Below, one piece after another: positions 1-64,000 of a DNA stretch of 64,000 nucleotides. A model generated the notes under the pieces. It saw only the letters and a list, made by a program, of their open reading frames with translations. It was not told the DNA's origin and searched no databases. Location: NCBI GenBank assembly GCA_016649715.1, contig JAENXC010000009.1:62001-126000 (forward strand). Reading direction: 5' to 3'. Made by a program: the position numbers and the translations under genes. This DNA comes from Flavobacteriaceae bacterium (GTDB lineage Bacteria > Bacteroidota > Bacteroidia > Flavobacteriales > Flavobacteriaceae). Each line of letters opens with the position of its first letter. Within the stretch, counting starts at the first letter, position 1.

Positions 1-739
1 TTGAAGCTTCACTATCGCTCTGCTCATATTTTCGCGCTAACACTTCCACAGTGGTACAACGGCACCTCCAACCATTCGGAGGAAAGTATTTATCCCAAAA
101 CGGATCTTCTTTTGGAAGTGTGGTTTCGTCAAGTAATTGGTGGCTTGCGCGAACCTTGTCATCCTTCGCGGTTCTGTACTGCAATAGAAAGTTTTCTCCG
201 CCTTTAAAGTTATCCCAACGCTCGGCCATCAAAACACTACCAACGCCAAAATCATACTCGGCCTCGAGATAATTCTGGTTATAGTCCGTTTTGATTTTTG
301 AAACATCATTGCTGAAGGTTTCAAAGCTTTTTATTTTCTTGTTGTCATCCAGTAACAATTGTGAGGCCTCAAATAGTTCAGAATGTGTGCGCAGCTGTGA
401 AAAATAGAAAATATCATTTTCCAACGCGTTTAGCATTTCCTTTGAAAGCTTGTTATCTTCCAGCGAACCGTTTAAGATGCCATTGGTGGCTCTAATTACA
501 TCGCGGTATTCCTTCACTTTTATCAAATCCTCAGGCTTGTAACTTCCTGTTTTATGAAGTTTTTTAAAGGCTTTTTCAACGGTCGTTAAAAGTCCTTTAA
601 ATTTCCCTTTAAGTGAAAGGGTAAAGGTTTCGCCCTGATGATTGCAGTCGCCACATTTGCAGTCGTACAAATGTGTCAAGCGGTTATGCAATGCCCCGAA
701 ATAGGTATCGGGGCTTAGACGAAAAAATCGGCTCCGAAT
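1..739 (-). CDS. MuF-like phage head morphogenesis protein (C-terminus beyond window)
   Basis: Translating the minus strand gives about 240 open residues that run off the left window edge. The protein ends in view with the motif DPFWDKYFPPNGWRCRC, typical of the phage Mu F / SPP1 gp7 head-morphogenesis family, preceded by RASHQLLDETTLP. In Mu this minor head protein joins the portal and scaffold during procapsid assembly. An early Cys cluster (CKCGDC) is visible. The frame overlaps the end of the DUF935 portal gene. No ATG is present, so the start is unclear: an ATT at 739 or a TTG at 691 are possible and I give the outer limit. It follows terminase, DUF1320 and portal genes in one leftward block, as expected for a Mu-type head module. 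Confidence 0.8.
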   Translation of the reverse strand, partial: MRSRFFRLSPDTYFGALHNRLTHLYDCKCGDCNHQGETFTLSLKGKFKGLLTTVEKAFKKLHKTGSYKPEDLIKVKEYRDVIRATNGILNGSLEDNKLSKEMLNALENDIFYFSQLRTHSELFEASQLLLDDNKKIKSFETFSNDVSKIKTDYNQNYLEAEYDFGVGSVLMAERWDNFKGGENFLLQYRTAKDDKVRASHQLLDETTLPKEDPFWDKYFPPNGWRCRCTTVEVLARKYEQSDSEAS

Positions 740-1959
740 GTTAAGTTTTGGTTGGGCAGCACTTTATCGCCGGTAACTTTAACGCCAAACTTTTCCTCAA
801 GCCATTTGTCATCTACATTCTTTCCGGCTGTTAAAAGGTCTTTTGTAAAAGTGAACAGCTGGCCGATATCTTCGGTTTGTTCGTAGGCATAAACTAAATC
901 GCCTTTTAAAACACCAAGAGCCTGTAAAGCCGGAATAACGTCACTGTTCCAGTATTTTTCAATAACGTCAAGGTCGTTATCAATCAATACTTGCAGCATA
1001 TCCTGCGCGCTTTCGTCTTTGGAGCGGGAACCGTTCTTTGTATCCTGCCCAATAATGGCACCGGTAATTAATAACGAAATTTCATTATTACACAAGTTGA
1101 TCAACTTGCTATAAACCTCACCATCTTGAACGGCTGCCTTTGCCCACTCAAAGCTTTCAGATTCGTCAATAATAAACCAAGCCGCTGCGCCCATATCGCG
1201 CATCATTCTTTCTGCTCGATTAACCATTACCGGGTCTTGTGTGTTAGTTTTCATTACCCGCGGTGGTATTCCATTGATTTCGCACAGTTCACTCCAACAA
1301 GACTCCGCAAATCGCTTAAAAAGTACGTGCGGAACCGCCGAGTTAAACAATCCCTCATTTCCTTTTTCGTGAAACTCTAAAAGCCAAGTTCCAAATTCTG
1401 AAGCTTCGCGGTAAGGTATCTTTTTGTCTTCAGTATAGTCTGGGTAAAAGTAGCCGTTAACAGGGTCTAAGTTTTCACGAGGAATTATGTCCACTTGCAA
1501 CTCGCCTAAATCATCAAACGAGAATTCCACAAGCGAAACAATGAGGTAATTACTGTCCAGAATATGGCGGTTAATTTCTTTAGTGAAAAGCGCATTTTGT
1601 AAAAGCGCTGTTTGGTCCTTGTCAACTTCACCTGATGGTTTTTTAAGTACTGGACGTTCAGCCAATGCTTTTAAAAGACGGTTTTTATATTGACTTTGCA
1701 AAAGCGCATCCATCCGCACCTCGTCAAACAGCTGTTGAATTTTAAACCACTTCGGGTTTTCCAAAAGCTTCGTCATTTTCTGCCCCTGCCCCCATGTGGC
1801 AATATCCTGCCTTGTTTTTGCCACAGATTTTGGCGCAATGATGGCGCGGTAGCCTGTACCTTTACCTTTGGCTTTTTTAACTTTGCCGTCCGCGCTTGCG
1901 AGGTTCACCTTTTGTTGGGGTATAAAACCCACTTGAACGTGTTTTTTCTTCTTTGCCAT
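715..1959 (-). CDS. DUF935 (Mu gp29-like) portal protein
   Basis: This is a protein of about 414 residues of the DUF935 family, the portal of Mu-like phages; the portal forms the dodecameric ring through which DNA enters the head. Recognisable stretches are VEFSFDDLGE, PRENLDPVNG, the region around VPHVLFKRFAESCWSE and the TGAIIGQDTKNGSRS segment that precedes a C-terminal helical part. The ATG at 1959 (MAKKKKHVQVGF) is preferred over an in-frame upstream start at 2034, because it lies 2 bases after the stop of the DUF1320 gene, whereas the longer start would overlap that gene by about 70 bases. It sits between DUF1320 and MuF genes in the leftward head operon. Confidence 0.87.
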   Translation of the reverse strand: MAKKKKHVQVGFIPQQKVNLASADGKVKKAKGKGTGYRAIIAPKSVAKTRQDIATWGQGQKMTKLLENPKWFKIQQLFDEVRMDALLQSQYKNRLLKALAERPVLKKPSGEVDKDQTALLQNALFTKEINRHILDSNYLIVSLVEFSFDDLGELQVDIIPRENLDPVNGYFYPDYTEDKKIPYREASEFGTWLLEFHEKGNEGLFNSAVPHVLFKRFAESCWSELCEINGIPPRVMKTNTQDPVMVNRAERMMRDMGAAAWFIIDESESFEWAKAAVQDGEVYSKLINLCNNEISLLITGAIIGQDTKNGSRSKDESAQDMLQVLIDNDLDVIEKYWNSDVIPALQALGVLKGDLVYAYEQTEDIGQLFTFTKDLLTAGKNVDDKWLEEKFGVKVTGDKVLPNQNLTFGADFFV

Positions 1960-1960
1960 C

Positions 1961-2413
1961 TTAATCGATATCGTGGTTAAACTTTTTTCTACTTCCAAAG
2001 CTAAACGGCTCCCGAATGTTCGCCTCTGGGTCAAGTGTTGGTAAGCTGCTCAATGATACTTTTCCGCTTGCAAGCATTTTTAACCAGGACACGGAGCGGT
2101 CGTATCTATCCTTTGCCTGTTCCTCAATAATATCGGCGTTGCAAAGGTCAACAAGCCACCATTTAGCTATCGTAATACAATGCTTTAGTATTAGTGAGTT
2201 TCGGTCGGCTCCGGCAGCGATGAAGATTGCGGCAACGTCATAGTTTAGCCGCCCGTCTTGCCATTCGCGCATATTGTTTCCGGTTAAGTAACTGCGAACT
2301 TCCTCCTCAGCGGCGGCCATTGCAACATCTAAAATATCATCATTGCCTTCTGTAATTTGGTCTATTTGGTAGCCGTACATTGTGGACGGCATATCTGCTT
2401 CTGTTAAAAACAT
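1961..2413 (-). CDS. DUF1320 (Mu gp36-like) phage protein
   Basis: This 150-residue protein matches the DUF1320/gp36 family in length and pattern. It starts with FLTEADMPSTMYGYQIDQIT, followed by acidic helices (DVAMAAAEEEVRSYL) and a helical region containing HCITIAKWWLVDLC and DRYDRSVSWLKMLASGKVSL. The family is found in Mu-like phages and is thought to act in head completion or head-tail joining. In Mu it lies with the capsid genes; here it lies between the terminase and portal genes, a rearranged position. It is separated by 3 bases from the terminase gene and by 1 base from the portal start, so it belongs to the same leftward operon. Confidence 0.75.
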   Translation of the reverse strand: MFLTEADMPSTMYGYQIDQITEGNDDILDVAMAAAEEEVRSYLTGNNMREWQDGRLNYDVAAIFIAAGADRNSLILKHCITIAKWWLVDLCNADIIEEQAKDRYDRSVSWLKMLASGKVSLSSLPTLDPEANIREPFSFGSRKKFNHDID

Positions 2414-2416
2414 AGG

Positions 2417-3946
2417 TTAGTATTTACGTGAATTAATTGCTCCAAATCGGTAGCCCATATTTTTCTGAACTGCTCGGTTCTGGATTAACCAACAGGCACC
2501 CTCTAGCGCATCGGGTCCATCCATCATTTTGGCATTTGCACTTACACCAATCATCTGGTCGTGCATTCGTATCATATTTGGTTCGTCTTTTTCCTTTTCA
2601 TTAAAGATTAGATTGCCGAGACGGTTCAGCGGTTCCAGTGTTCCCTCAATTCGGGTAAACTTATCGTCCTTCTTACGGGCGTCCTCAGTAATTGGAATAG
2701 TGAATCCATAGGAATCACCCGCCAAATAAATTGCGGGAAGTAAAACCTGCTCGTAAAATGGATTTTGAAGGCTGTTGTTTTCGATGTGAATACGTTTAGT
2801 ATCTACTTTGTGGTCCTTCAAATACAGATAAGCTTCATAAAGCCAGTCCACAAATTTGGCGTTACTGGTTTGGTCAAGCCAAACTTTATATAAATAACGC
2901 TTTCTACCTTTTGAACCTACTATCACAACGCCCTTATATGAGGCCTGCTTGTTTGTCCTTCGATCTTTGTTTGAGGTGGCGGGGTCAGCGTAAACAACTA
3001 CTTGGTCACAAGTACGAAGCGGTGGGCAAATTCCATAGGTTATTGTTTTGAAGGTATCACCTTCCGAAATGGGATTATTGTAATATTCTTTTTGCTGTGC
3101 GCTCCAAGGTTGAAGGGACAGCGCCCGGTCTATAAGTTCTTCAGTATTCCGTTCTGGCCACGTGCTTTTTCCTTTCTTGTCACGGATATTAACAATTTCG
3201 TGTCGGTCAGCTAATTTGGCCATTTCAGTAATACAGCAATATTTTGCTATAATATTTCCGCAGGCAATCCAAAGTAATGGTTGACTAATTGAGCGGGTGG
3301 CATATACGGCCTCGGTAAGCCACTTCACCTTTTCCTTAATTCTGTCTGCGTTCCTTACTTCTTCATCGGTATCGATATCCTCAATTAAAATGATGTCGGG
3401 TCTAACAGCATCATTATTCGAACCCCTCGGATTTTGACCCGCTCCAATGGCTCTAAATGATGCGCCTCCACGAGTTACAAATTCGCCCGCCTCCCATTGG
3501 CCTAAATTCTTTTGTTCGCCGTAATCATTTATAATCCTATCGTTTGATTCCAGTTGAACTTTATAGGGCAGCAAGAAGCGCTGCGCATTTTTTTCATTAT
3601 CGGAAATCATCAATATGTTACGGTTGATTCCGGTTAAAACCTTTTTTAGAACCTCCATTCGCGTTCTGGTCGTTTTTGACAACTCACGAGACCACGATCT
3701 AACTAAATAATATTCGGTTTTTGACATTACCCGCCTCGTCGAAGCCTTTTGCCAATCCGTAGGTTCCGATGTGTAATGGTTGGGAAAGTAGTATTTAAAC
3801 CAAGCCTCATCGTTCTTTTCTAAAATGGCGATTCGGTTAATTTTTGCAATTGGATTTTCGTTAATATCAACCGGGGTTGACTTTTTAACGTTCTCCGCGT
3901 ATTGCTTCCACAGTTTTAAATACTTCTTATCCTCAGCTGTGGCCAT
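2417..3946 (-). CDS. Terminase large subunit (Mu gp28-like)
   Basis: This is a 509-residue phage DNA-packaging motor protein. The N-terminal ATPase part shows a degenerate Walker A segment (SWSRELSKTTRTR, residues about 85-97) and a clear Walker B with DEAD-like acidic residues (PDIILIEDIDTDEE). The C-terminal RNase H-like nuclease starts with the acidic strand VVVYADPATSNKDRR and continues through KGVVIVG and IENNSLQNPF. Such enzymes pump DNA into the procapsid and cut it; in Mu the cut is headful, starting near the left phage end. The ATG overlaps the stop codon of the small-subunit-like gene (TAATG), so the two are translationally coupled. Confidence 0.88.
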   Translation of the reverse strand: MATAEDKKYLKLWKQYAENVKKSTPVDINENPIAKINRIAILEKNDEAWFKYYFPNHYTSEPTDWQKASTRRVMSKTEYYLVRSWSRELSKTTRTRMEVLKKVLTGINRNILMISDNEKNAQRFLLPYKVQLESNDRIINDYGEQKNLGQWEAGEFVTRGGASFRAIGAGQNPRGSNNDAVRPDIILIEDIDTDEEVRNADRIKEKVKWLTEAVYATRSISQPLLWIACGNIIAKYCCITEMAKLADRHEIVNIRDKKGKSTWPERNTEELIDRALSLQPWSAQQKEYYNNPISEGDTFKTITYGICPPLRTCDQVVVYADPATSNKDRRTNKQASYKGVVIVGSKGRKRYLYKVWLDQTSNAKFVDWLYEAYLYLKDHKVDTKRIHIENNSLQNPFYEQVLLPAIYLAGDSYGFTIPITEDARKKDDKFTRIEGTLEPLNRLGNLIFNEKEKDEPNMIRMHDQMIGVSANAKMMDGPDALEGACWLIQNRAVQKNMGYRFGAINSRKY

Positions 3947-4503
3947 TACCTCAATTTTGTATTAATAAAGGCATCAATGATTGGCACCAATTTTTTGAAA
4001 AGGTCAAAATCCTGCGGCTTGATGAACTCCAGTAAGCCTGTTGAAACTTCATAAACTTCAGCAATCGATGTTTCGGTCTCAAGCTTTTTAATATTGTTAG
4101 TTATGGCAATTTGTGTGTTTGCCTCCTTTGAGGTTGGATAGTTGCCTATGAGTATTGGATAATCCTCAGGATTGTAGTCAGGATAAGAAACTTTCTCATT
4201 CCCTTGCTTATCCTTCACCACGGTTCCCTTTAAAAGTTTATCGGGAATATCATAAACAATTGCTCGTGATTTAATATGGTCGTTTAGCACCTGAAGCTGA
4301 TTGTATAAATCAGTAATCATTGCTTGCCGGGTTATCAGTAGTGAAGTCCGCAGTTTCTCCCAATTACCATCCTTAATCCATTTAGAAACCGTATTTGGCC
4401 GAACGGAAACACGCTCGGAAATTTCTTGGATGGTAAGCTTTTGGTCGGTGTCTAAAAAGAGGGTTTTGGCATACTCCTGCGCCTGCGTTTTTTTAAGTCC
4501 CAT
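3946..4503 (-). CDS. Terminase small subunit-like DNA-binding protein
   Basis: This protein of 185 residues has an N-terminal helix-turn-helix (TIQEISERVSVRPNTVSKWI, residues about 23-42) followed by a long helical region. The position directly upstream of and overlapping the large terminase gene, the length and the HTH point to a small terminase subunit, equivalent to Mu gp27, which would recognise the packaging start site. It is the first gene of the leftward head operon and faces the divergent promoter region at 4504-4685. The family assignment rests mainly on context and the HTH, since no longer signature motif was recognised. Confidence 0.68.
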   Translation of the reverse strand: MGLKKTQAQEYAKTLFLDTDQKLTIQEISERVSVRPNTVSKWIKDGNWEKLRTSLLITRQAMITDLYNQLQVLNDHIKSRAIVYDIPDKLLKGTVVKDKQGNEKVSYPDYNPEDYPILIGNYPTSKEANTQIAITNNIKKLETETSIAEVYEVSTGLLEFIKPQDFDLFKKLVPIIDAFINTKLR

Positions 4504-4598
4504 GGATTTTTTATTGAAGGCAAAAGTGGCTATTTCGCGCGCGCAATAAAATTACTTGAGAACCCATTGCGCAAGGTTGTGAAAGCACTTCTCAGCTA

Positions 4599-4630
4599 TT
4601 TGTGAGCCATTGGGTAACTACACATATTTG
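4599..4630 (+). promoter_or_regulatory. Candidate late promoter of the capsid/tail operon
   Basis: In the 182-bp divergent region a TTTG at 4599-4602 is followed after 20 bases by CATATTTG at 4623-4630, close to the Bacteroidota TTTG / TAnnTTTG arrangement. A downstream leader of about 50 bases precedes the GTG start at 4686. Further upstream, GCGCAAT (4541-4547) and ATTGCGC (4566-4572) form an inverted repeat that could be an operator for a late activator or for the leftward operon. This is inference from motif and spacing only. Confidence 0.38.
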
Positions 4631-4685
4631 CACCCACTAAGTACCGGAACCAAACCCTCAGGAATGAGAAAAAACAATTAATTAA

Positions 4686-5657
4686 GTGCCGCCAAAACCA
4701 AAGAAAAATAAAGCATTTGTCTTTAATGACGGCTCAAAGAATAGCTACGGATTCATCATCCCCACAAGCGGCATTAGCTTAAAGCGATTCAACCAAAACC
4801 CGGTCATGCTGGATTCCCATTATAATAGTACCCAAAGTGTTTTGGGTAATTGGGAAAACTTAAAAACTGACAACGGAATATTAACCGGAGAGCCGGTCTT
4901 TGACGGCGATGATGAAAACGCGGCTAAAATAGCCCGAAAGGTAGAGGCGGGATATATAAAGTCCTGTTCTATGGGAATCACCTTTAACCGTGATGACCTT
5001 AAATATGTAGAGGGCGTTTTGATTCTTGAAAAATGTGAACTCTATGAAGTTTCCATTGTTGCTGTTCCGAGTAACGCAAATGCCATTCGCCTGTATAACA
5101 CCGATGGCGAATTATTGAAGGAGGCAGAAGTTCAGAAATTATGCCTTTCAGCCATCCCCACCGAATTTGACGAAGTAATACCCACTAATAATAACGATAT
5201 GAAAATCACCTTAAAATCCGCCATTTTATTGGCACTTGGTTTTGCCGCTGGAACTACTGAAGTAGATGCCGTAGAACTCGAAGAAAAAATAACAGGGCTG
5301 TCCGCAAAATTGCAGGCCGCCGAGTTGAAACTTTCCCAAAAACTTGAAGCGGAGGAAACTGCAAAGTTGGCCGCCATTGACGCGGAAGTGGACGGAGCGG
5401 TTAAATCTGGAAAGATTACCGCCGACAAAAAAGAAAAGTTTGTAAACCTTGGCATCGCAAGCCCTGATTTGCTTACTGAAACCTTGGCCGCTATTCCTGC
5501 AAAAGCAAGTTTGAGCGCATTGGTTCAAAAGAATGGCGAAACCGCCGTTGGTGAAGTTAAGACCCCGGACGACTTCCAAAAGCTTTCACTGGATGCGCAG
5601 TTGCAATTTAAGCAAACGCAACCGGAAGCATACAAACAATTATTCACTAAAAAGTAA
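4686..5657 (+). CDS. Prohead serine protease fused to scaffold domain
   Basis: This protein has 323 residues and starts at GTG. The first 160 residues are an HK97-type (S78) prohead protease: the catalytic His lies in MLDSHYNST, the Ser in IKSCSMGITF and the acidic partner in CELYEVSIVAVPSNANA. Residues about 172-323 are Ala/Lys/Glu-rich and coiled-coil-like, as expected for a scaffolding core that is digested after capsid assembly. In Mu the gene I protease and gene Z scaffold share the 3' part of one reading frame through an internal start. Here an in-frame ATG at 5199 begins MKITLKSAILLALGFAAG and could do the same. The major capsid gene follows after 6 bases. Confidence 0.85.
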   Translation: MPPKPKKNKAFVFNDGSKNSYGFIIPTSGISLKRFNQNPVMLDSHYNSTQSVLGNWENLKTDNGILTGEPVFDGDDENAAKIARKVEAGYIKSCSMGITFNRDDLKYVEGVLILEKCELYEVSIVAVPSNANAIRLYNTDGELLKEAEVQKLCLSAIPTEFDEVIPTNNNDMKITLKSAILLALGFAAGTTEVDAVELEEKITGLSAKLQAAELKLSQKLEAEETAKLAAIDAEVDGAVKSGKITADKKEKFVNLGIASPDLLTETLAAIPAKASLSALVQKNGETAVGEVKTPDDFQKLSLDAQLQFKQTQPEAYKQLFTKK

Positions 5658-5663
5658 AAGAAA

Positions 5664-6596
5664 ATGCCTACAAATTTTCCAGAAGTATGGTCTGACCGTT
5701 TCATTCAGAATTTAACTGAAGCAAGTGTAGCCCCTTGGCTCGATGGTATCCCGGAACTTAGCGCGAATGTGCAAGTTGTAAACGCGGGGAGCATCACCGA
5801 AAAGAACGTTATTAACGTTGCCGCAACCGATTTTGATGTTGATGTGTTGATCAACAATACTGCTTACCCAATTGCGGTGCAGGCGTATGACGATGAGACG
5901 TTGACCTTCAACTTGGACAAATACCAAACTAAGGTAACGAGCATCAATGACGATGACACTTTGGGCGCATCTTATGATAAGATTGACGTAATCACCAAGA
6001 GCCACAAGCGCGGTATTTTGGAAGCCAAATACCAAAAGGCCATCCACTCGTTGGCACCAGCAACTAACACGGCGGCCACGCCTGTAATTGTTGCAACTGG
6101 TGGTCCTGATGGATTGAAGGACGGGACCCGTTTCCGCCTTGCTTACGAAGACCTTGTTGCCTCAAAAGAGGCCACTAAAGGCTTTAAAGGTGAAAAGCGT
6201 TTGGTATTGACCGAAACGCATTTCAATGACCTTTTGCTTGACCGTAAAAACTTCGGTGATAAGTTGGTAAACTACAACGAGGGGACTACCGCGCCAAAAA
6301 TCGCAGGTTTCAAAATCTATCAGTATGACGGCGATATGCCAATCTTTACGGGCGCACTGGCTAAGAAGGCATACGGAGCAATCCTTGAAGCTGGCGACCG
6401 TGAGGCATCTGTAATTTTTACGGACACCGCCGTTGCAAAAAAGACCGGGATTACCAAGCAGTATTTCGCTCCCGCAGCCACTAACCCGGCTGGCCAAACC
6501 AATGACCTTGCATACCGTCATTATTTCTTGGCAGTACCGTTCCGCGCTGAAAAGATTGCGGCGGTTATCTCGGGAACTTACGTTGCCGCCCCCTAA
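5664..6596 (+). CDS. Major capsid protein (HK97 fold, Mu gpT-like by position)
   Basis: This 310-residue protein follows the protease/scaffold gene directly, which is the standard place of the major capsid gene. It begins MPTNFPEVWSDRFIQNL and contains VINVAATDFDVDVLINN, a capsid E-loop/P-domain style stretch. The central part (KRLVLTETHFNDLLLDRKNF) and the C-terminal AYRHYFLAVPFRAEKIAAV resemble Bacteroidota phage capsids. No cleaved N-terminal delta domain is present, consistent with a separate scaffold. Several hundred copies would form the icosahedral shell. The assignment comes from context, length and general pattern rather than a unique motif. Confidence 0.75.
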   Translation: MPTNFPEVWSDRFIQNLTEASVAPWLDGIPELSANVQVVNAGSITEKNVINVAATDFDVDVLINNTAYPIAVQAYDDETLTFNLDKYQTKVTSINDDDTLGASYDKIDVITKSHKRGILEAKYQKAIHSLAPATNTAATPVIVATGGPDGLKDGTRFRLAYEDLVASKEATKGFKGEKRLVLTETHFNDLLLDRKNFGDKLVNYNEGTTAPKIAGFKIYQYDGDMPIFTGALAKKAYGAILEAGDREASVIFTDTAVAKKTGITKQYFAPAATNPAGQTNDLAYRHYFLAVPFRAEKIAAVISGTYVAAP

Positions 6597-6650
6597 TCAA
6601 TAAAAATTAAAGGCCGCCTTGGCAACTTGGCGGCCATTAATATAACCTAC

Positions 6651-6971
6651 ATGAAAGAACTTTTAATATCGCCCGTCTTTCAGATTCTTTCAATAATTGT
6701 TACGGGCGCGGTGGCTTGGTTCTTTGGAGGAAAAGCCACTAAAAATAGAGAGTTAAAATCCTCTGACCTTGACAACGAAATCAAAAGTGCCACTTATTAC
6801 AAAGGCCTTTTGGACGATATGGCACAACGCCTGGACAAAGCCATCAACGAACTGATGCAGCTGGAGACCCGCGTGTTAGAGTTAATGAAAACCAACAGGG
6901 AGTTGATAGACAAAAACAACATCCTACTTGAGGAGTTACAGAAATTTAAACAGCTAAACGGCAAAAAGTAA
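6651..6971 (+). CDS. Small membrane protein with coiled coil, holin candidate
   Basis: This protein of 106 residues starts at the ATG at 6651 (MKELLISPVF). It has one transmembrane helix (residues about 6-24, ILSIIVTGAVAWFFGG) and then a long charged coiled coil rich in Leu, Glu and Lys. It is the first gene of a compact three-gene group with a DUF5675 protein and a candidate spanin, so a role in lysis as holin or holin-associated protein is likely. One transmembrane segment followed by a coiled coil would also fit an inner-membrane spanin. The stop codon is immediately followed by the ATG of the next gene. Confidence 0.5.
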   Translation: MKELLISPVFQILSIIVTGAVAWFFGGKATKNRELKSSDLDNEIKSATYYKGLLDDMAQRLDKAINELMQLETRVLELMKTNRELIDKNNILLEELQKFKQLNGKK

Positions 6972-7385
6972 ATGAGCAAGTCAGCATTGATAGAACGTTA
7001 TGACCACGGCACCAAGCAAACCCTTGGCCGCCTTTTCGTTCATGATAATGGCCAGACTCTTTACAACTGCCACACCTTGGAACTGCCTTGGAAAAACAAT
7101 GATTTTCAAGTTAGTTGTATTCCCCCGGGAACTTACAAAGTGGTGAAGCGCTTTAGCACAAAATTCAAGAACCACTTTCATTTAACAGATGTTTCAGGTC
7201 GCAGTTTTATACTGATTCATTCCGGCAATTATTACACCGATATTCTCGGCTGTATTTTAGTAGGAAAAGGACTTGCAGACATCAATAAAGACGGTTTAAA
7301 GGACGTAACGCAAAGTCGTGACGCTTTAACCGATCTATTGGCACTAATGCCAAAAGTATTTGAACTAAAAATAGTAAAGTGTTGA
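6972..7385 (+). CDS. DUF5675 family protein, possible endolysin
   Basis: A 137-residue protein with the DUF5675 pattern: an N-terminal strand segment (LIERYDHGTKQTLGRLFV), CHTLELPWKNN, CIPPGTYKVVKR, then ILIHSGNYYTDILGCILVGK and a C-terminal helix with SRDAL. The conserved His, Cys and Asp residues suggest an active site. The family is common in Bacteroidota phages and often lies where an endolysin is expected, but its enzyme activity is not established to my knowledge. Here it lies between a holin-like gene and a spanin-like gene, which supports a cell-wall role. It overlaps the next gene by 7 bases. Confidence 0.7.
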   Translation: MSKSALIERYDHGTKQTLGRLFVHDNGQTLYNCHTLELPWKNNDFQVSCIPPGTYKVVKRFSTKFKNHFHLTDVSGRSFILIHSGNYYTDILGCILVGKGLADINKDGLKDVTQSRDALTDLLALMPKVFELKIVKC

Positions 7386-7852
7386 GAGTAATTTTTTTCA
7401 TTTTTTTGATTTGTTTTTCGATGGCGGGTTGCCGATCTGTGCAGCCCTCTGTTGAAAACACCAGAACGGTGAAGGACAGCACCTGGACGGAGGTAAAGTA
7501 TCATAAAAAAGATACAACCATCACCATCCCGGGCGATGTGAGTTATATCTCGCTCCCCATTTCTGAAATCACTGAAAACCCTGTAAAAAAGTCGTCAGGG
7601 CGATCTACCGCAACGGTGAGTCGTTCTGGCGACAATATACAAGTGCAATGCGAATGTGCAGAATTTAAACAAACCATTAGTTATCTCGAGACTGAAATAA
7701 CGCACCTACGCGAAATCATTGATCTACAAAAACAAATAAGCACAGTGCCGGTGCAATTCGTGCCCTGGTATATAAAAACATTGGCTTGGATAGGCGGCGC
7801 GGCATTAGTTGGTGTGGTCTTTTTAATTGCCAAAAAACTCTTTCTAAAATAA
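7379..7852 (+). CDS. Candidate unimolecular spanin (lipoprotein with C-terminal TM)
   Basis: A 157-residue protein starting at GTG 7379. The N-terminus is a lipoprotein signal (MLRVIFFIFLICFSMAGC, lipobox SMAG followed by Cys18). The middle is a periplasmic segment with strand-like repeats and a short coiled coil (ETEITHLREIIDLQKQ). The C-terminus has a transmembrane helix (LAWIGGAALVGVVFLIAKK). An outer-membrane lipid anchor plus an inner-membrane helix in one protein is the topology of unimolecular spanins such as T1 gp11, which fuse the two membranes at the end of lysis. It overlaps the DUF5675 gene and closes the lysis cassette. The call is structural inference, as spanin sequences are not conserved. 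Confidence 0.55.
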   Translation: MLRVIFFIFLICFSMAGCRSVQPSVENTRTVKDSTWTEVKYHKKDTTITIPGDVSYISLPISEITENPVKKSSGRSTATVSRSGDNIQVQCECAEFKQTISYLETEITHLREIIDLQKQISTVPVQFVPWYIKTLAWIGGAALVGVVFLIAKKLFLK

Positions 7853-7859
7853 ATACATT

Positions 7860-8297
7860 ATGAACCAAGTATTCAAAAATCACCCGAACCTTAAAAAATA
7901 TTACCAAACTGCTGATGGCACAAAGTTCTTTCAAGAAGACCACGCCAAAAATCACGCCCGAAGTTTGGAAGATAGAACCGTGGCAACCGTAATACGAGGC
8001 GTGTCGGGTAAAACCGAAGCCCCCGTTGAAAAACAGGCCTCCAAAGCAAAGCCGTCTAAGGCTGCCAAAGCTGAAAACTCCGGTACCGTTGACTCCAAAG
8101 ATTTAACCCTAATGCAAGCGGCAAAGCTTCGCGTAGAGGCCATTGAAAAATTGGAGACCGTTAAGGAAATTATCAAGGCCTTGGAAGGTGAAACCGCGAA
8201 ATCTGTAAAGACTGCCGGGACTGAAAGAATTGCCGCCATCAATGCCTCAAAAGCATTGGACAGCAACAAAGAAAACAATAACGTACAAACCCAGTAA
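7860..8297 (+). CDS. Phage protein of unknown function, Lys/Ala-rich
   Basis: A 145-residue protein not assigned to a named family. The N-terminal part (MNQVFKNHPNLKKYYQTADG) looks folded and contains FFQEDHAKNHAR. The middle is a low-complexity Lys/Ala/Ser stretch, followed by a predicted helix (LMQAAKLRVEAIEKLETVKE). It starts 7 bases after the spanin candidate and ends 2 bases before the sheath gene, so it belongs to the structural operon. By position between capsid and sheath genes it could be a head-tail connector or tail-completion protein, but nothing in the sequence shows this. Confidence 0.6.
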   Translation: MNQVFKNHPNLKKYYQTADGTKFFQEDHAKNHARSLEDRTVATVIRGVSGKTEAPVEKQASKAKPSKAAKAENSGTVDSKDLTLMQAAKLRVEAIEKLETVKEIIKALEGETAKSVKTAGTERIAAINASKALDSNKENNNVQTQ

Positions 8298-8299
8298 GC

Positions 8300-9523
8300 A
8301 TGTTACCAGGAATAAAGATAACTTTTGATAATGGAAATATTGGCACAGTGGTTTCCACCGCCGACGGTATTTTCGGGTTTATAGCCTCTGCGGTTGCAGT
8401 TGTCGATAAATTCGCTTTAAACACACCCTACAGCGTTCGCGGGATGGTAGATGTTGCCAAGCTTGGCATATTGCCGGACGTGAACAACGGAGTGCTTTAC
8501 AAAAAGCTGAAGGAGTATTACGCTGAAGCCGGTGAAGGAACTAAAGTTTGGTTAATGGGTCGCGCTAAAACTGAAACTCCAAGCGAATGGTTTACTCCAG
8601 ACGGGGTAACAGGAATTATTCCGGCCAAAACATTTGTGGACGCTTCCAACGGTGAAATTAGTCTTTTGATGACTTCTTTTGACCCTGACGGGCTATATGT
8701 AGTTGCTTTGGTAACTGGACTTGACGCAGACGTTTGGTTAGCGAAAGCTGCCGCACAAACTTTCTGTGAGGACTATACTGAAAATCAATATTCACCTTTA
8801 ATAGTTATTTTGGAAGGTTACGCTTTTAGCGGAACCACTGCCGACTTACCCTCGTTGCTTGAAAGTACAGATAACCGTGTAGGTATCTTTATCGGCGACT
8901 CGGCAAAACAAACTGGAGACGTTACAAACAACAACCAGGCTAACCACATTTTGGGTGGCCGCCTTGCAAATATTGGAGTTGAAGAAAACGCAGGAAAAGT
9001 GAAGCTTGGCGAGTTGGCAACAACTACCGCCTTTATAGTAGACGAGCCTGTAGAGGCCGTTGACGTGGAAAGTATTCACGACAAGGGCTATATCACATTC
9101 CGTACACACGTGCGTAGAGCCGGATATTACATTAGTGACGATCCGTTGGCCACTGGCCTTGATGATGATTACCACTACATTACCCGTCGCCGAACAATCG
9201 ATAAAGCTTACCGAATTGCACACAACGTGGCAAGCCGTGAAATTCTTAACGATTTTGACGTGACCAACGCCGGTACTGTTTCACCAATTTACGCACGTAG
9301 CGTAGAGGCGGCACTAGAGCAGGAAATCTACAACCAAATGACCCAACAGGGTGAATTGAGCGCGGATTCTACCAACAAGGACGATTTGGGCGTAAAGGCA
9401 AAATTCAACACCACAATTAACGTGGCGCAAACAAGCCGCTTGGAATTGAGCCTAAAAGTAAGGCCAAAAGGCTACGCCCGATGGATTGAAATTACCCTTG
9501 GGTATGATGTTTCACTAAATTAA
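8300..9523 (+). CDS. Tail sheath protein (DUF2586-like)
   Basis: A 407-residue protein beginning MLPGIKITFDNGNIG. The pattern matches the DUF2586 group of contractile tail sheath proteins in Bacteroidota Mu-like phages. It has an N-terminal domain with GFIASAVAVVDKF, a central domain with LLMTSFDPDGLYVVALVTG, and a C-terminal sheath-core segment (RRTIDKAYRIAHNVASREIL) like the helix with which sheath subunits lock onto the tube. It ends in a beta-rich tail (GYARWIEITLGYDVSL). The sheath contracts around the tube during DNA injection. The tube gene follows 10 bases downstream, the canonical sheath-tube order of myophages. Confidence 0.8.
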   Translation: MLPGIKITFDNGNIGTVVSTADGIFGFIASAVAVVDKFALNTPYSVRGMVDVAKLGILPDVNNGVLYKKLKEYYAEAGEGTKVWLMGRAKTETPSEWFTPDGVTGIIPAKTFVDASNGEISLLMTSFDPDGLYVVALVTGLDADVWLAKAAAQTFCEDYTENQYSPLIVILEGYAFSGTTADLPSLLESTDNRVGIFIGDSAKQTGDVTNNNQANHILGGRLANIGVEENAGKVKLGELATTTAFIVDEPVEAVDVESIHDKGYITFRTHVRRAGYYISDDPLATGLDDDYHYITRRRTIDKAYRIAHNVASREILNDFDVTNAGTVSPIYARSVEAALEQEIYNQMTQQGELSADSTNKDDLGVKAKFNTTINVAQTSRLELSLKVRPKGYARWIEITLGYDVSLN

Positions 9524-9533
9524 CAACAAAGAC

Positions 9534-9947
9534 ATGGCATTTAATAGTAGAGAATACGAGTGGGCAGATATGTCCTTAATCCTTGGCGGAGGCGATATGG
9601 TTGAAATCCGCGCCATTAAGTACAAGGAAAAAATGGAAAAGGAGCCGATCTATGCGAAAGGCCGACAGCCACATTCCATACAAGCCGGTAACCAAGCTTA
9701 TGAGGGTGAGATTACCCTTTTGCAAAGCGGGTATGACAAGTTAGTAATTGCAGGTGCCGGTAGCGTACTTAACCTGAACCTTTTGGGGATGGTTGCCTAC
9801 GGCAATCCAATGTCTGGAGATGCAATTAGAACCAAGTCACTTATCGGTCTTCAATTTACTGAAGCTGAAAACGCAATGAAACAAGGCGACAAGTTTATGG
9901 AAGTTTCACTTCCATTTATCTGTCTTAACATTAGTCAACTCGCATAA
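9534..9947 (+). CDS. Tail tube protein
   Basis: A 137-residue protein directly after the sheath gene, with the size and beta-rich pattern of contractile tail tube subunits. It begins MAFNSREYEWADMSLILGGG, followed by VEIRAIKYKEKMEKEPIY and YEGEITLLQSGYDKL. The segment near residue 30-50 containing AKGRQPHSIQAGNQ is typical for tube proteins in which a loop contacts the neighbouring subunit. Six copies per ring would form the inner tube. The chaperone gene begins 2 bases downstream. The call rests on position and overall pattern. Confidence 0.76.
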   Translation: MAFNSREYEWADMSLILGGGDMVEIRAIKYKEKMEKEPIYAKGRQPHSIQAGNQAYEGEITLLQSGYDKLVIAGAGSVLNLNLLGMVAYGNPMSGDAIRTKSLIGLQFTEAENAMKQGDKFMEVSLPFICLNISQLA

Positions 9948-9949
9948 TT

Positions 9950-10249
9950 ATGAAAGGTTCAGAAATCCCCCAAGAACAGATAGACAAATGGAAAAAACAG
10001 TTTGATGTTGTTTTCCGAATTGGTCCAACCGAGAAAGGTTATGTTGGCTATTGCCGCAACGCCACCCGCCAAGAAATGAGTTTTCTTTCGGTTCAAAAAG
10101 ACCCTATAAAATTCAATGAAGGTCTGCTAAAGGCCTGCTGGTTGGACGGTGATAAGGAAATCCAAGAAAGGGATGCAATCTTTATGGGGCTTGCCTCTCA
10201 AATTGCGCAGTTAATGCACAGTGAAGAGGTGAAGATGGAAAAGCTTTAG
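9950..10249 (+). CDS. Tail assembly chaperone (short form)
   Basis: A 99-residue acidic/basic protein (MKGSEIPQEQIDKWKKQFDV) between the tube and tape measure genes, the place occupied by lambda G, P2 E and the Mu tail chaperone. These chaperones bind the tape measure and are not part of the virion. The family is usually made in two forms by ribosomal frameshifting, and here the -1 frame is open across the end of this gene and encodes a 53-residue extension. The 3' end reads GAA AAG CTT TAG, where AAG can re-pair with AAA after a -1 slip. Confidence 0.72.
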   Translation: MKGSEIPQEQIDKWKKQFDVVFRIGPTEKGYVGYCRNATRQEMSFLSVQKDPIKFNEGLLKACWLDGDKEIQERDAIFMGLASQIAQLMHSEEVKMEKL

Positions 10250-10404
10250 AGGTTGCGGAAGCTGACCCAAAAGACTTCCTGCGCATTAGCAATATGCAAA
10301 TAAGATACTATTTGCACATTGATCCCGACAGCCTCAGTACAGAAGAATGGGCGCAAACAATTAAAGAACTGGAGCATATCCGAAAACTTGAAAAAGGCCA
10401 ATAG
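10243..10404 (+). CDS. -1 frameshift extension of the tail assembly chaperone
   Basis: In the -1 frame relative to the chaperone, an uninterrupted stretch from the overlap to a TAG at 10402-10404 encodes about 53 residues (start ALEVAEADPKDFLRISNMQI). The part SLSTEEWAQTIKELEHIRK resembles the T-like extensions of tail chaperones. The frame has no start codon before an internal ATG, so translation by frameshift from the upstream gene is the simplest explanation. The likely slip point is near GGAAAAG at 10237-10243, where the second codon re-pairs perfectly and the first has one mismatch. The tape measure gene starts 10 bases later. Confidence 0.6.
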   Translation, partial: ALEVAEADPKDFLRISNMQIRYYLHIDPDSLSTEEWAQTIKELEHIRKLEKGQ

Positions 10405-10413
10405 CCATCCCCA

Positions 10414-12453
10414 ATGGACAATACGCTAAACTATAACATTAAGTTCCAAACCAACGCCGACAGGATAACTGCCGGCGTTGATAAATTGGATAAAACCCTA
10501 AACAAGGCGGGCAGAGGCGCGATGACTTTAGGGCAAAAGTTTGGTCAGGCTATGCAGTCCATGAACAGCAAACTCAATACCATCCGTATTGATAGCTTAG
10601 TGAACAATATAGGCCACGCGGCAAATGGCTTGAACGCCATGAGCGCTCCTGGCTTAAAACTTACCTCAGAACTTGCCGACCTTTCGGCAATTGCCGGAGT
10701 TACCGGAAAAGGCTTAGATGAAATTGAGGGCTACGCCCGACAAAATGCCGTAACTTTTGGTGGCGATGCCGCCGCCGGCATAAACTCCTACAAGCTTATT
10801 CTTTCCCAATTAGGACCAGAAATTGCCAAAGTCCCCCAAGGCCTAAAAGCTATGGGCGACAACGTGAGCATTCTCAGTAAGACAATGGGTGGGGATACCG
10901 CTGCCGCTACTGAGGTGCTTACTACGGCAATGAACCAATTTCAAGTTTCCACAGCCGACCCAATAAAGGCGAGCAAGGAAATGGCTGATATGATGAACAT
11001 CATGGCCGCAGCCGCAAAAGAGGGATCGGCAGAACTACCACAACAAAAAGCCGCATTGGAACAATCGGGAATGGCGGCAAAGGCAGCGAATGTTTCCTTT
11101 GCTGAAACCGCAGCGGCAATCCAAGTTTTGGACAAAGCCGGTAAAAAAGGAAGTGAAGGAGGGGTTGCGTTGCGAAACACTATGGCCGTGCTTTCCCAAG
11201 GCCGATTTTTACCGAAAGATGTACAGGAAGAACTGAAAGCCGCGGGCGTTGATGTGAACGTGTTGGGCGATAAATCCTTGACCCTTGCAGATCGTTTGCG
11301 GCCGCTGAAAGGCATCATGAATGATTCTGCCTTAGTTACCAAGCTTTTTGGACGTGAAAACAGCAACGCCGCCTTGGCGTTGGTAAGCGGAATTGACGAG
11401 CAGGAGCGTTTGACTGAAAAAATACAGGGCACAAATACCGCAATGGAGCAAGCAGCTATTGTAATGGCTTCCCCCGAAGAAATAGCAAAAAGGTTAACTG
11501 CCCGGATTGACGATATGAAGATTAGTTTTTTCAACGCCACCGGCGGTACAATGGCATACGTTTCAGTATTAGGAAATATGGCCTTTGACGTGGGAAACTT
11601 GATACCCTTGTTTTCGGCAAGTGCCAAGGCCATCGCCTTTATGACCAATGCCACAAAGTTACAAGCCTTGTGGACTGGAATAACCACCACTGCCACATCC
11701 GTGTGGACTGGCGCACAATGGTTGCTTAATGCTGCTATGACCGCCAACCCTATTGGGGTGATTATTATGGCCATTGCCGCGCTTGTTGCCGGCATTGTTT
11801 GGCTCGTTTCCAATGTCGAAGGTTTTGGGGAGTACTGGGATCACACTTGGAAGGGCGCAAAGTTAATATTTAGCGCAGTTGTGGAAGGGTTTAAGGTAAA
11901 CTTTAATGCCATGGTAGATGGGATTATGATTGGGATAAACGCCATAAAATTTGGTTGGTACAAATTTAAAGAGGTTATGGGTATTGGCGACAGTACCGAA
12001 AATCAAAATATGATTGCCCAAATACAGGCGGACACAGTTGCCAGAATGGACGCAATTAAGGAGGGACAGAAAAAAGTGGCAAAGATTGCGCTTGAAGGAG
12101 CCAAGGAGTTAACTATTGGCGCAAGTAAATTGAAATGGAAGAATGACGGTGAAACTTCTGAAGCTTCAGCGGATGCGGGGGGAATTGCTGCGCCAAACCC
12201 AAGTCCGGGAACTGAAGGAAGTAGCGCTGGAACCGCGGGAGGTAAAACGGGCGAAAACGACAAAACAAAAACCAATACCGCCATCGCCACCGGTGGCACA
12301 AAACACAATTACATCACCATCACCATGAAAGATTTGATTGGTGTATTGAACATAAAAGGAAACGATTTTAAAGATTCCGCAAAACAAATGCAGGACCAAA
12401 GTGCAGACGCTTTAATGCGAACGCTGGCACTTGCGGTTACTGCGGGGAGTTAG
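10414..12453 (+). CDS. Tail tape measure protein (TP901 family)
   Basis: A 679-residue protein. Residues about 60-330 contain the TP901 tape measure core: ADLSAIAGVTGKGLDEIEGY, the alternating Ala/Gly-rich helices around AAAEVL-like segments, MADMMNIMAAAAKEGSAELP and GKKGSEGGVALRNTMAVLSQ. Residues about 430-470 form a hydrophobic region (ANPIGVIIMAIAALVAGIVW) that may insert into the host membrane. The C-terminal part has a Gly/Ser/Thr-rich linker and ends in SADALMRTLALAVTAGS. The length would set the tail length, here rather short. The stop codon and last residue lie inside a 34-bp repeat shared with the end of the hub gene. Confidence 0.88.
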   Translation: MDNTLNYNIKFQTNADRITAGVDKLDKTLNKAGRGAMTLGQKFGQAMQSMNSKLNTIRIDSLVNNIGHAANGLNAMSAPGLKLTSELADLSAIAGVTGKGLDEIEGYARQNAVTFGGDAAAGINSYKLILSQLGPEIAKVPQGLKAMGDNVSILSKTMGGDTAAATEVLTTAMNQFQVSTADPIKASKEMADMMNIMAAAAKEGSAELPQQKAALEQSGMAAKAANVSFAETAAAIQVLDKAGKKGSEGGVALRNTMAVLSQGRFLPKDVQEELKAAGVDVNVLGDKSLTLADRLRPLKGIMNDSALVTKLFGRENSNAALALVSGIDEQERLTEKIQGTNTAMEQAAIVMASPEEIAKRLTARIDDMKISFFNATGGTMAYVSVLGNMAFDVGNLIPLFSASAKAIAFMTNATKLQALWTGITTTATSVWTGAQWLLNAAMTANPIGVIIMAIAALVAGIVWLVSNVEGFGEYWDHTWKGAKLIFSAVVEGFKVNFNAMVDGIMIGINAIKFGWYKFKEVMGIGDSTENQNMIAQIQADTVARMDAIKEGQKKVAKIALEGAKELTIGASKLKWKNDGETSEASADAGGIAAPNPSPGTEGSSAGTAGGKTGENDKTKTNTAIATGGTKHNYITITMKDLIGVLNIKGNDFKDSAKQMQDQSADALMRTLALAVTAGS

Positions 12454-12481
12454 GGATTGACCCCCTGCCCCCTAAAGGGGG
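12448..12481 (+). repeat. 34-bp GC-rich repeat, copy 1
   Basis: A 34-bp sequence starting AGTTAGGGATTGA and containing the hairpin-forming CCCCCTAAAGGGGG is identical to 14612-14645. It includes the TAG stop of the tape measure gene. A shorter relative lies at 13621-13641 and a diverged one at about 54090-54115, so the family is not confined to the phage. Confidence 0.85.
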
Positions 12482-12499
12482 AAACGAAGATTAGTTATT

Positions 12500-13171
12500 A
12501 TGGCATTTGAGAATACGGACATATTATTTGCAGCTTTAGTGGGCTCCCGTTTTGGCGGCGACCCTGCCAAGTTTAAAATTATACAGGACGAGATGGCGAA
12601 GCATGTGAAGTTTCCCACCCCGTTTTTACCTTTTCACGTGCCCACGTTTGTTTACCCCGTTGCTGGGGAGGAGCGCGAGGATAATAACAGAGCCACGCCG
12701 CCAAGACCAGAAGCGGAACAGTTTTTCCCTTTTACATTTTCGGGTGATGACGGAGAGCGGTATTTATTGCCGTATGAGCCAATGATCAATATATCCGGGC
12801 GTAATGTAATTGTGCGCCGGGACATTGCAAAGGCAAAGACCGAAAGCGGCACTGAGTTGGGCGGAACCGTAAAGGAAAGATGGACCAGGGGAGACTATGA
12901 AATTACAATTACTGGAGCCCTACACGGCAGTTTATTGACCGGTAGTGTTGAGGACTGTTTTCCTCGGGAAGATTTTGAAAAGCTTCGGGATTATATGACC
13001 TCGGCAAAAAGCTTGACCGTGTATTGTGAGCCGCTCCAGCTGTTGGGAATTGACCAAATAGTTATTGAAGACTTTAGTTGGCCATTCACAAAAGGTGAAA
13101 ACGTACAAGCCTACGAGATTAAGGCGTATTCAGATTATGACTACAAACTTTTATTAGATATAAATGATTAA
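12500..13171 (+). CDS. DUF6046-like tail protein (Mu gpN position)
   Basis: A 223-residue protein (MAFENTDILFAALVGSRFGG) directly after the tape measure gene, where Mu has gene N, a tail/DNA-circularisation protein. It contains RYLLPYEPMINISGRNVIVR, GTVKERWTRGDYEITITGAL and a C-terminal YEIKAYSDYDYKLLLDIND, a beta-rich pattern I associate with DUF6046 proteins of Bacteroidota phages. The KERWTRGDYEI segment resembles the LysM-interacting baseplate proteins that contact the hub. The product is probably a baseplate or tube-terminator component. It overlaps the next gene by 8 bases. Confidence 0.62.
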   Translation: MAFENTDILFAALVGSRFGGDPAKFKIIQDEMAKHVKFPTPFLPFHVPTFVYPVAGEEREDNNRATPPRPEAEQFFPFTFSGDDGERYLLPYEPMINISGRNVIVRRDIAKAKTESGTELGGTVKERWTRGDYEITITGALHGSLLTGSVEDCFPREDFEKLRDYMTSAKSLTVYCEPLQLLGIDQIVIEDFSWPFTKGENVQAYEIKAYSDYDYKLLLDIND

Positions 13172-13562
13172 AGACTTTATGAAAGCGTTCGCGCTGGTTT
13201 TAATGTTACTGGTCGGGATGACCAGTTTCACGGGATTCGGGAATACTACCCCCGACCTGGCCAAAAATTCAGAAACCGCAAAGGCCAATTTGGCCGCTCC
13301 GGTAAGTGTAGGTGTTGAAGTGCTAATTATGGCACAAAATTATGAAGCTTTGGAAATTGTGGCTTCTGAAAATTACAGTTTCACAATAAATAAACAAGAG
13401 CCTTTTTTGTCTCAAGCAAAAGTGAACCTAACCGTGCAACCCTTTTATGACTCAGGGGGTGGCGTGTTACTCTTTTATGCTAATAGTGAAAGGCGAACAA
13501 ATAACAAAGAAAATTACCGCAGCCCCAGAGACGGGATTAGTTGCAACGAAGCTTACATATAA
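13164..13562 (+). CDS. Exported phage protein of unknown function, moron candidate
   Basis: A 132-residue protein with a typical signal peptide or single N-terminal membrane segment (FMKAFALVLMLLVGMTSFTG). The rest (about 100 residues) contains SVGVEVLIMAQNYEALEIVA and YSFTINKQEPFLSQAKVNL and no Cys-rich or enzyme motif that I recognise. An exported protein inside a tail operon is unusual. The gene is followed by a strong terminator-like hairpin at 13584-13615 and by a copy of the GC-rich repeat. This fits a late-added gene that may alter the host envelope, for example superinfection exclusion, but that is inference. It overlaps the upstream gene by 8 bases and has no visible promoter of its own. 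Confidence 0.55.
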   Translation: MIKDFMKAFALVLMLLVGMTSFTGFGNTTPDLAKNSETAKANLAAPVSVGVEVLIMAQNYEALEIVASENYSFTINKQEPFLSQAKVNLTVQPFYDSGGGVLLFYANSERRTNNKENYRSPRDGISCNEAYI

Positions 13563-13583
13563 TAAAACAGAATTGAATTAGCT

Positions 13584-13617
13584 AAAAATCCCCATTCAAA
13601 TGGGTGGGGATTTTTTT
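13584..13617 (+). terminator. Rho-independent terminator-like hairpin
   Basis: AAAAATCCCCA (13584-13594) pairs perfectly with TGGGGATTTTT (13605-13615), with a 10-base loop and a run of seven T at 13611-13617. It would terminate at least part of the transcription leaving the exported-protein gene, in the middle of the tail operon. Because of the A/T flanks it could act on either strand. Confidence 0.7.
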
Positions 13618-13620
13618 AAA

Positions 13621-13641
13621 CCCCCAACCCCTAAAGGGGAG
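13621..13641 (+). repeat. Short copy of the GC-rich hairpin repeat
   Basis: CCCCCAACCCCTAAAGGGGA lies between the terminator and the hub gene and belongs to the same family as the two 34-bp copies. Together the three copies flank the DUF6046/exported pair and the hub gene, so each of these segments is bounded by a repeat. Confidence 0.65.
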
Positions 13642-13645
13642 TATT

Positions 13646-14617
13646 ATGTTACTGGACATCGATTGGAACATAGAATTCAACAACAAAGGCACCCGCACCA
13701 GATTGGCGTTGATGGCTGAGTTGGAAATAATTAAAGATGTTGACAATCTGGCAGACACCGCCACCATCGTATTGCCGGAAAGCATAATGAACGAGGCCTT
13801 GAATTTTGAAAACAAAATTGCCCGCGGTACCGAGGTTTTAATTCAGCTTGGTTACAACGGCAATTTAGTCACCGAGTTTGTGGGCTACATTCAAGATATT
13901 ACCAATAGTGACAGTTCTTTGAAAATACTTTGTGAAGATGCTCTTTTCCTGTTTAGGGTTGGCGTGCCGGACAAAGAAATGAAGCCAACGAGCGTGAGCC
14001 AAGTGGCACAATATGTAATTGACAATGTGGACAGTTCCTTTAAACTGGATTGCTCTTTTGGTATTACCTATGAAAAATTCACAATCCATCAAGCCACCGG
14101 TTATGATGTTTTGAAAAAATTACAGGAAGAAACAAAGGCGAGTGTGAAATTTGACACTGAGACCAAGACATTGCATATTCACCCACCCTATACTAAAAAA
14201 GGAGGCAAGGTGTATTACTCAATGCAAAAAAATATTGAAGCTTCAAGTTTGGAGTACAAAAACAAACTGGATTATAAACTTGAGGTGACCGTTGAAAGCA
14301 CGGACATAAAAGGAAATGTGCGCAAGGTAGTTTCCGGAACTATTGGAGGCGATAAAATTACGCTTAAAGTGGGCGCAATGGACGAAGCTTCTATGAAAAA
14401 AGTGGCAGATGCAGCCCTGCAAAGGCAAAATGCGGCGGGCTATGAAGGTAGCTTTGATACGTGGTTGATTCCATTTGTGTCGCCTACCTACTCCGCACGC
14501 ATAAAGGATGAAGATTACCCGGACAAAACCGCTTTTTATTATGTGAAAAGTGTGAAAACGAGTTTAAGTTCTGGAGGCGGGAAACGAACCGTTACACCAG
14601 GAATAAAATTAAGTTAG
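13646..14617 (+). CDS. Baseplate hub protein (gpD / Mu gpP-like)
   Basis: A 323-residue protein starting at ATG 13646 (MLLDIDWNIEFNNKGTRTRL). The start 42 bases upstream is rejected because its codons would read through the GC-rich repeat. It has the features of late-control D/hub proteins: an N-terminal strand-rich region with DTATIVLPES and RGTEVLIQLGYNG, FVGYIQDITNSD, a central ATGYDVLKKLQEETKASV and a C-terminal barrel part with PFVSPTYSARIKDEDYPDK. Three copies would form the hub to which the spike attaches. The last residue and the stop come from the 34-bp repeat, so the original C-terminus may have been different. Confidence 0.75.
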   Translation: MLLDIDWNIEFNNKGTRTRLALMAELEIIKDVDNLADTATIVLPESIMNEALNFENKIARGTEVLIQLGYNGNLVTEFVGYIQDITNSDSSLKILCEDALFLFRVGVPDKEMKPTSVSQVAQYVIDNVDSSFKLDCSFGITYEKFTIHQATGYDVLKKLQEETKASVKFDTETKTLHIHPPYTKKGGKVYYSMQKNIEASSLEYKNKLDYKLEVTVESTDIKGNVRKVVSGTIGGDKITLKVGAMDEASMKKVADAALQRQNAAGYEGSFDTWLIPFVSPTYSARIKDEDYPDKTAFYYVKSVKTSLSSGGGKRTVTPGIKLS

Positions 14618-14645
14618 GGATTGACCCCCTGCCCCCTAAAGGGGG
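14612..14645 (+). repeat. 34-bp GC-rich repeat, copy 2
   Basis: Identical over 34 bases to 12448-12481. It supplies the final Ser codon and TAG of the hub gene in the same way as copy 1 does for the tape measure gene, and it lies just upstream of the spike gene start at 14655. Confidence 0.85.
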
Positions 14646-14654
14646 TGAAAAGAT

Positions 14655-15158
14655 ATGAAAGCAACGCCTTCAGATATTAAAAAAGCTTTACGTGAGATTG
14701 TGGGCGCAAACCCCAACCTGCCCATTACCGGCATCGTGAAAAGCGTGGAAGGCGACAGCTGTACTGTGGAATTGAAAAGTGGCTACGTGGCCACCGATGT
14801 AAAACTGAAGGCCACCATTGGGAATAATGATTATGTTATCCTAACGCCAAAGGTTGGCAGTACGGTTTTAATACTGAGCCTAAGCGGAACCTTGGACAAT
14901 TTGACAGTTGTGAAGATTGATCAGCTTGAAAAAATGGAGTACAGCCAAGGCGGGCTTGTTATCCTTGCCGATAGTGTAGATGGCAAAATACAGATAAAGA
15001 ATAAGCAAGTTTCATTTATAGAATTATTTGAGGCTTTGAAAAAATTGACAGCTGAGTTAACAGTTTCCACGCCAATGGGTCCAAGTGGAGTTCCATTGCC
15101 GCCAACGCAGTTAGCGCTTCAGCAATTTGAAATAAAGTTTAAACAGTTATTAAAATAG
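14655..15158 (+). CDS. Baseplate assembly / tail spike protein (gpV, Mu gp45-like)
   Basis: A 167-residue protein with an N-terminal OB-fold-like part: PITGIVKSVEGDSCTVELKS, VKLKATIGNNDYVILTPKVG and STVLILSLSGTLDNLTVVKI. These alternating strands are typical for gpV/gp45 spike proteins, which sit as a trimer below the hub and pierce the outer membrane. The C-terminal part is helical (FIELFEALKKLTAELTVSTP) with a Pro/Gly-rich turn. No metal-binding HxH tip motif is visible, so the needle tip may be a separate protein. It lies between the hub gene and the wedge genes, the canonical place. Confidence 0.7.
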   Translation: MKATPSDIKKALREIVGANPNLPITGIVKSVEGDSCTVELKSGYVATDVKLKATIGNNDYVILTPKVGSTVLILSLSGTLDNLTVVKIDQLEKMEYSQGGLVILADSVDGKIQIKNKQVSFIELFEALKKLTAELTVSTPMGPSGVPLPPTQLALQQFEIKFKQLLK

Positions 15159-15164
15159 AATTAA

Positions 15165-15380
15165 ATGCCATTTAACAAGCCAAAATTAAAAGCCGACATC
15201 AAGACGTTGCTCACGGAAATGAGAACCCGCACCGAAAATGCGGATGATGAATTTGCTACGCGCTTGAGCGATATGTTTGACGAGTACGCCAAAACGGGTA
15301 AACCAGTTTATGAATCGGGATTGATTGCCCCAAATGGTGGCGGTCCAGTAACCGGAACATTTATAGGATATTTAGAATAA
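15165..15380 (+). CDS. Small baseplate-region protein of unknown function
   Basis: A 71-residue protein (MPFNKPKLKADIKTLLTEMR) consisting of a charged helical N-terminal part and a short C-terminal Gly-rich tail (SGLIAPNGGGPVTGTFIGYL). Its stop overlaps the start of the gp25-like gene by one base (TAATG), so it is coupled to baseplate synthesis. The C-terminal Gly-rich segment could be a spike-tip or connector extension, but no family was recognised. Confidence 0.6.
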   Translation: MPFNKPKLKADIKTLLTEMRTRTENADDEFATRLSDMFDEYAKTGKPVYESGLIAPNGGGPVTGTFIGYLE

Positions 15381-15718
15381 TGCCAAAAGGAACAGGAATA
15401 CAACTAAATGATAACAATGACTCCGGAGAAATACTGGACATTAAAATCAACCCTGTGCGCGATGCTGAAGGGAAGATTTTAAGCGGTTTTGTTGTGGGCG
15501 ATACCTTGGAGCAAAACAAGGCATTGATACTAATTTCCAACCAAGGCGAAATGAAGCTGAGCCCACAAATTGGCGTAGGCATAGAGGGCGCAATTTTAAG
15601 CGAGGATTTTTTGGAATATCGCCACCGGATAAGAAAACATTTTGCCATAGATGGGTTGAACGTAACCCGCTTGGATTTATATATGAACAAACCTTTTAGA
15701 GTAGATGCGGGTTATTAA
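15380..15718 (+). CDS. Baseplate wedge protein (gpW/gp25-like, Mu gp46)
   Basis: A 112-residue protein with the length and pattern of gp25/gpW lysozyme-fold wedge proteins of contractile tails. It includes DIKINPVRDAEGKILSGFVV, QNKALILISNQGEMKLSPQI and GVGIEGAILSEDFLEYRHRI, which corresponds to the conserved helix of Mu gp46 homologues, followed by the strand LNVTRLDLYMNKPF. It connects the hub to the outer wedges and nucleates the sheath. It overlaps the LysM gene by 14 bases and follows the small 71-residue gene with a one-base overlap. Confidence 0.72.
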   Translation: MPKGTGIQLNDNNDSGEILDIKINPVRDAEGKILSGFVVGDTLEQNKALILISNQGEMKLSPQIGVGIEGAILSEDFLEYRHRIRKHFAIDGLNVTRLDLYMNKPFRVDAGY

Positions 15719-15986
15719 AGTACAACAGGGGCAAAGTTTGTTTGACGTGGCCATATTGACCCTCGGGTCTGCTCTAGGCGCGATATTGATTGCAGGTGAA
15801 AATAACCTGAGCGTTACCGATACGATAATGCCCGGGCAAACCCTGAACATACCCACGCAGTTGTTAAGCAAAAGCACTGTAAATGATTTTATGGCCAATG
15901 GAATAAACCCCGCAACGGCCGTAAGAATTAATAATGAAACACAATATGCGGTTGCCAATTATGTGGTGCCGAATTACTGGATATAA
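15705..15986 (+). CDS. LysM-domain baseplate protein
   Basis: A 93-residue protein that is mostly one LysM-like domain: VQQGQSLFDVAILTLGSALG, AGENNLSVTDTIMPGQTLNI and P at the end of the second helix-strand unit. Small LysM proteins (gpX, Mu gp44-related, T4 gp53) lie in the baseplate and stabilise the hub or bind peptidoglycan. The C-terminal 40 residues (NGINPATAVRINNETQYAVA) are an extension of unknown role. The start ATG overlaps the end of the wedge gene and its stop overlaps the next start by one base, so the genes are tightly coupled. Confidence 0.7.
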   Translation: MRVIKVQQGQSLFDVAILTLGSALGAILIAGENNLSVTDTIMPGQTLNIPTQLLSKSTVNDFMANGINPATAVRINNETQYAVANYVVPNYWI

Positions 15987-16768
15987 TGGAACAAACTCCA
16001 ATAAAATTAAGACAGAACCAACCCAACCGCTTCGAGATAGAAGAGGTTGACGCCAATTGGACGGAGTTGGATGTGCGTACCGCCAACAATGAAGAGGGAT
16101 ACAACAGCATCGCCGAAATAGCCGGAAAGGTTAAAGATTTGGAGACCGCCGGTGAGGCCACAACAATAGAAAACGAATACCTAACTATTGCCCCACTCTT
16201 GGCGGGACAAGTAGACCAAACCCCAGCCTCTTTGCAATATGTGGAAGATGCCAGTGATGATCCTGAGATTGTAGAGGGTTACGCGTATTATGAAAAATTA
16301 GCCACAAGTACTGCGGACTTGAGTGATTACCGTTTGCTTGGACAAGCTGAAGTGGATGTTATCCTTGATGGCCTCCAAAAAGTAGAAGACCAAAACGGGA
16401 ATGCTTTTCAGGCGGTTTTAAAAGTTATTTACGGACAGGGATTTAATGCCGCCCAACAGCCGGATGGCTCTTATAGGTTAGACCTACAATCAAAAACCAC
16501 AGCAGACACAGGAACGTCTATTGATATGGGCTGGCCTTTGGGCAACGAATGCAATATGCTTGCCGCAAACACAAACTCTGCTTTTACGCTTACCAACGTA
16601 AAAGAAGGTGGCGAGGCAACGGTGTTGATAAACAGAGCCACAGAGCCAACGGTAACAGGAGCAACAAAAATACCAGGACACACCTTTGTAGTGTCCACGG
16701 ATATGCACTTAAAAGTAAAGTGCAGACAGTCCGGCATTGTTCAATATTACTTTTTAAAACTTACGTAA
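15986..16768 (+). CDS. Phage tail-fibre-region structural protein
   Basis: A 260-residue protein (MEQTPIKLRQNQPNRFEIEE) without a recognised named family. The N-terminal part is acidic and helical and begins with a PNRFEIEEVDANWTELDVRT segment that looks like a baseplate-attachment region of fibre proteins. The C-terminal 100 residues are beta-rich (SIDMGWPLGNECNMLAANTN, TVTGATKIPGHTFVVSTDMH) and resemble fibre or collar domains that present small surface loops. It is followed directly, with overlap TAATG, by the LamG protein, so the two may form a receptor-binding pair. Confidence 0.55.
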   Translation: MEQTPIKLRQNQPNRFEIEEVDANWTELDVRTANNEEGYNSIAEIAGKVKDLETAGEATTIENEYLTIAPLLAGQVDQTPASLQYVEDASDDPEIVEGYAYYEKLATSTADLSDYRLLGQAEVDVILDGLQKVEDQNGNAFQAVLKVIYGQGFNAAQQPDGSYRLDLQSKTTADTGTSIDMGWPLGNECNMLAANTNSAFTLTNVKEGGEATVLINRATEPTVTGATKIPGHTFVVSTDMHLKVKCRQSGIVQYYFLKLT

Positions 16769-17490
16769 TGGCTGGAGATTTTGATGAAATGAGGAGATTG
16801 ATACAGGATAACCTAAGTGTTCAAAGAATTATTCTTTCCCATTCTTACAATAATGCTGATTTAGTAGATTCCATTAATGGCTATAACGGTTCTAATCCTA
16901 ACGCGATAGTTTATAATCCTTCGGGAATTGTCGGCGGTTCCGCTACTTTTAATGGAACTTCATCTTACTATCAAATAGATCCTACGGCAATGCCTAAAGT
17001 TCAGCAATTATTTAATACAACAGGGGTAAATGCTGTTGATGAAGTTCCTGCAACTATATCTTTAATGTATAGACCTAATTCTTTAGGGGAGTTTACTCCT
17101 TTTTATAATGGAGCAACTACATTAACCCTTGCCTATACCTCGTATAATACCACTTTAAGATTTTACGGAGCAAGTGGGAAAAATATAGCTTATAATATGG
17201 GCGCTTTGATTATAGGCGAAAAATACCATATTACGCTAACTTTTAGCGGTGTTGCTAATGGAACTTCTGTTAGAATGTATATTAATGGAAATTATGTAGC
17301 TACGTCAAGCGGGTCAAATTTTCCTTCTGCTTTACTTACGGGAGTAATAACAATAGGAGCAAGAAGTATTCTTGACAGAAATTTAAGGGGGGATTTAGAT
17401 GAACTAAAATTTTGGAATGTTTGTTTAACAGATGCAGAGGTGCTTGATTTAGCAACAAAAGAATTAGCAGGAATATCGGTAACATCTTAA
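16768..17490 (+). CDS. LamG / concanavalin-like lectin-fold tail protein
   Basis: A 240-residue protein starting at the ATG at 16768. An upstream in-frame start at 16549 would lie wholly inside the preceding gene and is rejected. Residues about 65-235 fit a LamG_3 jelly roll: ATFNGTSSYYQIDPTAMP, VPATISLMYRPNSLGEFTPF, YHITLTFSGVANGTSVRMYI, NGNYVATSSGSNF and the closing DLDELKFWNVCLTDAEVLDL. Such domains bind carbohydrates in receptor-binding tail proteins. The gene is visibly richer in A and T and in T-ending codons (AAT, GAT, TCT, ACT) than its neighbours, which suggests recent acquisition of a host-range module. Confidence 0.72.
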   Translation: MAGDFDEMRRLIQDNLSVQRIILSHSYNNADLVDSINGYNGSNPNAIVYNPSGIVGGSATFNGTSSYYQIDPTAMPKVQQLFNTTGVNAVDEVPATISLMYRPNSLGEFTPFYNGATTLTLAYTSYNTTLRFYGASGKNIAYNMGALIIGEKYHITLTFSGVANGTSVRMYINGNYVATSSGSNFPSALLTGVITIGARSILDRNLRGDLDELKFWNVCLTDAEVLDLATKELAGISVTS

Positions 17491-17495
17491 AAACT

Positions 17496-17972
17496 ATGAT
17501 AAAATTCAAATCAAAAACAGAAAACTACAAAAGCCCACGGGCAGACCGCGGCTTTTTTCCTTCGCCCTATGTAGTGGCAATTTCAGCAAAAGTAAATCCC
17601 GCAATTCCACAGCTGATAGCGGAATTTCGTACCGTTTACGAAGTGGATGGCAATGTAATTGAAATAGAATCGAGCCAAAAGGTCTTTGATGCCACCTACA
17701 TTCCCACCACTATTTTAAATGAAAGCGATGCCCCAGAAGAAATACTTGCCTTCCTTACCCGTGGCGGGCAATATAATGAAGAACGGATTGCAGAATGGGG
17801 GCAGCCCGATTTTAATCGAGCCATACAGTATTTCATACCAGAAAGCATTTGGACGGGCTTAACGCTTGCCGAAACGCCCTTCAAGCAACTGGCGATTGAC
17901 TGGATTAAGAATGTTATTAAAGTGGAGGGTGTGTTTCTTAAAGTGAATTTTGAATTTGAAGTAGAACAATGA
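17496..17972 (+). CDS. Baseplate-region protein of unknown function
   Basis: A 158-residue protein (MIKFKSKTENYKSPRADRGF) with no family recognised. It has a strand-rich centre (LIAEFRTVYEVDGNVIEIES) and a helical segment containing QYNEERIAEWGQPDFNRAIQ. Codon usage returns to that of the phage operon, unlike the LamG gene before it. It overlaps the start of the J-like baseplate gene by 4 bases (ATGA), which points to a role in the wedge or tail-fibre attachment. Confidence 0.5.
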   Translation: MIKFKSKTENYKSPRADRGFFPSPYVVAISAKVNPAIPQLIAEFRTVYEVDGNVIEIESSQKVFDATYIPTTILNESDAPEEILAFLTRGGQYNEERIAEWGQPDFNRAIQYFIPESIWTGLTLAETPFKQLAIDWIKNVIKVEGVFLKVNFEFEVEQ

Positions 17973-18844
17973 GAGAACTAAAGGACATAAAAAATGCAAT
18001 GACCGCCACCTTTGTTGGTAGCGAAACCGTTCAACTATTGTACGGTCTTAATCCCGCCAATACGTTTGAGCAGGAATTTTCCATATACAGCATCGAGAAT
18101 ATCTTCTTTGATATTTTCGCGTTTGCTATTTGGACTCTTGAGAGCCTTTTTTACATTCTCAAAAATCAAATCGATGCGTTGATTGTTGCCAACAAACACG
18201 GAAAGCTTGAGTGGTATATTAACACCGCCCTAAACTACCAACACGGTTTTGAACTGGATGATTTTGGCGACTACATTAACGGTGATGCCACGCCTGAGGA
18301 AATTGCCGCCAGTAAGATAATAGCGAACGTTGCCTTTGAAAAATCCGTTATTCGTGGCCATGGGGTTATCCGCGCAAAGGTCGTGAGGCTTGTGGCGGAT
18401 GAATATGTGCAATTATTGCCCGAGCAATTGGCCGGCTTTCACGCCTACATAAACAGGAAAACACTCTTTGGCCTTGCGGTTTTATCTATGAGCCGCCCAC
18501 ACGACACCCTTACCGTGAACATGAAAATTTGGTACGATCCGTTGGTGCTGGACAGTAACGGTTCACGCCTTGACGGCACAGACGATGCTCCGGCCATAAC
18601 TGCCATTAAAGCCTATTTAAAGAGCGTTAAGTTTAACGGCGAGTTTGTGGGCACCAAGCTTGTGGACGAGGTGCAAAAGGTGCAAGGCGTTGCCATTCCT
18701 AAATTGATAGGAGCCGCCGGAAAGTCTTCATTTTTGAGCCCCGGCACAATAGCCACCCCGATTGAGGAGGTTTATGCAACATTCGCCGGGTACATGAGGC
18801 TGGACGTTGACAATTCAATATTTGAATACATAGCAAGAACTTAA
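17969..18844 (+). CDS. Baseplate J-like wedge protein
   Basis: A 291-residue protein in the position of Mu gp47 (gpJ). The N-terminal helices (SIENIFFDIFAFAIWTLESL) and central FEKSVIRGHGVIRAKVVRLV, then TVNMKIWYDPLVLDSNGSRL and the GAAGKSSFLSP region, follow the general layout of baseplate J proteins, in which a central domain with long strands connects neighbouring wedges. It is shorter than the usual J (about 350-400 residues). The assignment is from position between gp25-like and I-like genes and from pattern. Its stop overlaps the next start by one base. Confidence 0.58.
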   Translation: MRELKDIKNAMTATFVGSETVQLLYGLNPANTFEQEFSIYSIENIFFDIFAFAIWTLESLFYILKNQIDALIVANKHGKLEWYINTALNYQHGFELDDFGDYINGDATPEEIAASKIIANVAFEKSVIRGHGVIRAKVVRLVADEYVQLLPEQLAGFHAYINRKTLFGLAVLSMSRPHDTLTVNMKIWYDPLVLDSNGSRLDGTDDAPAITAIKAYLKSVKFNGEFVGTKLVDEVQKVQGVAIPKLIGAAGKSSFLSPGTIATPIEEVYATFAGYMRLDVDNSIFEYIART

Positions 18845-19356
18845 TGGGTAATCTTTTCAATATAGACTGGGAAAAATTTGTAACGGAAAATCTTCTTGTT
18901 GCTTTGCGCAGGACATTATTAATTCACGTTTTGCTATCTGCCATTAATGAAGTTAAGGCACTGCACACAACCTTTTTGGCAGCGGGAAATGATTGGATTT
19001 ATAAAATTAAACATACCGCTCAGGTTATCCATATAGAAAAGGTTCTAAACGATTATTTTGACGATGTGGAGCGCCGGATTTATATAAACAACGTTCAGTT
19101 TGAGGCCTACAAATTTTTGTACCCAGACGGGGAAGACCCACACTTTTTGCAGGAAGTGGGCGCAGACCCGGACAGCCCAATGTATTTGCTCGATGAATTT
19201 GCTGGGCAGCTTAGCCCGGATGCCACGGTTTATATACCGATAGCAATGAAGCCTTTGGTGGCCATTGAACTTGAAAATTTTGAAAACGAAGTGCGCGGCA
19301 AGGTTGACTATTACAAAACCTGGGGCGTTAACTACCAAATTGTGTATTATGAATAG
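18844..19356 (+). CDS. Baseplate wedge protein, Mu gp48 / gpI position
   Basis: A 170-residue protein following the J-like gene with the overlap TAATG. It begins MGNLFNIDWEKFVTENLLVA and has helices in the first half (LRRTLLIHVLLSAINEVKAL) and a mixed C-terminal half with QFEAYKFLYPDGEDPHFLQE and FENEVRGKVDYYKTWGVNYQ. This corresponds in place and size to gpI-type proteins that sit between wedge and fibre. No distinctive motif was recognised, so the call depends on gene order. Confidence 0.5.
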   Translation: MGNLFNIDWEKFVTENLLVALRRTLLIHVLLSAINEVKALHTTFLAAGNDWIYKIKHTAQVIHIEKVLNDYFDDVERRIYINNVQFEAYKFLYPDGEDPHFLQEVGADPDSPMYLLDEFAGQLSPDATVYIPIAMKPLVAIELENFENEVRGKVDYYKTWGVNYQIVYYE

Positions 19357-20038
19357 AATAGCAACTACCCCGAGGGGGTTTCCATTTGACGAATTATCGC
19401 TCGCTGAGATACAGGAGCAAACGGTTCCGGTTTTGAACGCCATTGCGCGTTTGATCCCAGACCGTTCCATAATTTACGGTTGTAACTTGATAGACTTCGC
19501 CACCCGCGTTGATGGATTTATCCTCTATGCCGGGGAGTTTATGCCATTTGTGGGCGGAGCCAATGATGGCAACTTTTCCATCCTCGAAAACGTGGTGGAC
19601 AGAACTTTTAATATTGGCACGGACATGGACCCAATGCTTGAGGACCACCCCGCTTATTATAAACGCTATGCCCAGATCGGTACCATCGTGGATGCGGAGA
19701 GTGTCCACCCATTTACGTCTTTAAAGCCATCGCCCCGTTTTTTGACTTATTTAAAAAAGGGAACCCGGTATATAGGCACAGTCGTTCCAACGGTTAGTGA
19801 TAGCACCGGCACGGTGATAGACGTAAATTTTGATACCACAGTTGGAACGCCTCTGTATATGGTTCTTTCCAATTTTTACCGCGCTAATGAGGCGGCACTC
19901 GGTAGTTTTGACTTCGATATTTTTGGGCGAACATCCACGGGGTTTAAAATTCGGCTTAAAAACATAACAGCCGTAATTACACAATTGTATTTTGATTATT
20001 TAATAGTCCCAAATGGGACAATAAACGATGGAGGATAA
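19349..20038 (+). CDS. Tail fibre-like protein
   Basis: A 229-residue protein starting at ATG 19349 (MNRIATTPRGFPFDELSLAE). The in-frame start at 19265 is rejected because it would lie 84 bases inside the preceding gene. The centre (IIYGCNLIDFATRVDGFILY, GEFMPFVGGANDGNFSILEN) is beta-rich and the end (FKIRLKNITAVITQLYFDYL) resembles distal tail domains. It follows the wedge genes and precedes a short unknown gene, the position of fibre or fibre-adapter genes. It overlaps the upstream gene by 8 bases. Confidence 0.5.
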   Translation: MNRIATTPRGFPFDELSLAEIQEQTVPVLNAIARLIPDRSIIYGCNLIDFATRVDGFILYAGEFMPFVGGANDGNFSILENVVDRTFNIGTDMDPMLEDHPAYYKRYAQIGTIVDAESVHPFTSLKPSPRFLTYLKKGTRYIGTVVPTVSDSTGTVIDVNFDTTVGTPLYMVLSNFYRANEAALGSFDFDIFGRTSTGFKIRLKNITAVITQLYFDYLIVPNGTINDGG

Positions 20039-20041
20039 GCT

Positions 20042-20560
20042 ATGAACTATTATAAAGCAAAAGAACAGGACACGCTACCAATGTTGACATGGGATTTGGT
20101 GGCCAGAAGTATAGAGGAATTAGTGGCGCTGGGGCTGGATGACGACACGCTTGTTGTTGCGGAAACGCGGCTACTTGATTCTGAAGACCCGGGATTTATA
20201 AGTTATGAATATGGCATTTGCCATGTTCGAATTGTTGACGGCGAATTGGGGCCCACTTTGTCGGGTGATATTACTGCGGCGCAAGCAGCACTTGGTGAGG
20301 CTGAAAATGTTGTTTTGATACGCAATACAGGAGAAAAATTTAAAAACCTCACCTTCAGTTTTGACAGTAAATCTTTTCCGCTAAACCCGGCGGCTAATTT
20401 AATCTATCAGGCCATAATTGAAACCACTCCGGCAACTACAACGATAGTCTCTTTAGAGGGTGAGTACATTCTAACATCTGGCAATATAGCGGGCTTTAAA
20501 ACCGCATTTTATGATAAGATTATCGCTATAAATAACGAAATAATAAGCCTGCCTGTGTAG
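20042..20560 (+). CDS. Last tail-region gene, unknown function
   Basis: A 172-residue protein (MNYYKAKEQDTLPMLTWDLV) with an acidic N-terminal helix, strands around SYEYGICHVRIVDGELGP and ENVVLIRNTGEKFKNLTFSF, and a helical C-terminus. No family was recognised. It starts 3 bases after the fibre-like gene and is the last gene before the structured RNA, so it closes the structural operon. A fibre chaperone or a small tip protein would fit the position, but the sequence does not show it. Confidence 0.5.
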   Translation: MNYYKAKEQDTLPMLTWDLVARSIEELVALGLDDDTLVVAETRLLDSEDPGFISYEYGICHVRIVDGELGPTLSGDITAAQAALGEAENVVLIRNTGEKFKNLTFSFDSKSFPLNPAANLIYQAIIETTPATTTIVSLEGEYILTSGNIAGFKTAFYDKIIAINNEIISLPV

Positions 20561-20585
20561 TTAAAAATCCCCCAGCTTACTAAAA

Positions 20586-20688
20586 TACTTCTCACGGCAT
20601 ATTAATAACGAACCCGAACGGGAACTGGAGGACTTAGGTCTTTCAGCCGTTCGGGCTTTGATGTTTTTAATAATTACCGTGAGAGGTA
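20586..20688 (+). ncRNA. Long structured RNA hairpin upstream of the right-end cassette
   Basis: Three coaxial stems can be drawn. The outer arms 20586-20597 and 20677-20688 pair over 12 bp with one T-G pair. The middle arms 20613-20621 (CCCGAACGG) and 20647-20655 pair perfectly over 9 bp. The inner arms 20625-20633 (CTGGAGGAC) and 20638-20646 (GTCTTTCAG) pair over 9 bp with two G-T pairs around a TTAG loop, leaving only a GAA bulge between the middle and inner stems. The wobble pairs fit an RNA made from the plus strand; the other strand would have A-C mismatches. There is no T-run, so it is not a simple terminator. It begins 25 bases after the last tail gene and ends 25 bases before the 42-residue gene. 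It may be a leader regulating the cassette or an independent small RNA. Confidence 0.65.
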
Positions 20689-20713
20689 CAAATATAAATA
20701 AATAGTAAGTAAT

Positions 20714-20842
20714 ATGAGCAATTTTAAGTACAAAGAACAGCACGCCGTTATTGTTAAATGCGGTAGTGAGGAGGAACAAAAACAGCTTTTTGAAAGGCTG
20801 AAAAAACTGGGGTTTAATGATTTAAAAGTGGTAAGTGTATGA
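20714..20842 (+). CDS. 42-residue protein leading the right-end cassette
   Basis: A short frame from ATG 20714 to TGA 20842 encodes 42 residues: MSNFKYKEQHAVIVKCGSEE, then a charged helix and FNDLKVVSV. The pattern strand-helix-strand with VIVKCGSEEEQKQLFERLKK looks like a small folded domain. The stop overlaps the ATG of the ABC ATPase gene (ATGA), so translation is coupled. Its place, directly after the structured RNA and before the acetyltransferase-type genes, recalls Com of phage Mu, which controls mom translation. It lacks Com's zinc-finger cysteines (only one Cys), so homology is not claimed. Confidence 0.62.
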   Translation: MSNFKYKEQHAVIVKCGSEEEQKQLFERLKKLGFNDLKVVSV

Positions 20843-21528
20843 TAGTTGAAGTGAGCCATAGCGGGAAAAACTTTAAAAGTTTCCGCGCTGAAAAAGTAAA
20901 GAGCCTTTTTAACGCTGAATGTGGCCACAAGTGGAGCCATACGGCAAATATACCCATTGAGGGTGAAAACTGGCAAATTGGCCTTATTGTGGGTCCGAGT
21001 GGGAGTGGTAAGACGAGTATTGGGGAGCGGCTTTGGCCGGGGGTTGAAATCCACGATCTATATCAGGGTTGGAATAACTCAAAACCGATAATTGACGACA
21101 TTGCACCAGGACAAAATATGAACTTGGCCACCGCCGCGCTTTCAGCGGTTGGGCTTGGCGATGTTCCGGCTTGGCTTAGGCCGTTTAAGGCGTTGAGCAA
21201 CGGGGAGCAATACCGGGCTGGGCTTGCTCGGCTAATTTGTGATGCCCCAGATAAAGTGGTTATTGATGAATTTACAAGTGTTGTAGATAGGCAAATAGCA
21301 CAGATTGGAGCCTCCGCATTTGCAAAGTCTTGGCGGCGCGCCAAACAAAAGCAGATTGTACTGCTGTCATGCCACTACGATATTGTGGAGTGGTTGCAAC
21401 CAGATTGGGTATATGATACCCGAACCGGCGAAGTAAAAAAAAAGTCCAAAAGCGACCCGACATCAAGCTTGATATTTGGAAGACCAACGGCACTTACTGG
21501 AAGTATTTTAAAGAGCATTATTATTTAG
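20839..21528 (+). CDS. ABC-type ATPase, N-terminal part of ABC-GNAT protein
   Basis: In its own frame this is a 229-residue soluble ABC ATPase with no membrane segments. Walker A is GPSGSGKTS (residues about 51-59), the signature is LSNGEQYRAGLARL, Walker B is DKVVIDEFTS and the switch His is in VLLSCHYDIVEWL. The last 27 residues after GEVKKK read through low-value sequence in this frame, whereas the -1 frame continues into a GNAT domain. A run of nine A (21435-21443) ending in AAG gives the heptamer A AAA AAG in the correct phase. The natural product is therefore probably an ABC-GNAT fusion of about 376 residues made by frameshift, or the gene is broken here. The ATPase may drive loading of the acetyltransferase onto DNA or RNA. 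Confidence 0.82.
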   Translation: MIVEVSHSGKNFKSFRAEKVKSLFNAECGHKWSHTANIPIEGENWQIGLIVGPSGSGKTSIGERLWPGVEIHDLYQGWNNSKPIIDDIAPGQNMNLATAALSAVGLGDVPAWLRPFKALSNGEQYRAGLARLICDAPDKVVIDEFTSVVDRQIAQIGASAFAKSWRRAKQKQIVLLSCHYDIVEWLQPDWVYDTRTGEVKKKSKSDPTSSLIFGRPTALTGSILKSIII

Positions 21529-21968
21529 ACCTTCCGCATCCTCCTGCAGCTGAATATTTTGTGGCCACGGTAAACGGTGAAATGGTGGCTCACTTGGCCG
21601 TTTGCCCCTTATTCACCGCTAAAGCCTACCGAGCCACTCGATTGGTGGTAATGCCGGAGTGGCAAGGCGCAGGGGTGGGAACAGCATTTTTAAATGAAGT
21701 TATGCAATATCATCTTGAAGGCAATGGGAGGTGTGGGCGACAGTATCATACTTTTTTCCATACAAGCCACCCACAGCTTTGCGGTTATTTGCGGAACTCA
21801 ACAAAATGGATTCAGACAAATGCTATGCTCCATGGTTCAAATAAATCCCGCTCCATGAAAAGTATGGAGAAAACCGGGAAGGGCATAAAAGGAAAGAAAA
21901 TAAGTACAGGCTATGGCGGCCATTTTAGAGCCGTGCAAGCGTTTAAATATTTAGGAAAAAGTGAATAG
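21444..21968 (+). CDS. GNAT acetyltransferase domain in the -1 frame of the ABC gene
   Basis: The frame opens downstream of a stop at 21414-21416 and gives KRPDIKLDIWKTNGTYWKYF then the GNAT core: EYFVATVNGEMVAHLAVCPL, ATRLVVMPEWQGAGVGTAFL (acetyl-CoA-binding loop QGAGVGTAFL) and a C-terminal region with HTSHPQLCGYLRNSTKW. The conserved part begins well before the first ATG of the frame (21594) and before the first TTG/GTG-type start at 21561, so independent initiation would cut the domain. Entry by -1 frameshift from the ABC ATPase is the best reading. GNAT folds occur in Mom of phage Mu, which modifies adenine in DNA; a comparable role here is inference. The stop overlaps the formyltransferase start by 8 bases. 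Confidence 0.72.
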   Translation, partial: VQKRPDIKLDIWKTNGTYWKYFKEHYYLDLPHPPAAEYFVATVNGEMVAHLAVCPLFTAKAYRATRLVVMPEWQGAGVGTAFLNEVMQYHLEGNGRCGRQYHTFFHTSHPQLCGYLRNSTKWIQTNAMLHGSNKSRSMKSMEKTGKGIKGKKISTGYGGHFRAVQAFKYLGKSE

Positions 21969-22641
21969 ATTAAGAGTTTTTATAAGTGGCCAGAAATACT
22001 TTGGCGAGGAGGTATTTGATTTGTGCAGTAAGATTGATGGAGTTGAAATTGTCGGCATTTGTGTTCCCGTTGGAGACCGGTACCTCGGCCGCAAGGCACA
22101 GTTGTACAATATCCCCATAATTCCTGCGGGTTCATTAAACGGCGATACAATGCCTTTGGGTGTTGATTTGGGCATTACCGCGCACTCGTTTGATTATATT
22201 GGTGCAAAGACACGTTATAGGCCTCGTTTGGGTTGGATTGGCTACCATCCAAGCTTATTACCTCGACACCGCGGCCGTTCGTCAATTGAATGGGCGATCA
22301 GGATGCGCGACGTGATAACTGGCGGTACTGTGTTTTGGTTGAATGCCGGGATAGACCGAGGAGATATTGCTTATCAGGATTGGTGCTTTATTGAGCCCCG
22401 CTTGTTTGCACTACCACCAAATGAGGCGGCTCGGGAGTTATGGCAGTGCGAACTACAACAAATGGGTTTAAAGTTGATTGAAACCGCCCTTAAAGATATT
22501 TTAAAAGGTGTTATAATTAAACGGCCACAAAGCGCAGATTTAAGTACATTTGAGCCAAATACAGAGGTTAAGGACATATACCGTCCCGACTTATTGATGA
22601 TTGAAGAGAAGGCCTCACCTTCCACGTCTTGGCATAGATAG
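21961..22641 (+). CDS. Formyltransferase-fold protein (Formyl_trans_N)
   Basis: A 226-residue protein starting at GTG 21961 with one formyl-transferase N-domain. It begins RLRVFISGQKYFGEEVFDL, reads KAQLYNIPIIPAGSL in the substrate part, and has the active-site segment GYHPSLLPRHRGRSSIEWAI, then GGTVFWLNAGIDRGDI with the conserved Asp. In Fmt and ArnA the catalytic triad is Asn-His-Asp (N-x-H). Here the His (HPSLLP) and Asp (GIDRGD) are present but the Asn is Gly. Related phage proteins that I recall also have GYHPSLLP, so this may define a subfamily with a changed reaction. With the ATPase and GNAT genes it forms the right-end cassette of the prophage. Confidence 0.75.
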   Translation: MNRLRVFISGQKYFGEEVFDLCSKIDGVEIVGICVPVGDRYLGRKAQLYNIPIIPAGSLNGDTMPLGVDLGITAHSFDYIGAKTRYRPRLGWIGYHPSLLPRHRGRSSIEWAIRMRDVITGGTVFWLNAGIDRGDIAYQDWCFIEPRLFALPPNEAARELWQCELQQMGLKLIETALKDILKGVIIKRPQSADLSTFEPNTEVKDIYRPDLLMIEEKASPSTSWHR

Positions 22642-22680
22642 GCTTTGATACATTATTGTTAAACACTCTGAAATCCCTGT

Positions 22681-22724
22681 AAAATGGGCATTTGGTTTTT
22701 AAAATGTGGGCATTTGGAATTTTC
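22681..22724 (+). repeat. Two 22-bp-spaced repeats at the prophage right end
   Basis: TGGGCATTTGG occurs at 22685-22695 and again at 22707-22717, exactly 22 bases apart, each followed by a T/A-rich stretch. Mu transposase end sites are tandem units of about 22 bp at the phage termini. The copies lie between the last phage gene (ends 22641) and the sorting-domain remnant of the host gene, the expected place of the right end. The exact end and target duplication cannot be set without the left end. Confidence 0.45.
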
Positions 22725-22945
22725 GATTATACTTTTATCCAAATCCTGTAAAAAACGAATTGAATTTCAATAATATTTTTTCATTTGAAAAAGTTCAAAT
22801 CTATGGAATTCAGGGCAATTTGATTTCTTCAAAAATGATTTCCGACGGACAACAAACACTATCTATAAATCTCCCTTCGGGATTGTATTTTGTGAATTTC
22901 AGCAATGATGCGCAAACCGTTACGAAGAAAATGATTGTGGAATAG
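22706..22945 (+). pseudogene. C-terminal type IX sorting-domain remnant of a secreted protein
   Basis: The frame gives about 79 residues, of which the last 70 are a type IX secretion C-terminal domain: YPNPVKNELNF, VQIYGIQGNLISSKM, INLPSGLYFVNFSNDAQTVT and KKMIVE at the end. Such domains are always attached to a large exported protein; here there is no cargo part, since an in-frame TAA lies at 22700. Prophage sequence directly precedes it. The simplest reading is that the phage inserted into a T9SS cargo gene and the rest lies beyond the left end of the prophage, outside the window. It is unlikely to be a functional gene on its own. Confidence 0.75.
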
Positions 22946-22972
22946 TAAAAATCTTCAAACTTTTTGGTGGCT

Positions 22973-23007
22973 AAACCTCACAGGTCTCAAAGACCTATGA
23001 GGTTTTT
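22973..23007. terminator. Bidirectional hairpin terminator, AGGTCT family
   Basis: AAACCTCACAGGTCT and AGACCTATGAGGTTT pair over 15 bases with one mismatch around a CAA loop, followed by T-runs. Related palindromes occur at 61426-61458 and 63068-63096. It separates the sorting-domain remnant from the decarboxylase gene. Confidence 0.65.
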
Positions 23008-23087
23008 CTTGTTTTTATTGTGGGAAATCCGAATATCCCTTCCTAAAACCGTAATTTTGCACTTCCAAAAAAATATAAAGCAAACAC

Positions 23088-24527
23088 GTGAAAATTCAAA
23101 ATAAAGCGACGCTGGAATTACCTTACGACGAAATGAAAACCTATGGCTACGAAGTAGTTGATGCAATAGTGGAACACTTTGCAACGCAGAACGAAAAGCT
23201 ACCGGTTGTTTCCGGTTCTCGGAAAGAAATGGAGGACTTATTTCTTGAGGATGCACCCGAAAATCCGAGCGATGCACGAAAAGTATTAAAGTTTGTCTTG
23301 GACGAGGTGATGACCAAAAGCAATATCGTTTCACACCCAAAATCCTATTCCTTTGTTCCGGGACCCAGCAATTTCATAAGTGCGATGGCAGATGGTTTGG
23401 CGTCCGGCTTCAATATATTTTCTGGAGGTTGGGCGGCTTCCCCAGCTGCCGCCGAAATGGAAATCGTGGCGATGGACTGGCTGTTGAAAATGTTCGGGTT
23501 TCCCCAGAAAAAGGGAGGTGGAATTTTTACGAGTGGCGGTTCTATGGCTAATTTGACTGCCTTGGTAACTGCACGTGCAATAAAATGTGGGGATGATTTC
23601 AGCAAATCCATTATCTATCTTTCAGATCAGGCGCACTCTTCAAATATCAAAGCTATTCACGTGCTCGGTTTCAAAAAAGAACAGATTCGGATTATTCCGA
23701 CCGATGGCGAATTCAAGTTTTCACTTAACAAATTAAAGAATGCTATTGCAAAAGACCGATTGGAAGGTTTACAACCGTTCTGTTTGATTGCGACTGCCGG
23801 AACAACAAATACCGGAACCGTAGATCCACTCTCAGATATTGCAAAAATTTGTAAAAAAGAAGACATTTGGTTCCATATTGACGGTGCTTACGGCGGTTTT
23901 GCAATTCTTTCCGAAGATGGAAAACAGCTTTTAAAAGGAATTGAAAAGGCGGATTCGTTAACAGTTGATCCACACAAATGGTTTTTTCAACCGTATGAAA
24001 TTGGTTGTCTTTTAGTGAAAAAACACAAATGGCTAAAAGGGACTTTCACTGAAAAACCTGAATATCTGCGGGATATTGAAGGCAATACTTCCGAAATAAA
24101 CTTTTACGACCACGGTATTGAATTAACGCGCCGTTTCCGGGCATTGAAATTTTATATGTCCGTGAAAACTTTTGGTTTGGGCGAATTCCGAAAAGCGATT
24201 TCCTATAATGTAAAACTTGCTGAGGCAACGGAAGCATTTCTTCGGAAAAGTTCCAATTGGGAAATTATTTCACCAGCAACTTTGGCGGTCATCAATTTTA
24301 GGTACAACCCGATTGGCAACAAACTTTCAGAGAAAAAACTGGATGCACTCAACCAACGCATTTCCAAAAGTGTAGTGGACTCGCAACAGGCTTTGCTTGT
24401 AACCACGGTGCTTAACAAACAAGTGGTTTTAAGAATGTGTTTGATAAATCCGCGAACCACGCTGGACGACGTAAAAGAAACTATCCTCCTCTGCGAATCT
24501 TTTGCGGTTGAAAAGGTCTTGGCTTGA
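23088..24527 (+). CDS. Pyridoxal-dependent group II amino acid decarboxylase
   Basis: A 479-residue PLP enzyme of the group II decarboxylase family (glutamate, aromatic amino acid, diaminobutyrate type), starting at GTG. Features in order are KSYSFVPGPSNF and SPAAAEMEIVAMDWL in the N-terminal part, GGIFTSGGSMANLTALV (phosphate-binding), ATAGTTNTGTVDPL, the cofactor Asp in FHIDGAYGGF, and the Schiff-base Lys in TVDPHKWFFQPYEIGCL. The substrate cannot be told from the sequence. It overlaps the next gene by 4 bases (TTGA), so the two may be co-transcribed. Confidence 0.87.
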   Translation: MKIQNKATLELPYDEMKTYGYEVVDAIVEHFATQNEKLPVVSGSRKEMEDLFLEDAPENPSDARKVLKFVLDEVMTKSNIVSHPKSYSFVPGPSNFISAMADGLASGFNIFSGGWAASPAAAEMEIVAMDWLLKMFGFPQKKGGGIFTSGGSMANLTALVTARAIKCGDDFSKSIIYLSDQAHSSNIKAIHVLGFKKEQIRIIPTDGEFKFSLNKLKNAIAKDRLEGLQPFCLIATAGTTNTGTVDPLSDIAKICKKEDIWFHIDGAYGGFAILSEDGKQLLKGIEKADSLTVDPHKWFFQPYEIGCLLVKKHKWLKGTFTEKPEYLRDIEGNTSEINFYDHGIELTRRFRALKFYMSVKTFGLGEFRKAISYNVKLAEATEAFLRKSSNWEIISPATLAVINFRYNPIGNKLSEKKLDALNQRISKSVVDSQQALLVTTVLNKQVVLRMCLINPRTTLDDVKETILLCESFAVEKVLA

Positions 24528-25762
24528 AACAGGTCGATGTTATCATAATTGGCGGCGGCGCTGCGGGATTTTTTACGGCGATAAATGCTGCTGACCTGCC
24601 TGCCGGCAAGGCAGGAAAGAATCCGAAGCTAAAAATAGTAATTCTTGAGCGCGGGAAGGAAGTGCTCACCAAAGTGAAAGTTTCCGGTGGCGGAAGGTGC
24701 AACGTTGCCCACGCCGAATTTCTTCCGAAGGAATTAACGCAAAATTATCCGCGTGGCGAAAAGGAACTTTTGGGCCCGTTCCATACGTTTATGACGGGCG
24801 ATACCATTGACTGGTTTGAAAAAAGAGGCGTGGCGTTGAAGATTGAAGAAGACGGCAGAATGTTTCCAGTCTCAGATTCTTCGCAAACCATAATTGATTG
24901 TTTTCTTTCTGAAGCAAAAAAACTTGGTGTAGAAGTTCTTCTTAATCAATCTGTAAAGGAGATTCAAAAGGTGGCAGACCATTTTGTAATAAATACAACT
25001 ACCGATACTTTTTCCGCAGAAAAAATAGTGGTTGCCACAGGCAGTAATCCGAAGATTTGGCAATTGCTGGAAGGTTTGGGACATACTGTTGTTCCGGCAG
25101 TTCCTTCGCTTTTCACATTTAATATTAAGGATGGGCGGATTGTGGATTTGCCTGGGATTGCCACGAATGCACGAATAAAAATTTTATCGAAGAACGGAAG
25201 TAGTTGCTTGGAAAACGACGGTCCTCTTTTGATTACGCATTGGGGAATGAGCGGGCCCGCCATTTTGAAACTTTCTGCTTGGGGGGCACGAATTTTAGAA
25301 CCATTAAACTATCATTTCAATATTGAAGTGAATTGGTTGAACAATCTTTCGGAAGAAGATGCTTTAGATTCTATGAAGAATTTGAAAATAGAACAGGGAA
25401 AGCAGACCATTTTTAAATATGCGCAGTTCGAATTGCCAAAACGGCTTTGGCAAAGTCTTGTAAAAGCTACGGGAATTGATGAACGGCTCACTTGGGCCGA
25501 GGCCACGCGCGAAAATCTTCAAAATATAGCCAACCAATTGACTGCTGGGATTTTTGAAGTGACCGGGAAGAGTACTTTTAAGGAAGAATTCGTAACGGCA
25601 GGCGGTGTGGATTTAAAGGAAGTAAACTTCAAAACCTTTGGAAGCCGCATCTGCAAGAATCTTTATTTTGCGGGAGAAGTACTTAATATTGATGCCATTA
25701 CTGGCGGCTTTAACTTTCAGAATGCTTGGACGGGCGGGTTTATCGTTTCGCAAAATCTTTAA
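24524..25762 (+). CDS. BaiN/HI0933-type flavoprotein oxidoreductase
   Basis: A 412-residue FAD-binding protein of the HI0933/YhiN/BaiN family, starting at TTG. It has the dinucleotide motif VDVIIIGGGAAGFFTAINAA, the family motif LTKVKVSGGGRCNVAH, KIVVATGS, LLITHWGMSGPAILKLSAWG and the C-terminal GGVDLKEVNFKTFGSR and INAITGGFNFQNAWTGG-like end. The function in the cell is not established for most members; some reduce bile acid intermediates or lipids. Between INAA and NPKLKIV it carries an extra DLPAGKAGK, encoded by a CCTGCCTGCC palindromic repeat inserted in frame (24595-24615). Confidence 0.85.
   Translation: MKQVDVIIIGGGAAGFFTAINAADLPAGKAGKNPKLKIVILERGKEVLTKVKVSGGGRCNVAHAEFLPKELTQNYPRGEKELLGPFHTFMTGDTIDWFEKRGVALKIEEDGRMFPVSDSSQTIIDCFLSEAKKLGVEVLLNQSVKEIQKVADHFVINTTTDTFSAEKIVVATGSNPKIWQLLEGLGHTVVPAVPSLFTFNIKDGRIVDLPGIATNARIKILSKNGSSCLENDGPLLITHWGMSGPAILKLSAWGARILEPLNYHFNIEVNWLNNLSEEDALDSMKNLKIEQGKQTIFKYAQFELPKRLWQSLVKATGIDERLTWAEATRENLQNIANQLTAGIFEVTGKSTFKEEFVTAGGVDLKEVNFKTFGSRICKNLYFAGEVLNIDAITGGFNFQNAWTGGFIVSQNL
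24595..24615. repeat. CCTGCCTGCC palindromic repeat inside a coding frame
   Basis: CCTGCCTGCCGGCAAGGCAGG forms a hairpin and encodes the extra residues LPAGKAG of the flavoprotein. A related copy lies between genes at 50127-50147. The neighbouring protein sequence continues in the family pattern on both sides. Confidence 0.75.
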
Positions 25763-25821
25763 ATACGCTTTTGTTTTTATTGTATCATTTATATATATTT
25801 GATATATAAAATCTATATAAA

Positions 25822-26073
25822 ATGGGAAAGACTAAAAAATTGATTGAGCTAGACAATAAAACTTTAGAAGTTTTTGAAAAACAGGCAAAGCTTCAAAAAC
25901 GCTCCCTGAAGAATTATATTGAATTTACGTTGCACGAAACTGCACTGAATCTATCGGAACCTTCGGAAGAATATAAGGCGATGATGGATGACATGTTGGA
26001 ACGGCAGAAAAATGGTACTTTAGAAACTACACCAATTTCAGAAGTATTAAAGAGGTATGGAAGAAAATTATGA
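25822..26073 (+). CDS. Antitoxin-like protein of a RelE/ParE-type pair
   Basis: An 83-residue charged protein: MGKTKKLIELDNKTLEVFEK, QKRSLKNYIEFTLHETALNL and a C-terminal tail with MLERQKNGTLETTPISEVLK. The first 45 residues resemble a ribbon-helix-helix DNA-binding unit, and the unstructured C-terminal part is typical for antitoxins that wrap the toxin. It overlaps the downstream toxin-like gene by 17 bases, the classical arrangement with the antitoxin first. It would repress its own operon; TATATATTTGATATATAAAA just upstream of the ATG is a palindromic operator candidate. Confidence 0.7.
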   Translation: MGKTKKLIELDNKTLEVFEKQAKLQKRSLKNYIEFTLHETALNLSEPSEEYKAMMDDMLERQKNGTLETTPISEVLKRYGRKL

Positions 26074-26326
26074 TATTACTGATGAAGCAAAATTAGAACT
26101 TCACAAAGCGAAATGTTTTTTTGAGTTTTTAGGAAAAGAAGAAGAATTTCTCGATGATTTTCTCCATCAGTTGCGTATTATTTTACAAATGCCTTATGGT
26201 TTTCAAATCAGATATCGGAATGTTCGAATTGTAAAATTTGAACAGTTTAACTATTCCATCCATTATGCAATTTTTAAGGAGCAAATCATAATTTTGCGAA
26301 TAATCAACCAACTCCAATCCTATTAA
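26057..26326 (+). CDS. RelE/ParE-family toxin-like protein
   Basis: An 89-residue protein with the fold pattern of RelE/ParE toxins: two N-terminal helices (TDEAKLELHKAKCFFEFLGK, FLDDFLHQLRIILQMP) followed by strands YGFQIRYRNVRIVKF, YSIHYAIFKEQIIILRIINQ. RelE members cut mRNA in the ribosome A-site and ParE members inhibit gyrase; which applies is not clear. The start overlaps the antitoxin by 17 bases. The pair lies between host metabolic genes and near a broken DUF1697 gene. Confidence 0.68.
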   Translation: MEENYDITDEAKLELHKAKCFFEFLGKEEEFLDDFLHQLRIILQMPYGFQIRYRNVRIVKFEQFNYSIHYAIFKEQIIILRIINQLQSY

Positions 26327-26327
26327 T

Positions 26328-26852
26328 ATGCAAATCCACATTGCCCTACTTCGCGGTATTAACGTTGGGCCCCATAAAAAACTATAAATGGCGGATATTA
26401 AACTTCTATATGAAGAGTTAGGGTTTGCAGATGTAGCTACTTATATTCAGAGTGGGAATGTGGTCTTTTCTGCTAATGCTGAAAGGGGTTTGGCTGAAAA
26501 GATTTCCACTGGAATAGTGAAAATGTTTGGCTTTGGGGTGCCGGTTCTTGTGAAAACAATTGCTGAGGTTGAAGCTATTCTTGTTGCTTGTCCCTTTTCC
26601 GAGGAAAAGAAAGTGGCTTCGTATTTTACGTTGCTGGATGAAACCCCCTCAAAAGATTTAAGGAAACAAGTAAACAAACTAACTTATCCGAACGAAGAGT
26701 TTGTAATAGATGAAAACTGTGTGTATTTCTTTTCCGAAAAGGGATATGGCAATGCCAAATTCAACAATAATTTTTTTGAAAAGAAATTGATGGTTGCTGC
26801 AACTACACGCAATTACAGCACTTTGGTAAAACTTCTGGAATTGGCGGAATAG
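26328..26852 (+). pseudogene. DUF1697 gene interrupted by an early stop
   Basis: The frame starting at ATG 26328 reads MQIHIALLRGINVGPHKKL, then TAA at 26385-26387, then MADIKLLYEELGFADVATYI. Together this is a complete DUF1697 protein (about 174 residues); family members normally read ALLRGINVGGHNKIKMADLK without a stop. One base change (AAA to TAA at the Lys codon) explains the interruption. The C-terminal part is intact up to LVKLLELAE. The ATG directly after the TAA may allow re-initiation of a 154-residue shortened protein, but that would lack the first strand. The function of DUF1697 is unknown. Confidence 0.7.
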
Positions 26853-26856
26853 CTTT

Positions 26857-27381
26857 TTATTGGCGCAGTTTTTTCAATTCATTTTTGGTTAGCATAAGAT
26901 TTTCTTCGTCAAAACAGGCGAAGATCACTTCTACAATAGTTTTATGTTCTTGCAGAAATTCGTATACGGTTTGGACGGCGATTTTGGCTGCTTTTTCTTT
27001 GGGAAAATGATATATTCCTGTACTGATGTTCGGGAAGGCGACAGTTTTGCAATTGTTTTCTACAGCAAGTTTTAAGGAGTTAATATAACAATTGGCTAGT
27101 TTTTCTTCTTCATTTTTTTCACCACCGTTCCAAACTGGCCCAACGGTGTGGATTACGTATTTTGAAGGCATTTTTCCAGCTGAGGTTATAACGGCTTCGC
27201 CCACTTTGCAACCGCCTTGCCTAGCAATGATCTTTCTACAATCTTCGAGTATTTGTAAGCCGCCCACACGATGTATGGCACCATCCACACCACCTCCGCC
27301 CAATAAGGAAGTGTTGGCAGCATTCACAATGGCATCTACTTCTAAAGCTGTGATATCTGCTTTTATTGCTTTTATCCTCAC
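26857..27381 (-). CDS. Macro-domain ADP-ribose-binding protein (YmdB-like)
   Basis: A macro domain of about 174 residues. The nucleotide-binding segment is [20 protein letters not shown], followed by [30 protein letters not shown] and [20 protein letters not shown], which carries the second ADP-ribose loop. The residues for O-acetyl-ADP-ribose deacetylation (Asn in NAAN, Asp in GVDGAIH) are present. GTG at 27381 ([13 protein letters not shown]) is preferred over an ATG at 27429, because the latter overlaps the DUF2945 gene and adds residues outside the family pattern. The gene lies 10 bases after DUF2945 on the same strand. Confidence 0.82.
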
Positions 27382-27391
27382 GGGAACTGGT

Positions 27392-27598
27392 TTAAACTTT
27401 TGAAAGCGCGGAACCTTTATGGGCCGCAATATGGTCTGTCTTGTCGCTTTTTATTTCGTACTGAGGATCGTCTTTACTGGCATGGTGCGTGTAGCCTTTG
27501 TACTGAAAATCGGAGTGGTGCACTTTTGTGATTTTTCCGCTTACGTGGCCTGCCTCTGAGTTCCATTTCACGTGGTCGCCTACTTTGAAGGTTTTCAT
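27392..27598 (-). CDS. DUF2945 / hypervirulence-associated TUDOR-like protein
   Basis: A 68-residue protein of the DUF2945 (HVA1) family, recognised by [40 protein letters not shown] and [20 protein letters not shown] with the final KGSALSKV. The fold is a small SH3/TUDOR-like barrel that may bind nucleic acid or modified tails; the role in bacteria is not known. It lies directly upstream of the macro-domain gene, so the pair may be transcribed together. The 208-bp spacer to the next gene to the right carries only A/T-rich sequence. Confidence 0.82.
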
Positions 27599-27806
27599 AG
27601 CAACTTATTTTAGATTCGTTTTTCTTTTTTAATCTAAAGATACGTATTTGTTGGGATTTTTAAATTGAGGAATATAGTAATTGAACTGAAACTAAGGAAT
27701 TATGCGAATTACTCTTTCCGTCTTTCTAAAAATGCTTTTGGCCATTTTTGGAAATCTACCTAAGAGGTCTCGCATTATAAACCCGCGGTAGCTGGTGAAA
27801 ATAGTT

Positions 27807-28259
27807 TTAGTTACTCAAAGCTGCACACTCCTTTTCTAATATTCCGTTTATTAGGGTGGGCGGGGCTGTCCATCTTTTAATTGTTGTATCTATAAGTACG
27901 GGTAGTTTAGAACTAAAGCCGCCAATTTCTCCGGTGGCCAAGCCGATTACGATTATTGGTATTTTGGTGTGTCGTATCATATAGGAACACATAATGCAAG
28001 GTTCGTGTGTTGTGTACATAATACAATCTGACAGGTCTTGGCTTTTTAGATGTTTTGTGGCCTGGCGTATTGCTTCTATTTCTGCGTGAAAAGTAATGTC
28101 GTTATGTGTTTTTCCGCCTTCAATTCCTTCTGCTATTATTGTTCCGTTTTGTATGATGATTGAACCAACAGGACTGTCGCCTCGCTGCTTTGCAATTTTG
28201 GCAAGGTCTATACAGACGCTCATATAGTGTTCGTGTTGTTTTAAAACTTTGTGGTTCAT
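27807..28259 (-). CDS. Cytidine/deoxycytidylate deaminase-family nucleoside deaminase
   Basis: A 150-residue zinc deaminase. The metal and catalytic motifs are HAEIEAIRQA (His-Ala-Glu) and EPCIMCSYMI (Pro-Cys-x-x-Cys), with GDSPVGSIIIQNGTIIAEGI at the N-terminal strand. The substrate could be guanine, cytosine or tRNA adenosine; the sequence is closest in feel to guanine deaminase/tRNA-type nucleoside deaminases, but I do not assign one. It lies 2 bases downstream of the DUF1801 gene on the same strand, so the two are likely co-transcribed. Confidence 0.82.
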   Translation of the reverse strand: MNHKVLKQHEHYMSVCIDLAKIAKQRGDSPVGSIIIQNGTIIAEGIEGGKTHNDITFHAEIEAIRQATKHLKSQDLSDCIMYTTHEPCIMCSYMIRHTKIPIIVIGLATGEIGGFSSKLPVLIDTTIKRWTAPPTLINGILEKECAALSN

Positions 28260-28261
28260 TT

Positions 28262-28648
28262 TTATTTTTTATTTACTTGGGGCACGCGATGGGTTGTTGC
28301 GTATTTCAAAAGATTAATCAGATCTGGATTGGATAGGTCTGCAACTGATTTTATCTTGCAATGCCGGAACAATTTTCCGGTTCCTTGCAGTAGGTTCTTT
28401 GGGTCGGGAAGTTCGGTCCCGTAGTTGAATCCTAAATTTACGTGGTGCCTTGCGGGCATTACCCAACAAAAATGCTGGGTTTTTTTCTTGGGCCCTGTTC
28501 CGAAACCTGTGTTTTTTTGTCGGATCCAAACCACTTCCACCACTTGGGGAAGCACTTTGTAAATCAGTTTTCTGGTTTGTCGTGCAATTTCTTTTATCTC
28601 TTCCGAATAACTTTGGATTGCTTCTTCAAATGCTTCGTTGTTTTCCAT
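28262..28648 (-). CDS. DUF1801 (YdhG/CyaY-like) domain protein
   Basis: A 128-residue protein starting at ATG 28648 (MENNEAFEEAIQSYSEEIKE). The domain pattern is RQTRKLIYKVLPQVVEVVWI, GTGPKKKTQHFCWVMPARHH and VNLGFNYGTELPDPKNLLQG followed by GTGKLFRHCKIKSVADL, matching DUF1801 proteins of the YdhG/frataxin-like fold. The function is not known. A GTG two codons upstream is a possible alternative start. It ends 2 bases before the deaminase gene. Confidence 0.8.
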   Translation of the reverse strand: MENNEAFEEAIQSYSEEIKEIARQTRKLIYKVLPQVVEVVWIRQKNTGFGTGPKKKTQHFCWVMPARHHVNLGFNYGTELPDPKNLLQGTGKLFRHCKIKSVADLSNPDLINLLKYATTHRVPQVNKK

Positions 28649-28795
28649 ATTCACGGTTTTTGTTTTCTTACCAAACCATTGATGACATTTTCAATCACTT
28701 TTCGATGTGTTTGTAATATGACTATTAATTAGTAGTTTTTAGGTTGATATTGTGAGGAGAAAAAGCTTTCGGGATGTTGTGACTCGGAGGCTTTT

Positions 28796-28969
28796 TTACT
28801 CAAAAAACAAATACATTCCCCTTTCATCATTATGGATTACTGGTTCCAAACGGTAGGCTGTTTTCATATTTTCTTGAATGAGCACTTCGGTTTTGGCACC
28901 TTCGGAAAGCAGTTTGCCGTTGTTAACGAATCCCGATTTTTCGTTGAATGTTTTTCCACCGCAAATTTC
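28796..28969 (-). pseudogene. C-terminal remnant of an ABC transporter ATPase
   Basis: On the minus strand the frame ending in TAA at 28796-28798 reads FNEKSGFVNNGKLLSEGAKT, then EVLIQENMKTAYRLEPVIHN and DERGMYLFFE. This resembles the last 50 residues of FecE/HmuV-type iron-siderophore ABC ATPases, where a strand with a Gly-Lys turn is followed by an EVL...ENL helix. A stop lies just upstream in the frame and no Walker motifs remain. It partly overlaps the 3' end of the GT2 gene in another frame. Most likely it is a decayed fragment; the similarity is short, so the identity is tentative. Confidence 0.4.
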
Positions 28970-29777
28970 TTATGAAGACTCCTTCTTTCTCAGAAACGAT
29001 ATATTGCAATTTTTGATTTTTCGCTTTTTGATACCCTTTTATGCAATCCCCAAAAAACCGAAAACTGTTTTTTTTGGAAGCCAATTTAGCCGAAGCAATA
29101 CATGTGAGCCAAAAACCATAGCGCATTTTATAAAAGGCCTCGCCCTGTTTGTACCTTGAAGCTTGGGTGTAAACTTTTCCGGTGGGTTTTAAGTGTTTTA
29201 CGTGAAGGGAAGGTTCGGTCTGTATTTTCCAGCCGTGGTATTGGGCCAGTAGTTCGTCCACGGTGTCCCAGCCCATGGTGTTCCGCAAACCTTCAATTTG
29301 CTCGAAACATTCTTTTCTATACGCTTTCAATGCCCCGCGAATATGGTCTTTGTTGGTAAGGTTTTCCAAAATCCATTCCCCGTTTTTTTCGATATAGCAA
29401 AAGCCTCCGGCCATTCCCACGGAAGGGTCATTTTGGAAAACAGTTGCAATTTTTTTGAGATAATCCTTCGGAAAAATGAGGTCTGCATCAAACTTGCAGA
29501 TGATGTCGAAATCATCATCGATCGTTTCAAAGCCTTTGTAAAAAGCATTTATGACTTTGCTTCCGGGCGCATGTACTTCTTCGGAATCATGAAATATGCC
29601 TTCAATGAAATTATATTTTTCTGAAAATCCATCAATGATTTTTTGCGTGCCATCGGTGGAAGCATCGTTTACCACAACAATTTTTTTTGGGGGAAATGTT
29701 TGTTCCGCCAAGGAATGAAGCGTTTTGGAAAGATAGGCTTCTTCGTTATGGGCGGGTATGACGATTTGGAAATTCAA
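28923..29777 (-). CDS. GT2 family glycosyltransferase
   Basis: A 284-residue inverting glycosyltransferase. The nucleotide-sugar site is FQIVIPAHNEEAYLSKTLHS and KIVVVNDASTDGTQKIIDGF, the DxD motif is in IICKFDADLIFPKDYL, and RNTMGWDTVDELLAQYHGW carries the acceptor-side ED-like acidic residues. The C-terminal 60 residues are basic and include GFWLTCIASAKLASKK, which may contact the membrane. It is the last gene of a leftward group with two methyltransferases, probably for an envelope polysaccharide or glycolipid. Confidence 0.82.
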   Translation of the reverse strand: MNFQIVIPAHNEEAYLSKTLHSLAEQTFPPKKIVVVNDASTDGTQKIIDGFSEKYNFIEGIFHDSEEVHAPGSKVINAFYKGFETIDDDFDIICKFDADLIFPKDYLKKIATVFQNDPSVGMAGGFCYIEKNGEWILENLTNKDHIRGALKAYRKECFEQIEGLRNTMGWDTVDELLAQYHGWKIQTEPSLHVKHLKPTGKVYTQASRYKQGEAFYKMRYGFWLTCIASAKLASKKNSFRFFGDCIKGYQKAKNQKLQYIVSEKEGVFIRNLRWKNIQRKIGIR

Positions 29778-29844
29778 TGCGAAAACGTAGCTTAAAACTG
29801 AATGGTTTGGTTTTTAAAAGAAAATTTTAAGCAACGAAGGTATA

Positions 29845-30678
29845 TTAAAAACTCAAATAACTTTTAAAGTTTCGCCGAAAAACGGTTGGGCTTTCATTGT
29901 CAATAACCACAATTCCCAATTTGTAGAAATCAATGGAATAACTGTAATCGCTTTTCAAAATGGTCTGCCAAGCTTTCGCCATTTCCGCACTCCAGTTTAT
30001 ATCGTCGAAAATAAAAATTGCCTTTTTGCTAATATTGCGCTTGAGCATATTGTAATAGTTGACGGTGGGTTCAAACTTGTGGTTTCCATCTATGAAATAT
30101 ATATCATATTGGGTTTTTTGGGCAATTATTGCGGGAAGCACATCGTCATACAGCCCGCAGATTACTTGGAATGTATTGACGTTTTCACTCATTGCGCCGA
30201 ATCTATTTTGCGCCACCTTGCACAAATCTGCCACTCCCTCAATTGTAGTGAATTGAATTGTTTCTTTGTTTGAAGCGTTCAGTTGCAGTGCCTTTAAGTA
30301 GTATTGCCCGGATACTCCGAGGTTGGTGCCTATTTCCAGAATTTTTGAGCTGTTGGAATTATACGCCAGCAAAAAGAAAAACTCGCACCATATTTTTGGG
30401 GTAGCAGCTTTTTTGCAGATTTCAGAAATGGGTGTTTTTAAATCTTTTTCGAAAATTCCAAAATCAATCAATTCAGTATTGTTCAATAATTGGATCCTAT
30501 AATTCTCCATTTCCTGAAAAGCAGAAACCAAATTTTCTGGATAACTTTTCTGTTTTGTAGCTTTTATTGAGGAAAGAATAGCGGGGCCAAAAGAATAATT
30601 TTGAATTTCTTCCAAACGATTGTTTTGGGTTAGGGAAACTTCGGCTAAATGCTTTAATTTTTGAAATTTTTTAATCAT
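29845..30678 (-). CDS. Class I SAM-dependent O-methyltransferase-like protein
   Basis: A 277-residue protein with a Methyltransf_24-type fold in its C-terminal 180 residues. Motif I is SSKILEIGTNLGVSGQYYLK, the acidic loop is TTIEGVADLCKVAQ, YDIYFIDGNHKFEPTVNYYN is motif IV, and IFIFDDINWSAEMAKAWQTI follows. The N-terminal 100 residues (helical, with NYSFGPAILSSIKA) are not typical of the domain. The substrate is unknown; neighbours suggest sugar or lipid decoration. It starts 2 bases downstream of the next methyltransferase gene, so they are coupled. Confidence 0.8.
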   Translation of the reverse strand: MIKKFQKLKHLAEVSLTQNNRLEEIQNYSFGPAILSSIKATKQKSYPENLVSAFQEMENYRIQLLNNTELIDFGIFEKDLKTPISEICKKAATPKIWCEFFFLLAYNSNSSKILEIGTNLGVSGQYYLKALQLNASNKETIQFTTIEGVADLCKVAQNRFGAMSENVNTFQVICGLYDDVLPAIIAQKTQYDIYFIDGNHKFEPTVNYYNMLKRNISKKAIFIFDDINWSAEMAKAWQTILKSDYSYSIDFYKLGIVVIDNESPTVFRRNFKSYLSF

Positions 30679-30680
30679 AG

Positions 30681-31208
30681 CTACTTAGATTGTCTTTCTG
30701 CATAAACCAAATAATACCGCGGTGTAAACCTTCTGAATATTGTACGTAACCCGAATTTCTTCACGGGATTGGTGAATTTTTCGTGTTTCACAATTCGCCA
30801 ACCCGCTTTTTCGAGCAACCAATCAAACTGCCAATCCTCAAACTCGTGGTAATGTCGGTCCCTTTCGTCCGTTTTGCTTCTGTATGCCGATGCAAACCAT
30901 AATTTTAAAGGAACGGAGGCAACCAATTTTTTTGCCTTAATATCTTTCAAAACATTGAAAGGGGAAACCAAATGTTCAAAGATTTCAAAGGCGGTAATCA
31001 CGTTGAATTCTTCGGTTTTCACAACGTCGGTTTCGAGGTCAAGATCTTCGCCTTTGGTATTTGTTACATTATATCCTTCTTTGGAAAGTATTTCAGAAAA
31101 CGGGTTTGGAACTCCCAAATCGAGGATTTTTTCTTCCTTGGAAATAACTTCGTTCAGAAAACGGAGGGTTTGATTGTATCTTTTCTTCGGAAACTTGCCT
31201 TCGTACAT
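30681..31208 (-). CDS. Class I methyltransferase (UbiE/type 11-like)
   Basis: A 175-residue small methyltransferase. Motif I is degenerate (EKILDLGVPNPFSEILSKEG), motif II is VTNTKGEDLDLETDVVKTEE and motif IV is FNVITAFEIFEHLVSPFNVL. The C-terminal RSKTDERDRHYHEFEDWQFD and LLEKAGWRIV are typical of sugar/lipid methyltransferases in polysaccharide loci. It is the first gene of a three-gene leftward group ending in the GT2 gene. Upstream is a spacer with short tandem near-repeats of AAGACTTA/TTGTCTTA type. Confidence 0.75.
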   Translation of the reverse strand: MYEGKFPKKRYNQTLRFLNEVISKEEKILDLGVPNPFSEILSKEGYNVTNTKGEDLDLETDVVKTEEFNVITAFEIFEHLVSPFNVLKDIKAKKLVASVPLKLWFASAYRSKTDERDRHYHEFEDWQFDWLLEKAGWRIVKHEKFTNPVKKFGLRTIFRRFTPRYYLVYAERQSK

Positions 31209-31336
31209 TTAATTGGATTGTTGATCGTAAAATATTTTATTGCAGACGTAGAACGGAAAGACTTATGATTTAGGACAAAAGGAATCTAAAATATTTTGTC
31301 TTAGCTCCTTTGTCGTTTTGTCTTAAGTCCTTTTTT

Positions 31337-32395
31337 TTAAACCCTATAAACTATTGCATTAATGTTCATTCCAGCACCCACACTGGCGAAAATCACAACA
31401 TCGCCTTTTTGGATGGAATGGCCTTTCAGTTCGCCATTCAGCACCAAATCATAGAGCGTTGGCACTGTGGCTACACTGCTGTTTCCCAGTTTGTCAATGC
31501 TCATGGGCATAATATTTTCTGGTGAAATTTTATCGTAGAGTTTGTAAAATCGGTTTACGATGGCTTCATCCATTTTTTCATTGGCTTGGTGGATGAATAT
31601 TTTTTTCACTTCGTCAATGCCAATGCCGCTTTTGTCCAAGCTGGTTTTCATGGCATCGGGAACATGGTTCAATGCAAATTCATATATTTTTCGGCCGTAC
31701 ATTTTTATATAACGACGGTTGTCTTTCTTTTCCAGATTGTTGCTTTCGCCAAAAAAGATGAAATGGGCTTCCTCAAAAGCGTAGGTTGCACTGAAATGTG
31801 AGAGTATTCCACCTTCGTCGTCCGTTGCTTCAATCACGGCTGCACCTGCGCCATCGCTATAAATCATTGAATCGCGGTCGTGGGGATCAACAACACGGGA
31901 AAGGGCTTCGGCACCCACTACCAAACATTTTTTGGCAATTCCGGCTTTTATAAAAGCATAGGCTTGAATGGTTCCCTCAATCCAGCCGGGACAACCAAAA
32001 AGCACATCGTAACCAACGCAGGTTGGATTTTGGATTTTAAGATTGTGCTTTACCCGCGTTGCAATACTTGGCACAGTGTCGCTTTGAACGGAACCCTCCT
32101 TTACATCGCCGTAATTGTGTGCAACAATGATGTAATCAAGTGTTTCCTTATCTATTCCAGCATTTTTTACGGCATTTTCCGCTGCAAAAGCCGCAATGTC
32201 TGAAGTATTTAGATTTTTTGGAATATACCTGCGCTCGGCAATACCAGTAATTGCTTTGAACTTTTCAATGATGGTTTTATTTTCCTGCCCAAAGCGGGTT
32301 CCGTCCTCATTGTAAAAATGATGCTTCCCGAAATGTTCGTTCTTGGCAATCTCGCTCGGAATGTAACTCCCTATTCCGGTTATTTTGACATTCAT
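31337..32395 (-). CDS. 3-oxoacyl-ACP synthase III family protein
   Basis: A 352-residue KAS III-type thiolase-fold enzyme. The catalytic Cys is in VLFGCPGWIEGTIQAYAFIK, the His in IFIHQANEKMDEAIVNRF and the Asn in LGNSSVATVPTLYDLVLNG; the N-terminal ITGIGSYIPSEIAKNEHF and C-terminal GDVVIFASVGAGMNINAIVY are also family features. It would start fatty acid or secondary-lipid synthesis by joining an acyl-CoA to malonyl-ACP. A KAS III variant without an adjacent fab cluster often makes special lipids or pigments; that is inference. A terminator-like repeat follows gcvP upstream. Confidence 0.83.
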   Translation of the reverse strand: MNVKITGIGSYIPSEIAKNEHFGKHHFYNEDGTRFGQENKTIIEKFKAITGIAERRYIPKNLNTSDIAAFAAENAVKNAGIDKETLDYIIVAHNYGDVKEGSVQSDTVPSIATRVKHNLKIQNPTCVGYDVLFGCPGWIEGTIQAYAFIKAGIAKKCLVVGAEALSRVVDPHDRDSMIYSDGAGAAVIEATDDEGGILSHFSATYAFEEAHFIFFGESNNLEKKDNRRYIKMYGRKIYEFALNHVPDAMKTSLDKSGIGIDEVKKIFIHQANEKMDEAIVNRFYKLYDKISPENIMPMSIDKLGNSSVATVPTLYDLVLNGELKGHSIQKGDVVIFASVGAGMNINAIVYRV

Positions 32396-32454
32396 AAATT
32401 GAAAAGTTTCGTTAAAAATACGTAAAAATCAGTAAATCAGTATATCAGTAAATC

Positions 32455-32529
32455 AGTACGCAGTACTCAGTATGCAATAATTATATTTTATTTCGGCACT
32501 GAATTACTGATTACTGAGTACTGCGTACT
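32455..32529. terminator. 18-bp inverted repeat of the CAGTA word family, bidirectional terminator
   Basis: AGTACGCAGTACTCAGTA (32455-32472) and its exact complement at 32512-32529 form an 18-bp stem with a T6 run (32529-32534). It lies between gcvP and the KAS III gene and runs into the gcvP stop codon. Upstream the spacer continues as near-repeats of TCAGTAAA. The same GTACGCAGTA word occurs at the end of purE and at about 55797. Confidence 0.75.
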
Positions 32530-32533
32530 TTTT

Positions 32534-35383
32534 TCACGCTTCCATATAAGCTTCAATCGGGTTACAGGTGCAAATCAGGTTTCTGTCGCCGTAAGCGTCA
32601 TCTACTCTTCTAATTGAAGGCCAGAATTTATTTTCTGAAATATATTCCATCGGAAAAGCCGCTACCTGCCTGCTATATGGAAAATCCCAATGATCGGCAG
32701 TAAGCATTTCCAGAGTGTGCGGCGAATTTTTCAACACGTTGTTTGGTTCGTCTTTATCTGCCGCTTCAATTTCTTTTCTAATTGAAATCATCGCGTCGCA
32801 GAATTGGTCCAAAGACATTTTGCTTTCGCTTTCAGTAGGCTCAATCATCAACGTTCCCGCAATTGGGAAAGAAACCGTTGGCGCGTGGAAACCGTAGTCC
32901 ATCAATCGTTTTGCAATGTCGGTAACTTCAATTCCTTTTGCTTTGAAAGGGCGGCAATCCACAATCATTTCGTGGGCTGCGCGGCCGCGTTCGCCTGCGT
33001 AAAGAACTTCGTAATGGCCGTTCAATCTTTCTTTTATGTAATTGGCATTCAAAATAGCGTACTGCGTTGCTTTTTTCAAACCATTTACGCCAAGCATGCA
33101 AATGTAGGCGTAGCTAATTAAACAAACCAAAGGACTGCCGTAAGGTGCTGCTGAAATTGCCGTAATCGCTTTTTTACCACCTGTTGAAATCACAGGATTT
33201 GAAGGTAAAAAAGGAACTAACTGTTTCGCAACACATATCGGCCCAACGCCCGGACCACCACCTCCGTGCGGAATGGCGAAGGTTTTGTGGAGATTCAAAT
33301 GGCAAACGTCTGCGCCAATAGCACTGGGATTGGTCAAGCCAACCTGTGCGTTCATGTTTGCGCCGTCCATATAAACTTGTCCGCCATTTTCGTGGATGAT
33401 GCTGATTATTTCACGAATGGCAGATTCATAAACCCCGTGTGTTGACGGATAAGTAACCATCAAACACGCAAGATTGTCTTTGTGTTTAATCGCTTTTTCG
33501 CGAAGGTCTTCCACGTCAATATTTCCCTCTTCGGTAGATTTGGTAACAACCACTTGCATTCCCGCCATTACGGCACTTGCAGGGTTTGTTCCGTGGGCGG
33601 AAGCAGGAATTAAACAGATATTTCTATGGGCTTCACCTTGCGATTCTTGATAGGCACGAATAACCATTAAACCTGCATATTCGCCTTGTGCGCCACTGTT
33701 TGGTTGAAGGGAAGTTGCTGCGAATCCTGTAATTTCAGTAAGTTGTTTTTCTAGTTTCTTTAAAACAATTTGATAACCTTCAGCTTGCTCCACGGGAACG
33801 AAGGGATGCACATTGCCCCACATTGGGTCGCTCAATGGTAGCATTTCGGCGGCAGCGTTCAGTTTCATGGTGCAGGAGCCCAACGAAATCATAGAGTGGT
33901 TCAATGAAAGGTCTTTGCGCTCCAGTTTTTTGATGTAGCGCATCAAATCTGTTTCGCTGTGATATTTGTTGAAAACTTCCTGTTGTAAAAACGTTGTTTT
34001 TCGTGCAACTTCCTTCGGAATTTTATTCCCCGTTTCCAATTCGGATATTTTTTGAAAATCCTTTTTGATGGCTTCGGAAAAAATTGCAACTATTTTGTTG
34101 AGGTCTTTTACTGTAGTGGTTTCGTTTATTGAAATTGAAACCGTTTCATCATTCGGATAGTAAAAATTCACTTCTTTTGCTTCCGCCAAAAACTTAATTT
34201 TGGTAGCATCTGTTTTTATGGCGATGGTGTCAAAATAGGTTTCATTTATTTGTTTAAAACCCAATTTTTCCAAAGCATTCGCAAGAGTTGCAGCTCCGTT
34301 GTGAACTTTTTTGGCAATGTATTTCAATCCTTCGGGACCGTGATACACGGCGTACATTCCAGCCATAACAGCCAGTAAAACCTGAGCTGTACAAATGTTT
34401 GAAGTTGCTTTGTCGCGCTTAATGTGTTGTTCTCTGGTTTGGAGTGCCATCCGCAAGGCACGATTGCCGTCAGAATCTTTGGTAACCCCAATAATTCTTC
34501 CGGAAATGCTTCTTTTGTATTCATCCTTTGTGGCGAAGAAAGCTGCATGCGGCCCGCCGTAACCCAATGGAATTCCGAAACGCTGCGTGGTTCCAACAAC
34601 CACATCTACACCAAATTTTCCTGGAGCTTCCAGCATTACCAAGCTCAGTATGTCTGCAGCAACGGCAACTTTTATTTGGTTATTGTTCGCTTTTTCAATG
34701 AAATTTTTATAGTTGTGAACCTTTCCAGTTTTACCGGGATATTGAACAATTGCGCCAAAGAATTCATCTGAAAAGTCAAAATCTTCGTGATTGCCCACAA
34801 CCAGTTCCACTCCAATAGGTGTTGAACGAGTTTGCAATAAAGCAAGGGTCTGCGGAAGTACTTCTTCAGAAACAAAAAACTTAGAAGCGTTGCTTTGTTT
34901 CTTTTCCTTTTCGCGTACGGCAAAAAGCAAGGCCATTGCTTCTGCAGCAGCAGTAGATTCGTCCAAAAGGGATGCGTTGGTAAGCTCCATTCCTGTTAAA
35001 TCCGCAATCACGGTTTGGAAATTCAGCAGCGCTTCCAATCTGCCTTGGGCTATTTCGGCTTGATAGGGCGTGTAGGCAGTGTACCATCCCGGGTTTTCCA
35101 AAATGTTTCTTTGGATTACTGGCGGGGTAAAGGACTGATTGTAGCCCAACCCAATATAAGTTTTAAAAAGCTTGTTTTTTGTGGAAAGCTCGGTGATGTG
35201 CTCCAAGTATTCCTGCTCGCTCATCGCGATGTCCAAATCGAGTCCTTTTTTTAGCAGAATATCGTCTGGAACGGTTTCGTAAATAAGTTGGTCAAGAGAG
35301 CTTACGCCAATGGTTTTAAGCATTTCGGGAAGGTCGTTTTCCCGGGGACCGATATGCCTTAAAGCAAAAGAATCTGTGTTCAT
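32534..35383 (-). CDS. gcvP: Glycine dehydrogenase (decarboxylating), P-protein
   Basis: A 949-residue PLP protein, the P-subunit of the glycine cleavage system, full length for the single-chain type. The start MNTDSFALRHIGPRENDLPE is preferred over one 57 bases upstream. Features are GLGYNQSFTPPVIQRNILEN, LLDESTAAAEAMALLFAV, RFGIPLGYGGPHAAFFATKD, SLGSCTMKLNAAAEMLPLSD and the cofactor Lys in HLNLHKTFAIPHGGGGPGVG, ending in CTCNPIEAYMEA. It releases CO2 from glycine and passes the aminomethyl group to the H-protein; with Fhs (45171-46838) it feeds one-carbon metabolism. No other gcv genes are nearby. Confidence 0.95.
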   Translation of the reverse strand: MNTDSFALRHIGPRENDLPEMLKTIGVSSLDQLIYETVPDDILLKKGLDLDIAMSEQEYLEHITELSTKNKLFKTYIGLGYNQSFTPPVIQRNILENPGWYTAYTPYQAEIAQGRLEALLNFQTVIADLTGMELTNASLLDESTAAAEAMALLFAVREKEKKQSNASKFFVSEEVLPQTLALLQTRSTPIGVELVVGNHEDFDFSDEFFGAIVQYPGKTGKVHNYKNFIEKANNNQIKVAVAADILSLVMLEAPGKFGVDVVVGTTQRFGIPLGYGGPHAAFFATKDEYKRSISGRIIGVTKDSDGNRALRMALQTREQHIKRDKATSNICTAQVLLAVMAGMYAVYHGPEGLKYIAKKVHNGAATLANALEKLGFKQINETYFDTIAIKTDATKIKFLAEAKEVNFYYPNDETVSISINETTTVKDLNKIVAIFSEAIKKDFQKISELETGNKIPKEVARKTTFLQQEVFNKYHSETDLMRYIKKLERKDLSLNHSMISLGSCTMKLNAAAEMLPLSDPMWGNVHPFVPVEQAEGYQIVLKKLEKQLTEITGFAATSLQPNSGAQGEYAGLMVIRAYQESQGEAHRNICLIPASAHGTNPASAVMAGMQVVVTKSTEEGNIDVEDLREKAIKHKDNLACLMVTYPSTHGVYESAIREIISIIHENGGQVYMDGANMNAQVGLTNPSAIGADVCHLNLHKTFAIPHGGGGPGVGPICVAKQLVPFLPSNPVISTGGKKAITAISAAPYGSPLVCLISYAYICMLGVNGLKKATQYAILNANYIKERLNGHYEVLYAGERGRAAHEMIVDCRPFKAKGIEVTDIAKRLMDYGFHAPTVSFPIAGTLMIEPTESESKMSLDQFCDAMISIRKEIEAADKDEPNNVLKNSPHTLEMLTADHWDFPYSRQVAAFPMEYISENKFWPSIRRVDDAYGDRNLICTCNPIEAYMEA

Positions 35384-35513
35384 TAATTTGCGGTTAAATT
35401 TAGCTGGCAAAATTACAATTTTTAACGCAAAGCAGTTCATATTTTGGCGTCCGAAAAATTTAATTTTTCAACTAAATGTATAGGATATTGACACTTTGAT
35501 TAATTTTGGGATT

Positions 35514-36332
35514 ATGAAGTTTCTAAACCGTGTTTTTGCTTTCTATATAAATAGTAGTATTCACGTTGCCTTGGCTGTTTTGGCGCTGTTAGCGATTTCA
35601 GTTTTGGAATATGATCTGCCGGTTCCAAATGAACTTTGGGCGTTTGTTTTTCTTGGCGCTTTAACGGGATATAATTTTGTGAAATATGCTAAAGTTGCAG
35701 GACTACATCATCGAACTTTGGCACAATCTCTAAAAGCCATTCAAGTTTTTTCTGGGGTATGTTCTGTTTTGCTCGCTTTTGTAGCGTTTAAACTTTCCAT
35801 AAGCACCCTCTTGGTTACCGCGGCGTTTGGGCTGGCCACTTTTTTGTATGCGGTTCCGTTTGTTAGGCACAAAAACCTGCGGAATTTTTCGGGTTTAAAA
35901 ATCTTTGTGGTTGCTTTTGTGTGGGCAGGCGTTACAGTGATTGTGCCAATGGTCGCTTCTGAAACGGCTATTTCTGGGGATGTATTGTTAACTTTTTTTC
36001 AACGTGTTTTAATAGTTGTGGCGCTTATCCTGCCTTTTGAAATACGCGACGTGCCCTATGATTCGCTTAATCTTAAAACCTTGCCACAACAGATTGGCGT
36101 TCGAAACACAAAATTATTGGGCGAATCTGTTTTGTTGCTTTGTTTGGTGCTTGAATTTTTTAAACAAGATTCGGAAGTGGCTTATATTGCCAGCCTCTTG
36201 GTTTTTTGTGTGCTTTTGGGATGGATGTTGGTTATATCCAAAACCGAACAAACCCGCTATTTTGCTTCGTTTTGGGTGGAAGGATTACCTATACTTTGGT
36301 TCTTGCTTTTTGTGCTTTTTGGACAGTTTTAA
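35514..36332 (+). CDS. UbiA-like membrane prenyltransferase-fold protein
   Basis: A 272-residue polytopic membrane protein with about eight or nine helices, starting at ATG 35514. The second Asp-rich loop of UbiA enzymes is recognisable as LPFEIRDVPYDSLNLKTLPQ (canonical D-I-R-D-x-x-x-D and TLP). The first loop, normally N-D-x-x-D-x-x-x-D, is reduced to ALTGYNFVKYAKV with only the Asn kept. It is therefore a UbiA-fold protein that may not bind a prenyl diphosphate with Mg as usual. A TAATTTTG element lies directly before the start. It overlaps the 3' end of the convergent small gene by 4 bases. Confidence 0.68.
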   Translation: MKFLNRVFAFYINSSIHVALAVLALLAISVLEYDLPVPNELWAFVFLGALTGYNFVKYAKVAGLHHRTLAQSLKAIQVFSGVCSVLLAFVAFKLSISTLLVTAAFGLATFLYAVPFVRHKNLRNFSGLKIFVVAFVWAGVTVIVPMVASETAISGDVLLTFFQRVLIVVALILPFEIRDVPYDSLNLKTLPQQIGVRNTKLLGESVLLLCLVLEFFKQDSEVAYIASLLVFCVLLGWMLVISKTEQTRYFASFWVEGLPILWFLLFVLFGQF

Positions 36333-36583
36333 AGTTGTTGCCCATCTTTTATTTCTTGCTGAAGCCTTACTTTTAGCAGCTGTTTTTCTTCTGGGCGGAG
36401 GGTTTTGATATTTGCTGAATGTATGGTTTTTGTGAGTTTCACATTGCGCTTGGAATACCCACGACACAATTTGCACATCAACAAATGCATCTTCAACATT
36501 AATTTATCAAGGAAACCCGCCTCCTTGTATTGGCTTTTGTCACATACGTGAACGGCTTCATCACATTTTAAAAAAAACTTCAT
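36329..36583 (-). CDS. Small Cys-containing protein, possible anti-sigma partner
   Basis: An 84-residue protein (MKFFLKCDEAVHVCDKSQYK) with two CxC/CxxC-like sites: CDEAVHVCD near the start and LLMCKLCRGYSKRN at residues 35-48. The latter resembles the H-x3-C-x2-C end of zinc-binding anti-sigma domains, with the His given by KMHLLMCKLC. It directly follows the sigma factor gene (5-base gap) on the same strand, where ECF sigma factors usually have their regulator. It is short and lacks a membrane segment, so it would be a soluble redox- or zinc-sensing form. Confidence 0.6.
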   Translation of the reverse strand: MKFFLKCDEAVHVCDKSQYKEAGFLDKLMLKMHLLMCKLCRGYSKRNVKLTKTIHSANIKTLRPEEKQLLKVRLQQEIKDGQQL

Positions 36584-36588
36584 ATTCT

Positions 36589-37137
36589 TTAATTAAACCA
36601 ATTCTTCTCAAGGCACTCTGCCAAGGTTTTTCGTGCCCGATGGATTATTACCCAAAGGTTAGACGGCGTAATATTGTATTCTTTACAAATAGCTTCGGTA
36701 TCAAAATTTTCAATAGTTTTCTTTTTGAATATGGTTGCCTGTTTTTCGGGCAGTTTGTCCAAACATTCCAAAATGGCGAGCCCCAATTCGCGGTTTTCCA
36801 TTGTGTCCTCGGCGGTTTTGTCAAAAGGGTCGGCTGCGTTTTCTTCCAGCCAATCGCCTTCGGAATCGTCGTCGCGGTATGAAATATGTACCTCAGCCTT
36901 TCCTTTTTTGGAATTTATTTTTCGGTAATGGTCTATTATTTTCCGCTTTAGGATTGAAATGAGCCAAGTGCGCTCCGAAGCTTCTCCCTTAAAGTTTTTT
37001 TTCGATTTCAAACCCGCCAAAAAGGTTTCGGAAATAAGATCCTGCGCCACAATGTGGTCATTTACCCTAACAATGGTGTAATTGTAAAGATAATCTGCGT
37101 ACTTATCTACCCAAGTATCGGGATTCAATAGTTCCAA
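36589..37137 (-). CDS. ECF-type RNA polymerase sigma factor
   Basis: A 182-residue sigma-70 family protein. Region 2 reads YADYLYNYTIVRVNDHIVAQ then DLISETFLAGLKSKKNF and SERTWLISILKRKIIDHYRK; region 4 reads ILECLDKLPEKQATIFKKKT and ICKEYNITPSNLWVIIHRAR, the helix-turn-helix that reads the -35 element. Between the regions is an acidic linker (DDDSEGDWLEENAADPFDK). It belongs to the extracytoplasmic function group and is paired with a Cys-containing small protein downstream. The target promoters are not known; the M28 peptidase gene is divergent, 168 bases away. Confidence 0.85.
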   Translation of the reverse strand: MELLNPDTWVDKYADYLYNYTIVRVNDHIVAQDLISETFLAGLKSKKNFKGEASERTWLISILKRKIIDHYRKINSKKGKAEVHISYRDDDSEGDWLEENAADPFDKTAEDTMENRELGLAILECLDKLPEKQATIFKKKTIENFDTEAICKEYNITPSNLWVIIHRARKTLAECLEKNWFN

Positions 37138-37305
37138 AAGAATTGTTTTTAGCCGATTTCAAAAATAGGGAAGTTTCTGAAACATATGCGGAAATGCTAA
37201 TTATTTAGTTTGGACTAATTTAGCTGAATTAGTTAAACTTTCAGATTGTCGCCCTAAGTTCGACAGAAATTTTATTTTTACAGAAATAACTTAATACTCT
37301 TCCCA

Positions 37306-38751
37306 ATGAAAAAATTTACAACAGGAATATTTGCGTTACTTTTATTTTCAATTACCGCAATTGCACAAAACGGCACGTCTTTTTATGCTACTATGGATGC
37401 GGCAGATGCAATTTCCTTTAAAGCGCTCTATCCAAACGATATGCAGATTTTGGACAGTAAAGACAATCAGACTGCTGTTATCATTTCCGAAGAAGTGGCG
37501 CATAAAATTCACGATAACGTTCGCACCCACGGCCCAGGTTATATTTTTAGGGCTTCCGAAGCAAACGCGATTCAGGCTTTGAACAGGACAGTGCGCAGAA
37601 GTACGTTGATAGATTACACCATTTCCGAAGACGTTTTGGTAAACGAATGTTTGGATTTGGTGGATGGCACCAATATTGAAAACGATATTTTGAACCTACA
37701 AGGTTATGGTACTCGTTACCATACCAAACCTCAAGCCGAACAAGCCGTTTTAGACCTACAGGCAAAATGGGATGCGATGATTTTGGCTTCTGGCAGAACC
37801 GATACACACACCCGTATTTTTGAACATGTAAATACCCCGATGCCATCGGTTATATTGACCATCAATGGCGCCAATACCCCAGATGAGTTTGTAATTATTG
37901 GCGGCCATATAGACTCCTACTCCTTTCAGGGAAACAACAATGCGCCTGGGGCAGACGATAATGCTTCGGGTATCTCTTCCTTAAATGAAATGGTGCGCGT
38001 GTTGTTGGAAAAAGATTTTGTGCCAAACCGAACTATTGAAGTAATGGCCTTTGCTGCCGAAGAAATTGGGTTGGTAGGTTCTGCTGAAATAGCCGAGGAG
38101 TATGCCAACAATAATGTAAATGTGGCAGCCTTCGTTCAGTTTGATATGACGGGCTACAAAGGATCAAGCGGTGACATTTATATTACTACAGATTGGTACA
38201 ACAGCAGTGGACTGAACAATTATTTAACTGATTTGATGGATCATTACAACGGTACTGGCGCCCATGCGTTTACCTATAATTTTACCGAATGCGGTTACGG
38301 CTGTTCCGACCACGCGAGTTGGGCAGACAATGGATATGATGCCGCTTTCCCGTTTGAGGCTGCTATGGGGCAGGACAATCCCAATATTCACAGTGCTGGT
38401 GATGTCTATTCGTTTTTCAACACTCCAAACCACGCCGTGAAATTTGCAAAACTCGGTTTGGAATTTTTGATTGAGGCCGCTAAACCACAAACCCTATCTG
38501 TGAATGACTTTTCTGAAATCGCTATAACTGTTTTTGTGAAGGACAAAACGTTGAATTATCGCTTGAACAACACGGCTTCTAACGTGAAGGAAGTATCTGT
38601 TTTCAACGTAGCTGGGCAAAGAATAGTTTCTGTAAATATGAACAATGAAGCGGGAAGCATTCAGCTCAGCCAATTTGCGCAAGGTTTTTATATTGCGCAG
38701 TTCAAGCTTGAAAATGGCCATGCATTTACTAAGAAATTTATATTGAACTAA
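37306..38751 (+). CDS. Secreted M28-family aminopeptidase with type IX sorting domain
   Basis: A 481-residue exported zinc peptidase. It has a signal peptide (MKKFTTGIFALLLFSITAIA), a central M28 domain with metal ligands in FVIIGGHIDSYS (His-x-Asp), NAPGADDNASGISSLNEM (Asp), VMAFAAEEIGLVGS (Glu-Glu) and AAFVQFDMTGYKG (Asp), and a second-half His in NPNIHSAGDVYSFF. The last 70 residues are a type IX secretion sorting domain (VSVFNVAGQRIVSVNM, FAQGFYIAQFKLENGHAFTK, KFILN). It would cut amino acids from peptides outside the cell. It is a close functional match to Vibrio-type leucine aminopeptidases. Confidence 0.88.
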   Translation: MKKFTTGIFALLLFSITAIAQNGTSFYATMDAADAISFKALYPNDMQILDSKDNQTAVIISEEVAHKIHDNVRTHGPGYIFRASEANAIQALNRTVRRSTLIDYTISEDVLVNECLDLVDGTNIENDILNLQGYGTRYHTKPQAEQAVLDLQAKWDAMILASGRTDTHTRIFEHVNTPMPSVILTINGANTPDEFVIIGGHIDSYSFQGNNNAPGADDNASGISSLNEMVRVLLEKDFVPNRTIEVMAFAAEEIGLVGSAEIAEEYANNNVNVAAFVQFDMTGYKGSSGDIYITTDWYNSSGLNNYLTDLMDHYNGTGAHAFTYNFTECGYGCSDHASWADNGYDAAFPFEAAMGQDNPNIHSAGDVYSFFNTPNHAVKFAKLGLEFLIEAAKPQTLSVNDFSEIAITVFVKDKTLNYRLNNTASNVKEVSVFNVAGQRIVSVNMNNEAGSIQLSQFAQGFYIAQFKLENGHAFTKKFILN

Positions 38752-38782
38752 TCTCTTCCAAACGCTTTAATACTTCAAACCC

Positions 38783-38850
38783 AGACCCCAAAGGTTTTCC
38801 TTCGTTCTCCAAAGCTTTAGCGTAGGAGAAGAAAACTTTTGGGGTCTTTT
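38783..38850. terminator. Bidirectional terminator between M28 and M3 peptidase genes
   Basis: AGACCCCAAAGGTTTTCCTTC at 38783 onward pairs with GAAGAAAACTTTTGGGGTCT ending at 38847, with imperfect inner pairing, followed by T7 on the plus strand and preceded by A-rich sequence on the other side. It lies between two convergent genes. Confidence 0.7.
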
Positions 38851-38851
38851 T

Positions 38852-40894
38852 TTACAACAATCCAGCCCGCTTCAACAAGGCTTCCGGGTCTGGTTTCTGC
38901 CCGCGGAATTTAACGTAAAGTTCCATCGGGTCCTTCGTTCCGCCTTGTGAAAGCACAAAACCTTTAAATTTATCCGCCACTTTTTTATTGAAAATGCCTT
39001 CCTGTCTAAACAAGGCGAAAGCATCCGCATCCAGCACTTCGGCCCATTTGTAGCTGTAGTATCCTGCTGAATAACCTCCTTGAAAAATATGGGAAAAGGA
39101 AGTGCTCATGCAGTTTTCCTTCACATCTGGGTAGAGTTGTGTATCATCAAAAGCGGTGACTTCAAAAGCTTTTACATCTTTTATTCCAGATGGATCACTG
39201 CTGTGCCAAGCCATATCCAGCATTCCGAAGCTTAACTGGCGCAGGGTTGCCATTCCTTCAAGAAATGTGGCGGATTCCTTTATCTTTTCCACGTATTCCA
39301 TTGGGATTACTTCGCCGGTTTTATAATGTGTTGCGAAGAGTTCCAAAGTTTCTTTTTCATAACACCAATTCTCCAAAATCTGGCTGGGAAGTTCCACAAA
39401 ATCCCAGTATACGCTGGTTCCCGAAAGGCTAGGGTAGGTTGTGTTTGCCAACATTCCATGCAGGGCGTGGCCAAATTCGTGGAAGAGCGTTGTTACTTCA
39501 TTAAAAGTTAAAAGTGAAGGCTTGCTCGCTGTTGGCCCTTCGGCTGCGCTCAGGACAGGTTTTGTAAAATTGCAAACGATGGAAATATGCGGCCTATCGT
39601 TTTTTCCGTCCTTCATTTGTTGTAGTTTATAGGAAGTCATCCAAGCACCGTTTCGTTTTCCGGGTCGTGGATGGAAGTCGGCATATAAGATGGCGACCAA
39701 TTCACCTTCGTCGTCTTTAACATCATAGGTTTTTACGTCTGCGTGGTATTTGTCGATGTTTTGTACTTCTTCAAAATGAAGTCCGTAGAGTTTTTGGGCA
39801 ACGGTGAAAACACCTTTTATTACATTCTTTAATTCGAAGTATGGCTTCAGTTTTTCATCGTCCAGATTGAACAGCTTCTGTTTTAGTTTTTCGGAATAAT
39901 AAGCGCCATCCCATTTTTCTATATGATCGATACCGTCCAGTTCCTTTGCGAAAGCGGTCAGTTCATCAAACTCTTTTTGCGCGGCAGGTTTTGCTTTTTC
40001 GAGCAGTTCGTTTAAAAATGACTTTACTTTTTCAGGGGTTTCGGCCATGCGTTCTTCCAATACAAAATGGGCGTGGCTTTTATAGCCCAACAGATTCGCT
40101 CGTTTATGGCGAAGGGTTGCGATTTGCAAAACGTTTTGTTGGTTGTCCAAAGCGTCATTGTGAAAACAACGGGCACCAAATTCAATTGCTATTTTTTTGC
40201 GAAGCGCTCGGTTGTCGGCATAGGTCATAAAAGGAACGTAACTTGGATAATCCAAAGTGAAGACCCAGCCTTCTTTCTCTTTTTCCTCGGCGGTTTGGGC
40301 GGCGGCTTCAATTACGCCTTCGGGTAATCCGGAAAGGTCTTTTTCATCTGTAATATGAAGTTCAAACTTGTTGGTTTCTGCCAAAACGTTTTCGCCGAAA
40401 GTGAGATTCAACTTTGAAAGTTCCGTGTCAATTTTACGCAATTCCGATTTCTTTTCTTCGGAAAGATTGGCGCCGTTTCTTGAAAAGGCTTTGTATTTTT
40501 TGTCGAGCAGCATCTGCTGTTCTTTGGAAAGGTTTAATGCGTCTTTTTGCTTGTAAACCGTTTTTATTCTTTCAAACAAAGCCTCATTTAGCAGCATATC
40601 GTTGCTGAACTCTGTAAGCATAGGCGAAATTTCCTGCGCTATTTTCTGGATCTCATCGTTTGTTTCCGCGCTGTTTAGGTTGAAGAAAATACTCGTTGCT
40701 CGGTCTAATTTCTCTCCTGTGTTTTCTATAGCTTCTACCGTATTTTTAAAAGTAGGTTCCTCAGTGTTTGAAGTAATTGCATCTATTTCCACCTTGGTTT
40801 CTTCAATCAATTTGCTGATGGCAGGAAGGAAATGCTTGTTTTCTATTTTGGAAAAGGGAGCGGTGTTGTAGGGTTTTAAAAGGGGGTTTTTCAT
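38852..40894 (-). CDS. M3 family metallopeptidase (oligopeptidase A / Dcp type)
   Basis: A 680-residue zinc peptidase with the active site TTLFHEFGHALHGMLANTTY and, downstream, the Glu ligand and LPSQILENWCYEKETLELFA. The N-terminal helical half (KNPLLKPYNTAPFSKIENKH, TEEPTFKNTVEAIENTGEKL) is typical for the oligopeptidase A/dipeptidyl carboxypeptidase group, and the C-terminus reads GFVLSQGGTKDPMELYVKFR. Between NFTKP and TASKPSLLTFNE it has extra residues VLSAAEGP encoded by a GAGCGCAG palindromic repeat inserted in frame (39537-39559). It acts in the periplasm or cytoplasm on short peptides; no signal peptide is seen. Confidence 0.9.
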   Translation of the reverse strand: MKNPLLKPYNTAPFSKIENKHFLPAISKLIEETKVEIDAITSNTEEPTFKNTVEAIENTGEKLDRATSIFFNLNSAETNDEIQKIAQEISPMLTEFSNDMLLNEALFERIKTVYKQKDALNLSKEQQMLLDKKYKAFSRNGANLSEEKKSELRKIDTELSKLNLTFGENVLAETNKFELHITDEKDLSGLPEGVIEAAAQTAEEKEKEGWVFTLDYPSYVPFMTYADNRALRKKIAIEFGARCFHNDALDNQQNVLQIATLRHKRANLLGYKSHAHFVLEERMAETPEKVKSFLNELLEKAKPAAQKEFDELTAFAKELDGIDHIEKWDGAYYSEKLKQKLFNLDDEKLKPYFELKNVIKGVFTVAQKLYGLHFEEVQNIDKYHADVKTYDVKDDEGELVAILYADFHPRPGKRNGAWMTSYKLQQMKDGKNDRPHISIVCNFTKPVLSAAEGPTASKPSLLTFNEVTTLFHEFGHALHGMLANTTYPSLSGTSVYWDFVELPSQILENWCYEKETLELFATHYKTGEVIPMEYVEKIKESATFLEGMATLRQLSFGMLDMAWHSSDPSGIKDVKAFEVTAFDDTQLYPDVKENCMSTSFSHIFQGGYSAGYYSYKWAEVLDADAFALFRQEGIFNKKVADKFKGFVLSQGGTKDPMELYVKFRGQKPDPEALLKRAGLL
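39537..39559. repeat. GAGCGCAG-family repeat inside the M3 peptidase frame
   Basis: CCTTCGGCTGCGCTCAGGACAGG is a member of the CCCTGAGCGCAGTCGAAGGG repeat family; an intergenic copy lies at 56950-56973. Here it encodes the extra residues LSAAEG on the minus strand without breaking the frame, 20-odd codons upstream of the zinc site. Confidence 0.75.
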
Positions 40895-40903
40895 AGTACT
40901 TTG

Positions 40904-40986
40904 TCCGGTCGAGCGCAGTCGAGACCTACTTCTTTATGGTAATCTTGCTTAATAAGGACCTCTCGACTGCGCTCGAGGAGACATTG
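40904..40986. repeat. GAGCGCAGTCGAGACC inverted-repeat element, copy 1
   Basis: An 83-bp element with GGTCGAGCGCAGTCGAGACC at one end and GGACCTCTCGACTGCGCTCGA at the other, separated by CTACTTCTTTATGGTAATC. Its arms can form a long hairpin. It lies between the M3 peptidase and purE genes and is about 85 percent like copy 2 at 41551-41631. Confidence 0.8.
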
Positions 40987-41008
40987 TAAAATATATTAAT
41001 CATTTTGA

Positions 41009-41049
41009 CCACTGACCACTGACCACTGACCACTGACTACTGACTACTG
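41009..41049. repeat. Tandem CACTGAC/CTACTGA heptamer repeat at the purE end
   Basis: Seven-base units (four of GACCACT followed by GACTACT units) run from the spacer into the purE stop codon, then GCGTACTTTTTT. The segment belongs to the CAGTA word family seen next to gcvP (32455) and at about 55797. Confidence 0.75.
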
Positions 41050-41528
41050 CGTACTTTTTTCGCGCCTTCTTCCACCTTTGTTTTAAGGCTTTCTTTGTAA
41101 GCGATAATTCTATCCAAAACAACTTTATCTGAAGAGCCGATAATTTGTGCGGCCAAGATACCAGCGTTTTTGGCGCCATTAAGCGCAACCGTGGCAACGG
41201 GTACTCCGCTTGGCATTTGGAGGATGGAAAGGATGCTGTCCCAACCGTCAATGGAGTTACTGGATTTTATTGGAACGCCAATTACAGGCAATGGCGAAAG
41301 GGAGGCGATCATCCCTGGAAGGTGCGCCGCGCCGCCTGCTCCGGCAATGATTACAGAAATGCCGCGGGTATGGGCATTCTTTCCGTAATCAAAAAGTTTA
41401 TCGGGGGTGCGGTGGGCAGAAACGATGTCCACTTCCACTTCAATGTTGAATTCTTTTAGAATATCTACGGCTTCCTGCATTACTGGCAGGTCGCTGGTGC
41501 TTCCCATTATTATTGCTACTTTTTTCAT
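41037..41528 (-). CDS. purE: 5-(carboxyamino)imidazole ribonucleotide mutase
   Basis: A 163-residue class I PurE enzyme, which moves the carboxyl group of N5-CAIR to give CAIR in purine synthesis. The family motifs are VAIIMGSTSDLPVMQEAVDI, VSAHRTPDKLFDYGKNA (the S-A-H-R substrate loop), IIAGAGGAAHLPGMIASLSP and PVIGVPIKSSNSIDGWDSIL. The last residues VRSSQ and the stop are encoded by the tandem repeat at 41009-41049, so the native C-terminus has been overwritten or extended without affecting the core. It acts with PurK, encoded 1.2 kb upstream on the same strand; two unrelated genes lie between. Confidence 0.94.
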   Translation of the reverse strand: MKKVAIIMGSTSDLPVMQEAVDILKEFNIEVEVDIVSAHRTPDKLFDYGKNAHTRGISVIIAGAGGAAHLPGMIASLSPLPVIGVPIKSSNSIDGWDSILSILQMPSGVPVATVALNGAKNAGILAAQIIGSSDKVVLDRIIAYKESLKTKVEEGAKKVRSSQ

Positions 41529-41550
41529 TTTTTCTTAGTTATCGAGTGTC

Positions 41551-41631
41551 TGGTCGAGCGCAGTCGAGACCTACTTCTTTATGATAATTTGGCTTGACAA
41601 GGACCTCACGACTGCGCTCGAGGGGACATTG
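41551..41631. repeat. GAGCGCAGTCGAGACC inverted-repeat element, copy 2
   Basis: An 81-bp element homologous to 40904-40986, in the same orientation, so the two copies bracket purE. A third, half copy in the spacer at 42038-42068 follows the GIY-YIG gene. These elements may be small mobile repeats or terminators. Confidence 0.8.
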
Positions 41632-41637
41632 TTAGTT

Positions 41638-42009
41638 CTATATTTGATCGAGCCCTTCGACTTCGATCTGGGCAAGTCTTGTAGAGACCTCCTCGGCAGT
41701 TGGCTTGTATTTAGAATGTGTCATATTTCTACATTCAGCCAATATCTGAAGCATTTCAAAATCTTCATTTGATAAGGCTTTCTTTTTTTGCGCACTCCAT
41801 TTTTTTATTTTCTTCTCAAAATATATGGCTTGTTCAACATCATTGAATTCTTGATGAAATATTAACTTCAAAGGTCTTCGTTTGTATGTGAAACAAGATT
41901 TGTTTCTTCCTTGTTGGTGTTCTTCGAATCTTCTTGAAATGTTGTTAGTGAACCCTGTATAAAGTAAATCATCTGAACATTCCAATATGTAAATGTAATA
42001 TGATTTCAT
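41638..42009 (-). CDS. GIY-YIG nuclease family protein
   Basis: A 123-residue protein starting at ATG 42009 (MKSYYIYILECSDDLLYTGF). The GIY-YIG signature is YYIYILE and LYTGFTNNISRRFEEHQQGR, with the catalytic Arg in ISRRFEEH and the second-half KSCFTYKRRPLKLIFHQEF, plus the Glu in YFEKKIKKWSAQKKKAL. This is the UPF0213-like group, small single-domain proteins of unclear role, common in Flavobacteriia. The C-terminal 30 residues beyond the domain (RLAQIEVEGLDQI) run up to a repeat. The gene lies between purE and RhuM, flanked by GAGCGCAG elements on both sides. Confidence 0.82.
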   Translation of the reverse strand: MKSYYIYILECSDDLLYTGFTNNISRRFEEHQQGRNKSCFTYKRRPLKLIFHQEFNDVEQAIYFEKKIKKWSAQKKKALSNEDFEMLQILAECRNMTHSKYKPTAEEVSTRLAQIEVEGLDQI

Positions 42010-42037
42010 ATAATAGTGCAAGATTCGGTTTGCAATT

Positions 42038-42068
42038 AAGGTCTCGACTGCGCTCGACCAGACATTTG
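42038..42068. repeat. Half copy of the GAGCGCAG element
   Basis: AAGGTCTCGACTGCGCTCGACCAGACATTTG matches one arm of the elements at 40904 and 41551 (the GACATTG end). It sits just upstream of the GIY-YIG start. Confidence 0.65.
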
Positions 42069-42145
42069 TTATTTTCGATAAATATACGGTATTTAACCAG
42101 AAACCAGAGTAAATTTGAATATCCTCATTAGGACCAAATAAAAAT

Positions 42146-42646
42146 TTACAGGCTTATTTTTGAGAGCTTTTGATGGTCGTAATCATCTAAAATATCGAGC
42201 GCTCTTGAATAATCGGAAAGCACTTCCATCAAACCTTGGGCCTCGTCTGTATTTGAGATTTGTTTTGATGCTCTTTTTACAAGTTGAATTGTTTGTTGCA
42301 ACTGCTTTAGGCGTTTTTCATTTATAGAATAACCTTTGACGAGATACTTTTTTAACTGATTAGTAGCCCAAATTCTGAATTGCGTTCCCTTTTTTGAATT
42401 GACGCGATAACCTACCGAAATGATTACATCAAGATTAAAAAATTCGATGTTTCTGACTACCTCTCTTTCTCCTTCTATTTGAACTGTTGCATTTTTTGCA
42501 ACAGTTGCTTTTCTTTCAAGTTCACCTTCTTTAAAAATATTATTTAGATGTCGTGAAATAACAGATTTATCTTTATCAAATAAATCAGAAATTTGATTTA
42601 AAGAAAGCCAAACAGTTTCCTTGTCAAATTTTACTTGAACATCCAT
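42146..42646 (-). CDS. RhuM-family protein, short form
   Basis: A 166-residue protein with the N-terminal RhuM domain: VKFDKETVWLSLNQISDLFD, KDKSVISRHLNNIFKEGELE, EFFNLDVIISVGYRVNSKKG and TQFRIWATNQLKKYLVKGYS. RhuM was named in Salmonella SPI-3; the family often occurs as a DNA-binding-like unit of about 300-350 residues fused to or beside a Fic/Doc domain. Here the frame ends after ALDILDDYDHQKLSKISL, so it lacks the second half. It may be a truncated copy or a compact version. Its AT-rich codons and the nearby repeats suggest transfer between purE and purK. Confidence 0.72.
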   Translation of the reverse strand: MDVQVKFDKETVWLSLNQISDLFDKDKSVISRHLNNIFKEGELERKATVAKNATVQIEGEREVVRNIEFFNLDVIISVGYRVNSKKGTQFRIWATNQLKKYLVKGYSINEKRLKQLQQTIQLVKRASKQISNTDEAQGLMEVLSDYSRALDILDDYDHQKLSKISL

Positions 42647-42756
42647 AAGCCCATCGTCGGCCTTATAAATAATAATATTTGAAGTGTTTTTATTAATAAT
42701 TTATATTTTTTGAACCTAGCGGAATTCTCGCCAAGTTGCCTTTCCCCCTTTGGGAA

Positions 42757-43911
42757 TCAGGTGGCTATTACTTTAATCGTCTTCTTAACCTCCTCCGCAA
42801 TCTTTCGTGCTTTGTTGAGGTCTTTGTTTACTATGGTTACGTGGCCCATTTTTCTAAATGGACGAGTTTCTTTTTTGCCATAAATGTGGGGCGTTACGCC
42901 ATCCATCGCTAATATTTTTTCTATGTTTTTATAAACTACGGGACCGGTGTGGCCTTCGGCGCCTACTAAGTTAACCATTATGCCGCCAACTTTGCTATCG
43001 GTGTTGCCCAAAGGTAAATCTAATATTGCTCTTATTTGTTGCTCAAACTGATTGGTGTAACTGGCCTCTATGCTGTAATGGCCACTGTTGTGGGGGCGGG
43101 GCGCTACTTCGTTAACCAATATTTCATCGTCTTCTGTTTGGAACATTTCTACTGCCAAAAGGCCTACATGCTTAAACGCTTCGGAAACTTTGGTGGCTAC
43201 GGCTCTTGCTTTCTTGGCAACTGCTTCGTCAATTCTTGCGGGGCAGATTACGTATTCCACTTGGTTGGCTTCGGGGTGGAATTCCATTTCTACTACTGGG
43301 TAGGTTTTTACTTCCCCGGAAGGGTTTCTTGCCACTATTACCGCCAATTCATTTTTAAAGGGAATCAATTTTTCTGCGATGCAAGCGCCTTCTGAAAGTG
43401 GAATTACTTCCTCAGCTTCGCGGATGATACTTACGCCTTTTCCGTCATACCCGCCGGTGCAGCTTTTCCACACAAAGGGAAAATGCAATTCCTTGCGGAC
43501 AATGGCTTCGTTTAAATCGTTTTTGTCTTTGTAAACTTTAAAGGGGGAAGTGGGTATTTGGTGTTCTTTGTAAAACTGTTTCTGTATGCCTTTGTCCTGA
43601 ATATTTCTGAGCGTTGCGGCACTGGGATATACTTTTACGCCTTCACTTTCCAGCTTTTCCAATGCTTCTATGTTTACTCCTTCTATTTCAAACGTAAGGA
43701 CGTCCACCTTTTTTCCGAAGTTGTACACGGTTTCATAATCCATCAGGTCGCCTTGCTGAAAATGATCTGCGGCTATGCGGCAGGGAGCTTCGGCGCTTGG
43801 GTCGAGGACGCTGGTGCGGATGTCCCATTTACGGGTTTCGTAGAGCATCATTTTGCCCAACTGCCCGCCGCCTAGAATGCCGAGGGTGAAGCTGGTGGAG
43901 AAGTAGTTCAT
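42757..43911 (-). CDS. purK: 5-(carboxyamino)imidazole ribonucleotide synthase
   Basis: A 384-residue ATP-grasp enzyme, which carboxylates AIR with bicarbonate and ATP to N5-CAIR. The N-terminal GILGGGQLGKMMLYETRKWD and DVLTFEIEGVNIEALEKLES, the ATP-grasp part with FPFVWKSCTGGYDGKGVSII, ACIAEKLIPFKNELAVIVAR, and the metal-binding EMFQTEDDEILVNEVAPRPH NSGHY segment are all present. It works with PurE. The usual purK-purE contact is broken by RhuM and GIY-YIG genes. The upstream spacer carries TTGTCGGTTT/CAGTTGT word-type repeats. Confidence 0.94.
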   Translation of the reverse strand: MNYFSTSFTLGILGGGQLGKMMLYETRKWDIRTSVLDPSAEAPCRIAADHFQQGDLMDYETVYNFGKKVDVLTFEIEGVNIEALEKLESEGVKVYPSAATLRNIQDKGIQKQFYKEHQIPTSPFKVYKDKNDLNEAIVRKELHFPFVWKSCTGGYDGKGVSIIREAEEVIPLSEGACIAEKLIPFKNELAVIVARNPSGEVKTYPVVEMEFHPEANQVEYVICPARIDEAVAKKARAVATKVSEAFKHVGLLAVEMFQTEDDEILVNEVAPRPHNSGHYSIEASYTNQFEQQIRAILDLPLGNTDSKVGGIMVNLVGAEGHTGPVVYKNIEKILAMDGVTPHIYGKKETRPFRKMGHVTIVNKDLNKARKIAEEVKKTIKVIAT

Positions 43912-44093
43912 ATCAGTTGTCAGTTGTGGGTTGTCGGTTTTCTATTGTCGGTTTACTCCACCATCGCTAAAAGCTTTGGCGGATAAGTTTTGATTGTGCA
44001 AAGATAGTTATTTCGTTTTTTGTTAAACGGGTAATTTCCTTTCTTCATTGATGGTGTGTAACACTAAAATGAAGTGGAATTGATTTGCTGTTT

Positions 44094-44129
44094 TTTGGCA
44101 ATCGGTCTGCGGGTTTATTTCTAAATTTG
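44094..44129 (+). promoter_or_regulatory. Candidate promoter for the thioesterase/thioredoxin genes
   Basis: TTTG (44094-44097) and TAAATTTG (44122-44129), 24 bases apart, match the Bacteroidota -33/-7 elements, with spacing at the long end. The ATG at 44169 follows 40 bases later. Confidence 0.42.
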
Positions 44130-44168
44130 AAGAATTAAATAATATACTTTCGGCTATTAAAAAACGTA

Positions 44169-44663
44169 ATGTTATGGAATTTAGAAGCTGAAAAAAAAAC
44201 AAAAGAAATGCTCGAAAATATAGAACTTATAAAATATACATTCGAAGAAAGCATCCCAATGCACAAGTTTTTGGGATTAAAAATAGTGCTGCTCGAAAAG
44301 GATTTCGCAAGAATTACCGTGCCTTTTAGAAAAGAATTGGTGGGCGATTTTAGGAATAACAGATGGCACGGTGGCGTTATCGCGACCGTAATGGATTCTG
44401 TGGGAGGTGTAATTGGCGCCACGCACTTTACTTCGCTGGAAGACAAAATATCAACCATCGATTTAAGGGTAGATTACCTAAGAGGCGCCGAACCCGAAGC
44501 GATTATGGTGGAAGGTAAAATAATTAGATTCGGAAATAGAATACTTGTTGCCCGAATGAAAGCATTTCAAAACGACAAATTGATTGCTGAAGGGAAAGGG
44601 GTTTATAATTTTGTTAGAATGAATAATCCACGCGACGAGAACGAAGATTCCCAAAATGAATAA
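44169..44663 (+). CDS. PaaI-family hot-dog thioesterase
   Basis: A 164-residue hot-dog fold protein. The family segment is SIPMHKFLGLKIVLLEKDFA, RITVPFRKELVGDFRNNRWH, GGVIATVMDSVGGVIGATHF and STIDLRVDYLRGAEPEAIMV, with the catalytic region HGGVIATVMDSVGG. It probably cleaves acyl-CoA or acyl-ACP; the substrate is unknown. The start at 44169 gives a 13-residue N-terminal extension; an ATG at 44208 is an alternative. It is followed after 28 bases by a thioredoxin-like gene on the same strand, so the pair may be an operon. Confidence 0.82.
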   Translation: MLWNLEAEKKTKEMLENIELIKYTFEESIPMHKFLGLKIVLLEKDFARITVPFRKELVGDFRNNRWHGGVIATVMDSVGGVIGATHFTSLEDKISTIDLRVDYLRGAEPEAIMVEGKIIRFGNRILVARMKAFQNDKLIAEGKGVYNFVRMNNPRDENEDSQNE

Positions 44664-44691
44664 TTGAATTTAAAAAAGGACTTTTTAAACA

Positions 44692-45009
44692 ATGGATGTT
44701 GCTGCTTTAAAAGAAATAATCAAGACGGAATCTGCAGTCGCGGTTTACTTTTCTGCACCCAATTGTGGCGTGTGTCAAGCCTTGAGGCCGAAAGTTGAAG
44801 CCTTGTTTTCTGAAAGATTTCCTATGGTAAAAATCGTTCACATACAAATAGATAAATCGCCCGGCATAGCTGGAAATTATGGCGTTTTCTCCGCTCCAAC
44901 TTTATTGGTCTTTTTTGAAGGGAAGGAATTTTTACGAAAAGTTCGGCTGATGGGGATACAGGAGCTTCAGGAAAAAGTGGAACGGCCGTATAAGATGCTA
45001 ATAGGTTAA
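44692..45009 (+). CDS. Thioredoxin-family protein
   Basis: A 105-residue protein with the active site VAVYFSAPNCGVCQALRPKV (C-G-V-C instead of C-G-P-C) and the cis-Pro loop GVFSAPTLLVFFEGKEFLRK. These mark a small cytosolic thioredoxin-like protein of the type common in Bacteroidota. The Val in the active site changes its redox potential relative to standard thioredoxin. It is followed by a perfect 17-bp inverted repeat at 45067-45113, then by the convergent fhs gene. Confidence 0.85.
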   Translation: MDVAALKEIIKTESAVAVYFSAPNCGVCQALRPKVEALFSERFPMVKIVHIQIDKSPGIAGNYGVFSAPTLLVFFEGKEFLRKVRLMGIQELQEKVERPYKMLIG

Positions 45010-45066
45010 TCGGCTATATTTACAAGGGGTTGAGATAGGATTTTCTTACTGAAAAACGAACCCATG

Positions 45067-45113
45067 TATTTCATCTGATTAAAAACTAATGTAGTGTTTA
45101 ATCAGATGAAATA
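45067..45113. terminator. Perfect 17-bp inverted repeat between convergent genes
   Basis: TATTTCATCTGATTAAA (45067-45083) and TTTAATCAGATGAAATA (45097-45113) pair exactly, with a 13-base loop. It lies between the thioredoxin and fhs genes and probably terminates transcription from both sides, although the T-run is weak. Confidence 0.65.
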
Positions 45114-45170
45114 AACCTCCTTAATATTACAACAAGAGCCAATATAGCTGCTAATTGCAAATTGCACTAT

Positions 45171-46838
45171 TTAGAACAAACCTTCAATAACACCATTCTT
45201 ATCAATGGTGATCTTTTCGGCGGCAGGGGTTGCTGGCAATCCGGGCATACGCAACATATTACCAGCAATGGGAATTATAAACCCTGCGCCTGTTGCTATT
45301 TCAAACTCCCTAATATGAATATCAAAGTTCTTTGGACGGCCCAATAGCTTCTGGTCATCACTAAAGCTTTTTTCTGTTTTTGCCATACAGACAGGTAAAC
45401 TTCCATAGCCCATCGCTTCGTATTTGCGCAATTGCGAAATAGCTACATCACTTAAAACCACATTTTTTCCACCGTAAATAGTTTGGCAAATCTTTTCCAT
45501 TTTGGTGTGTACATTGTCATCGAGATTGTAAGTGGGATGGAATTGGTCAGTACAAGAATTCGCTGCCTTAATGACTTCTCCAGCCAAAGCCAGACACCCG
45601 TTTCCACCATTCTCCCAACCATAGCTCAAGGCTACGGGAATGCCCATTTTTTCACAATGGTCTTCCACGACTTGCATTTCAGCTTCCGTATCCGATTTAA
45701 AGGCGTTTATGGAAACTACAATAGGAATTCCAAAACTTTTTAGGCTGGCAATATGTCCTTCCAAATTGGGAAGTCCTTTTTTAAGAGCTTCTACGTCTTC
45801 TTGCGTAATTTCTTTTAACGATTTGCCACCGTGGTATTTTAAGGCTCTTATGGTCGCGACCAAGACAATGGTTTTAGGGGAAATGCCAGCTGCGCGACAC
45901 TTGATATTCAAAAATTTCTCTGCGCCTAAATCGGAACCGAATCCCGCTTCAGTCACGGTATAATCACTTAGGGTCATCCCCATTTTTGTCGCTACAATGG
46001 AATTGGTGCCCTGTGCAATATTGGCAAAAGGGCCGCCGTGGATAATTGCGGGATTGCCTTCCAGGGTTTGCACCAAATTGGGTTTTATAGCATCTTTCAA
46101 AAGCACAGCCATCGCGCCCTCGGCATTCAAGTCTTTTGCAAATACAGGCTTTCCTTCCCAGGTATCGCCCACATAGATATTTCCGCATCTTTCCTTTAGG
46201 TCTTCTAAACCTGATGCCAAACACAGAATGGCCATAATTTCGGAGGCTGCAGTAATATTAAAACCTGTTTCCCGTGGAACCCCGCCAGCTTTGCCGCCAA
46301 GTGCGCTCACAATATTCCGCAAGGCTCGGTCATTCATGTCCATACACCGTTTCCAAACTACGGTTCTGGGATCAATACCAAGGCTTCTCGATTTACTTTG
46401 AATGTTGTTTTCTATAAGGGCAGAAAGCAAGTTATTGGCTTTTTCAATAGCGTGAAAATCGCCCGTAAAATGCAGGTTGATGTCCACCATAGGAATAACC
46501 TGGCTCCACCCGCCACCGGCAGCACCACCTTTAATGCCAAATACGGGACCTAAACTAGGTTCCCGAATTACCGCAACCGCTTTCTTGTTTAAAATATTGA
46601 GCGCATCTACCAGCCCTATGGAAGTTGTTGTTTTTCCTTCGCCGGGAGGAGTTGGCGTAATTGCGGTCACTAATATGAGGTTGTTCGCTTTTACTTTTTC
46701 TTCATCAATAATATCCAAAGGTATCTTTGCTTTGTCGTTCCCGTAGTACTCCAGCTTCTCTTCCGGAATTGCCAATTTTGTCGCGATTTCCCTAATATGT
46801 CTGGGGGTAACACTCTGAGCAATCTGTATTTCTGTCAT
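45171..46838 (-). CDS. fhs: Formate-tetrahydrofolate ligase
   Basis: A 555-residue enzyme that makes 10-formyl-THF from formate, THF and ATP. The N-terminal MTEIQIAQSVTPRHIREIA, the ATP site ITPTPPGEGKTTTSIGLVDA, REPSLGPVFGIKGGAAGGGW, MVDINLHFTGDFHAIEKANN, and the C-terminal PVCMAKTEKSFSDDQKLLGR are family signatures. It supplies one-carbon units for purines, in keeping with purE/purK nearby and gcvP. The upstream region carries a near-palindrome of ATGACAATTGTCAT type at 46895-46908. Confidence 0.95.
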   Translation of the reverse strand: MTEIQIAQSVTPRHIREIATKLAIPEEKLEYYGNDKAKIPLDIIDEEKVKANNLILVTAITPTPPGEGKTTTSIGLVDALNILNKKAVAVIREPSLGPVFGIKGGAAGGGWSQVIPMVDINLHFTGDFHAIEKANNLLSALIENNIQSKSRSLGIDPRTVVWKRCMDMNDRALRNIVSALGGKAGGVPRETGFNITAASEIMAILCLASGLEDLKERCGNIYVGDTWEGKPVFAKDLNAEGAMAVLLKDAIKPNLVQTLEGNPAIIHGGPFANIAQGTNSIVATKMGMTLSDYTVTEAGFGSDLGAEKFLNIKCRAAGISPKTIVLVATIRALKYHGGKSLKEITQEDVEALKKGLPNLEGHIASLKSFGIPIVVSINAFKSDTEAEMQVVEDHCEKMGIPVALSYGWENGGNGCLALAGEVIKAANSCTDQFHPTYNLDDNVHTKMEKICQTIYGGKNVVLSDVAISQLRKYEAMGYGSLPVCMAKTEKSFSDDQKLLGRPKNFDIHIREFEIATGAGFIIPIAGNMLRMPGLPATPAAEKITIDKNGVIEGLF

Positions 46839-47181
46839 AGGATTATTGTTTTTTAAAAGTGGAATAAAGGTAAAGTTTCAAGGGATGAAATTATATGATA
46901 ATTGTCATCCCCTTTGGTGGGTAGATGGCGTGCCGTTGGTCGAAAAATTAGGAGTAAAGAGTAGGTGATTAAAGTTTTTTAATACATTTGGGTTAGAGCT
47001 TTGTGCTTTATTCTCCTCTCGATTAATTTTCTACTTTACGGTTTTCCGTAATGAGAAGGTTTTGATTTGATTTATATTTGAACTTAACTTATGCACATGT
47101 GCGGGATATACGCAATAGACATTTCGTTTTACACCTTTTACCCAACATATAAAAAATATCTACATTTAATAAAAAATATTT
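46839..47181. other. 343-bp divergent spacer between fhs and the restriction gene
   Basis: The spacer holds the near-palindrome at 46895-46908 close to fhs and becomes very A/T-rich towards the restriction gene. TATATTTG at 47073-47080 is a candidate -7 element for the rightward gene, but no well-placed -33 element was found. No open frame of note or RNA gene was seen. Confidence 0.5.
46895..46908. promoter_or_regulatory. Operator-like near-palindrome upstream of fhs
   Basis: ATGATAATTGTCAT differs by one base from the perfect core ATGACAATTGTCAT found upstream of the DoxX-like gene at 51785-51802. It lies 57 bases upstream of the fhs start. The regulator is unknown. Confidence 0.4.
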
Positions 47182-48123
47182 ATGAATAAATTATCATTTG
47201 AAGATTGGAAAAATAGTATGTCATTTATGGTAGATGATGATTTTGATAACACTTTCCTTGGAACAATTATTCCTCTAACCCAACTAATTAACGACAATGC
47301 CGCATCATTTTCAAATAGTGATAGGCTTACCGAGTTTTTAATCACTGATACAAATGGCTTAACGGCATTAAAAAAACTGAAAGCTTTTGTCTCTGTTATT
47401 GGACTTTCAGAAGAAAGACTGAAACGAGTAGTCTCACTAGTGAGGTTTAAATTTTTTAACCACGAATTTAGGTCAGAATGGAATGTTGGTCAAATTAGTA
47501 GAGCAATTATATCCAATCAAGAATTTAGAACTCTATTAATTGACTTTTTTATAAATGCTAGAAATTCAAGAATTGGAAGAGAAATGCCTCTATACTATAT
47601 GAGAAATTTCAAGCTTAACAACCAAGCTTTCATAAATGATTTGAGGCAGTTTAGTTATGTAGAAAGAATTTTAAACGATAATGAAATACAAGGAAAATAC
47701 TCAAACCAAGTAGGAGACTATGTGGAAAAAAAACTAATAAAAAATCATCTAGAAAATTATAAAAATACCGTGAATGCTGATTTGGTATACGAAACGCAAA
47801 AAGAATTCCCCATATTGGCAAAAAATTTGGATTTTATTATTCCTAGCGTAGATTCCCCAACTATACTCATTGAATCAGTTTACAATATAACAACAGGGAG
47901 TGGCCAATCAAAGAGGGCCGACCAATTAGTAGAGCTATATGGTATCTTAATGCGTTACAATGCAAACAATCGACACAATAAAATAATTATGGTAAATTAT
48001 GTAGATGGATTAGGTTGGGTGGGAAGACAAAATGATTTGCATAGAATATATGATGCAAGTGATTTTGTTTTAAATCAAAGTAATATTCATTTACTGAATG
48101 ATGTACTTGATGAGTTTTATTAA
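47182..48123 (+). CDS. Putative type II restriction endonuclease
   Basis: A 313-residue, AT-rich gene product convergent with a C5-methyltransferase (6-base gap), the usual layout for a type II restriction-modification pair. A PD-(D/E)xK-like core is visible as NLDFIIPSVDSPTILIESVY with Asp and Glu, followed by NITTGSGQSKRADQLVELYG. The N-terminal half is helical and unassigned. It resembles DpnII-type enzymes only in the FDF...IE...GS pattern, and I do not assign specificity. The low G+C compared with neighbours such as fhs points to horizontal transfer. Confidence 0.66.
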   Translation: MNKLSFEDWKNSMSFMVDDDFDNTFLGTIIPLTQLINDNAASFSNSDRLTEFLITDTNGLTALKKLKAFVSVIGLSEERLKRVVSLVRFKFFNHEFRSEWNVGQISRAIISNQEFRTLLIDFFINARNSRIGREMPLYYMRNFKLNNQAFINDLRQFSYVERILNDNEIQGKYSNQVGDYVEKKLIKNHLENYKNTVNADLVYETQKEFPILAKNLDFIIPSVDSPTILIESVYNITTGSGQSKRADQLVELYGILMRYNANNRHNKIIMVNYVDGLGWVGRQNDLHRIYDASDFVLNQSNIHLLNDVLDEFY

Positions 48124-48129
48124 ATTGAT

Positions 48130-49485
48130 TTAGTCCACTAGAAAACCTTTTTCTTTCTTTTTTAATTTGTCAAAATATTTAGAAGTGATTAAAATTTCTG
48201 CAAGTTTTGAAGAAACGTGTTCAACAATAGGTACAGCAACTGTATTTCCTAATAAATCAAAAGCTTCGATTTCTTTAACTGGAATTTCATACCATTCTGG
48301 ATAACCGAATAAACGTAATCCCTCACGTATTGTCAATCTTCTTAAACCACCATTATCTGGGACAGCCAATCGCGAAACATCTGTAGCAACAAGCGTTGGT
48401 GCAATATCGTTCGGATCTAATATTTTATTTATTTCAAAGCTCAGTTTTCCAGTTACAATATTGTAACCTTTTGGCTTTGTTTCATCATAAACACGAAACT
48501 TTTTTTCTCCATTTTCAGTTTTCTCTCGAACTAACTTTTTAGGATGCTCAAATCTTAAATATCCTTTTATAACCAAATCATCCAATAATTCTTTAAGCTT
48601 ATCATTTTTCTGGAAAGTTGAGATTTGCTTTAAAGTCAATGTCATTCCATCCATCCAGTCAATACCAATTTTTTTAGCCCAATGTTTTTTTCGTCTTTCC
48701 TTAAAAAGTTTATTCAGCAGAATTATTTGCTCATCTGAAACTTCCCCTTTAATTCCAATATCCCAACTATGGATATTGTTATCTCCTCCTCTTTTATCTT
48801 TGATGGACTTTCCATACAAATCTTCCATTTCAAAATGACGAAAAAGCTTTTCTGTAAAGTCAGATTTAATTGTTTCCAAACCGTTTTCTAAAATAGTTTT
48901 TAGAGGTTTAAATTCTTTGTTAGAAAATGTAAGATTTGGTTTTTCATTTTTCGCTCCAACTATAAAAATTCTTTTTCGAGATTGTGGTAAGCCAAATTCA
49001 ATAGAATCTAAAACTTTCCAAGAAACCTTGTAACCTAATTCATTTTTAAGCTTATATAAAATAGTAGACAAAGTCCTTCCTATTTTGTCTCCCTTATTCT
49101 CCAAATCGTGCTTAACAAGTCCCTCGACATTTTCCAATATGAAACCATAAGGACTTTTATTTCTTATAATCCTTTCAATTTCAAAAAACAATGTTCCTCT
49201 TGTATCAGAAAATCCGTGACGATTTCCTGCTGCACTAAATGATTGGCATGGAAAACCTCCTAATAAAAAATCAAAGTCTGGAATTTGTTCATTCTCAACT
49301 TGAAAAATATCTCCTACAAAATATCCGTGACTGAAATTCTTTTCTAAAGTTTCAATCGCATAAGACTTAATCTCAGAAGTCATTACACATTCAGTTTCAA
49401 AACCTAATTCTCTGAACGAATTTTCAAAACCTAATCTTATTCCTCCAAGTCCAGCAAATAAGTCTATAAATTTAACTTTTGTCAT
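48130..49485 (-). CDS. DNA (cytosine-5-)-methyltransferase
   Basis: A 451-residue modification enzyme with ordered C5-MTase motifs: I FIDLFAGLGGIRLGFE, IV LLGGFPCQSFSAAGNRHGF (catalytic Cys), VI FILENVEGLVKHD, VIII FGLPQSRKRIFIVGA and X FDLLGNTVAVPIVEHV. The region between VIII and X, about 230 residues with KHWAKKIGIDWMDGMTLTL and a basic segment, is the target-recognition domain. It is large and suggests a specificity I cannot name. The gene protects host DNA from the convergent endonuclease. Two bases upstream lies the DUF6471 gene, likely co-transcribed. Confidence 0.9.
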   Translation of the reverse strand: MTKVKFIDLFAGLGGIRLGFENSFRELGFETECVMTSEIKSYAIETLEKNFSHGYFVGDIFQVENEQIPDFDFLLGGFPCQSFSAAGNRHGFSDTRGTLFFEIERIIRNKSPYGFILENVEGLVKHDLENKGDKIGRTLSTILYKLKNELGYKVSWKVLDSIEFGLPQSRKRIFIVGAKNEKPNLTFSNKEFKPLKTILENGLETIKSDFTEKLFRHFEMEDLYGKSIKDKRGGDNNIHSWDIGIKGEVSDEQIILLNKLFKERRKKHWAKKIGIDWMDGMTLTLKQISTFQKNDKLKELLDDLVIKGYLRFEHPKKLVREKTENGEKKFRVYDETKPKGYNIVTGKLSFEINKILDPNDIAPTLVATDVSRLAVPDNGGLRRLTIREGLRLFGYPEWYEIPVKEIEAFDLLGNTVAVPIVEHVSSKLAEILITSKYFDKLKKKEKGFLVD

Positions 49486-49486
49486 A

Positions 49487-49765
49487 TTAATTTTTTTTTT
49501 GGTTATAATCTATTTGTGGTTCAGCGGCAATTGATAATTGATTTTCGTATTCTTCAATTTCTATTTTTCCGCACCCTATAACAGTTAAACATTGTAAAAA
49601 GAAAGATGCGCTAAAAGTACCTCGACTGATTTTACTATCGACACTGGATTTGGTTTCTTCAATTCCTATTTGTTCTAGCATATTTACCAAATCCGAATTT
49701 GAAATTCCTCTACGAACTAATTCTGATTTTAATAAACGTTTGACTTTATCATTCCAATCTGCCAT
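49487..49765 (-). CDS. DUF6471 DNA-binding-like protein, possible controller
   Basis: A 92-residue protein starting at ATG 49765 (MADWNDKVKRLLKSELVRRG). The DUF6471 pattern ISNSDLVNMLEQIGIEETKS and VDSKISRGTFSASFFLQCLT VIG looks like a compact helical DNA-binding unit similar to HTH repressors. It lies 1 base upstream of the methyltransferase start codon region and downstream of several palindromes, so it may regulate the restriction-modification genes in the manner of a C-protein. An upstream start adding 8 residues is not favoured. Confidence 0.66.
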   Translation of the reverse strand: MADWNDKVKRLLKSELVRRGISNSDLVNMLEQIGIEETKSSVDSKISRGTFSASFFLQCLTVIGCGKIEIEEYENQLSIAAEPQIDYNQKKN

Positions 49766-49791
49766 AATTTTGAATTTAATATATCGCAAAT

Positions 49792-49851
49792 ATGATTAAT
49801 CATTTGCACATATGCAAATAATCTGGCATAAATAAAAAAATAATTATGCCA
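49792..49851. promoter_or_regulatory. Cluster of three palindromes upstream of DUF6471 and the methyltransferase
   Basis: ATGATTAATCAT (49792-49803) is a perfect 12-bp palindrome. ATTTGCA and TGCAAAT (49802-49819) form a 7-bp inverted repeat with four bases between. TGGCATAA and TTATGCCA (49824-49831, 49844-49851) form an 8-bp inverted repeat with 12 bases between. Such clusters are typical operators of restriction-modification controllers; the binding protein could be DUF6471. Confidence 0.5.
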
Positions 49852-50126
49852 TCGTATATACGCAATTAGGGCATGGTTCTCTAAACTCAAGGTTGATATC
49901 CTACTGCGAAATTGAGTGATTGGAGGAAACATAAGCGCATACATTCCCTTTATTGCTCTTACACATAACCATAGCAAACCAAAACCTCTCCCAAGTCCCA
50001 CTAACAACAAACCCCAAAATTCCCCAAAAAAAAGGGGGAAATCCCCCTAAAAAAACAGGGTTTTTCCTCTTGACTCGCGTTTTCCCTTTCCCTATTTTTA
50101 GTCAAAGTTTTAATCTAATCTCTAAC

Positions 50127-50147
50127 ACCTGCCTGCCAAGGGCAGGT
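50127..50147. repeat. CCTGCCTGCC palindromic repeat, intergenic copy
   Basis: ACCTGCCTGCCAAGGGCAGGT is the same family as the in-frame copy at 24595-24615. It lies 22 bases upstream of the hypothetical gene at 50170. Confidence 0.7.
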
Positions 50148-50169
50148 CTAACTTCTAAAATCTAAAAAA

Positions 50170-50913
50170 ATGGCAACAACACTCAAAAGAGCATACAAAG
50201 GAAAAGATGTGGACATGCTCACCGCCTGCGCAACAATCATGGAACAGGCCATCGTCCACCAAACATTTTTGGTTACCAAACGCGCCAATTGGGCAGACCC
50301 CTTTTTCCCAGACATTCAAACACAGATACGAAACGCCTTCACAAACTTTTTGGGCATAGACAACGCCCAAGAACTGCGGGAAGCTACACAACTCGTAACA
50401 AGCATTCAAACAAATTCCTTGACCGATTTGGCAGAGTTCAAAGTCCAAATAATGGAAGATTTCAAAACTGATAAACCCCGCAGAGACGAAATTTTAACCC
50501 GTCTTGGTTTCACTGCACACCACAAAGCCGCACAGAACAAAGACCAGGAAGCATTGATAGAATTACTATTAAAGTTCAAACTAAATATGACCCCTGCCTT
50601 GCAAACAGAAATTACCACTGCGGGAACCTCCGCAACAACAATCACTGCCATAACCGGCTATGCAGATGTTTTGCAAGCAGCAAACATCACCCAAGAAACA
50701 ATGAAAGGAAGTCGTAAAGTAATTTCACAAGCCGGAGTTACAGAATTTAATGCCATCTATGCACAGGTAATCAGCATAGCAAAAATTGCTACCAAGTTTT
50801 TCAAAGACGATAAAGCGGTACAAGACAAGTTCTCCTATGCAAAAACAGTGGCTACTCTCAACCAAGTAAGACCTGTGGAACCAGTTTCCCCCCTACCGCC
50901 ACCAACAACTTAG
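50170..50913 (+). CDS. Hypothetical protein, all-helical
   Basis: A 247-residue protein with no family recognised (MATTLKRAYKGKDVDMLTAC). It is predicted to be all-helical, with QTQIRNAFTNFLGIDNAQEL, LTDLAEFKVQIMEDFKTDKP and TKFFKDDKAVQDKFSYAKTV, and ends in a Pro-rich tail (PVEPVSPLPPPTT). It has no signal peptide or membrane segment. Its codon usage is typical of the host. It is followed at once by a 21-bp tandem repeat. It may be a filament or coat-like helical protein, but this cannot be shown. Confidence 0.62.
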   Translation: MATTLKRAYKGKDVDMLTACATIMEQAIVHQTFLVTKRANWADPFFPDIQTQIRNAFTNFLGIDNAQELREATQLVTSIQTNSLTDLAEFKVQIMEDFKTDKPRRDEILTRLGFTAHHKAAQNKDQEALIELLLKFKLNMTPALQTEITTAGTSATTITAITGYADVLQAANITQETMKGSRKVISQAGVTEFNAIYAQVISIAKIATKFFKDDKAVQDKFSYAKTVATLNQVRPVEPVSPLPPPTT

Positions 50914-51150
50914 AAAGTTCAGTTGGGTCTGTAGAAAGTTTAGTTGGATAAGTAGAAAGTTTAGTTGGGTTGGTAGAAAGTTTAGTTGGGTTGGTAGAAG
51001 GTCTAGTCGGGTCGGTAGAAAGTTTATTTGGAATAGTAGAAAGTCTAGTCGAGTCAGTATAAACTTCAGTTGTGTCGGTAGAAAGTCTAGTTGGTCCGGT
51101 AGAAACTTTAGTCTGGTCGTTAGATAGTCTAGTTAGTGCGATGGAAACTT
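50911..51150. repeat. 21-bp minisatellite, about 11 units
   Basis: Units based on GTAGAAAGTTTAGTTGGGTTG repeat about 11 times with exchanges mostly at fixed positions (AAAGTTTAGT/AAGGTCTAGTC). The period is a multiple of three. On the minus strand it is open and would read (T-K-L-S-T-x-P)n; on the plus strand it has stops (TAA at 50949). The stretch from 50914 to 51342 has no other gene; after the repeat come mixed sequences with CACTGAAAACAGTG. Its role is unknown. Confidence 0.8.
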
Positions 51151-51342
51151 CAATCGGCAACTTCGCTAACACTTCCCCTCAAGCGCACTTTCCAAAAGCG
51201 CACCTCTTTAAAATCAAGCATTTACCCCTTCCGTCCACAACGAAAACCCCTTGGGCACACTGAAACCTGCACTGAAAACAGTGCAAGCGAAAAGCGTGAC
51301 CATCAATCTTTCTTTTGTAGAAATAGGCGTAATTAATGAATT

Positions 51343-51726
51343 CTATTTTTGGAAAAGAGGTTTGTATTTTTCTTTTTCAAACAGTAACAAAACGAAATTT
51401 AGCAGTGCAACAACAAACGCAGGTAGAGCGTCTAAAAAATCTTGGTTTGAAATGCTAAAAATTAAAAATGCTACTGATAATGGGAAAAGAACCAGTAATA
51501 GAAACGGCGTCCACTTATTAAATACTAAAAATAAGCCTAAAATGATTTCAAAAAAGTAGAGGAATGGAAGGTAAACTACCACCGCATCTAAAAAATCCAT
51601 GGTACTATCAGGCATTTCACCATAGCTAGTAGGCAGAAAATGGAAATATTGATTTAATGCGTACACTATTAAGAAAAGGCCTAGGATAATTCTAAGCCAA
51701 GTTTTAAGTAATTGGTTGTTTTTCAT
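51343..51726 (-). CDS. DoxX-like four-helix membrane protein
   Basis: A 127-residue membrane protein with four hydrophobic segments: WLRIILGLFLIVYALNQYF, VVVYLPFLYFFEIILGLFLV, FLLLVLFPLSVAFLIFSI and ALPAFVVALLNFVLLLFEK. The arrangement and the N-terminal RIILGLFLIVYALNQ match DoxX-like families of Bacteroidota. DoxX proteins have been linked to quinol oxidation or thiol stress, but these short ones have no established role. A perfect 18-bp palindrome lies upstream at 51785-51802, a probable regulatory site. Confidence 0.72.
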   Translation of the reverse strand: MKNNQLLKTWLRIILGLFLIVYALNQYFHFLPTSYGEMPDSTMDFLDAVVVYLPFLYFFEIILGLFLVFNKWTPFLLLVLFPLSVAFLIFSISNQDFLDALPAFVVALLNFVLLLFEKEKYKPLFQK

Positions 51727-51784
51727 TTTATCGAATTTTAAAAAGTTTATTAGGAATAAAAGTAAAGGTTCAATATAAGAAATT

Positions 51785-51802
51785 TTATGACAATTGTCAT
51801 AA
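51785..51802. promoter_or_regulatory. Perfect 18-bp palindrome upstream of the DoxX-like gene
   Basis: TTATGACAATTGTCATAA is a perfect palindrome 59 bases upstream of the DoxX-like start. A one-mismatch version of its 14-bp core lies before fhs at 46895-46908. It is a good candidate operator for a dimeric regulator. Confidence 0.5.
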
Positions 51803-51963
51803 CCGAATTAAATTAATAAAAGAAGATATTTGTTGGGTAAAGCGCAGCCCTAATTTGAATGATACAACGGCTAATTTTTGATAGTTTTTGTTATGTATTC
51901 TTTTCTTGCTTATAAATGAAAACCGTTCTAAAAACGAAAGGTTACGCCTAATTTTACAAATAA

Positions 51964-52512
51964 ATGAAAATTCACATTGAAACAGATCGCTTGCTTCTAC
52001 GCGACATGATGGATGAAGATTTGCACGGCATGTTCACAATGGATTCTGACGCAGACGTGCATACTTTTTTGGGAAACAAGCCAATTTCCACTATGGAAGA
52101 ATCTAAAAAAATGATTGATGCCATAAAACTGCAATACGTTCAAAACGGAATTGGCAGATGGGCGGTTGTTGAAAAGGAGAGCGGCAAATTTATTGGTTGG
52201 AGTGGGTTTAAGTTAGTGACCGATGTTATAAACGGAAGAACCCAATACTGCGATTTGGGGTATCGGTTCATCAAAAAATACTGGGGAAAAGGATACGCTT
52301 CCGAAACCGCCATTGCATCGTTAAATCACGGTTTTACAGAACTCGGATTCAAAGAAATTGTAGGTATTGCCGATGTGGATAATGTTGCATCCAATGCTAT
52401 TCTGCAAAAAATTGGGCTTGTGAAAAGGAATGAGTTTATTTATGATGGAACGCTTCATAACTTCTATTCGCTGAGCAAAATCGAATGGGAAAATATTGAA
52501 AATGAGCAGTAA
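51964..52512 (+). CDS. GNAT family N-acetyltransferase (RimJ-like)
   Basis: A 182-residue acetyltransferase. It starts MKIHIETDRLLLRDMMDEDL, the typical beginning of the RimJ/RimL group, and has the acetyl-CoA loop YRFIKKYWGKGYASETAIAS (Gly-Lys-Gly-Tyr-Ala), GFTELGFKEIVGIADVDNVA and SNAILQKIGLVKRNEFIYDG. The substrate may be an amino-terminal residue or a small molecule. It stands alone between the DoxX-like gene and a lipoprotein gene. Confidence 0.85.
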   Translation: MKIHIETDRLLLRDMMDEDLHGMFTMDSDADVHTFLGNKPISTMEESKKMIDAIKLQYVQNGIGRWAVVEKESGKFIGWSGFKLVTDVINGRTQYCDLGYRFIKKYWGKGYASETAIASLNHGFTELGFKEIVGIADVDNVASNAILQKIGLVKRNEFIYDGTLHNFYSLSKIEWENIENEQ

Positions 52513-52558
52513 TTCATTATAAATCATTACTTTAGTTCTTGTCTCTGAAAATGGTATT

Positions 52559-53056
52559 ATGAAACCTCTCAAGCTGTACTTTTCATTTTTAGCACTTTTT
52601 GCCATCGCCCTTTTTACTGGTTGCGAAGCCACTTTGGCCCCTGCTTATGATCAAGCCATTGTTACCAAGGTAACTGCAAGCAGCGATCTGGCGATGCGGT
52701 TTTTTGCTGAGGTTGATGGCGGTACCGAGAGTGAAAGTTTTGCCGCTCGGGAACCTGTTTACAACATTTTGATAGGCGCCTTCGAGTCGCTGAAACTACA
52801 GGCCAAAGCGCGACCCGTACCCAAAAATGTGGCATTGGACAAAATAAACGAAATGTTGGCGGCCAAAGGGAGCAATGCCATTACGGGCGACTATCCCAGT
52901 GCCTTCGCCTTTGAAAAAATAGCCGAAACCTTCAAAAAGATGAAAGAGACCGATAAGCAAAACGGCATACGGCCGCTTGCATTACAGGCTTTTAAAGGAC
53001 AGGTTGAAATCTTTTTGGACCAAGCAATAACGTATGAAAGTTTCTTAAAACGATAA
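52559..53056 (+). CDS. Predicted lipoprotein of unknown function
   Basis: A 165-residue protein with a lipoprotein signal (LYFSFLALFAIALFTGCEAT, lipobox FTGC, Cys21). The mature part is helical, with YDQAIVTKVTASSDLAMRFF, VYNILIGAFESLKLQAKARP and FKGQVEIFLDQAITYESFLK. No family was recognised. It is followed 4 bases later by a 104-residue helical protein, so the two probably act together. A common order in Flavobacteriia of such a lipoprotein with adk nearby is not known to me. Confidence 0.65.
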   Translation: MKPLKLYFSFLALFAIALFTGCEATLAPAYDQAIVTKVTASSDLAMRFFAEVDGGTESESFAAREPVYNILIGAFESLKLQAKARPVPKNVALDKINEMLAAKGSNAITGDYPSAFAFEKIAETFKKMKETDKQNGIRPLALQAFKGQVEIFLDQAITYESFLKR

Positions 53057-53060
53057 GATT

Positions 53061-53375
53061 ATGGCTGAAGATGTAACAACAATTATTACGGGTATAAAGG
53101 ACATTGCCTCCGGCATTTTGGAGAAAGATATTTCCGCAGTGCGCGGATTCAGCGAACGGCAGGTTGAAGCCATTGCCAAACAAACGGTACTTATCCAAAA
53201 GGGAGTGGCCGGCGGCGATATTGACGAAGAGCTCCGCGAGTTCTTTTTGGACGGGTTAGAGGCCATGGCGCACAACTTCGTCAATACCTTGAAAGGAATA
53301 TTGATGGTAACTTTGGAAAAGCTTTGGAATGCTTTGGTCAATTTTCTTTATAAGGCTGTGGGGGTTGTTGTTTGA
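53061..53375 (+). CDS. Small helical protein paired with the lipoprotein
   Basis: A 104-residue protein of unknown family (MAEDVTTIITGIKDIASGIL). It contains amphipathic helices (VEAIAKQTVLIQKGVAGGDI, ELREFFLDGLEAMAHNFVNT) and a C-terminal hydrophobic segment (LEKLWNALVNFLYKAVGVVV) that may touch a membrane. It starts 4 bases after the lipoprotein stop, so co-expression is likely. Downstream spacer repeats of the CCCGAATC type precede adk. Confidence 0.6.
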   Translation: MAEDVTTIITGIKDIASGILEKDISAVRGFSERQVEAIAKQTVLIQKGVAGGDIDEELREFFLDGLEAMAHNFVNTLKGILMVTLEKLWNALVNFLYKAVGVVV

Positions 53376-53473
53376 AATAACGCATTTCAGGTTTCAAGTT
53401 CCAATCCTGAATCTCCGATCCCAAATTAACAAATCCCGAATCCCGAATTAACGATTCCCCAATTATAATTTCG

Positions 53474-53481
53474 TAAATTTG
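53474..53481 (+). promoter_or_regulatory. Candidate -7 element for adk
   Basis: TAAATTTG matches the TAnnTTTG consensus and lies 32 bases before the adk ATG. A -33 TTG was not found at the expected distance. Confidence 0.35.
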
Positions 53482-53513
53482 CGACTTCGATTTTTATTCA
53501 TTAAACCTCAATC

Positions 53514-54086
53514 ATGACCAACATTATTCTGTTCGGCCCTCCCGGTGCTGGGAAAGGCACCCAAGCCAATTTTTTGAAAGAAAAATACAACCTGGTGCAT
53601 ATTTCCACCGGCGACGTTTTTAGATATAACATTAAAAATGAAACCGATTTGGGCAATCTCGCCAAATCCTTTATAGCAAAGGGAAAACTGGTTCCAGACG
53701 AGATTACCATCGATATGCTCAGCAATGAATTGGACAAAAACCCCAACGCCCACGGTTTTATTTTTGACGGTTTCCCGAGGACGGAAGCACAGGCAGGTGC
53801 ACTGGGCCATTTAATGGACGATAAGGATACCCAGATTGATGCCATGGTCGCCTTGGAAGTGGACGATGAGGTTTTGGTGAAGCGTCTTTTGGAAAGAGGC
53901 AAAACCAGCGGCCGCCCAGACGATGCCGATGAAAGCATTATTCGTAACCGCATAAAAGTTTACTATAACGAAACCGCTATTTTGAAAAGTTATTACGAAA
54001 AACAAAACAAGTATTACGGCGTTGATGGTGTGGGGAGCATTGAAGAAATTACCGAAAGATTAAGTAAAGTTATAGACAGTTTGTAG
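53514..54086 (+). CDS. adk: Adenylate kinase
   Basis: A 190-residue short-form adenylate kinase, which balances ATP, ADP and AMP. The P-loop is IILFGPPGAGKGTQANFLKE, the AMP site is HISTGDVFRYNIKNETDLG, FIFDGFPRTEAQAGALGHLM holds the D-G-F-P-R-T motif, and LLERGKTSGRPDDADESIIR is the short lid that lacks the Cys4 zinc knot. It is followed after 71 bases by obgE, a common Flavobacteriia order. The spacer holds a diverged copy of the CCCCAAAGGGG repeat. Confidence 0.95.
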   Translation: MTNIILFGPPGAGKGTQANFLKEKYNLVHISTGDVFRYNIKNETDLGNLAKSFIAKGKLVPDEITIDMLSNELDKNPNAHGFIFDGFPRTEAQAGALGHLMDDKDTQIDAMVALEVDDEVLVKRLLERGKTSGRPDDADESIIRNRIKVYYNETAILKSYYEKQNKYYGVDGVGSIEEITERLSKVIDSL

Positions 54087-54157
54087 TCCCCACCTAGCCT
54101 CCCCAAAGGGGAGGAACAAATAACTATTAACCAATAACTCAATAACTTTTTTTTGCA

Positions 54158-55156
54158 ATGACCGAAGGCAATTTTGTAGATTACGTAAAAGTTCATATTA
54201 CTTCCGGAAAGGGAGGGCAGGGCAGCAAGCACATGCGGCGGGAAAAGTATATTCCCAAAGGCGGTCCCGATGGCGGCGATGGCGGCCGTGGCGGACACGT
54301 AATTGTGAAGGCGAACAAAACTCTTTGGACGCTCTATCACCTTAAGTTTAAAAGGCACTTTAAAGCCGAGCACGGCTCTCACGGTAGCAAGCAAACAAGT
54401 ACCGGAGCCGATGGTGCCGATGTTTATATCGAAGTCCCGTTGGGCACAGTGGTTCGCGATAAAGAAACCGAAGAAATACTTTTTGAAGTTACCGAAGATG
54501 GTGAAGAAAGAATAGTAGCCAAAGGCGGTCGGGGTGGTCAGGGCAACGCTCACTTTAAAACTGCAACCAACCAAACTCCACGCTATTCGCAGCCCGGGGA
54601 AGAAGGCTTGGAATCAGACATAATCCTTGAACTAAAAATCCTTGCCGATGTTGGTCTGGTAGGTTTTCCGAATGCGGGTAAATCAACCTTACTTTCTGTA
54701 ATTACCGCAGCCAAACCGAAGATTGCCAATTACGAATTCACTACCCTAAAACCCAACTTGGGCATTGTGGAATACCGCGACTTTAAAACTTTTGTTGTGG
54801 CCGATATTCCAGGAATCATTGAAGGTGCTGCGGAAGGCAAAGGCATTGGCCACCGTTTTCTGCGTCATATTGAACGTAACTCTACCTTATTGTTCTTAAT
54901 TCCCGCCGATGCGCCGGATATTAAGGAACAGTATGAAATATTGGTGGATGAATTGCGCCGTTACAATCCACAACTTTTGGATAAAGAACGTTTGGTTGCC
55001 ATCAGCAAAAGTGATATGTTGGACGAGGAACTGAAAGCTGAAATGAAAAAGATTTTGGACAAGCAGTTTAAAGGCATTCCGTATTTGTTTATTTCTTCGG
55101 TAGCGCAACAGGGTTTGACAGAACTGAAGGATAAACTTTGGACAATGCTTAATTAA
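54158..55156 (+). CDS. obgE: GTPase ObgE/CgtA
   Basis: A 332-residue GTPase with the Gly-rich Obg domain ([60 protein letters not shown]) and the G domain (G1 [21 protein letters not shown]3 [21 protein letters not shown]4 ISKSDMLD, G5 ISSVAQQG). The C-terminal Obg domain is short, as usual in Bacteroidota. It takes part in large ribosomal subunit assembly. It follows adk and probably shares its promoter. Confidence 0.95.
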
Positions 55157-55269
55157 ATTCGAAAGGCTCGATCTGACATTTGATTTAACTTCCGCGAATA
55201 TTGTTAAAGAATAACAAACCCAAAACTAAAGGTGGTTTTTTGTGTATTTTTATTGAAAAGAAAAATACA

Positions 55270-55791
55270 ATGAAGCCCCTCTCAATTTTAGCACTTTCCA
55301 TCTTTCTCGTCTCCTGTGGTGCCACAGTGGCTGTGGATTACGACAGACAAGTGGATTTTTCAAAATACAATAGCTACAATTATTTCCCAACCATAGATTC
55401 CGATCTCAACGAACTGGACGACAATCGCATTATGCAAATCACCGATAGTTTGATGCAACAGCGAGGTTTTGTTAAAACCGATACGCCCCAAATTTATATC
55501 AATTTTTATGCGCGCGAAAGTATTTCAAGTTCGCGAAACACCATCGGCATTGGTATTGGCAGCGGTGGCGGCAATGTGGGCGTGGGTGTTAGTGGCGGCA
55601 TTCCCATTGGCGGAAATGTGCTCAGCCAACAATTGACCATGGATTTTATAGACGTTGAAAAAGACGGCTTGGTTTGGCAAGCCGTTGCCGATGGCGAAAT
55701 GAAAGAGCGGACAACCCCGCAGCAAAAGGAAGCGTATTATTTTTCCGTTATTCAAAAGATTTTGGCGAAATATCCACCAGGGAAAAAGTAA
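55270..55791 (+). CDS. DUF4136 lipoprotein
   Basis: A 173-residue exported protein starting at ATG 55270 (MKPLSILALSIFLVSCGATV), with lipobox VSCG. The mature DUF4136 pattern is VDYDRQVDFSKYNSYNYFPT, DNRIMQITDSLMQQRGFVKT, PQIYINFYARESISSS, and a Gly-rich segment GIGIGSGGGNVGVGVSGGIP, followed by GLVWQAVADGEMKERTTPQQ. An upstream in-frame start (55201) would add a non-signal stretch and is rejected. The function of the family is unknown; it is a typical Bacteroidota outer-membrane lipoprotein. Confidence 0.83.
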   Translation: MKPLSILALSIFLVSCGATVAVDYDRQVDFSKYNSYNYFPTIDSDLNELDDNRIMQITDSLMQQRGFVKTDTPQIYINFYARESISSSRNTIGIGIGSGGGNVGVGVSGGIPIGGNVLSQQLTMDFIDVEKDGLVWQAVADGEMKERTTPQQKEAYYFSVIQKILAKYPPGKK

Positions 55792-55796
55792 TCAGT

Positions 55797-55945
55797 ACGC
55801 AGTGGTCAGTATTCAGTTTCCGTAGGCTCGCTATTTATTGCATGTACGAATTGATGATTACGCAGTAATCAGTCTTTCTAAATTTGAATATTAAATATTG
55901 AATATTGAACCTTGAACCTTGAATCTTAAATCTTAAATCTTGAAT
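55797..55945. repeat. Word-type tandem repeats (CAGTA and TTGAATATT/TTGAATCTT)
   Basis: The spacer begins with TCAGTACGCAGTGGTCAGT words and continues with nearly regular units TTGAATATT, TTGAACC and TTAAATCTT. It reaches into the TTG start of the next gene. Similar word-type spacers occur elsewhere in the window. Confidence 0.6.
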
Positions 55946-56914
55946 TATATAAATTCCTTCAAAACAATACTATTTCTTCTTTATCTACTTCCGCTATTTG
56001 TAGTTGCACAAAACAACTATCAGCAAGCTGAAGAATATTTTAAAGCCGAAAACTTCAGCAAGGCGAAACCTATTTTCGAAACTTATTTGAAACAGCATCC
56101 GAGCGATAAAAAAACCCGTGAATATTTAGGCGATATTGCTGCTTATGGAAAAAATTGGGACACTGCGATTTCCTATTATGAAGGTTTAGTACATGAGGAA
56201 GAAACCAACGCCGACTACCACTTTAAATACGGTGGCGCTATGGGGATGAAAGCGATGTCCATCAGTCGAATTCGAGCTGTCTCTTATGTTGGAGATATTA
56301 AAAAAGAACTGGAACGGGCCGCAAAACTTGACCCAAAACACATAGAATCCCGTTGGGCTTTGGTGGAGTTTTATATTCAACTGCCAGGAATTTTTGGTGG
56401 AAGCGAAAATAAGGCTGTTCAATACGCCAATGAATTGGGCAAAATTTCAGAGGTGGACGGTTACCTCGCCAATGGCTACATAGCTGAATATACTGATAGA
56501 CCCAAGGATGCGGAGCGATTTTACAAAAAAGCCATTGAAGTAGGTGGATCACCACATACCTATGAAAAGCTTTCAAGCCTTTATGAAAAAAATAAGCAAC
56601 CAAAGGAAGCAATCGCTACAACTTCAGAATCACTTAAAAAACACAAACGCAACCAACTCAATTATCAAATAGGGAAGATTTCGGCGCAATACAATTTGGA
56701 ACCTGAATACGGCATTGAATGTCTCAGCCAGTATTTGGCCAATTATTCCATAAAAGACGGAGTAGAAAAAGATTGGGCGTATTACCGTTTAGCACAGATT
56801 TATAAAAACCTCGGCAAAAAACAAATTGCACTTACGTGGATAAACAAAGCCTTACTCGACCAAACCGATTTTAAGGAAGCCCAAAAAGAAAAATCCCTCA
56901 TTTTGGCATTATAA
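55940..56914 (+). CDS. Exported TPR-repeat protein
   Basis: A 324-residue protein starting at TTG 55940 (MNYINSFKTILFLLYLLPLF) with a signal peptide ending near VVAQ. The mature part is built of tetratricopeptide repeats, for example YQQAEEYFKAENFSKAKPIF, DTAISYYEGLVHEEETNAD, PKDAERFYKKAIEVGGSPHT and KEAIATTSESLKKHKRNQLN. TPR proteins act as adaptors, and this one would be in the periplasm. The start codon is the end of a word-type repeat, so the true start may have shifted. No other domain is seen. Confidence 0.78.
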   Translation: MNYINSFKTILFLLYLLPLFVVAQNNYQQAEEYFKAENFSKAKPIFETYLKQHPSDKKTREYLGDIAAYGKNWDTAISYYEGLVHEEETNADYHFKYGGAMGMKAMSISRIRAVSYVGDIKKELERAAKLDPKHIESRWALVEFYIQLPGIFGGSENKAVQYANELGKISEVDGYLANGYIAEYTDRPKDAERFYKKAIEVGGSPHTYEKLSSLYEKNKQPKEAIATTSESLKKHKRNQLNYQIGKISAQYNLEPEYGIECLSQYLANYSIKDGVEKDWAYYRLAQIYKNLGKKQIALTWINKALLDQTDFKEAQKEKSLILAL

Positions 56915-56949
56915 TTCAGAATTAGAAAAAGTATCTTTACAGAACATAT

Positions 56950-56973
56950 GTCACCCTGAGCGCAGTCGAAGGG
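56950..56973. repeat. CCCTGAGCGCAGTCGAAGGG repeat, intergenic copy
   Basis: CACCCTGAGCGCAGTCGAAGGG is the intergenic form of the element that is in frame in the M3 peptidase. It lies 18 bases upstream of mpl. Confidence 0.75.
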
Positions 56974-56991
56974 TTAAATCTTGAATCTTCA

Positions 56992-58353
56992 ATGAGAATC
57001 CACTTCATAGCCATTGGCGGCAGCGCGATGCACAACCTTGCATTGGCACTACATCAAAAAGGAGATACCGTAACCGGAAGCGACGACGAAGTTTTTGAAC
57101 CTTCCAAATCCCGACTTAAAAACAAAGGTTTGTTGCCCGAAAAGGAAGGATGGTTCCCCGAAAAATTAACTTCCAATATTGATGCGGTTATTTTGGGAAT
57201 GCACGCCAAAGCAGACAATCCCGAGCTTTTAAAGGCGAAGGAACTCGGCTTGAAAATATACAGTTACCCTGAATTTCTATACGAACAATCCAAAAACAAA
57301 ACCCGCGTGGTCATCGGTGGTTCCCACGGAAAAACCACTATCACTTCCATGATTCTGCACGTGATGAACTACCACGGGAAAGATGTGGATTATATGGTAG
57401 GCGCACAGTTGGAGGGTTTTGACACTATGGTAAAAATTACCGAAAACAATGACTTTATGGTCATTGAAGGCGATGAGTATCTTTCTTCTCCAATAGACCG
57501 TCGCCCAAAATTTCATCTCTATAAACCGAACATCGCTTTGTTGAGTGGCATTGCGTGGGATCATATCAACGTTTTCCCAACTTATGAAAATTACGTGGAG
57601 CAATTTGAAATATTTCTGAATGAAATAACCAACGGCGGCGCAATCATTTACAACGAAGAAGACGCCGAAGTAAAGCGCGTGGTTGAATCATCAACAAATC
57701 ACATAAAAAAATACCCATACCAAACGCCCGAATATTCGGTTGAAAAAGGAACCACACTTTTGGATACCCCCGATGGCCCGATGCCCGTTGAAATTTTCGG
57801 AAAACACAATTTAAACAATTTGGAGGGCGCACGGTGGATCTGCCAATTGATGGGCGTGGATGCCGAAGATTTTTATGAAGCCATTGCAACCTTTAAAGGC
57901 GCCAGCAAACGACTTGAAAAGATTGCCGAAACCAAAACCGCTGTGGCTTATAAAGATTACGCCCATTCCCCCAGCAAAGTGAAAGCCACTACGGAAGCCG
58001 TAAAAAGCCAATATCCAAATAGAAAATTGATTGCCTGTTTGGAACTACACACCTACAGTAGCCTCAACCCAGAATTTTTAAAGGAATACAAAGGAACGCT
58101 CGATGCAGCCGATACCGCAGTGGTTTTCTACTCTCCGCACGCTGTAATGATAAAACAGTTGGAAGAAATAAAAGGAGAACAAATTGATGAAGCCTTTGAC
58201 CGCAAGGATTTGGTGGTTTTCACCAATCCCGCCGATTTCAAAACCTATCTTTTTTCGCAGGATTACGAAAATACTTGCTTGCTTTTAATGAGTAGTGGAA
58301 ATTATGGTGGGTTGGATTTTGAGGCGGTGAAGGGGTATGTGGAAAAGATTTAA
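56992..58353 (+). CDS. mpl: UDP-MurNAc: tripeptide ligase (Mpl-like)
   Basis: A 453-residue Mur ligase. The N-terminal IHFIAIGGSAMHNLALALHQ, the P-loop VVIGGSHGKTTITSMILHVM, the middle DFMVIEGDEYLSSPIDRRPK, SGIAWDHINVFPTYENYVEQ and the C-terminal KDYAHSPSKVKATTEAVKSQ are all clear. It differs from MurC in its sequence around the second domain and is the peptidoglycan-recycling type that attaches the tripeptide to UDP-MurNAc. A hairpin at 58402-58453 separates it from the convergent paiB-like gene. Confidence 0.88.
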   Translation: MRIHFIAIGGSAMHNLALALHQKGDTVTGSDDEVFEPSKSRLKNKGLLPEKEGWFPEKLTSNIDAVILGMHAKADNPELLKAKELGLKIYSYPEFLYEQSKNKTRVVIGGSHGKTTITSMILHVMNYHGKDVDYMVGAQLEGFDTMVKITENNDFMVIEGDEYLSSPIDRRPKFHLYKPNIALLSGIAWDHINVFPTYENYVEQFEIFLNEITNGGAIIYNEEDAEVKRVVESSTNHIKKYPYQTPEYSVEKGTTLLDTPDGPMPVEIFGKHNLNNLEGARWICQLMGVDAEDFYEAIATFKGASKRLEKIAETKTAVAYKDYAHSPSKVKATTEAVKSQYPNRKLIACLELHTYSSLNPEFLKEYKGTLDAADTAVVFYSPHAVMIKQLEEIKGEQIDEAFDRKDLVVFTNPADFKTYLFSQDYENTCLLLMSSGNYGGLDFEAVKGYVEKI

Positions 58354-58401
58354 GACCGCTTGCTCCTCCGCTAAAGCTATGGCGGCACGTGGACGCTATA
58401 A

Positions 58402-58453
58402 GACGTAGGACATAAGACTTTATGATTAACAGTTTTGTCTTATGTCTTACGTC
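58402..58453. terminator. 17-bp hairpin of AAGACGTAGGACATAAGAC type
   Basis: GACGTAGGACATAAGAC (58402-58418) pairs with GTCTTATGTCTTACGTC (58437-58453) with one G-T. It lies between the convergent mpl and paiB-like genes; a T6 run follows at 58470. Confidence 0.65.
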
Positions 58454-58466
58454 CTATGGTCTTACG

Positions 58467-59066
58467 TCATTTTTTATAGATTTCTTCAATAAACCCCGAA
58501 ACATCCTTCCCAGAATTTTTTAACAATTCCTGTTTTGCATTTTCATAATCCGTCGCAATTTTATCCTGTGAAAGTTTGAATTTCCCTTCCCAATTGGTGA
58601 TTTCAATTTCAAAAGCTTGAATGTAATTTATTAACCCCTCCATTTTTGGATCGTCTTTTTTCAGGATGAATTTTTGTTCACTTCCTTCCAAAAATTCGGT
58701 CATATCAATCATTGTCTGTTTAACTGTTTTGGCATCGTTTATAAGTTTTAGCTTTCCAGTGATGTGAACGATTATGTAATTCCAAGTTGGCAAATGCCTT
58801 GTTGTATAAACGCTTGGTGAAATATAGGTATCTGGGCCTTTGAAGATTGCTGTAATTTCAGCTCCATCTTTTAGAGTTTCAAGCTGCGGATTGTTTCGGT
58901 CAATATGCGCTATTAATCGCTTGGAGATTTCGTTGTAAATAAACGGAATGTGCGTAATATATGGTTTTCCATCCTTCACTGTAACCAACATTCCCAAAGG
59001 AAAATTCTTGATAACGGAAATCATTTTTTCAATATCGTGTGACTGGTGGTGAGGTGGTGGATACAT
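58467..59066 (-). CDS. PaiB-like FMN-binding negative regulator
   Basis: A 199-residue protein of the PaiB family, a split-barrel FMN-binding group. It begins MYPPPHHQSHDIEKMISVIK and contains FPLGMLVTVKDGKPYITHIP, FIYNEISKRLIAHIDRNNPQ, AIFKGPDTYISPSVY and TRHLPTWNYIIVHITGKLKL, the typical order. In Bacillus PaiB is linked to regulation of sporulation and protease genes, but the family mostly has unknown function. It stands alone, with ATTAGGG words in the upstream spacer (59069-59098). Confidence 0.85.
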   Translation of the reverse strand: MYPPPHHQSHDIEKMISVIKNFPLGMLVTVKDGKPYITHIPFIYNEISKRLIAHIDRNNPQLETLKDGAEITAIFKGPDTYISPSVYTTRHLPTWNYIIVHITGKLKLINDAKTVKQTMIDMTEFLEGSEQKFILKKDDPKMEGLINYIQAFEIEITNWEGKFKLSQDKIATDYENAKQELLKNSGKDVSGFIEEIYKK

Positions 59067-59151
59067 TTTTTTAGGGATTAGGGATTAGGGATTAGGAATT
59101 CGGGCTTGTTGTCTCGATCAGAATCTTGAAGATAAATGTACTTAAAAAGAT

Positions 59152-60642
59152 TTATGCTTTGGAAGTCAATGATTTAAAAAACACAAACCCAAACCCCAAG
59201 AAAAGCATCAAGTGGAATGGGAAGAGTCCGAAATCGCCCCCTTGGTCGCCAACAACAAAAGCACTGTACATTCCAAAAGCGAAATAAAGCATTAATACGC
59301 CTTCAAAAATCACGTTGGGCGAAATGTTTTTGGTGAGGTATTTATTGCCTTTCCAACTTTCCTTAAGATTGCTAATATTGAATTTTGGGGTGCGAATAAA
59401 TTCACTTTTTTTTCCGAAATGCCCTTCCAAAACCGCAATGGAGTTGTGCAACGAAAAGCCCATCGCTACCGAAAAGAAGGTAAAAAACATTGCGGAATAT
59501 TTTAGAAAATGTTTGAAACCGCCGCCATAAATACTTTTATAGGTAAACCAATAACAGATAAAAAAGATAATTGTACTAATCACGAAAAAGCTCATTACAT
59601 AAAAATACATCTTCAAATGCGCGTATTCATTTTTGATGTAAAGCATCGGAATACTTAGGATTGCGACTATCAAAATGTTCAAAAACATAGTGCTGTTCAG
59701 CAAATGCAGAAAACTGTGAATTTTGGTCTTGAATGAAATATCCTTGCTTTTAAAAACACGCCTTGCCATTTTCTGAAAATTCTCTGCGCCACCCTTGTTC
59801 CATCGAAATTGTTGTGAACGTGCAGCACTGATCACCACCGGAAGCTCCGCTGGAGTTTCCACTTCTTCCAGAAATTTAAATTTCCAGTTTTTGAGTTGCG
59901 CGCGATAGCTGAGGTCCAAATCTTCGGTGAGCGTGTCGCCTTCCCAATTGCCAGCGTCGAGAATGCAGGCTTTTCGCCAAACGCCTGCAGTTCCGTTGAA
60001 ATTTATAAAATGTCCTTTGCTGTTTCGGCCCACTTGTTCCAAAGTGAAATGGGCATCGAGTGCGAAAGCCTGTACGCGCGTTAGTATGGAATAATCTCTG
60101 TTTAAATGTCCCCAACGCGTTTGCACCACGCCTATTTCAGGGTCTTTAAAGTAGGGAATGGTCTTTTTCAACCAGTCTTTCTTCGGAAGAAAATCTGCAT
60201 CAAAAATTGCAATGTATTCCCCTTTTGCGGTTTTTAGCCCTTCTTTCAATGCGCCTGCTTTATAGCCTTCGCGATTTTCACGGGAAATATGCTGAATGTC
60301 CAGGCCAGTTTTTTGAAGTTCTTGAATGTGTTTTGCGGTTTCTTCAAAAGACTCATCGGTACTGTCGTCCAGCACTTGAATTTCCAGCTTTTCTTTTGGA
60401 TAATCAATTTCGGCTATGTTTTCCAACAATCGATCCATTACATAAAGCTCGTTATAAACAGGCAGTTGGATGGTTACATAAGGGATTTCTTCTTCTTTCG
60501 AAAAATCGAAAGCAGGAGCGCTTTTGTGCTTTTTTTGTGCTTTTAAATAATTGAAAAGTAGGTTTAATTGCGCCAAAGCATACATAAAAATGAGGAGAAG
60601 GGCAATGGAGTAAATTGCAATGATTAGGAATTCAAGAATCAT
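59152..60642 (-). CDS. Cellulose synthase-family GT2 membrane glycosyltransferase
   Basis: A 496-residue processive glycosyltransferase with an N-terminal membrane helix (ILEFLIIAIYSIALLLIFMY), a cytosolic GT2 domain with YVTIQLPVYNELYVMDRLLE, QVLDDSTDESFEETAKHIQE, the D-x-D in AIFDADFLPKKDWLKKTIPY, LTEDLDLSYRAQLKNWKFKF (E-D) and the Q-x-x-R-W motif SQQFRWNKGGAENF. After that come four or five membrane segments. It would make a beta-linked polymer or glycolipid. It overlaps the upstream DPM-like gene by 4 bases, so they are coupled. Confidence 0.86.
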   Translation of the reverse strand: MILEFLIIAIYSIALLLIFMYALAQLNLLFNYLKAQKKHKSAPAFDFSKEEEIPYVTIQLPVYNELYVMDRLLENIAEIDYPKEKLEIQVLDDSTDESFEETAKHIQELQKTGLDIQHISRENREGYKAGALKEGLKTAKGEYIAIFDADFLPKKDWLKKTIPYFKDPEIGVVQTRWGHLNRDYSILTRVQAFALDAHFTLEQVGRNSKGHFINFNGTAGVWRKACILDAGNWEGDTLTEDLDLSYRAQLKNWKFKFLEEVETPAELPVVISAARSQQFRWNKGGAENFQKMARRVFKSKDISFKTKIHSFLHLLNSTMFLNILIVAILSIPMLYIKNEYAHLKMYFYVMSFFVISTIIFFICYWFTYKSIYGGGFKHFLKYSAMFFTFFSVAMGFSLHNSIAVLEGHFGKKSEFIRTPKFNISNLKESWKGNKYLTKNISPNVIFEGVLMLYFAFGMYSAFVVGDQGGDFGLFPFHLMLFLGFGFVFFKSLTSKA

Positions 60643-61352
60643 TTTTTGAAACTGTATTTAAAAATCCAGCTCAGGATTTTTATACCAGCAAAGGTAGCAC
60701 CTTTTACCGTACCCGAAACTTTTGAAATACCAATGCGGTTTTTGTATTTAACGGGGATTTCCACATAAGTGAATTTCTTTTTCAACACTTTCAGTTGCAT
60801 TTCAACTGTCCAACCGAAGGTTTTGTCTTCCATATTCAGCGCGAGCAGTTTTTCGTATTTAATGGCGCGGAATGGCCCGAGGTCAGTAAATTTTGAATTG
60901 AAAAAAAGTTTCATCAACTCAGTTGCAAGTTTGTTTCCAAAGCGTTGCGGAAAAGTCATTGACCCATTTTCCCGAAGGTTTTTAATGCGGGCGCCAACTA
61001 CAAAATCAATATCGGCATCAATTATTGGAGCGACAATTCTTGTCAATTCCGAAGGGTAATCGCTGTAATCGCCATCCAGAAAAACCACGATATCTGGTTT
61101 TACTTCTTTTTCCGCCTCGGCGGACAGTTCTGAAATGTATTCCAGTCCTTTTAAACACGCATTCCCATAACCTCTCTTTGGTTCAAAAAGCACCGTGGCC
61201 CCGGCTTTTTTTGCAACTTCTGCAGTATTGTCAGTAGAATTATTGTTAACCACAATTATTTCTGAGACAAACTTGGGAATTTCGGCAATCACCTTTCCAA
61301 TGGAATGTTCCTCGTTATATGCAGGAATAATTACTTTAATATTTTTTACCAT
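60639..61352 (-). CDS. GT2 glycosyltransferase (polyprenol-phosphate type)
   Basis: A 237-residue DPM1-like transferase. Nucleotide-sugar site: IKVIIPAYNEEHSIGKVIAE and EIIVVNNNSTDNTAEVAKKA; D-x-D in IVVFLDGDYSDYPSELTRIV; then FTDLGPFRAIKYEKLLALNM and DKTFGWTVEMQLKVLKKKFT. It lacks the C-terminal membrane part of GtrB proteins. It probably loads a sugar onto a polyprenyl phosphate, feeding the cellulose-synthase-like enzyme with which it overlaps (ATGA). Confidence 0.85.
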   Translation of the reverse strand: MVKNIKVIIPAYNEEHSIGKVIAEIPKFVSEIIVVNNNSTDNTAEVAKKAGATVLFEPKRGYGNACLKGLEYISELSAEAEKEVKPDIVVFLDGDYSDYPSELTRIVAPIIDADIDFVVGARIKNLRENGSMTFPQRFGNKLATELMKLFFNSKFTDLGPFRAIKYEKLLALNMEDKTFGWTVEMQLKVLKKKFTYVEIPVKYKNRIGISKVSGTVKGATFAGIKILSWIFKYSFKK

Positions 61353-61425
61353 TAAAAGTAGTGGGATTTATGGATAGCGAATTTCAGAAAAATATATGAC
61401 AATCCATTTGACGGAACCTAACTCG

Positions 61426-61458
61426 AAACCTAACAGGTCTTTAAGACCTGTTAGGTTT
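61426..61458. terminator. Perfect 16-bp palindromic hairpin, AGGTCTT family
   Basis: AAACCTAACAGGTCTT and its exact complement surround one T (61426-61458). It begins with the last base of the Fe-S protein stop codon, so it is well placed as terminator for that gene and for the plus strand. Confidence 0.75.
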
Positions 61459-63041
61459 TAATTATTTACATAGTTCATCAAATCTACATCGTTTCCAAGT
61501 AGAATTTTGTTGCTGTTGATGCGTTTTTCTAACGGGCCATTTTCTAGTTTTAATACTCCACGCGGGCAAACTGCGGAACAAACTCCACAACCCACACAGC
61601 TGGAACGCACAATGTTTTCGCCTTTTTGTGCGTATGCGCGCACGTCGATGCCCATTTCGCAATAAGTGGAACAGTTTCCACAGCTGATACACTGACCGCC
61701 GTTGGTGGTAATTCTAAAGCGCGAAAACAAACGTTGCTGAAATCCAAGGACCGCCGCCATCGGGCAACCAAAACGGCACCATACACGATTGCCGAAAATT
61801 GGATAAAAGCCTACGCCAATCACTCCGCTAAATATTGAGCCAATTAGGAATCCATAGCTTTTTCGGAGTGTTTCTGCTTCAAAAAGAAACAAGGTTTTCC
61901 CTGAGAAGTAATGAAGACCTATTAATGAAATTATAATGATGAAATAACCAATGGCTCCCAAACGTGCATCTTTCTTCAACTCTTCTCTTTTAAAAATCCA
62001 AGTTCCAGCGAAGATCAAAGTTAGGAACACAGCAACCGATATTAGAAAAGTATTTTTTGTAAGCCAATATTTTGAACTATCATCGCCCAAATAGGAATAT
62101 ACTACTGCTGTAGTCATCAAAACCACAAAAACCAAAACGCTGTGGATTACCCAGCGTTCCACTTTCCAGGCTACTTGTCTTTTATCGCTCAAATGACGGA
62201 ATGGATCACCTGCGGTTTCTGCCAATCCACCGCAACCACAAACCCAAGAGCAGTACCAGCGTTTGCCGTATTTATACGTTAATATTGGTGTGATTATAAA
62301 AATGGAAGCTACACCAAAAATTAACAATTCCAAGCCAATATCACCTGCGGAAATAAACGAATCTATTCGATATTGCTCAAAGTTGTAATAATTGAGCGGC
62401 CAGATGTTTTTTAGGTCGTAATATGGCAGTGAAAAGGTATCACTGTTCAATCGGGCCATAAGCTCGGGAATCAAAAATGCAAAACCCAATTGAAAAAACA
62501 TAACCGAATAGGTCCGCAACTTTTCATATTTGTTATGGCGGTATTTTAAGATGAATTTTATTCCGAAAGCTAAAATGGCAAGAGTATAAAGTGTTCCATA
62601 AACAAACCATTGGCTCGCTGGGCCACCGTTCAGCAATTTGCTCAAAGGATCAAACAGGGAGACCAGGCCATTGTTGGCGCCATCCTGCCCCAAGCCTAAA
62701 TATTGTGGAAACCAATAAAGCACCACGTAAAACAGCGTAAGCGTAATTCCCAAAACCCACGCCCAAAATCCGCGGGACGTAAGCGACTTAAAATACACTC
62801 CGTCATTTTTAATTCCTTCGTGCTTGTTAGCGTAAGCTGCGACTGAAAACCAAACAATCCCGGCAGCAACCATTCCCAAGGAAACACTAAGCCACAAAGC
62901 TTTGTTGGGAAAATTTAGATTGAAAAACGCCAAAAAAAGTATTGCCAGACCAACCAATCCAATTGCAGAAGCAATCTTTTGTTGGGGATTGATTGCTTTT
63001 AGTGGTTCGCCGGTAAGTGACATATTTCTTTGAACGGTGCT
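61458..63041 (-). CDS. Membrane-bound 4Fe-4S protein (NosR/NapH/CcoG-like)
   Basis: A 527-residue polytopic protein starting at ATG 63041 (MSTVQRNMSLTGEPLKAINP). It has about ten membrane segments, two cytosolic Cys sites in the membrane part (YCSWVCGCGGLAETAGDPFR and RVWCRFGCPMAAVLGFQQRL), and a C-terminal double ferredoxin domain (CISCGNCSTYCEMGIDV and CVGCGVCSAVCPRGVLKLEN). The type resembles NosR/NapH and CcoG electron carriers. It probably takes electrons from the flavoprotein encoded next to it (63097 onward) and passes them to a membrane or periplasmic acceptor that is not in the window. Confidence 0.8.
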   Translation of the reverse strand, partial: STVQRNMSLTGEPLKAINPQQKIASAIGLVGLAILFLAFFNLNFPNKALWLSVSLGMVAAGIVWFSVAAYANKHEGIKNDGVYFKSLTSRGFWAWVLGITLTLFYVVLYWFPQYLGLGQDGANNGLVSLFDPLSKLLNGGPASQWFVYGTLYTLAILAFGIKFILKYRHNKYEKLRTYSVMFFQLGFAFLIPELMARLNSDTFSLPYYDLKNIWPLNYYNFEQYRIDSFISAGDIGLELLIFGVASIFIITPILTYKYGKRWYCSWVCGCGGLAETAGDPFRHLSDKRQVAWKVERWVIHSVLVFVVLMTTAVVYSYLGDDSSKYWLTKNTFLISVAVFLTLIFAGTWIFKREELKKDARLGAIGYFIIIISLIGLHYFSGKTLFLFEAETLRKSYGFLIGSIFSGVIGVGFYPIFGNRVWCRFGCPMAAVLGFQQRLFSRFRITTNGGQCISCGNCSTYCEMGIDVRAYAQKGENIVRSSCVGCGVCSAVCPRGVLKLENGPLEKRINSNKILLGNDVDLMNYVNN

Positions 63042-63067
63042 CATTGTTATGGTTTTTAGGATGTTAA

Positions 63068-63096
63068 ACCCCAAAGGTTTCAAAGACCTTTGGGGT
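63068..63096. terminator. ACCCCAAAGGT hairpin between the reductase and the Fe-S protein gene
   Basis: ACCCCAAAGGT (63068-63078) pairs exactly with ACCTTTGGGGT (63086-63096), with a 7-base loop. It lies between two genes on the same strand, so it may reduce read-through into the Fe-S gene. Confidence 0.6.
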
Positions 63097-64000
63097 CTAC
63101 ATTTCTATTTTAAATTTATTTTTATATTCCTTCAAAATCTCCCTTTCATAATTCTTAAAAAACTCAGGATCGAAATTGGCTTGCTTCAAATTTTCAATTA
63201 CATAATCCACACTTCTTTTTTCATTCAGCCAGGTATCAAAAACTTCCTGTTTCATCCGTATTCCGAAGGTGTTTATTCCCAGAAATTCATTTGAAATTTT
63301 GTGATATGAAATAGTCACACAGCGCAGATCACTGTTGCATTTCCAATGAAATTGCGCTTCGTAATCTTTTCGTCTTTCTTCAGAAAAAACCCAACCGTAG
63401 GTTTGGTATTCAATGTCAAAAAACTTGGCGCTGTTAAACCAGTTTCCGGGGTTGTACTCAAAGGGTTTTCCGCAAATGGTTTGCGCTAAAGCTTCGCCCA
63501 TCATTCTTCCGGTGTACCAAACTGCTTCAATTGGCGGACGGTTACCGATAGGTTCGTGCTGTTGCGCGCAATCGCCAATGGCATAAACATCCGCAACGTT
63601 GGTTTCGAGTTTTCTGTTCACCAAAACGCCTCTGTCTGTTTCTATTTTTGAATTTTTCAGAAAAGAAATATTTGGCTTCACGCCAGTTGTTATTCCCACG
63701 ACACAACAAGGGATTTCTTCGCCACTTTTGGTAAGCACAGCACGTACATTTCCACTGTCGTCGCTCAAAATTTTATCGAGTTCTGAATTGTGCCGAAGAT
63801 CTACGCCGTGCGATTTTATATGTCGTGAAAGCATTTCCGCTTCGCCGTTTGGTAAAGTATTGGTCCAAAAAGCATCCTCGCGGATCAGCATGGTCACTTC
63901 GATATTTCGGGTTCGGAGCATTTCGGCCATTTCAACACCGATCAATCCGCCGCCAATAATTACCGCACGTGGACACTCTTTGTTGTTGGGAGCGTTTTTT
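63097..64000 (-). CDS. NAD(P)/FAD-dependent oxidoreductase (N-terminus beyond window)
   Basis: About 300 C-terminal residues of a pyridine-nucleotide disulfide-type flavoprotein. The NAD-binding motif is AVIIGGGLIGVEMAEMLRTR, then TLPNGEAEMLSRHIKSHGVD, GITTGVKPNISFLKNSKIET and the FAD-contacting DVYAIGDCAQQHEPIGNRPP. The frame is open to the right window edge, so the start is not visible. It resembles nitrite-reductase-type NADH/rubredoxin reductases. It lies directly upstream of the membrane 4Fe-4S protein on the same strand, which suggests that it is the electron donor. Confidence 0.82.
   Translation of the reverse strand, partial: KNAPNNKECPRAVIIGGGLIGVEMAEMLRTRNIEVTMLIREDAFWTNTLPNGEAEMLSRHIKSHGVDLRHNSELDKILSDDSGNVRAVLTKSGEEIPCCVVGITTGVKPNISFLKNSKIETDRGVLVNRKLETNVADVYAIGDCAQQHEPIGNRPPIEAVWYTGRMMGEALAQTICGKPFEYNPGNWFNSAKFFDIEYQTYGWVFSEERRKDYEAQFHWKCNSDLRCVTISYHKISNEFLGINTFGIRMKQEVFDTWLNEKRSVDYVIENLKQANFDPEFFKNYEREILKEYKNKFKIEM

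Follow-up and report, generated by a model that had tools for sequence, protein, structure and literature searches.

A candidate DNA-modification cassette of ABC ATPase, GNAT and formyltransferase-fold genes at the right end of a Mu-like prophage

What is the role of the short run of overlapping genes with which a Mu-like prophage of a Flavobacteriaceae bacterium ends? We addressed this question by computational analysis of a 64,000-nucleotide stretch of the bacterial genome, hereafter the window. Our reading, to which we give a probability of roughly 0.7, is that the cassette is a DNA-modification module of the phage, in which an ABC-GNAT would acylate DNA, and that it fills the slot held by Mom in Mu. 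The acyl group, perhaps formyl, would most likely be placed on phage DNA, hiding it from bacterial defences.

The cassette at the prophage end

The left end of the 37.7 kb prophage encodes a transposase (phrog_310, 1e-35), a MuB-like ATPase and a repressor, and the prophage interrupts a host gene, with CTTTTA at each side, that is uninterrupted in the relatives G001, G007 and G010. This agrees with a first-pass annotation that had placed the cassette at a Mu-like right end, from which 90 bp separate it. The features are as follows.

20563-20688, minus strand: predicted small RNA, a long hairpin (z -5.25)
20689-20696, minus strand: -7 box of this RNA, TATATTTG, of Bacteroidota type, with TTG 22 nt upstream (20719-20721)
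20714-20842, plus strand: 42-aa protein, a ParB-like C-terminal tail standing alone (phrog_28816)
20839-21528, plus strand: ABC ATPase, 229 aa in frame 0
21435-21444, plus strand: A9-G slippery site; positions 21438-21444 form, in the ABC frame, a dnaX-type heptamer, A AAA AAG
21444-21968, plus strand: GNAT domain in the -1 frame, with HYYL and QGxGxG motifs (model mean pLDDT 86.6)
21961-22641, plus strand: formyltransferase-fold protein, 226 aa, active-site His and Asp kept, Asn replaced by Gly
22686-22731, plus strand: phage right end, two GGGCATTTGG repeats (22686-22695 and 22708-22717) and the terminal CGATTATA
22732-22737, plus strand: CTTTTA, the target-site duplication (5 or 6 bp, with 6 observed)

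For comparison we used 97 deduplicated loci, defined by an ABC match at E up to 1e-80 and a GNAT match at E up to 1e-35; in one separate comparison the best 80 of 228 relatives were taken. Duplicates, identical over 501 bases from the ABC start, were counted once (for example L152 = L001, L153 = L002, L120 = L078). Excluded were loci with the GNAT cut off or not found (L009, L019, L021, L205, L222), one with a frame neither 0 nor -1 (L194, GNAT 5e-21), those with the ABC cut or broken (L050, L070, L071, L072) and a distant branch (L025 to L049, L051 to L069, L073, L081 to L085).

As first proposed, a tiny protein leads the cassette through ATGA coupling: the 42-aa ORF shares these 4 bp with the ABC ORF, and the same overlap is found in 78/95 loci. 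The profile phrog_28816 also matches residues 139-178 of the ParB-like ORF of L015 (5e-9) and residues 164-199 of Gordonia gp1 (3e-6). Judged by this homology to ParB-like C-termini, the protein is a detached ParB tail. In the ABC ORF, what we take to be Walker A, the signature LSNGEQ, Walker B and the H-loop are all present. The proposed ABC-GNAT survives in part, as the GNAT domain is real (Acetyltransf_7, 2e-7) but the ABC (frame 1) and the GNAT (frame 3) are separate ORFs. One PHROG family profile, phrog_11143, covers both parts. It matches 291/295 relative genomes and 14/14 control genomes; apart from G000 and G221 the best E in any genome is 3e-9, and we read the matches outside these two as generic ABC or GNAT similarity.

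The last gene had been described as an overlapping, formyltransferase-like one, and it does match Pfam Formyl_trans_N (2e-15) and overlaps the GNAT ORF by 8 bp. Its best sequence match is the hydrolase domain of 10-formyl-THF dehydrogenase (1s3i, 2bw0; E 1e-18). Across a 26-row alignment the His and Asp are invariant and Asn is replaced by Gly, Ala or Ile, leaving the protein without the Asn of the classical triad (Asn-x-His and Asp). A formyltransferase gene follows ABC-GNAT in 94/97 loci, a count that is not a random sample because the loci were picked by similarity; in one of the three lacking it (L018), the contig stops soon after the GNAT. In phage Jace, and in this phage only, PanD and a CoA-transferase were seen after ABC-GNAT.

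A slippery site at the junction of ABC and GNAT

Nothing but a -1 frameshift can join the two reading frames, and positions 21438-21444 provide the site for it. Of the related loci with the -1 split, 37/38 keep an A AAA AAN heptamer at this point; in total the site accounts for 67 heptamers, compared with 5 in 8029 codons at other positions. In a tree, the split loci group into a single Bacteroidota clade that is nested within fused relatives, and 37/39 loci of that clade keep both the -1 relation and a run of A6-A11. The tree took in five distant loci, all fused; three others of the distant branch, L053, L069 and L082, also have the -1 relation and were left out of it. Outside the 97 loci, the -1 relation occurs in L009, there with the heptamer, and in L070. 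Run length varies in L168 (A10, in frame) and in L164 (A8, formyltransferase not found).

An in-frame heptamer conserved together with a -1 relation is one mark of programmed -1 frameshifting, and at the level of sequence both are present here. A downstream RNA stem that might stimulate slippage gave no signal (mean z -0.02, 37 loci). Another candidate slip site, T TTA AAG close to codon 223, was discarded: from codon 200 on, the -1 frame already lines up with the start of the GNAT in fused relatives. The frameshift should give two forms of the ABC ATPase product.

Occupants of the slot and the hairpin RNA

DNA modification is indicated by position: Mom in the slot of a sibling phage, Com upstream of the cassette in some related loci, and the genes that share the slot's RNA. 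These observations support the earlier reading of a possible DNA-modification system in the com-mom position. Sibling phages of P. gingivalis, which share 93.8% identity across the 9834 bp that run up to and include the last tail gene and 80.6% in the final 93 bp, carry either Mom (PF25680, 1e-55) or the cassette in the same slot. With a home-made profile, Com was found directly 5' of the cassette in 16/97 deduplicated loci, and Pfam PF10122 confirms it in 5/5 related loci queried; the same profile found no Com in the window. In six loci (L007, L011, L012, L013, L167, L188) a C5 methyltransferase adjoins the cassette. The link to phage ends was checked in the window prophage and in Porphyromonas phages, and both show the com-mom-type position, at a Mu-like right end after the tail genes; more distant members adjoin ParB and terminase genes. 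In Komp_PAO1_1 the cassette is internal to the linear record rather than terminal.

Is the GNAT itself a Mom? As a Mom homologue it was rejected, profile comparison (hhalign) with 4 and then 16 Mom sequences giving a probability below 1%; HHYL was placed on KHYS in 2/3 weak alignments. A Pfam search at E up to 1 returned only GNAT models, and the CoA loop of the superfamily (Q/R-x-x-G-x-G/A) appears as QGxGxG in the alignment. The best solved relative by sequence is at E 0.0013 and generic. The structural model has 182 matches among solved chains (E up to 0.001), with acetyltransferases among the matches listed; closest to it are RimI, SpeG and further acetyltransferases that act on proteins or polyamines (TM 0.5-0.6). 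In a viral fold search its top match was ABC-GNAT from Leptospira phage LE4, and the best 50 of 636 matches include no protein named Mom. From sequence and model, the GNAT resembles ordinary acyl-CoA GNATs and not Mom.

The RNA hairpin of the first-pass annotation is a genuine outlier: the fold of 20560-20720 has z -6.55, and 0/200 shuffles were as good. Its apical GUCCUCC can pair with a G-rich 3' tail that is followed by a U-run. Of the minus-strand matches yielded by a search of 64 sources, 33 were kept; L152 and L153, being copies, and five matches of lower significance (E 0.09 and above) were left out. The RNA is probably made from the minus strand. A -7 box lies 0-4 nt upstream of it in 32/33 loci examined, and the TTG and -7 box correspond to what we take to be the consensus, TTG-N19-TAnnTTTG; the plus strand folds better than the minus in 8/8. 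Apical/tail pairing exceeds that of exchanged pairs in the 33 loci examined (in this control exchange commonly gives 8 as the best complementary stretch), and it is partly circular in loci found with the RNA model R1, since the 10 apical/tail pairs are the only pairs that R1 holds, MAFFT having left the arms unaligned. The -7 box lies outside R1.

Across 397 genomes, R1 found 15 loci, the window and 14 others. All 14 have a DNA methyltransferase or thymidylate-synthase-like gene within 70 bp: a DNA methyltransferase in 10 (one a remnant) and a thymidylate-synthase-like gene alone in 4. Rfam at gathering thresholds gave 0 matches in the window. The RNA offers a handle for collecting DNA-modification genes of Bacteroidota Mu-like phages.

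Function, alternatives and known systems

It is unlikely that the ABC-GNAT and formyltransferase instead modify a host protein or RNA (RNA polymerase, ribosome or tRNA) late in infection, from a slot that is a general place for accessory genes. Acetylation of host proteins is within the reach of phage GNATs (PMC7824862), RimI and SpeG are the closest matches to the GNAT model, and Met-tRNA formyltransferase shares the formyltransferase fold. However, the 14/14 other occupants of the R1 slot are DNA methyltransferases or thymidylate-synthase-like genes, a sibling phage has Mom there, and other phages carry ParB-like partners. A somewhat less probable alternative is that the cassette serves in superinfection defence, by restriction or exclusion, and not in self-marking. 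The mad3 model gives a weak hit in the ABC part (8e-9), and in some records the ParB-like partners are labelled nuclease domain proteins; yet the PADLOC matches, mad3 and AbiLi, fall in the ABC part only and were taken as generic, with nothing found in the GNAT or formyltransferase. Moreover, Pfam gives no nuclease model for the cassette ORFs, no ParB domain of phrog_620 type is found in the prophage, and the other genes in the slot are of modification type. It is very improbable that the break in frame arose by mutational decay while the prophage lay dormant, with the cassette dead here: run-length variants such as L168 and L164 would fit it, but conservation of the -1 relation and A run across a clade and the open state of the other reading frames argue against it.

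For the DNA-modification module that we prefer, the following mechanism can be proposed. A dimer of the ABC ATPase, whose motifs are intact, would grip DNA in an ATP-driven manner, and GNAT domains on this dimer would transfer an acyl group from CoA to the exocyclic amine of a DNA base. The formyltransferase may make or complete that group, with formyl-CoA or a formylated acyl as candidates, and the group itself is perhaps formyl. The ParB tail may dock on its ABC partner, with which it is coupled by the ATGA overlap. Slippage at A AAA AAG would yield two products, ABC by itself and ABC-GNAT, and the acyltransferase would then sit on some of the ABC subunits only. At the head of the slot the hairpin RNA, probably transcribed from the opposite strand, would probably silence the module in the lysogen, and, by analogy with Mom, the marked DNA could withstand host nucleases after infection. 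More tentatively, and with considerable doubt, we suggest a DNA-formylation system in which the phage enzyme takes formyl from 10-formyl-THF, either as formyl-CoA or onto a base-linked amine, and ABC-GNAT, with an acyltransferase dose set by the ribosomal -1 slip, places it on DNA; a new family of RNAs would serve as marker and control of the DNA-modification slot in Mu-like phages of Bacteroidota. From this analysis ABC-GNAT gains a partner set (ParB tail, formyltransferase, Com) and a slot that Mom fills in a sibling. Phages with the cassette exist on cultured hosts, among them the Pseudomonas phage Komp_PAO1_1 and Gordonia phages such as BiggityBass, which grows on Gordonia terrae and has ABC-GNAT as its gene 2 and the formyltransferase as its gene 3.

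Several known systems resemble parts of the cassette. In 10-formyl-THF dehydrogenase, the hydrolase domain takes formyl from 10-formyl-THF and hands it on to a pantetheine thiol. This domain likewise lacks the Asn two residues before His, with Ile there; in contrast, the cassette protein has no aldehyde dehydrogenase or carrier domain and is encoded by a phage. E. coli dnaX undergoes programmed -1 frameshifting at a slippery heptamer, and the in-frame A AAA AAG is common to both; unlike dnaX, the cassette gives no downstream stem signal, and its product would be an ATPase with or without an acyltransferase.

The cassette resembles com-mom of Mu in lying beyond the tail genes at the right end of a transposable phage, in the GNAT fold, which Mom has (PMC7824862), and in having, in relatives, Com 5' of it or Mom in its place. 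It differs in not being Mom-homologous by profile, in its canonical GNAT with a QGxGxG loop, in the added ABC ATPase, ParB tail and formyltransferase, and in the window having no detected Com. Phage fF4 and fF4-like prophages of Bacteroidetes are also Mu-like, and most have a DNA modification gene among their last ORFs (PMC7761591); there the end gene is a methylase, and the cassette is not named in the part of that paper available to us.

Closest is the published ABC-GNAT family, already predicted to acylate DNA (PMC7824862, which ascribes this to Iyer, Zhang, Burroughs and Aravind 2013, its ref. 136) and with a chemistry termed uncharacterised there. The available parts of PMC5512222 and PMC11318856 hold nothing on the family, and that of PMC7824862 makes no mention of a frameshift, formyltransferase or ParB-tail partner. 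Its example, Tenacibaculum phage pT24, has the same architecture as the cassette, and tblastn with the ABC part hits it at 44% identity across 69% of the query (E 2e-32). With phrog_11143 spanning ABC and GNAT and the ABC part matching pT24, the cassette would on sequence grounds belong to this family, from whose published form it differs in being split by a -1 frameshift and in having formyltransferase and ParB-tail partners.

The right-end slot of a Mu-like prophage

The cassette lies at the right end of a Mu-like prophage of 37,679 bp (contig C61, 47053-84731), whose left end encodes a repressor, a transposase (phrog_310, 1e-35) and a MuB-like ATPase, and whose portal and terminase genes fall inside the window, which covers 62001-126000 of that contig. 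The interrupted host gene encodes a secreted protein and is uninterrupted in the relatives G001, G007 and G010; CTTTTA flanks the prophage on both sides. All parts named by the first-pass annotation (hairpin, 42-aa ORF, ABC ATPase, GNAT and formyltransferase-fold gene, FT) were found in the window, and its Mu-like right-end placement was borne out, the cassette being the final element before the phage end.

20839-21528: ABC ATPase ORF
21435-21443: predicted slip site, a run of nine A followed by G, in which the ABC frame reads A AAA AAG
open to 21968: GNAT, in a different frame from the ABC ORF
22641: FT stop, 90 bp before the phage end
22731: right end of the prophage
48202-49473, minus strand: C5 cytosine DNA methyltransferase (PF00145, 3e-75), outside the prophage

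The proposed equivalence to the com-mom position of Mu is upheld by sibling phages. Porphyromonas phage008a and phage013a, both with MuA- and MuB-like genes, share 93.8% identity along a 9834-bp stretch that reaches through the last tail gene, and 80.6% in the final 93 bp. What separates the two stretches differs: in one phage it is the cassette, with a fused ABC-GNAT, and in the other a gene for Mom (PF25680, 1e-55). Among 97 deduplicated cassette loci (ABC E up to 1e-80, GNAT E up to 1e-35), Com stands ahead of the tail gene in 16 (home-made profile, E below 0.001). The 16 break down into Pseudomonas phage Komp_PAO1_1, in which Com (L079:3683-3928) is without annotation, three viral contigs and 12 genomes whose titles all place them in Pseudomonadota. 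Pfam PF10122 agrees in all five related loci queried, one of which (L021) lies outside the 97.

Across 397 genomes from the family to which the window belongs, the hairpin-region model has 15 hits in 14 of them, the window itself being one hit. Within 70 bp of the predicted RNA at the other 14 places is a DNA methyltransferase gene (10; D12, C5 or N6_N4, with a remnant in L331) or a thymidylate-synthase-like gene alone (4). Elsewhere the cassette itself has such companions: C5 methyltransferase genes in L007, L011, L012, L013, L167 and L188, a thymidylate-synthase-like gene in L184 and a D12 gene in L200. In the Mu-like fF4 and fF4-like prophages of Bacteroidetes (PMC7761591), most likewise have a DNA modification gene, a methylase, among their final ORFs. 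Together, the Mom swap, Com, the slots marked by the predicted RNA, the cassette companions and the fF4 prophages indicate that, as judged from gene content, this is a DNA-modification slot. Short thymidylate-synthase-like proteins (~210-240 aa) occupy the right-end slot in L330, L332, L334, L338, L339, L328 and L184, either by themselves, ahead of a D12 methyltransferase or together with the cassette, and may be nucleotide-modifying enzymes.

Either strand of the hairpin region can fold. In 32 of 33 loci, a minus-strand TAnnTTTG box (the -7 box) has its end 0-4 nt upstream of where the model begins. The minus-strand stem has z of -5.3 to -7.9 in the six loci tested; most loci carry a U-rich run after it, and 9-15 bp form between a C-rich stretch at the apex and the 3' tail. 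Apical and tail segments from the same locus pair better than exchanged ones (mean 10.2 vs 8.2; 0 of 301 permutations). However, two points count against a minus-strand RNA: folding energy is lower on the plus strand in 8/8 loci, and the apical/tail pairs and eight of the loci went into building the model. A scan of the window against Rfam comes up empty. The RNA model also has a weak hit (E 0.004) at the corresponding position of the Mom phage, where the -7 box is absent.

The frame break between ABC and GNAT

ABC-GNAT had been annotated as one unit, a description that must be revised given the two frames. Both parts are covered by PHROG phrog_11143 (profile positions 5-198 for ABC and 198-352 for GNAT), and the ABC part retains its ATPase motifs. 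The two are fused in 58 of the 97 loci, GNAT is in the -1 frame in 38, and one (L164, FT not found) has another relation. A run of A6-A11 occurs at the site in 37 of the 38 -1 loci, the exception being Moraxella L228. In each of those 37, the site includes a heptamer A AAA AAN in frame, and frame 0 reaches a stop 27-30 codons further on. Heptamers number 67 in codons 195-202 versus 5 in 8029 codons elsewhere; the fused loci have two at the site and two elsewhere.

On a tree of 102 ABC domains, the frame relation requires three state changes. The 37 -1 loci, L168 and L164 together make up a 39-row clade (support 98/96) whose named members are Bacteroidota and which lies within fused relatives; the simplest reading of this placement would be one -1 gain in the clade, one reversal in L168 and a separate origin in L228. 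Nested within the -1 clade, L168 is the sole fused locus whose site has six or more A in a row. Run length varies there: A10 in L168 (L168:5001-6119) puts ABC and GNAT in a single frame, and A8 in L164 gives yet another frame relation. On a distant branch, the -1 relation also occurs in L053, L069 and L082 (Lactococcus phage P335 orf24/orf25); in L053 and L082 an A-rich heptamer lies close to codons 197-205.

Ribosomal slipping would be favored over transcriptional slipping by the two loci (L007 and L167) that have only A6. A stem downstream of the predicted slip site gave no signal in the 37 loci (mean z -0.02).

Cassette proteins and the proposed chemistry

In the suggested search of other loci, a tail ORF precedes ABC in 95 of the 97 loci (with an ATGA overlap in 78 of these and a length of at least 150 aa in 10), and FT follows ABC-GNAT in 94. 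In many more distant loci, a ParB-like gene precedes ABC, and its last ~35 residues resemble the 42-aa protein; in L042 to L068 the preceding gene is mostly of other kinds. PHROG confirms the link of the 42-aa protein (phrog_28816) to a ParB-like C-terminal tail, as this family covers residues 139-178 of the L015 protein and 164-199 of a Gordonia phage gp1, with ParB families on residues 6-126 and 9-157, respectively. Pfam ParB_N gives a weak match only, in L022 (0.003), and no ParB domain of the phrog_620 type is found in the prophage. The tail gene of P. gingivalis phage008a (L120:32675-32803), misannotated as 'acr candidate', is a ParB tail. ParB-like proteins can also accompany Mom: in Microbacterium phage Antuna gp48-gp49 (L121:2469-3621), a ParB-like gene whose product has no detectable tail of the 42-aa type overlaps a Mom-like gene.

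The closest solved relatives of FT are hydrolase domains of 10-formyl-THF dehydrogenase (1s3i, 1e-18), followed by Met-tRNA formyltransferase. Of the classical His-Asp-Asn triad, which we take to be catalytic, His and Asp are invariant across 26 aligned rows; the Asn position is Gly, Ala or Ile, and is Ile in 10-formyl-THF dehydrogenase. Because that enzyme hands formyl to a pantetheine thiol, we propose that the phage FT would make formyl-CoA. FT is misannotated as 'tRNA-methyltransferase' in several Gordonia phages (e.g., L080 gp3). A more distant FT type (E mostly 1e-35 to 1e-44, where most other loci reach 1e-76 or better) occurs in L171-L177, L179-L186, L200, L203, L208, L209, L211-L213, L218 and L078, the last with a short first half.

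In Rhodococcus phage Jace, gp85-gp88 (L081:3420-6185) are consecutive genes for ParB-like, ABC-GNAT, PanD (PF02261, 2e-33) and CoA-transferase III-like (PF02515, 2e-8) proteins, an order seen in this one phage (two records); the last two could supply a beta-alanyl-type CoA donor. A 214-aa phage protein named aspartate 1-decarboxylase (A0A8S5PZ92) matches the GNAT model by fold; it may be misnamed, or decarboxylase and GNAT activities may go together as in Jace.

We consider DNA modification by the proposed mechanism probable (about 0.72), and formyl as the transferred group doubtful. At the family level, acylation of DNA by ABC-GNAT is already in print: according to PMC7824862, which cites Iyer and others 2013 (its ref. 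136), a GNAT linked to an ABC ATPase was predicted to place an acyl modification, itself uncharacterised, on a base in DNA. Our literature search, which targeted the frameshift and formyl-CoA only in part and with most subscription papers beyond reach, found no recognisable paper on the frameshift, ParB tail, FT partner, Mom swap or RNA.

The GNAT structure model (39 sequences; mean pLDDT 86.6) has its top viral fold match, among the best 50 of 636, in Leptospira phage LE4, whose ABC-GNAT protein scores 3e-9. The top solved matches among those listed are RimI, SpeG and other protein or polyamine N-acetyltransferases (TM 0.5-0.6), a result that slightly raises the weight of a protein or RNA target for the cassette and alters no other odds; such a target is still quite improbable, and DNA remains the favored substrate. 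The GNAT alignment has a QGxGxG CoA loop and a conserved HHYL-type motif, and profile comparison with Mom was not significant. Together with the fold matches, this suggests that the domain, if it acts on DNA at all, would work like any common acyl-CoA GNAT, with its partners directing it, and not as a Mom.
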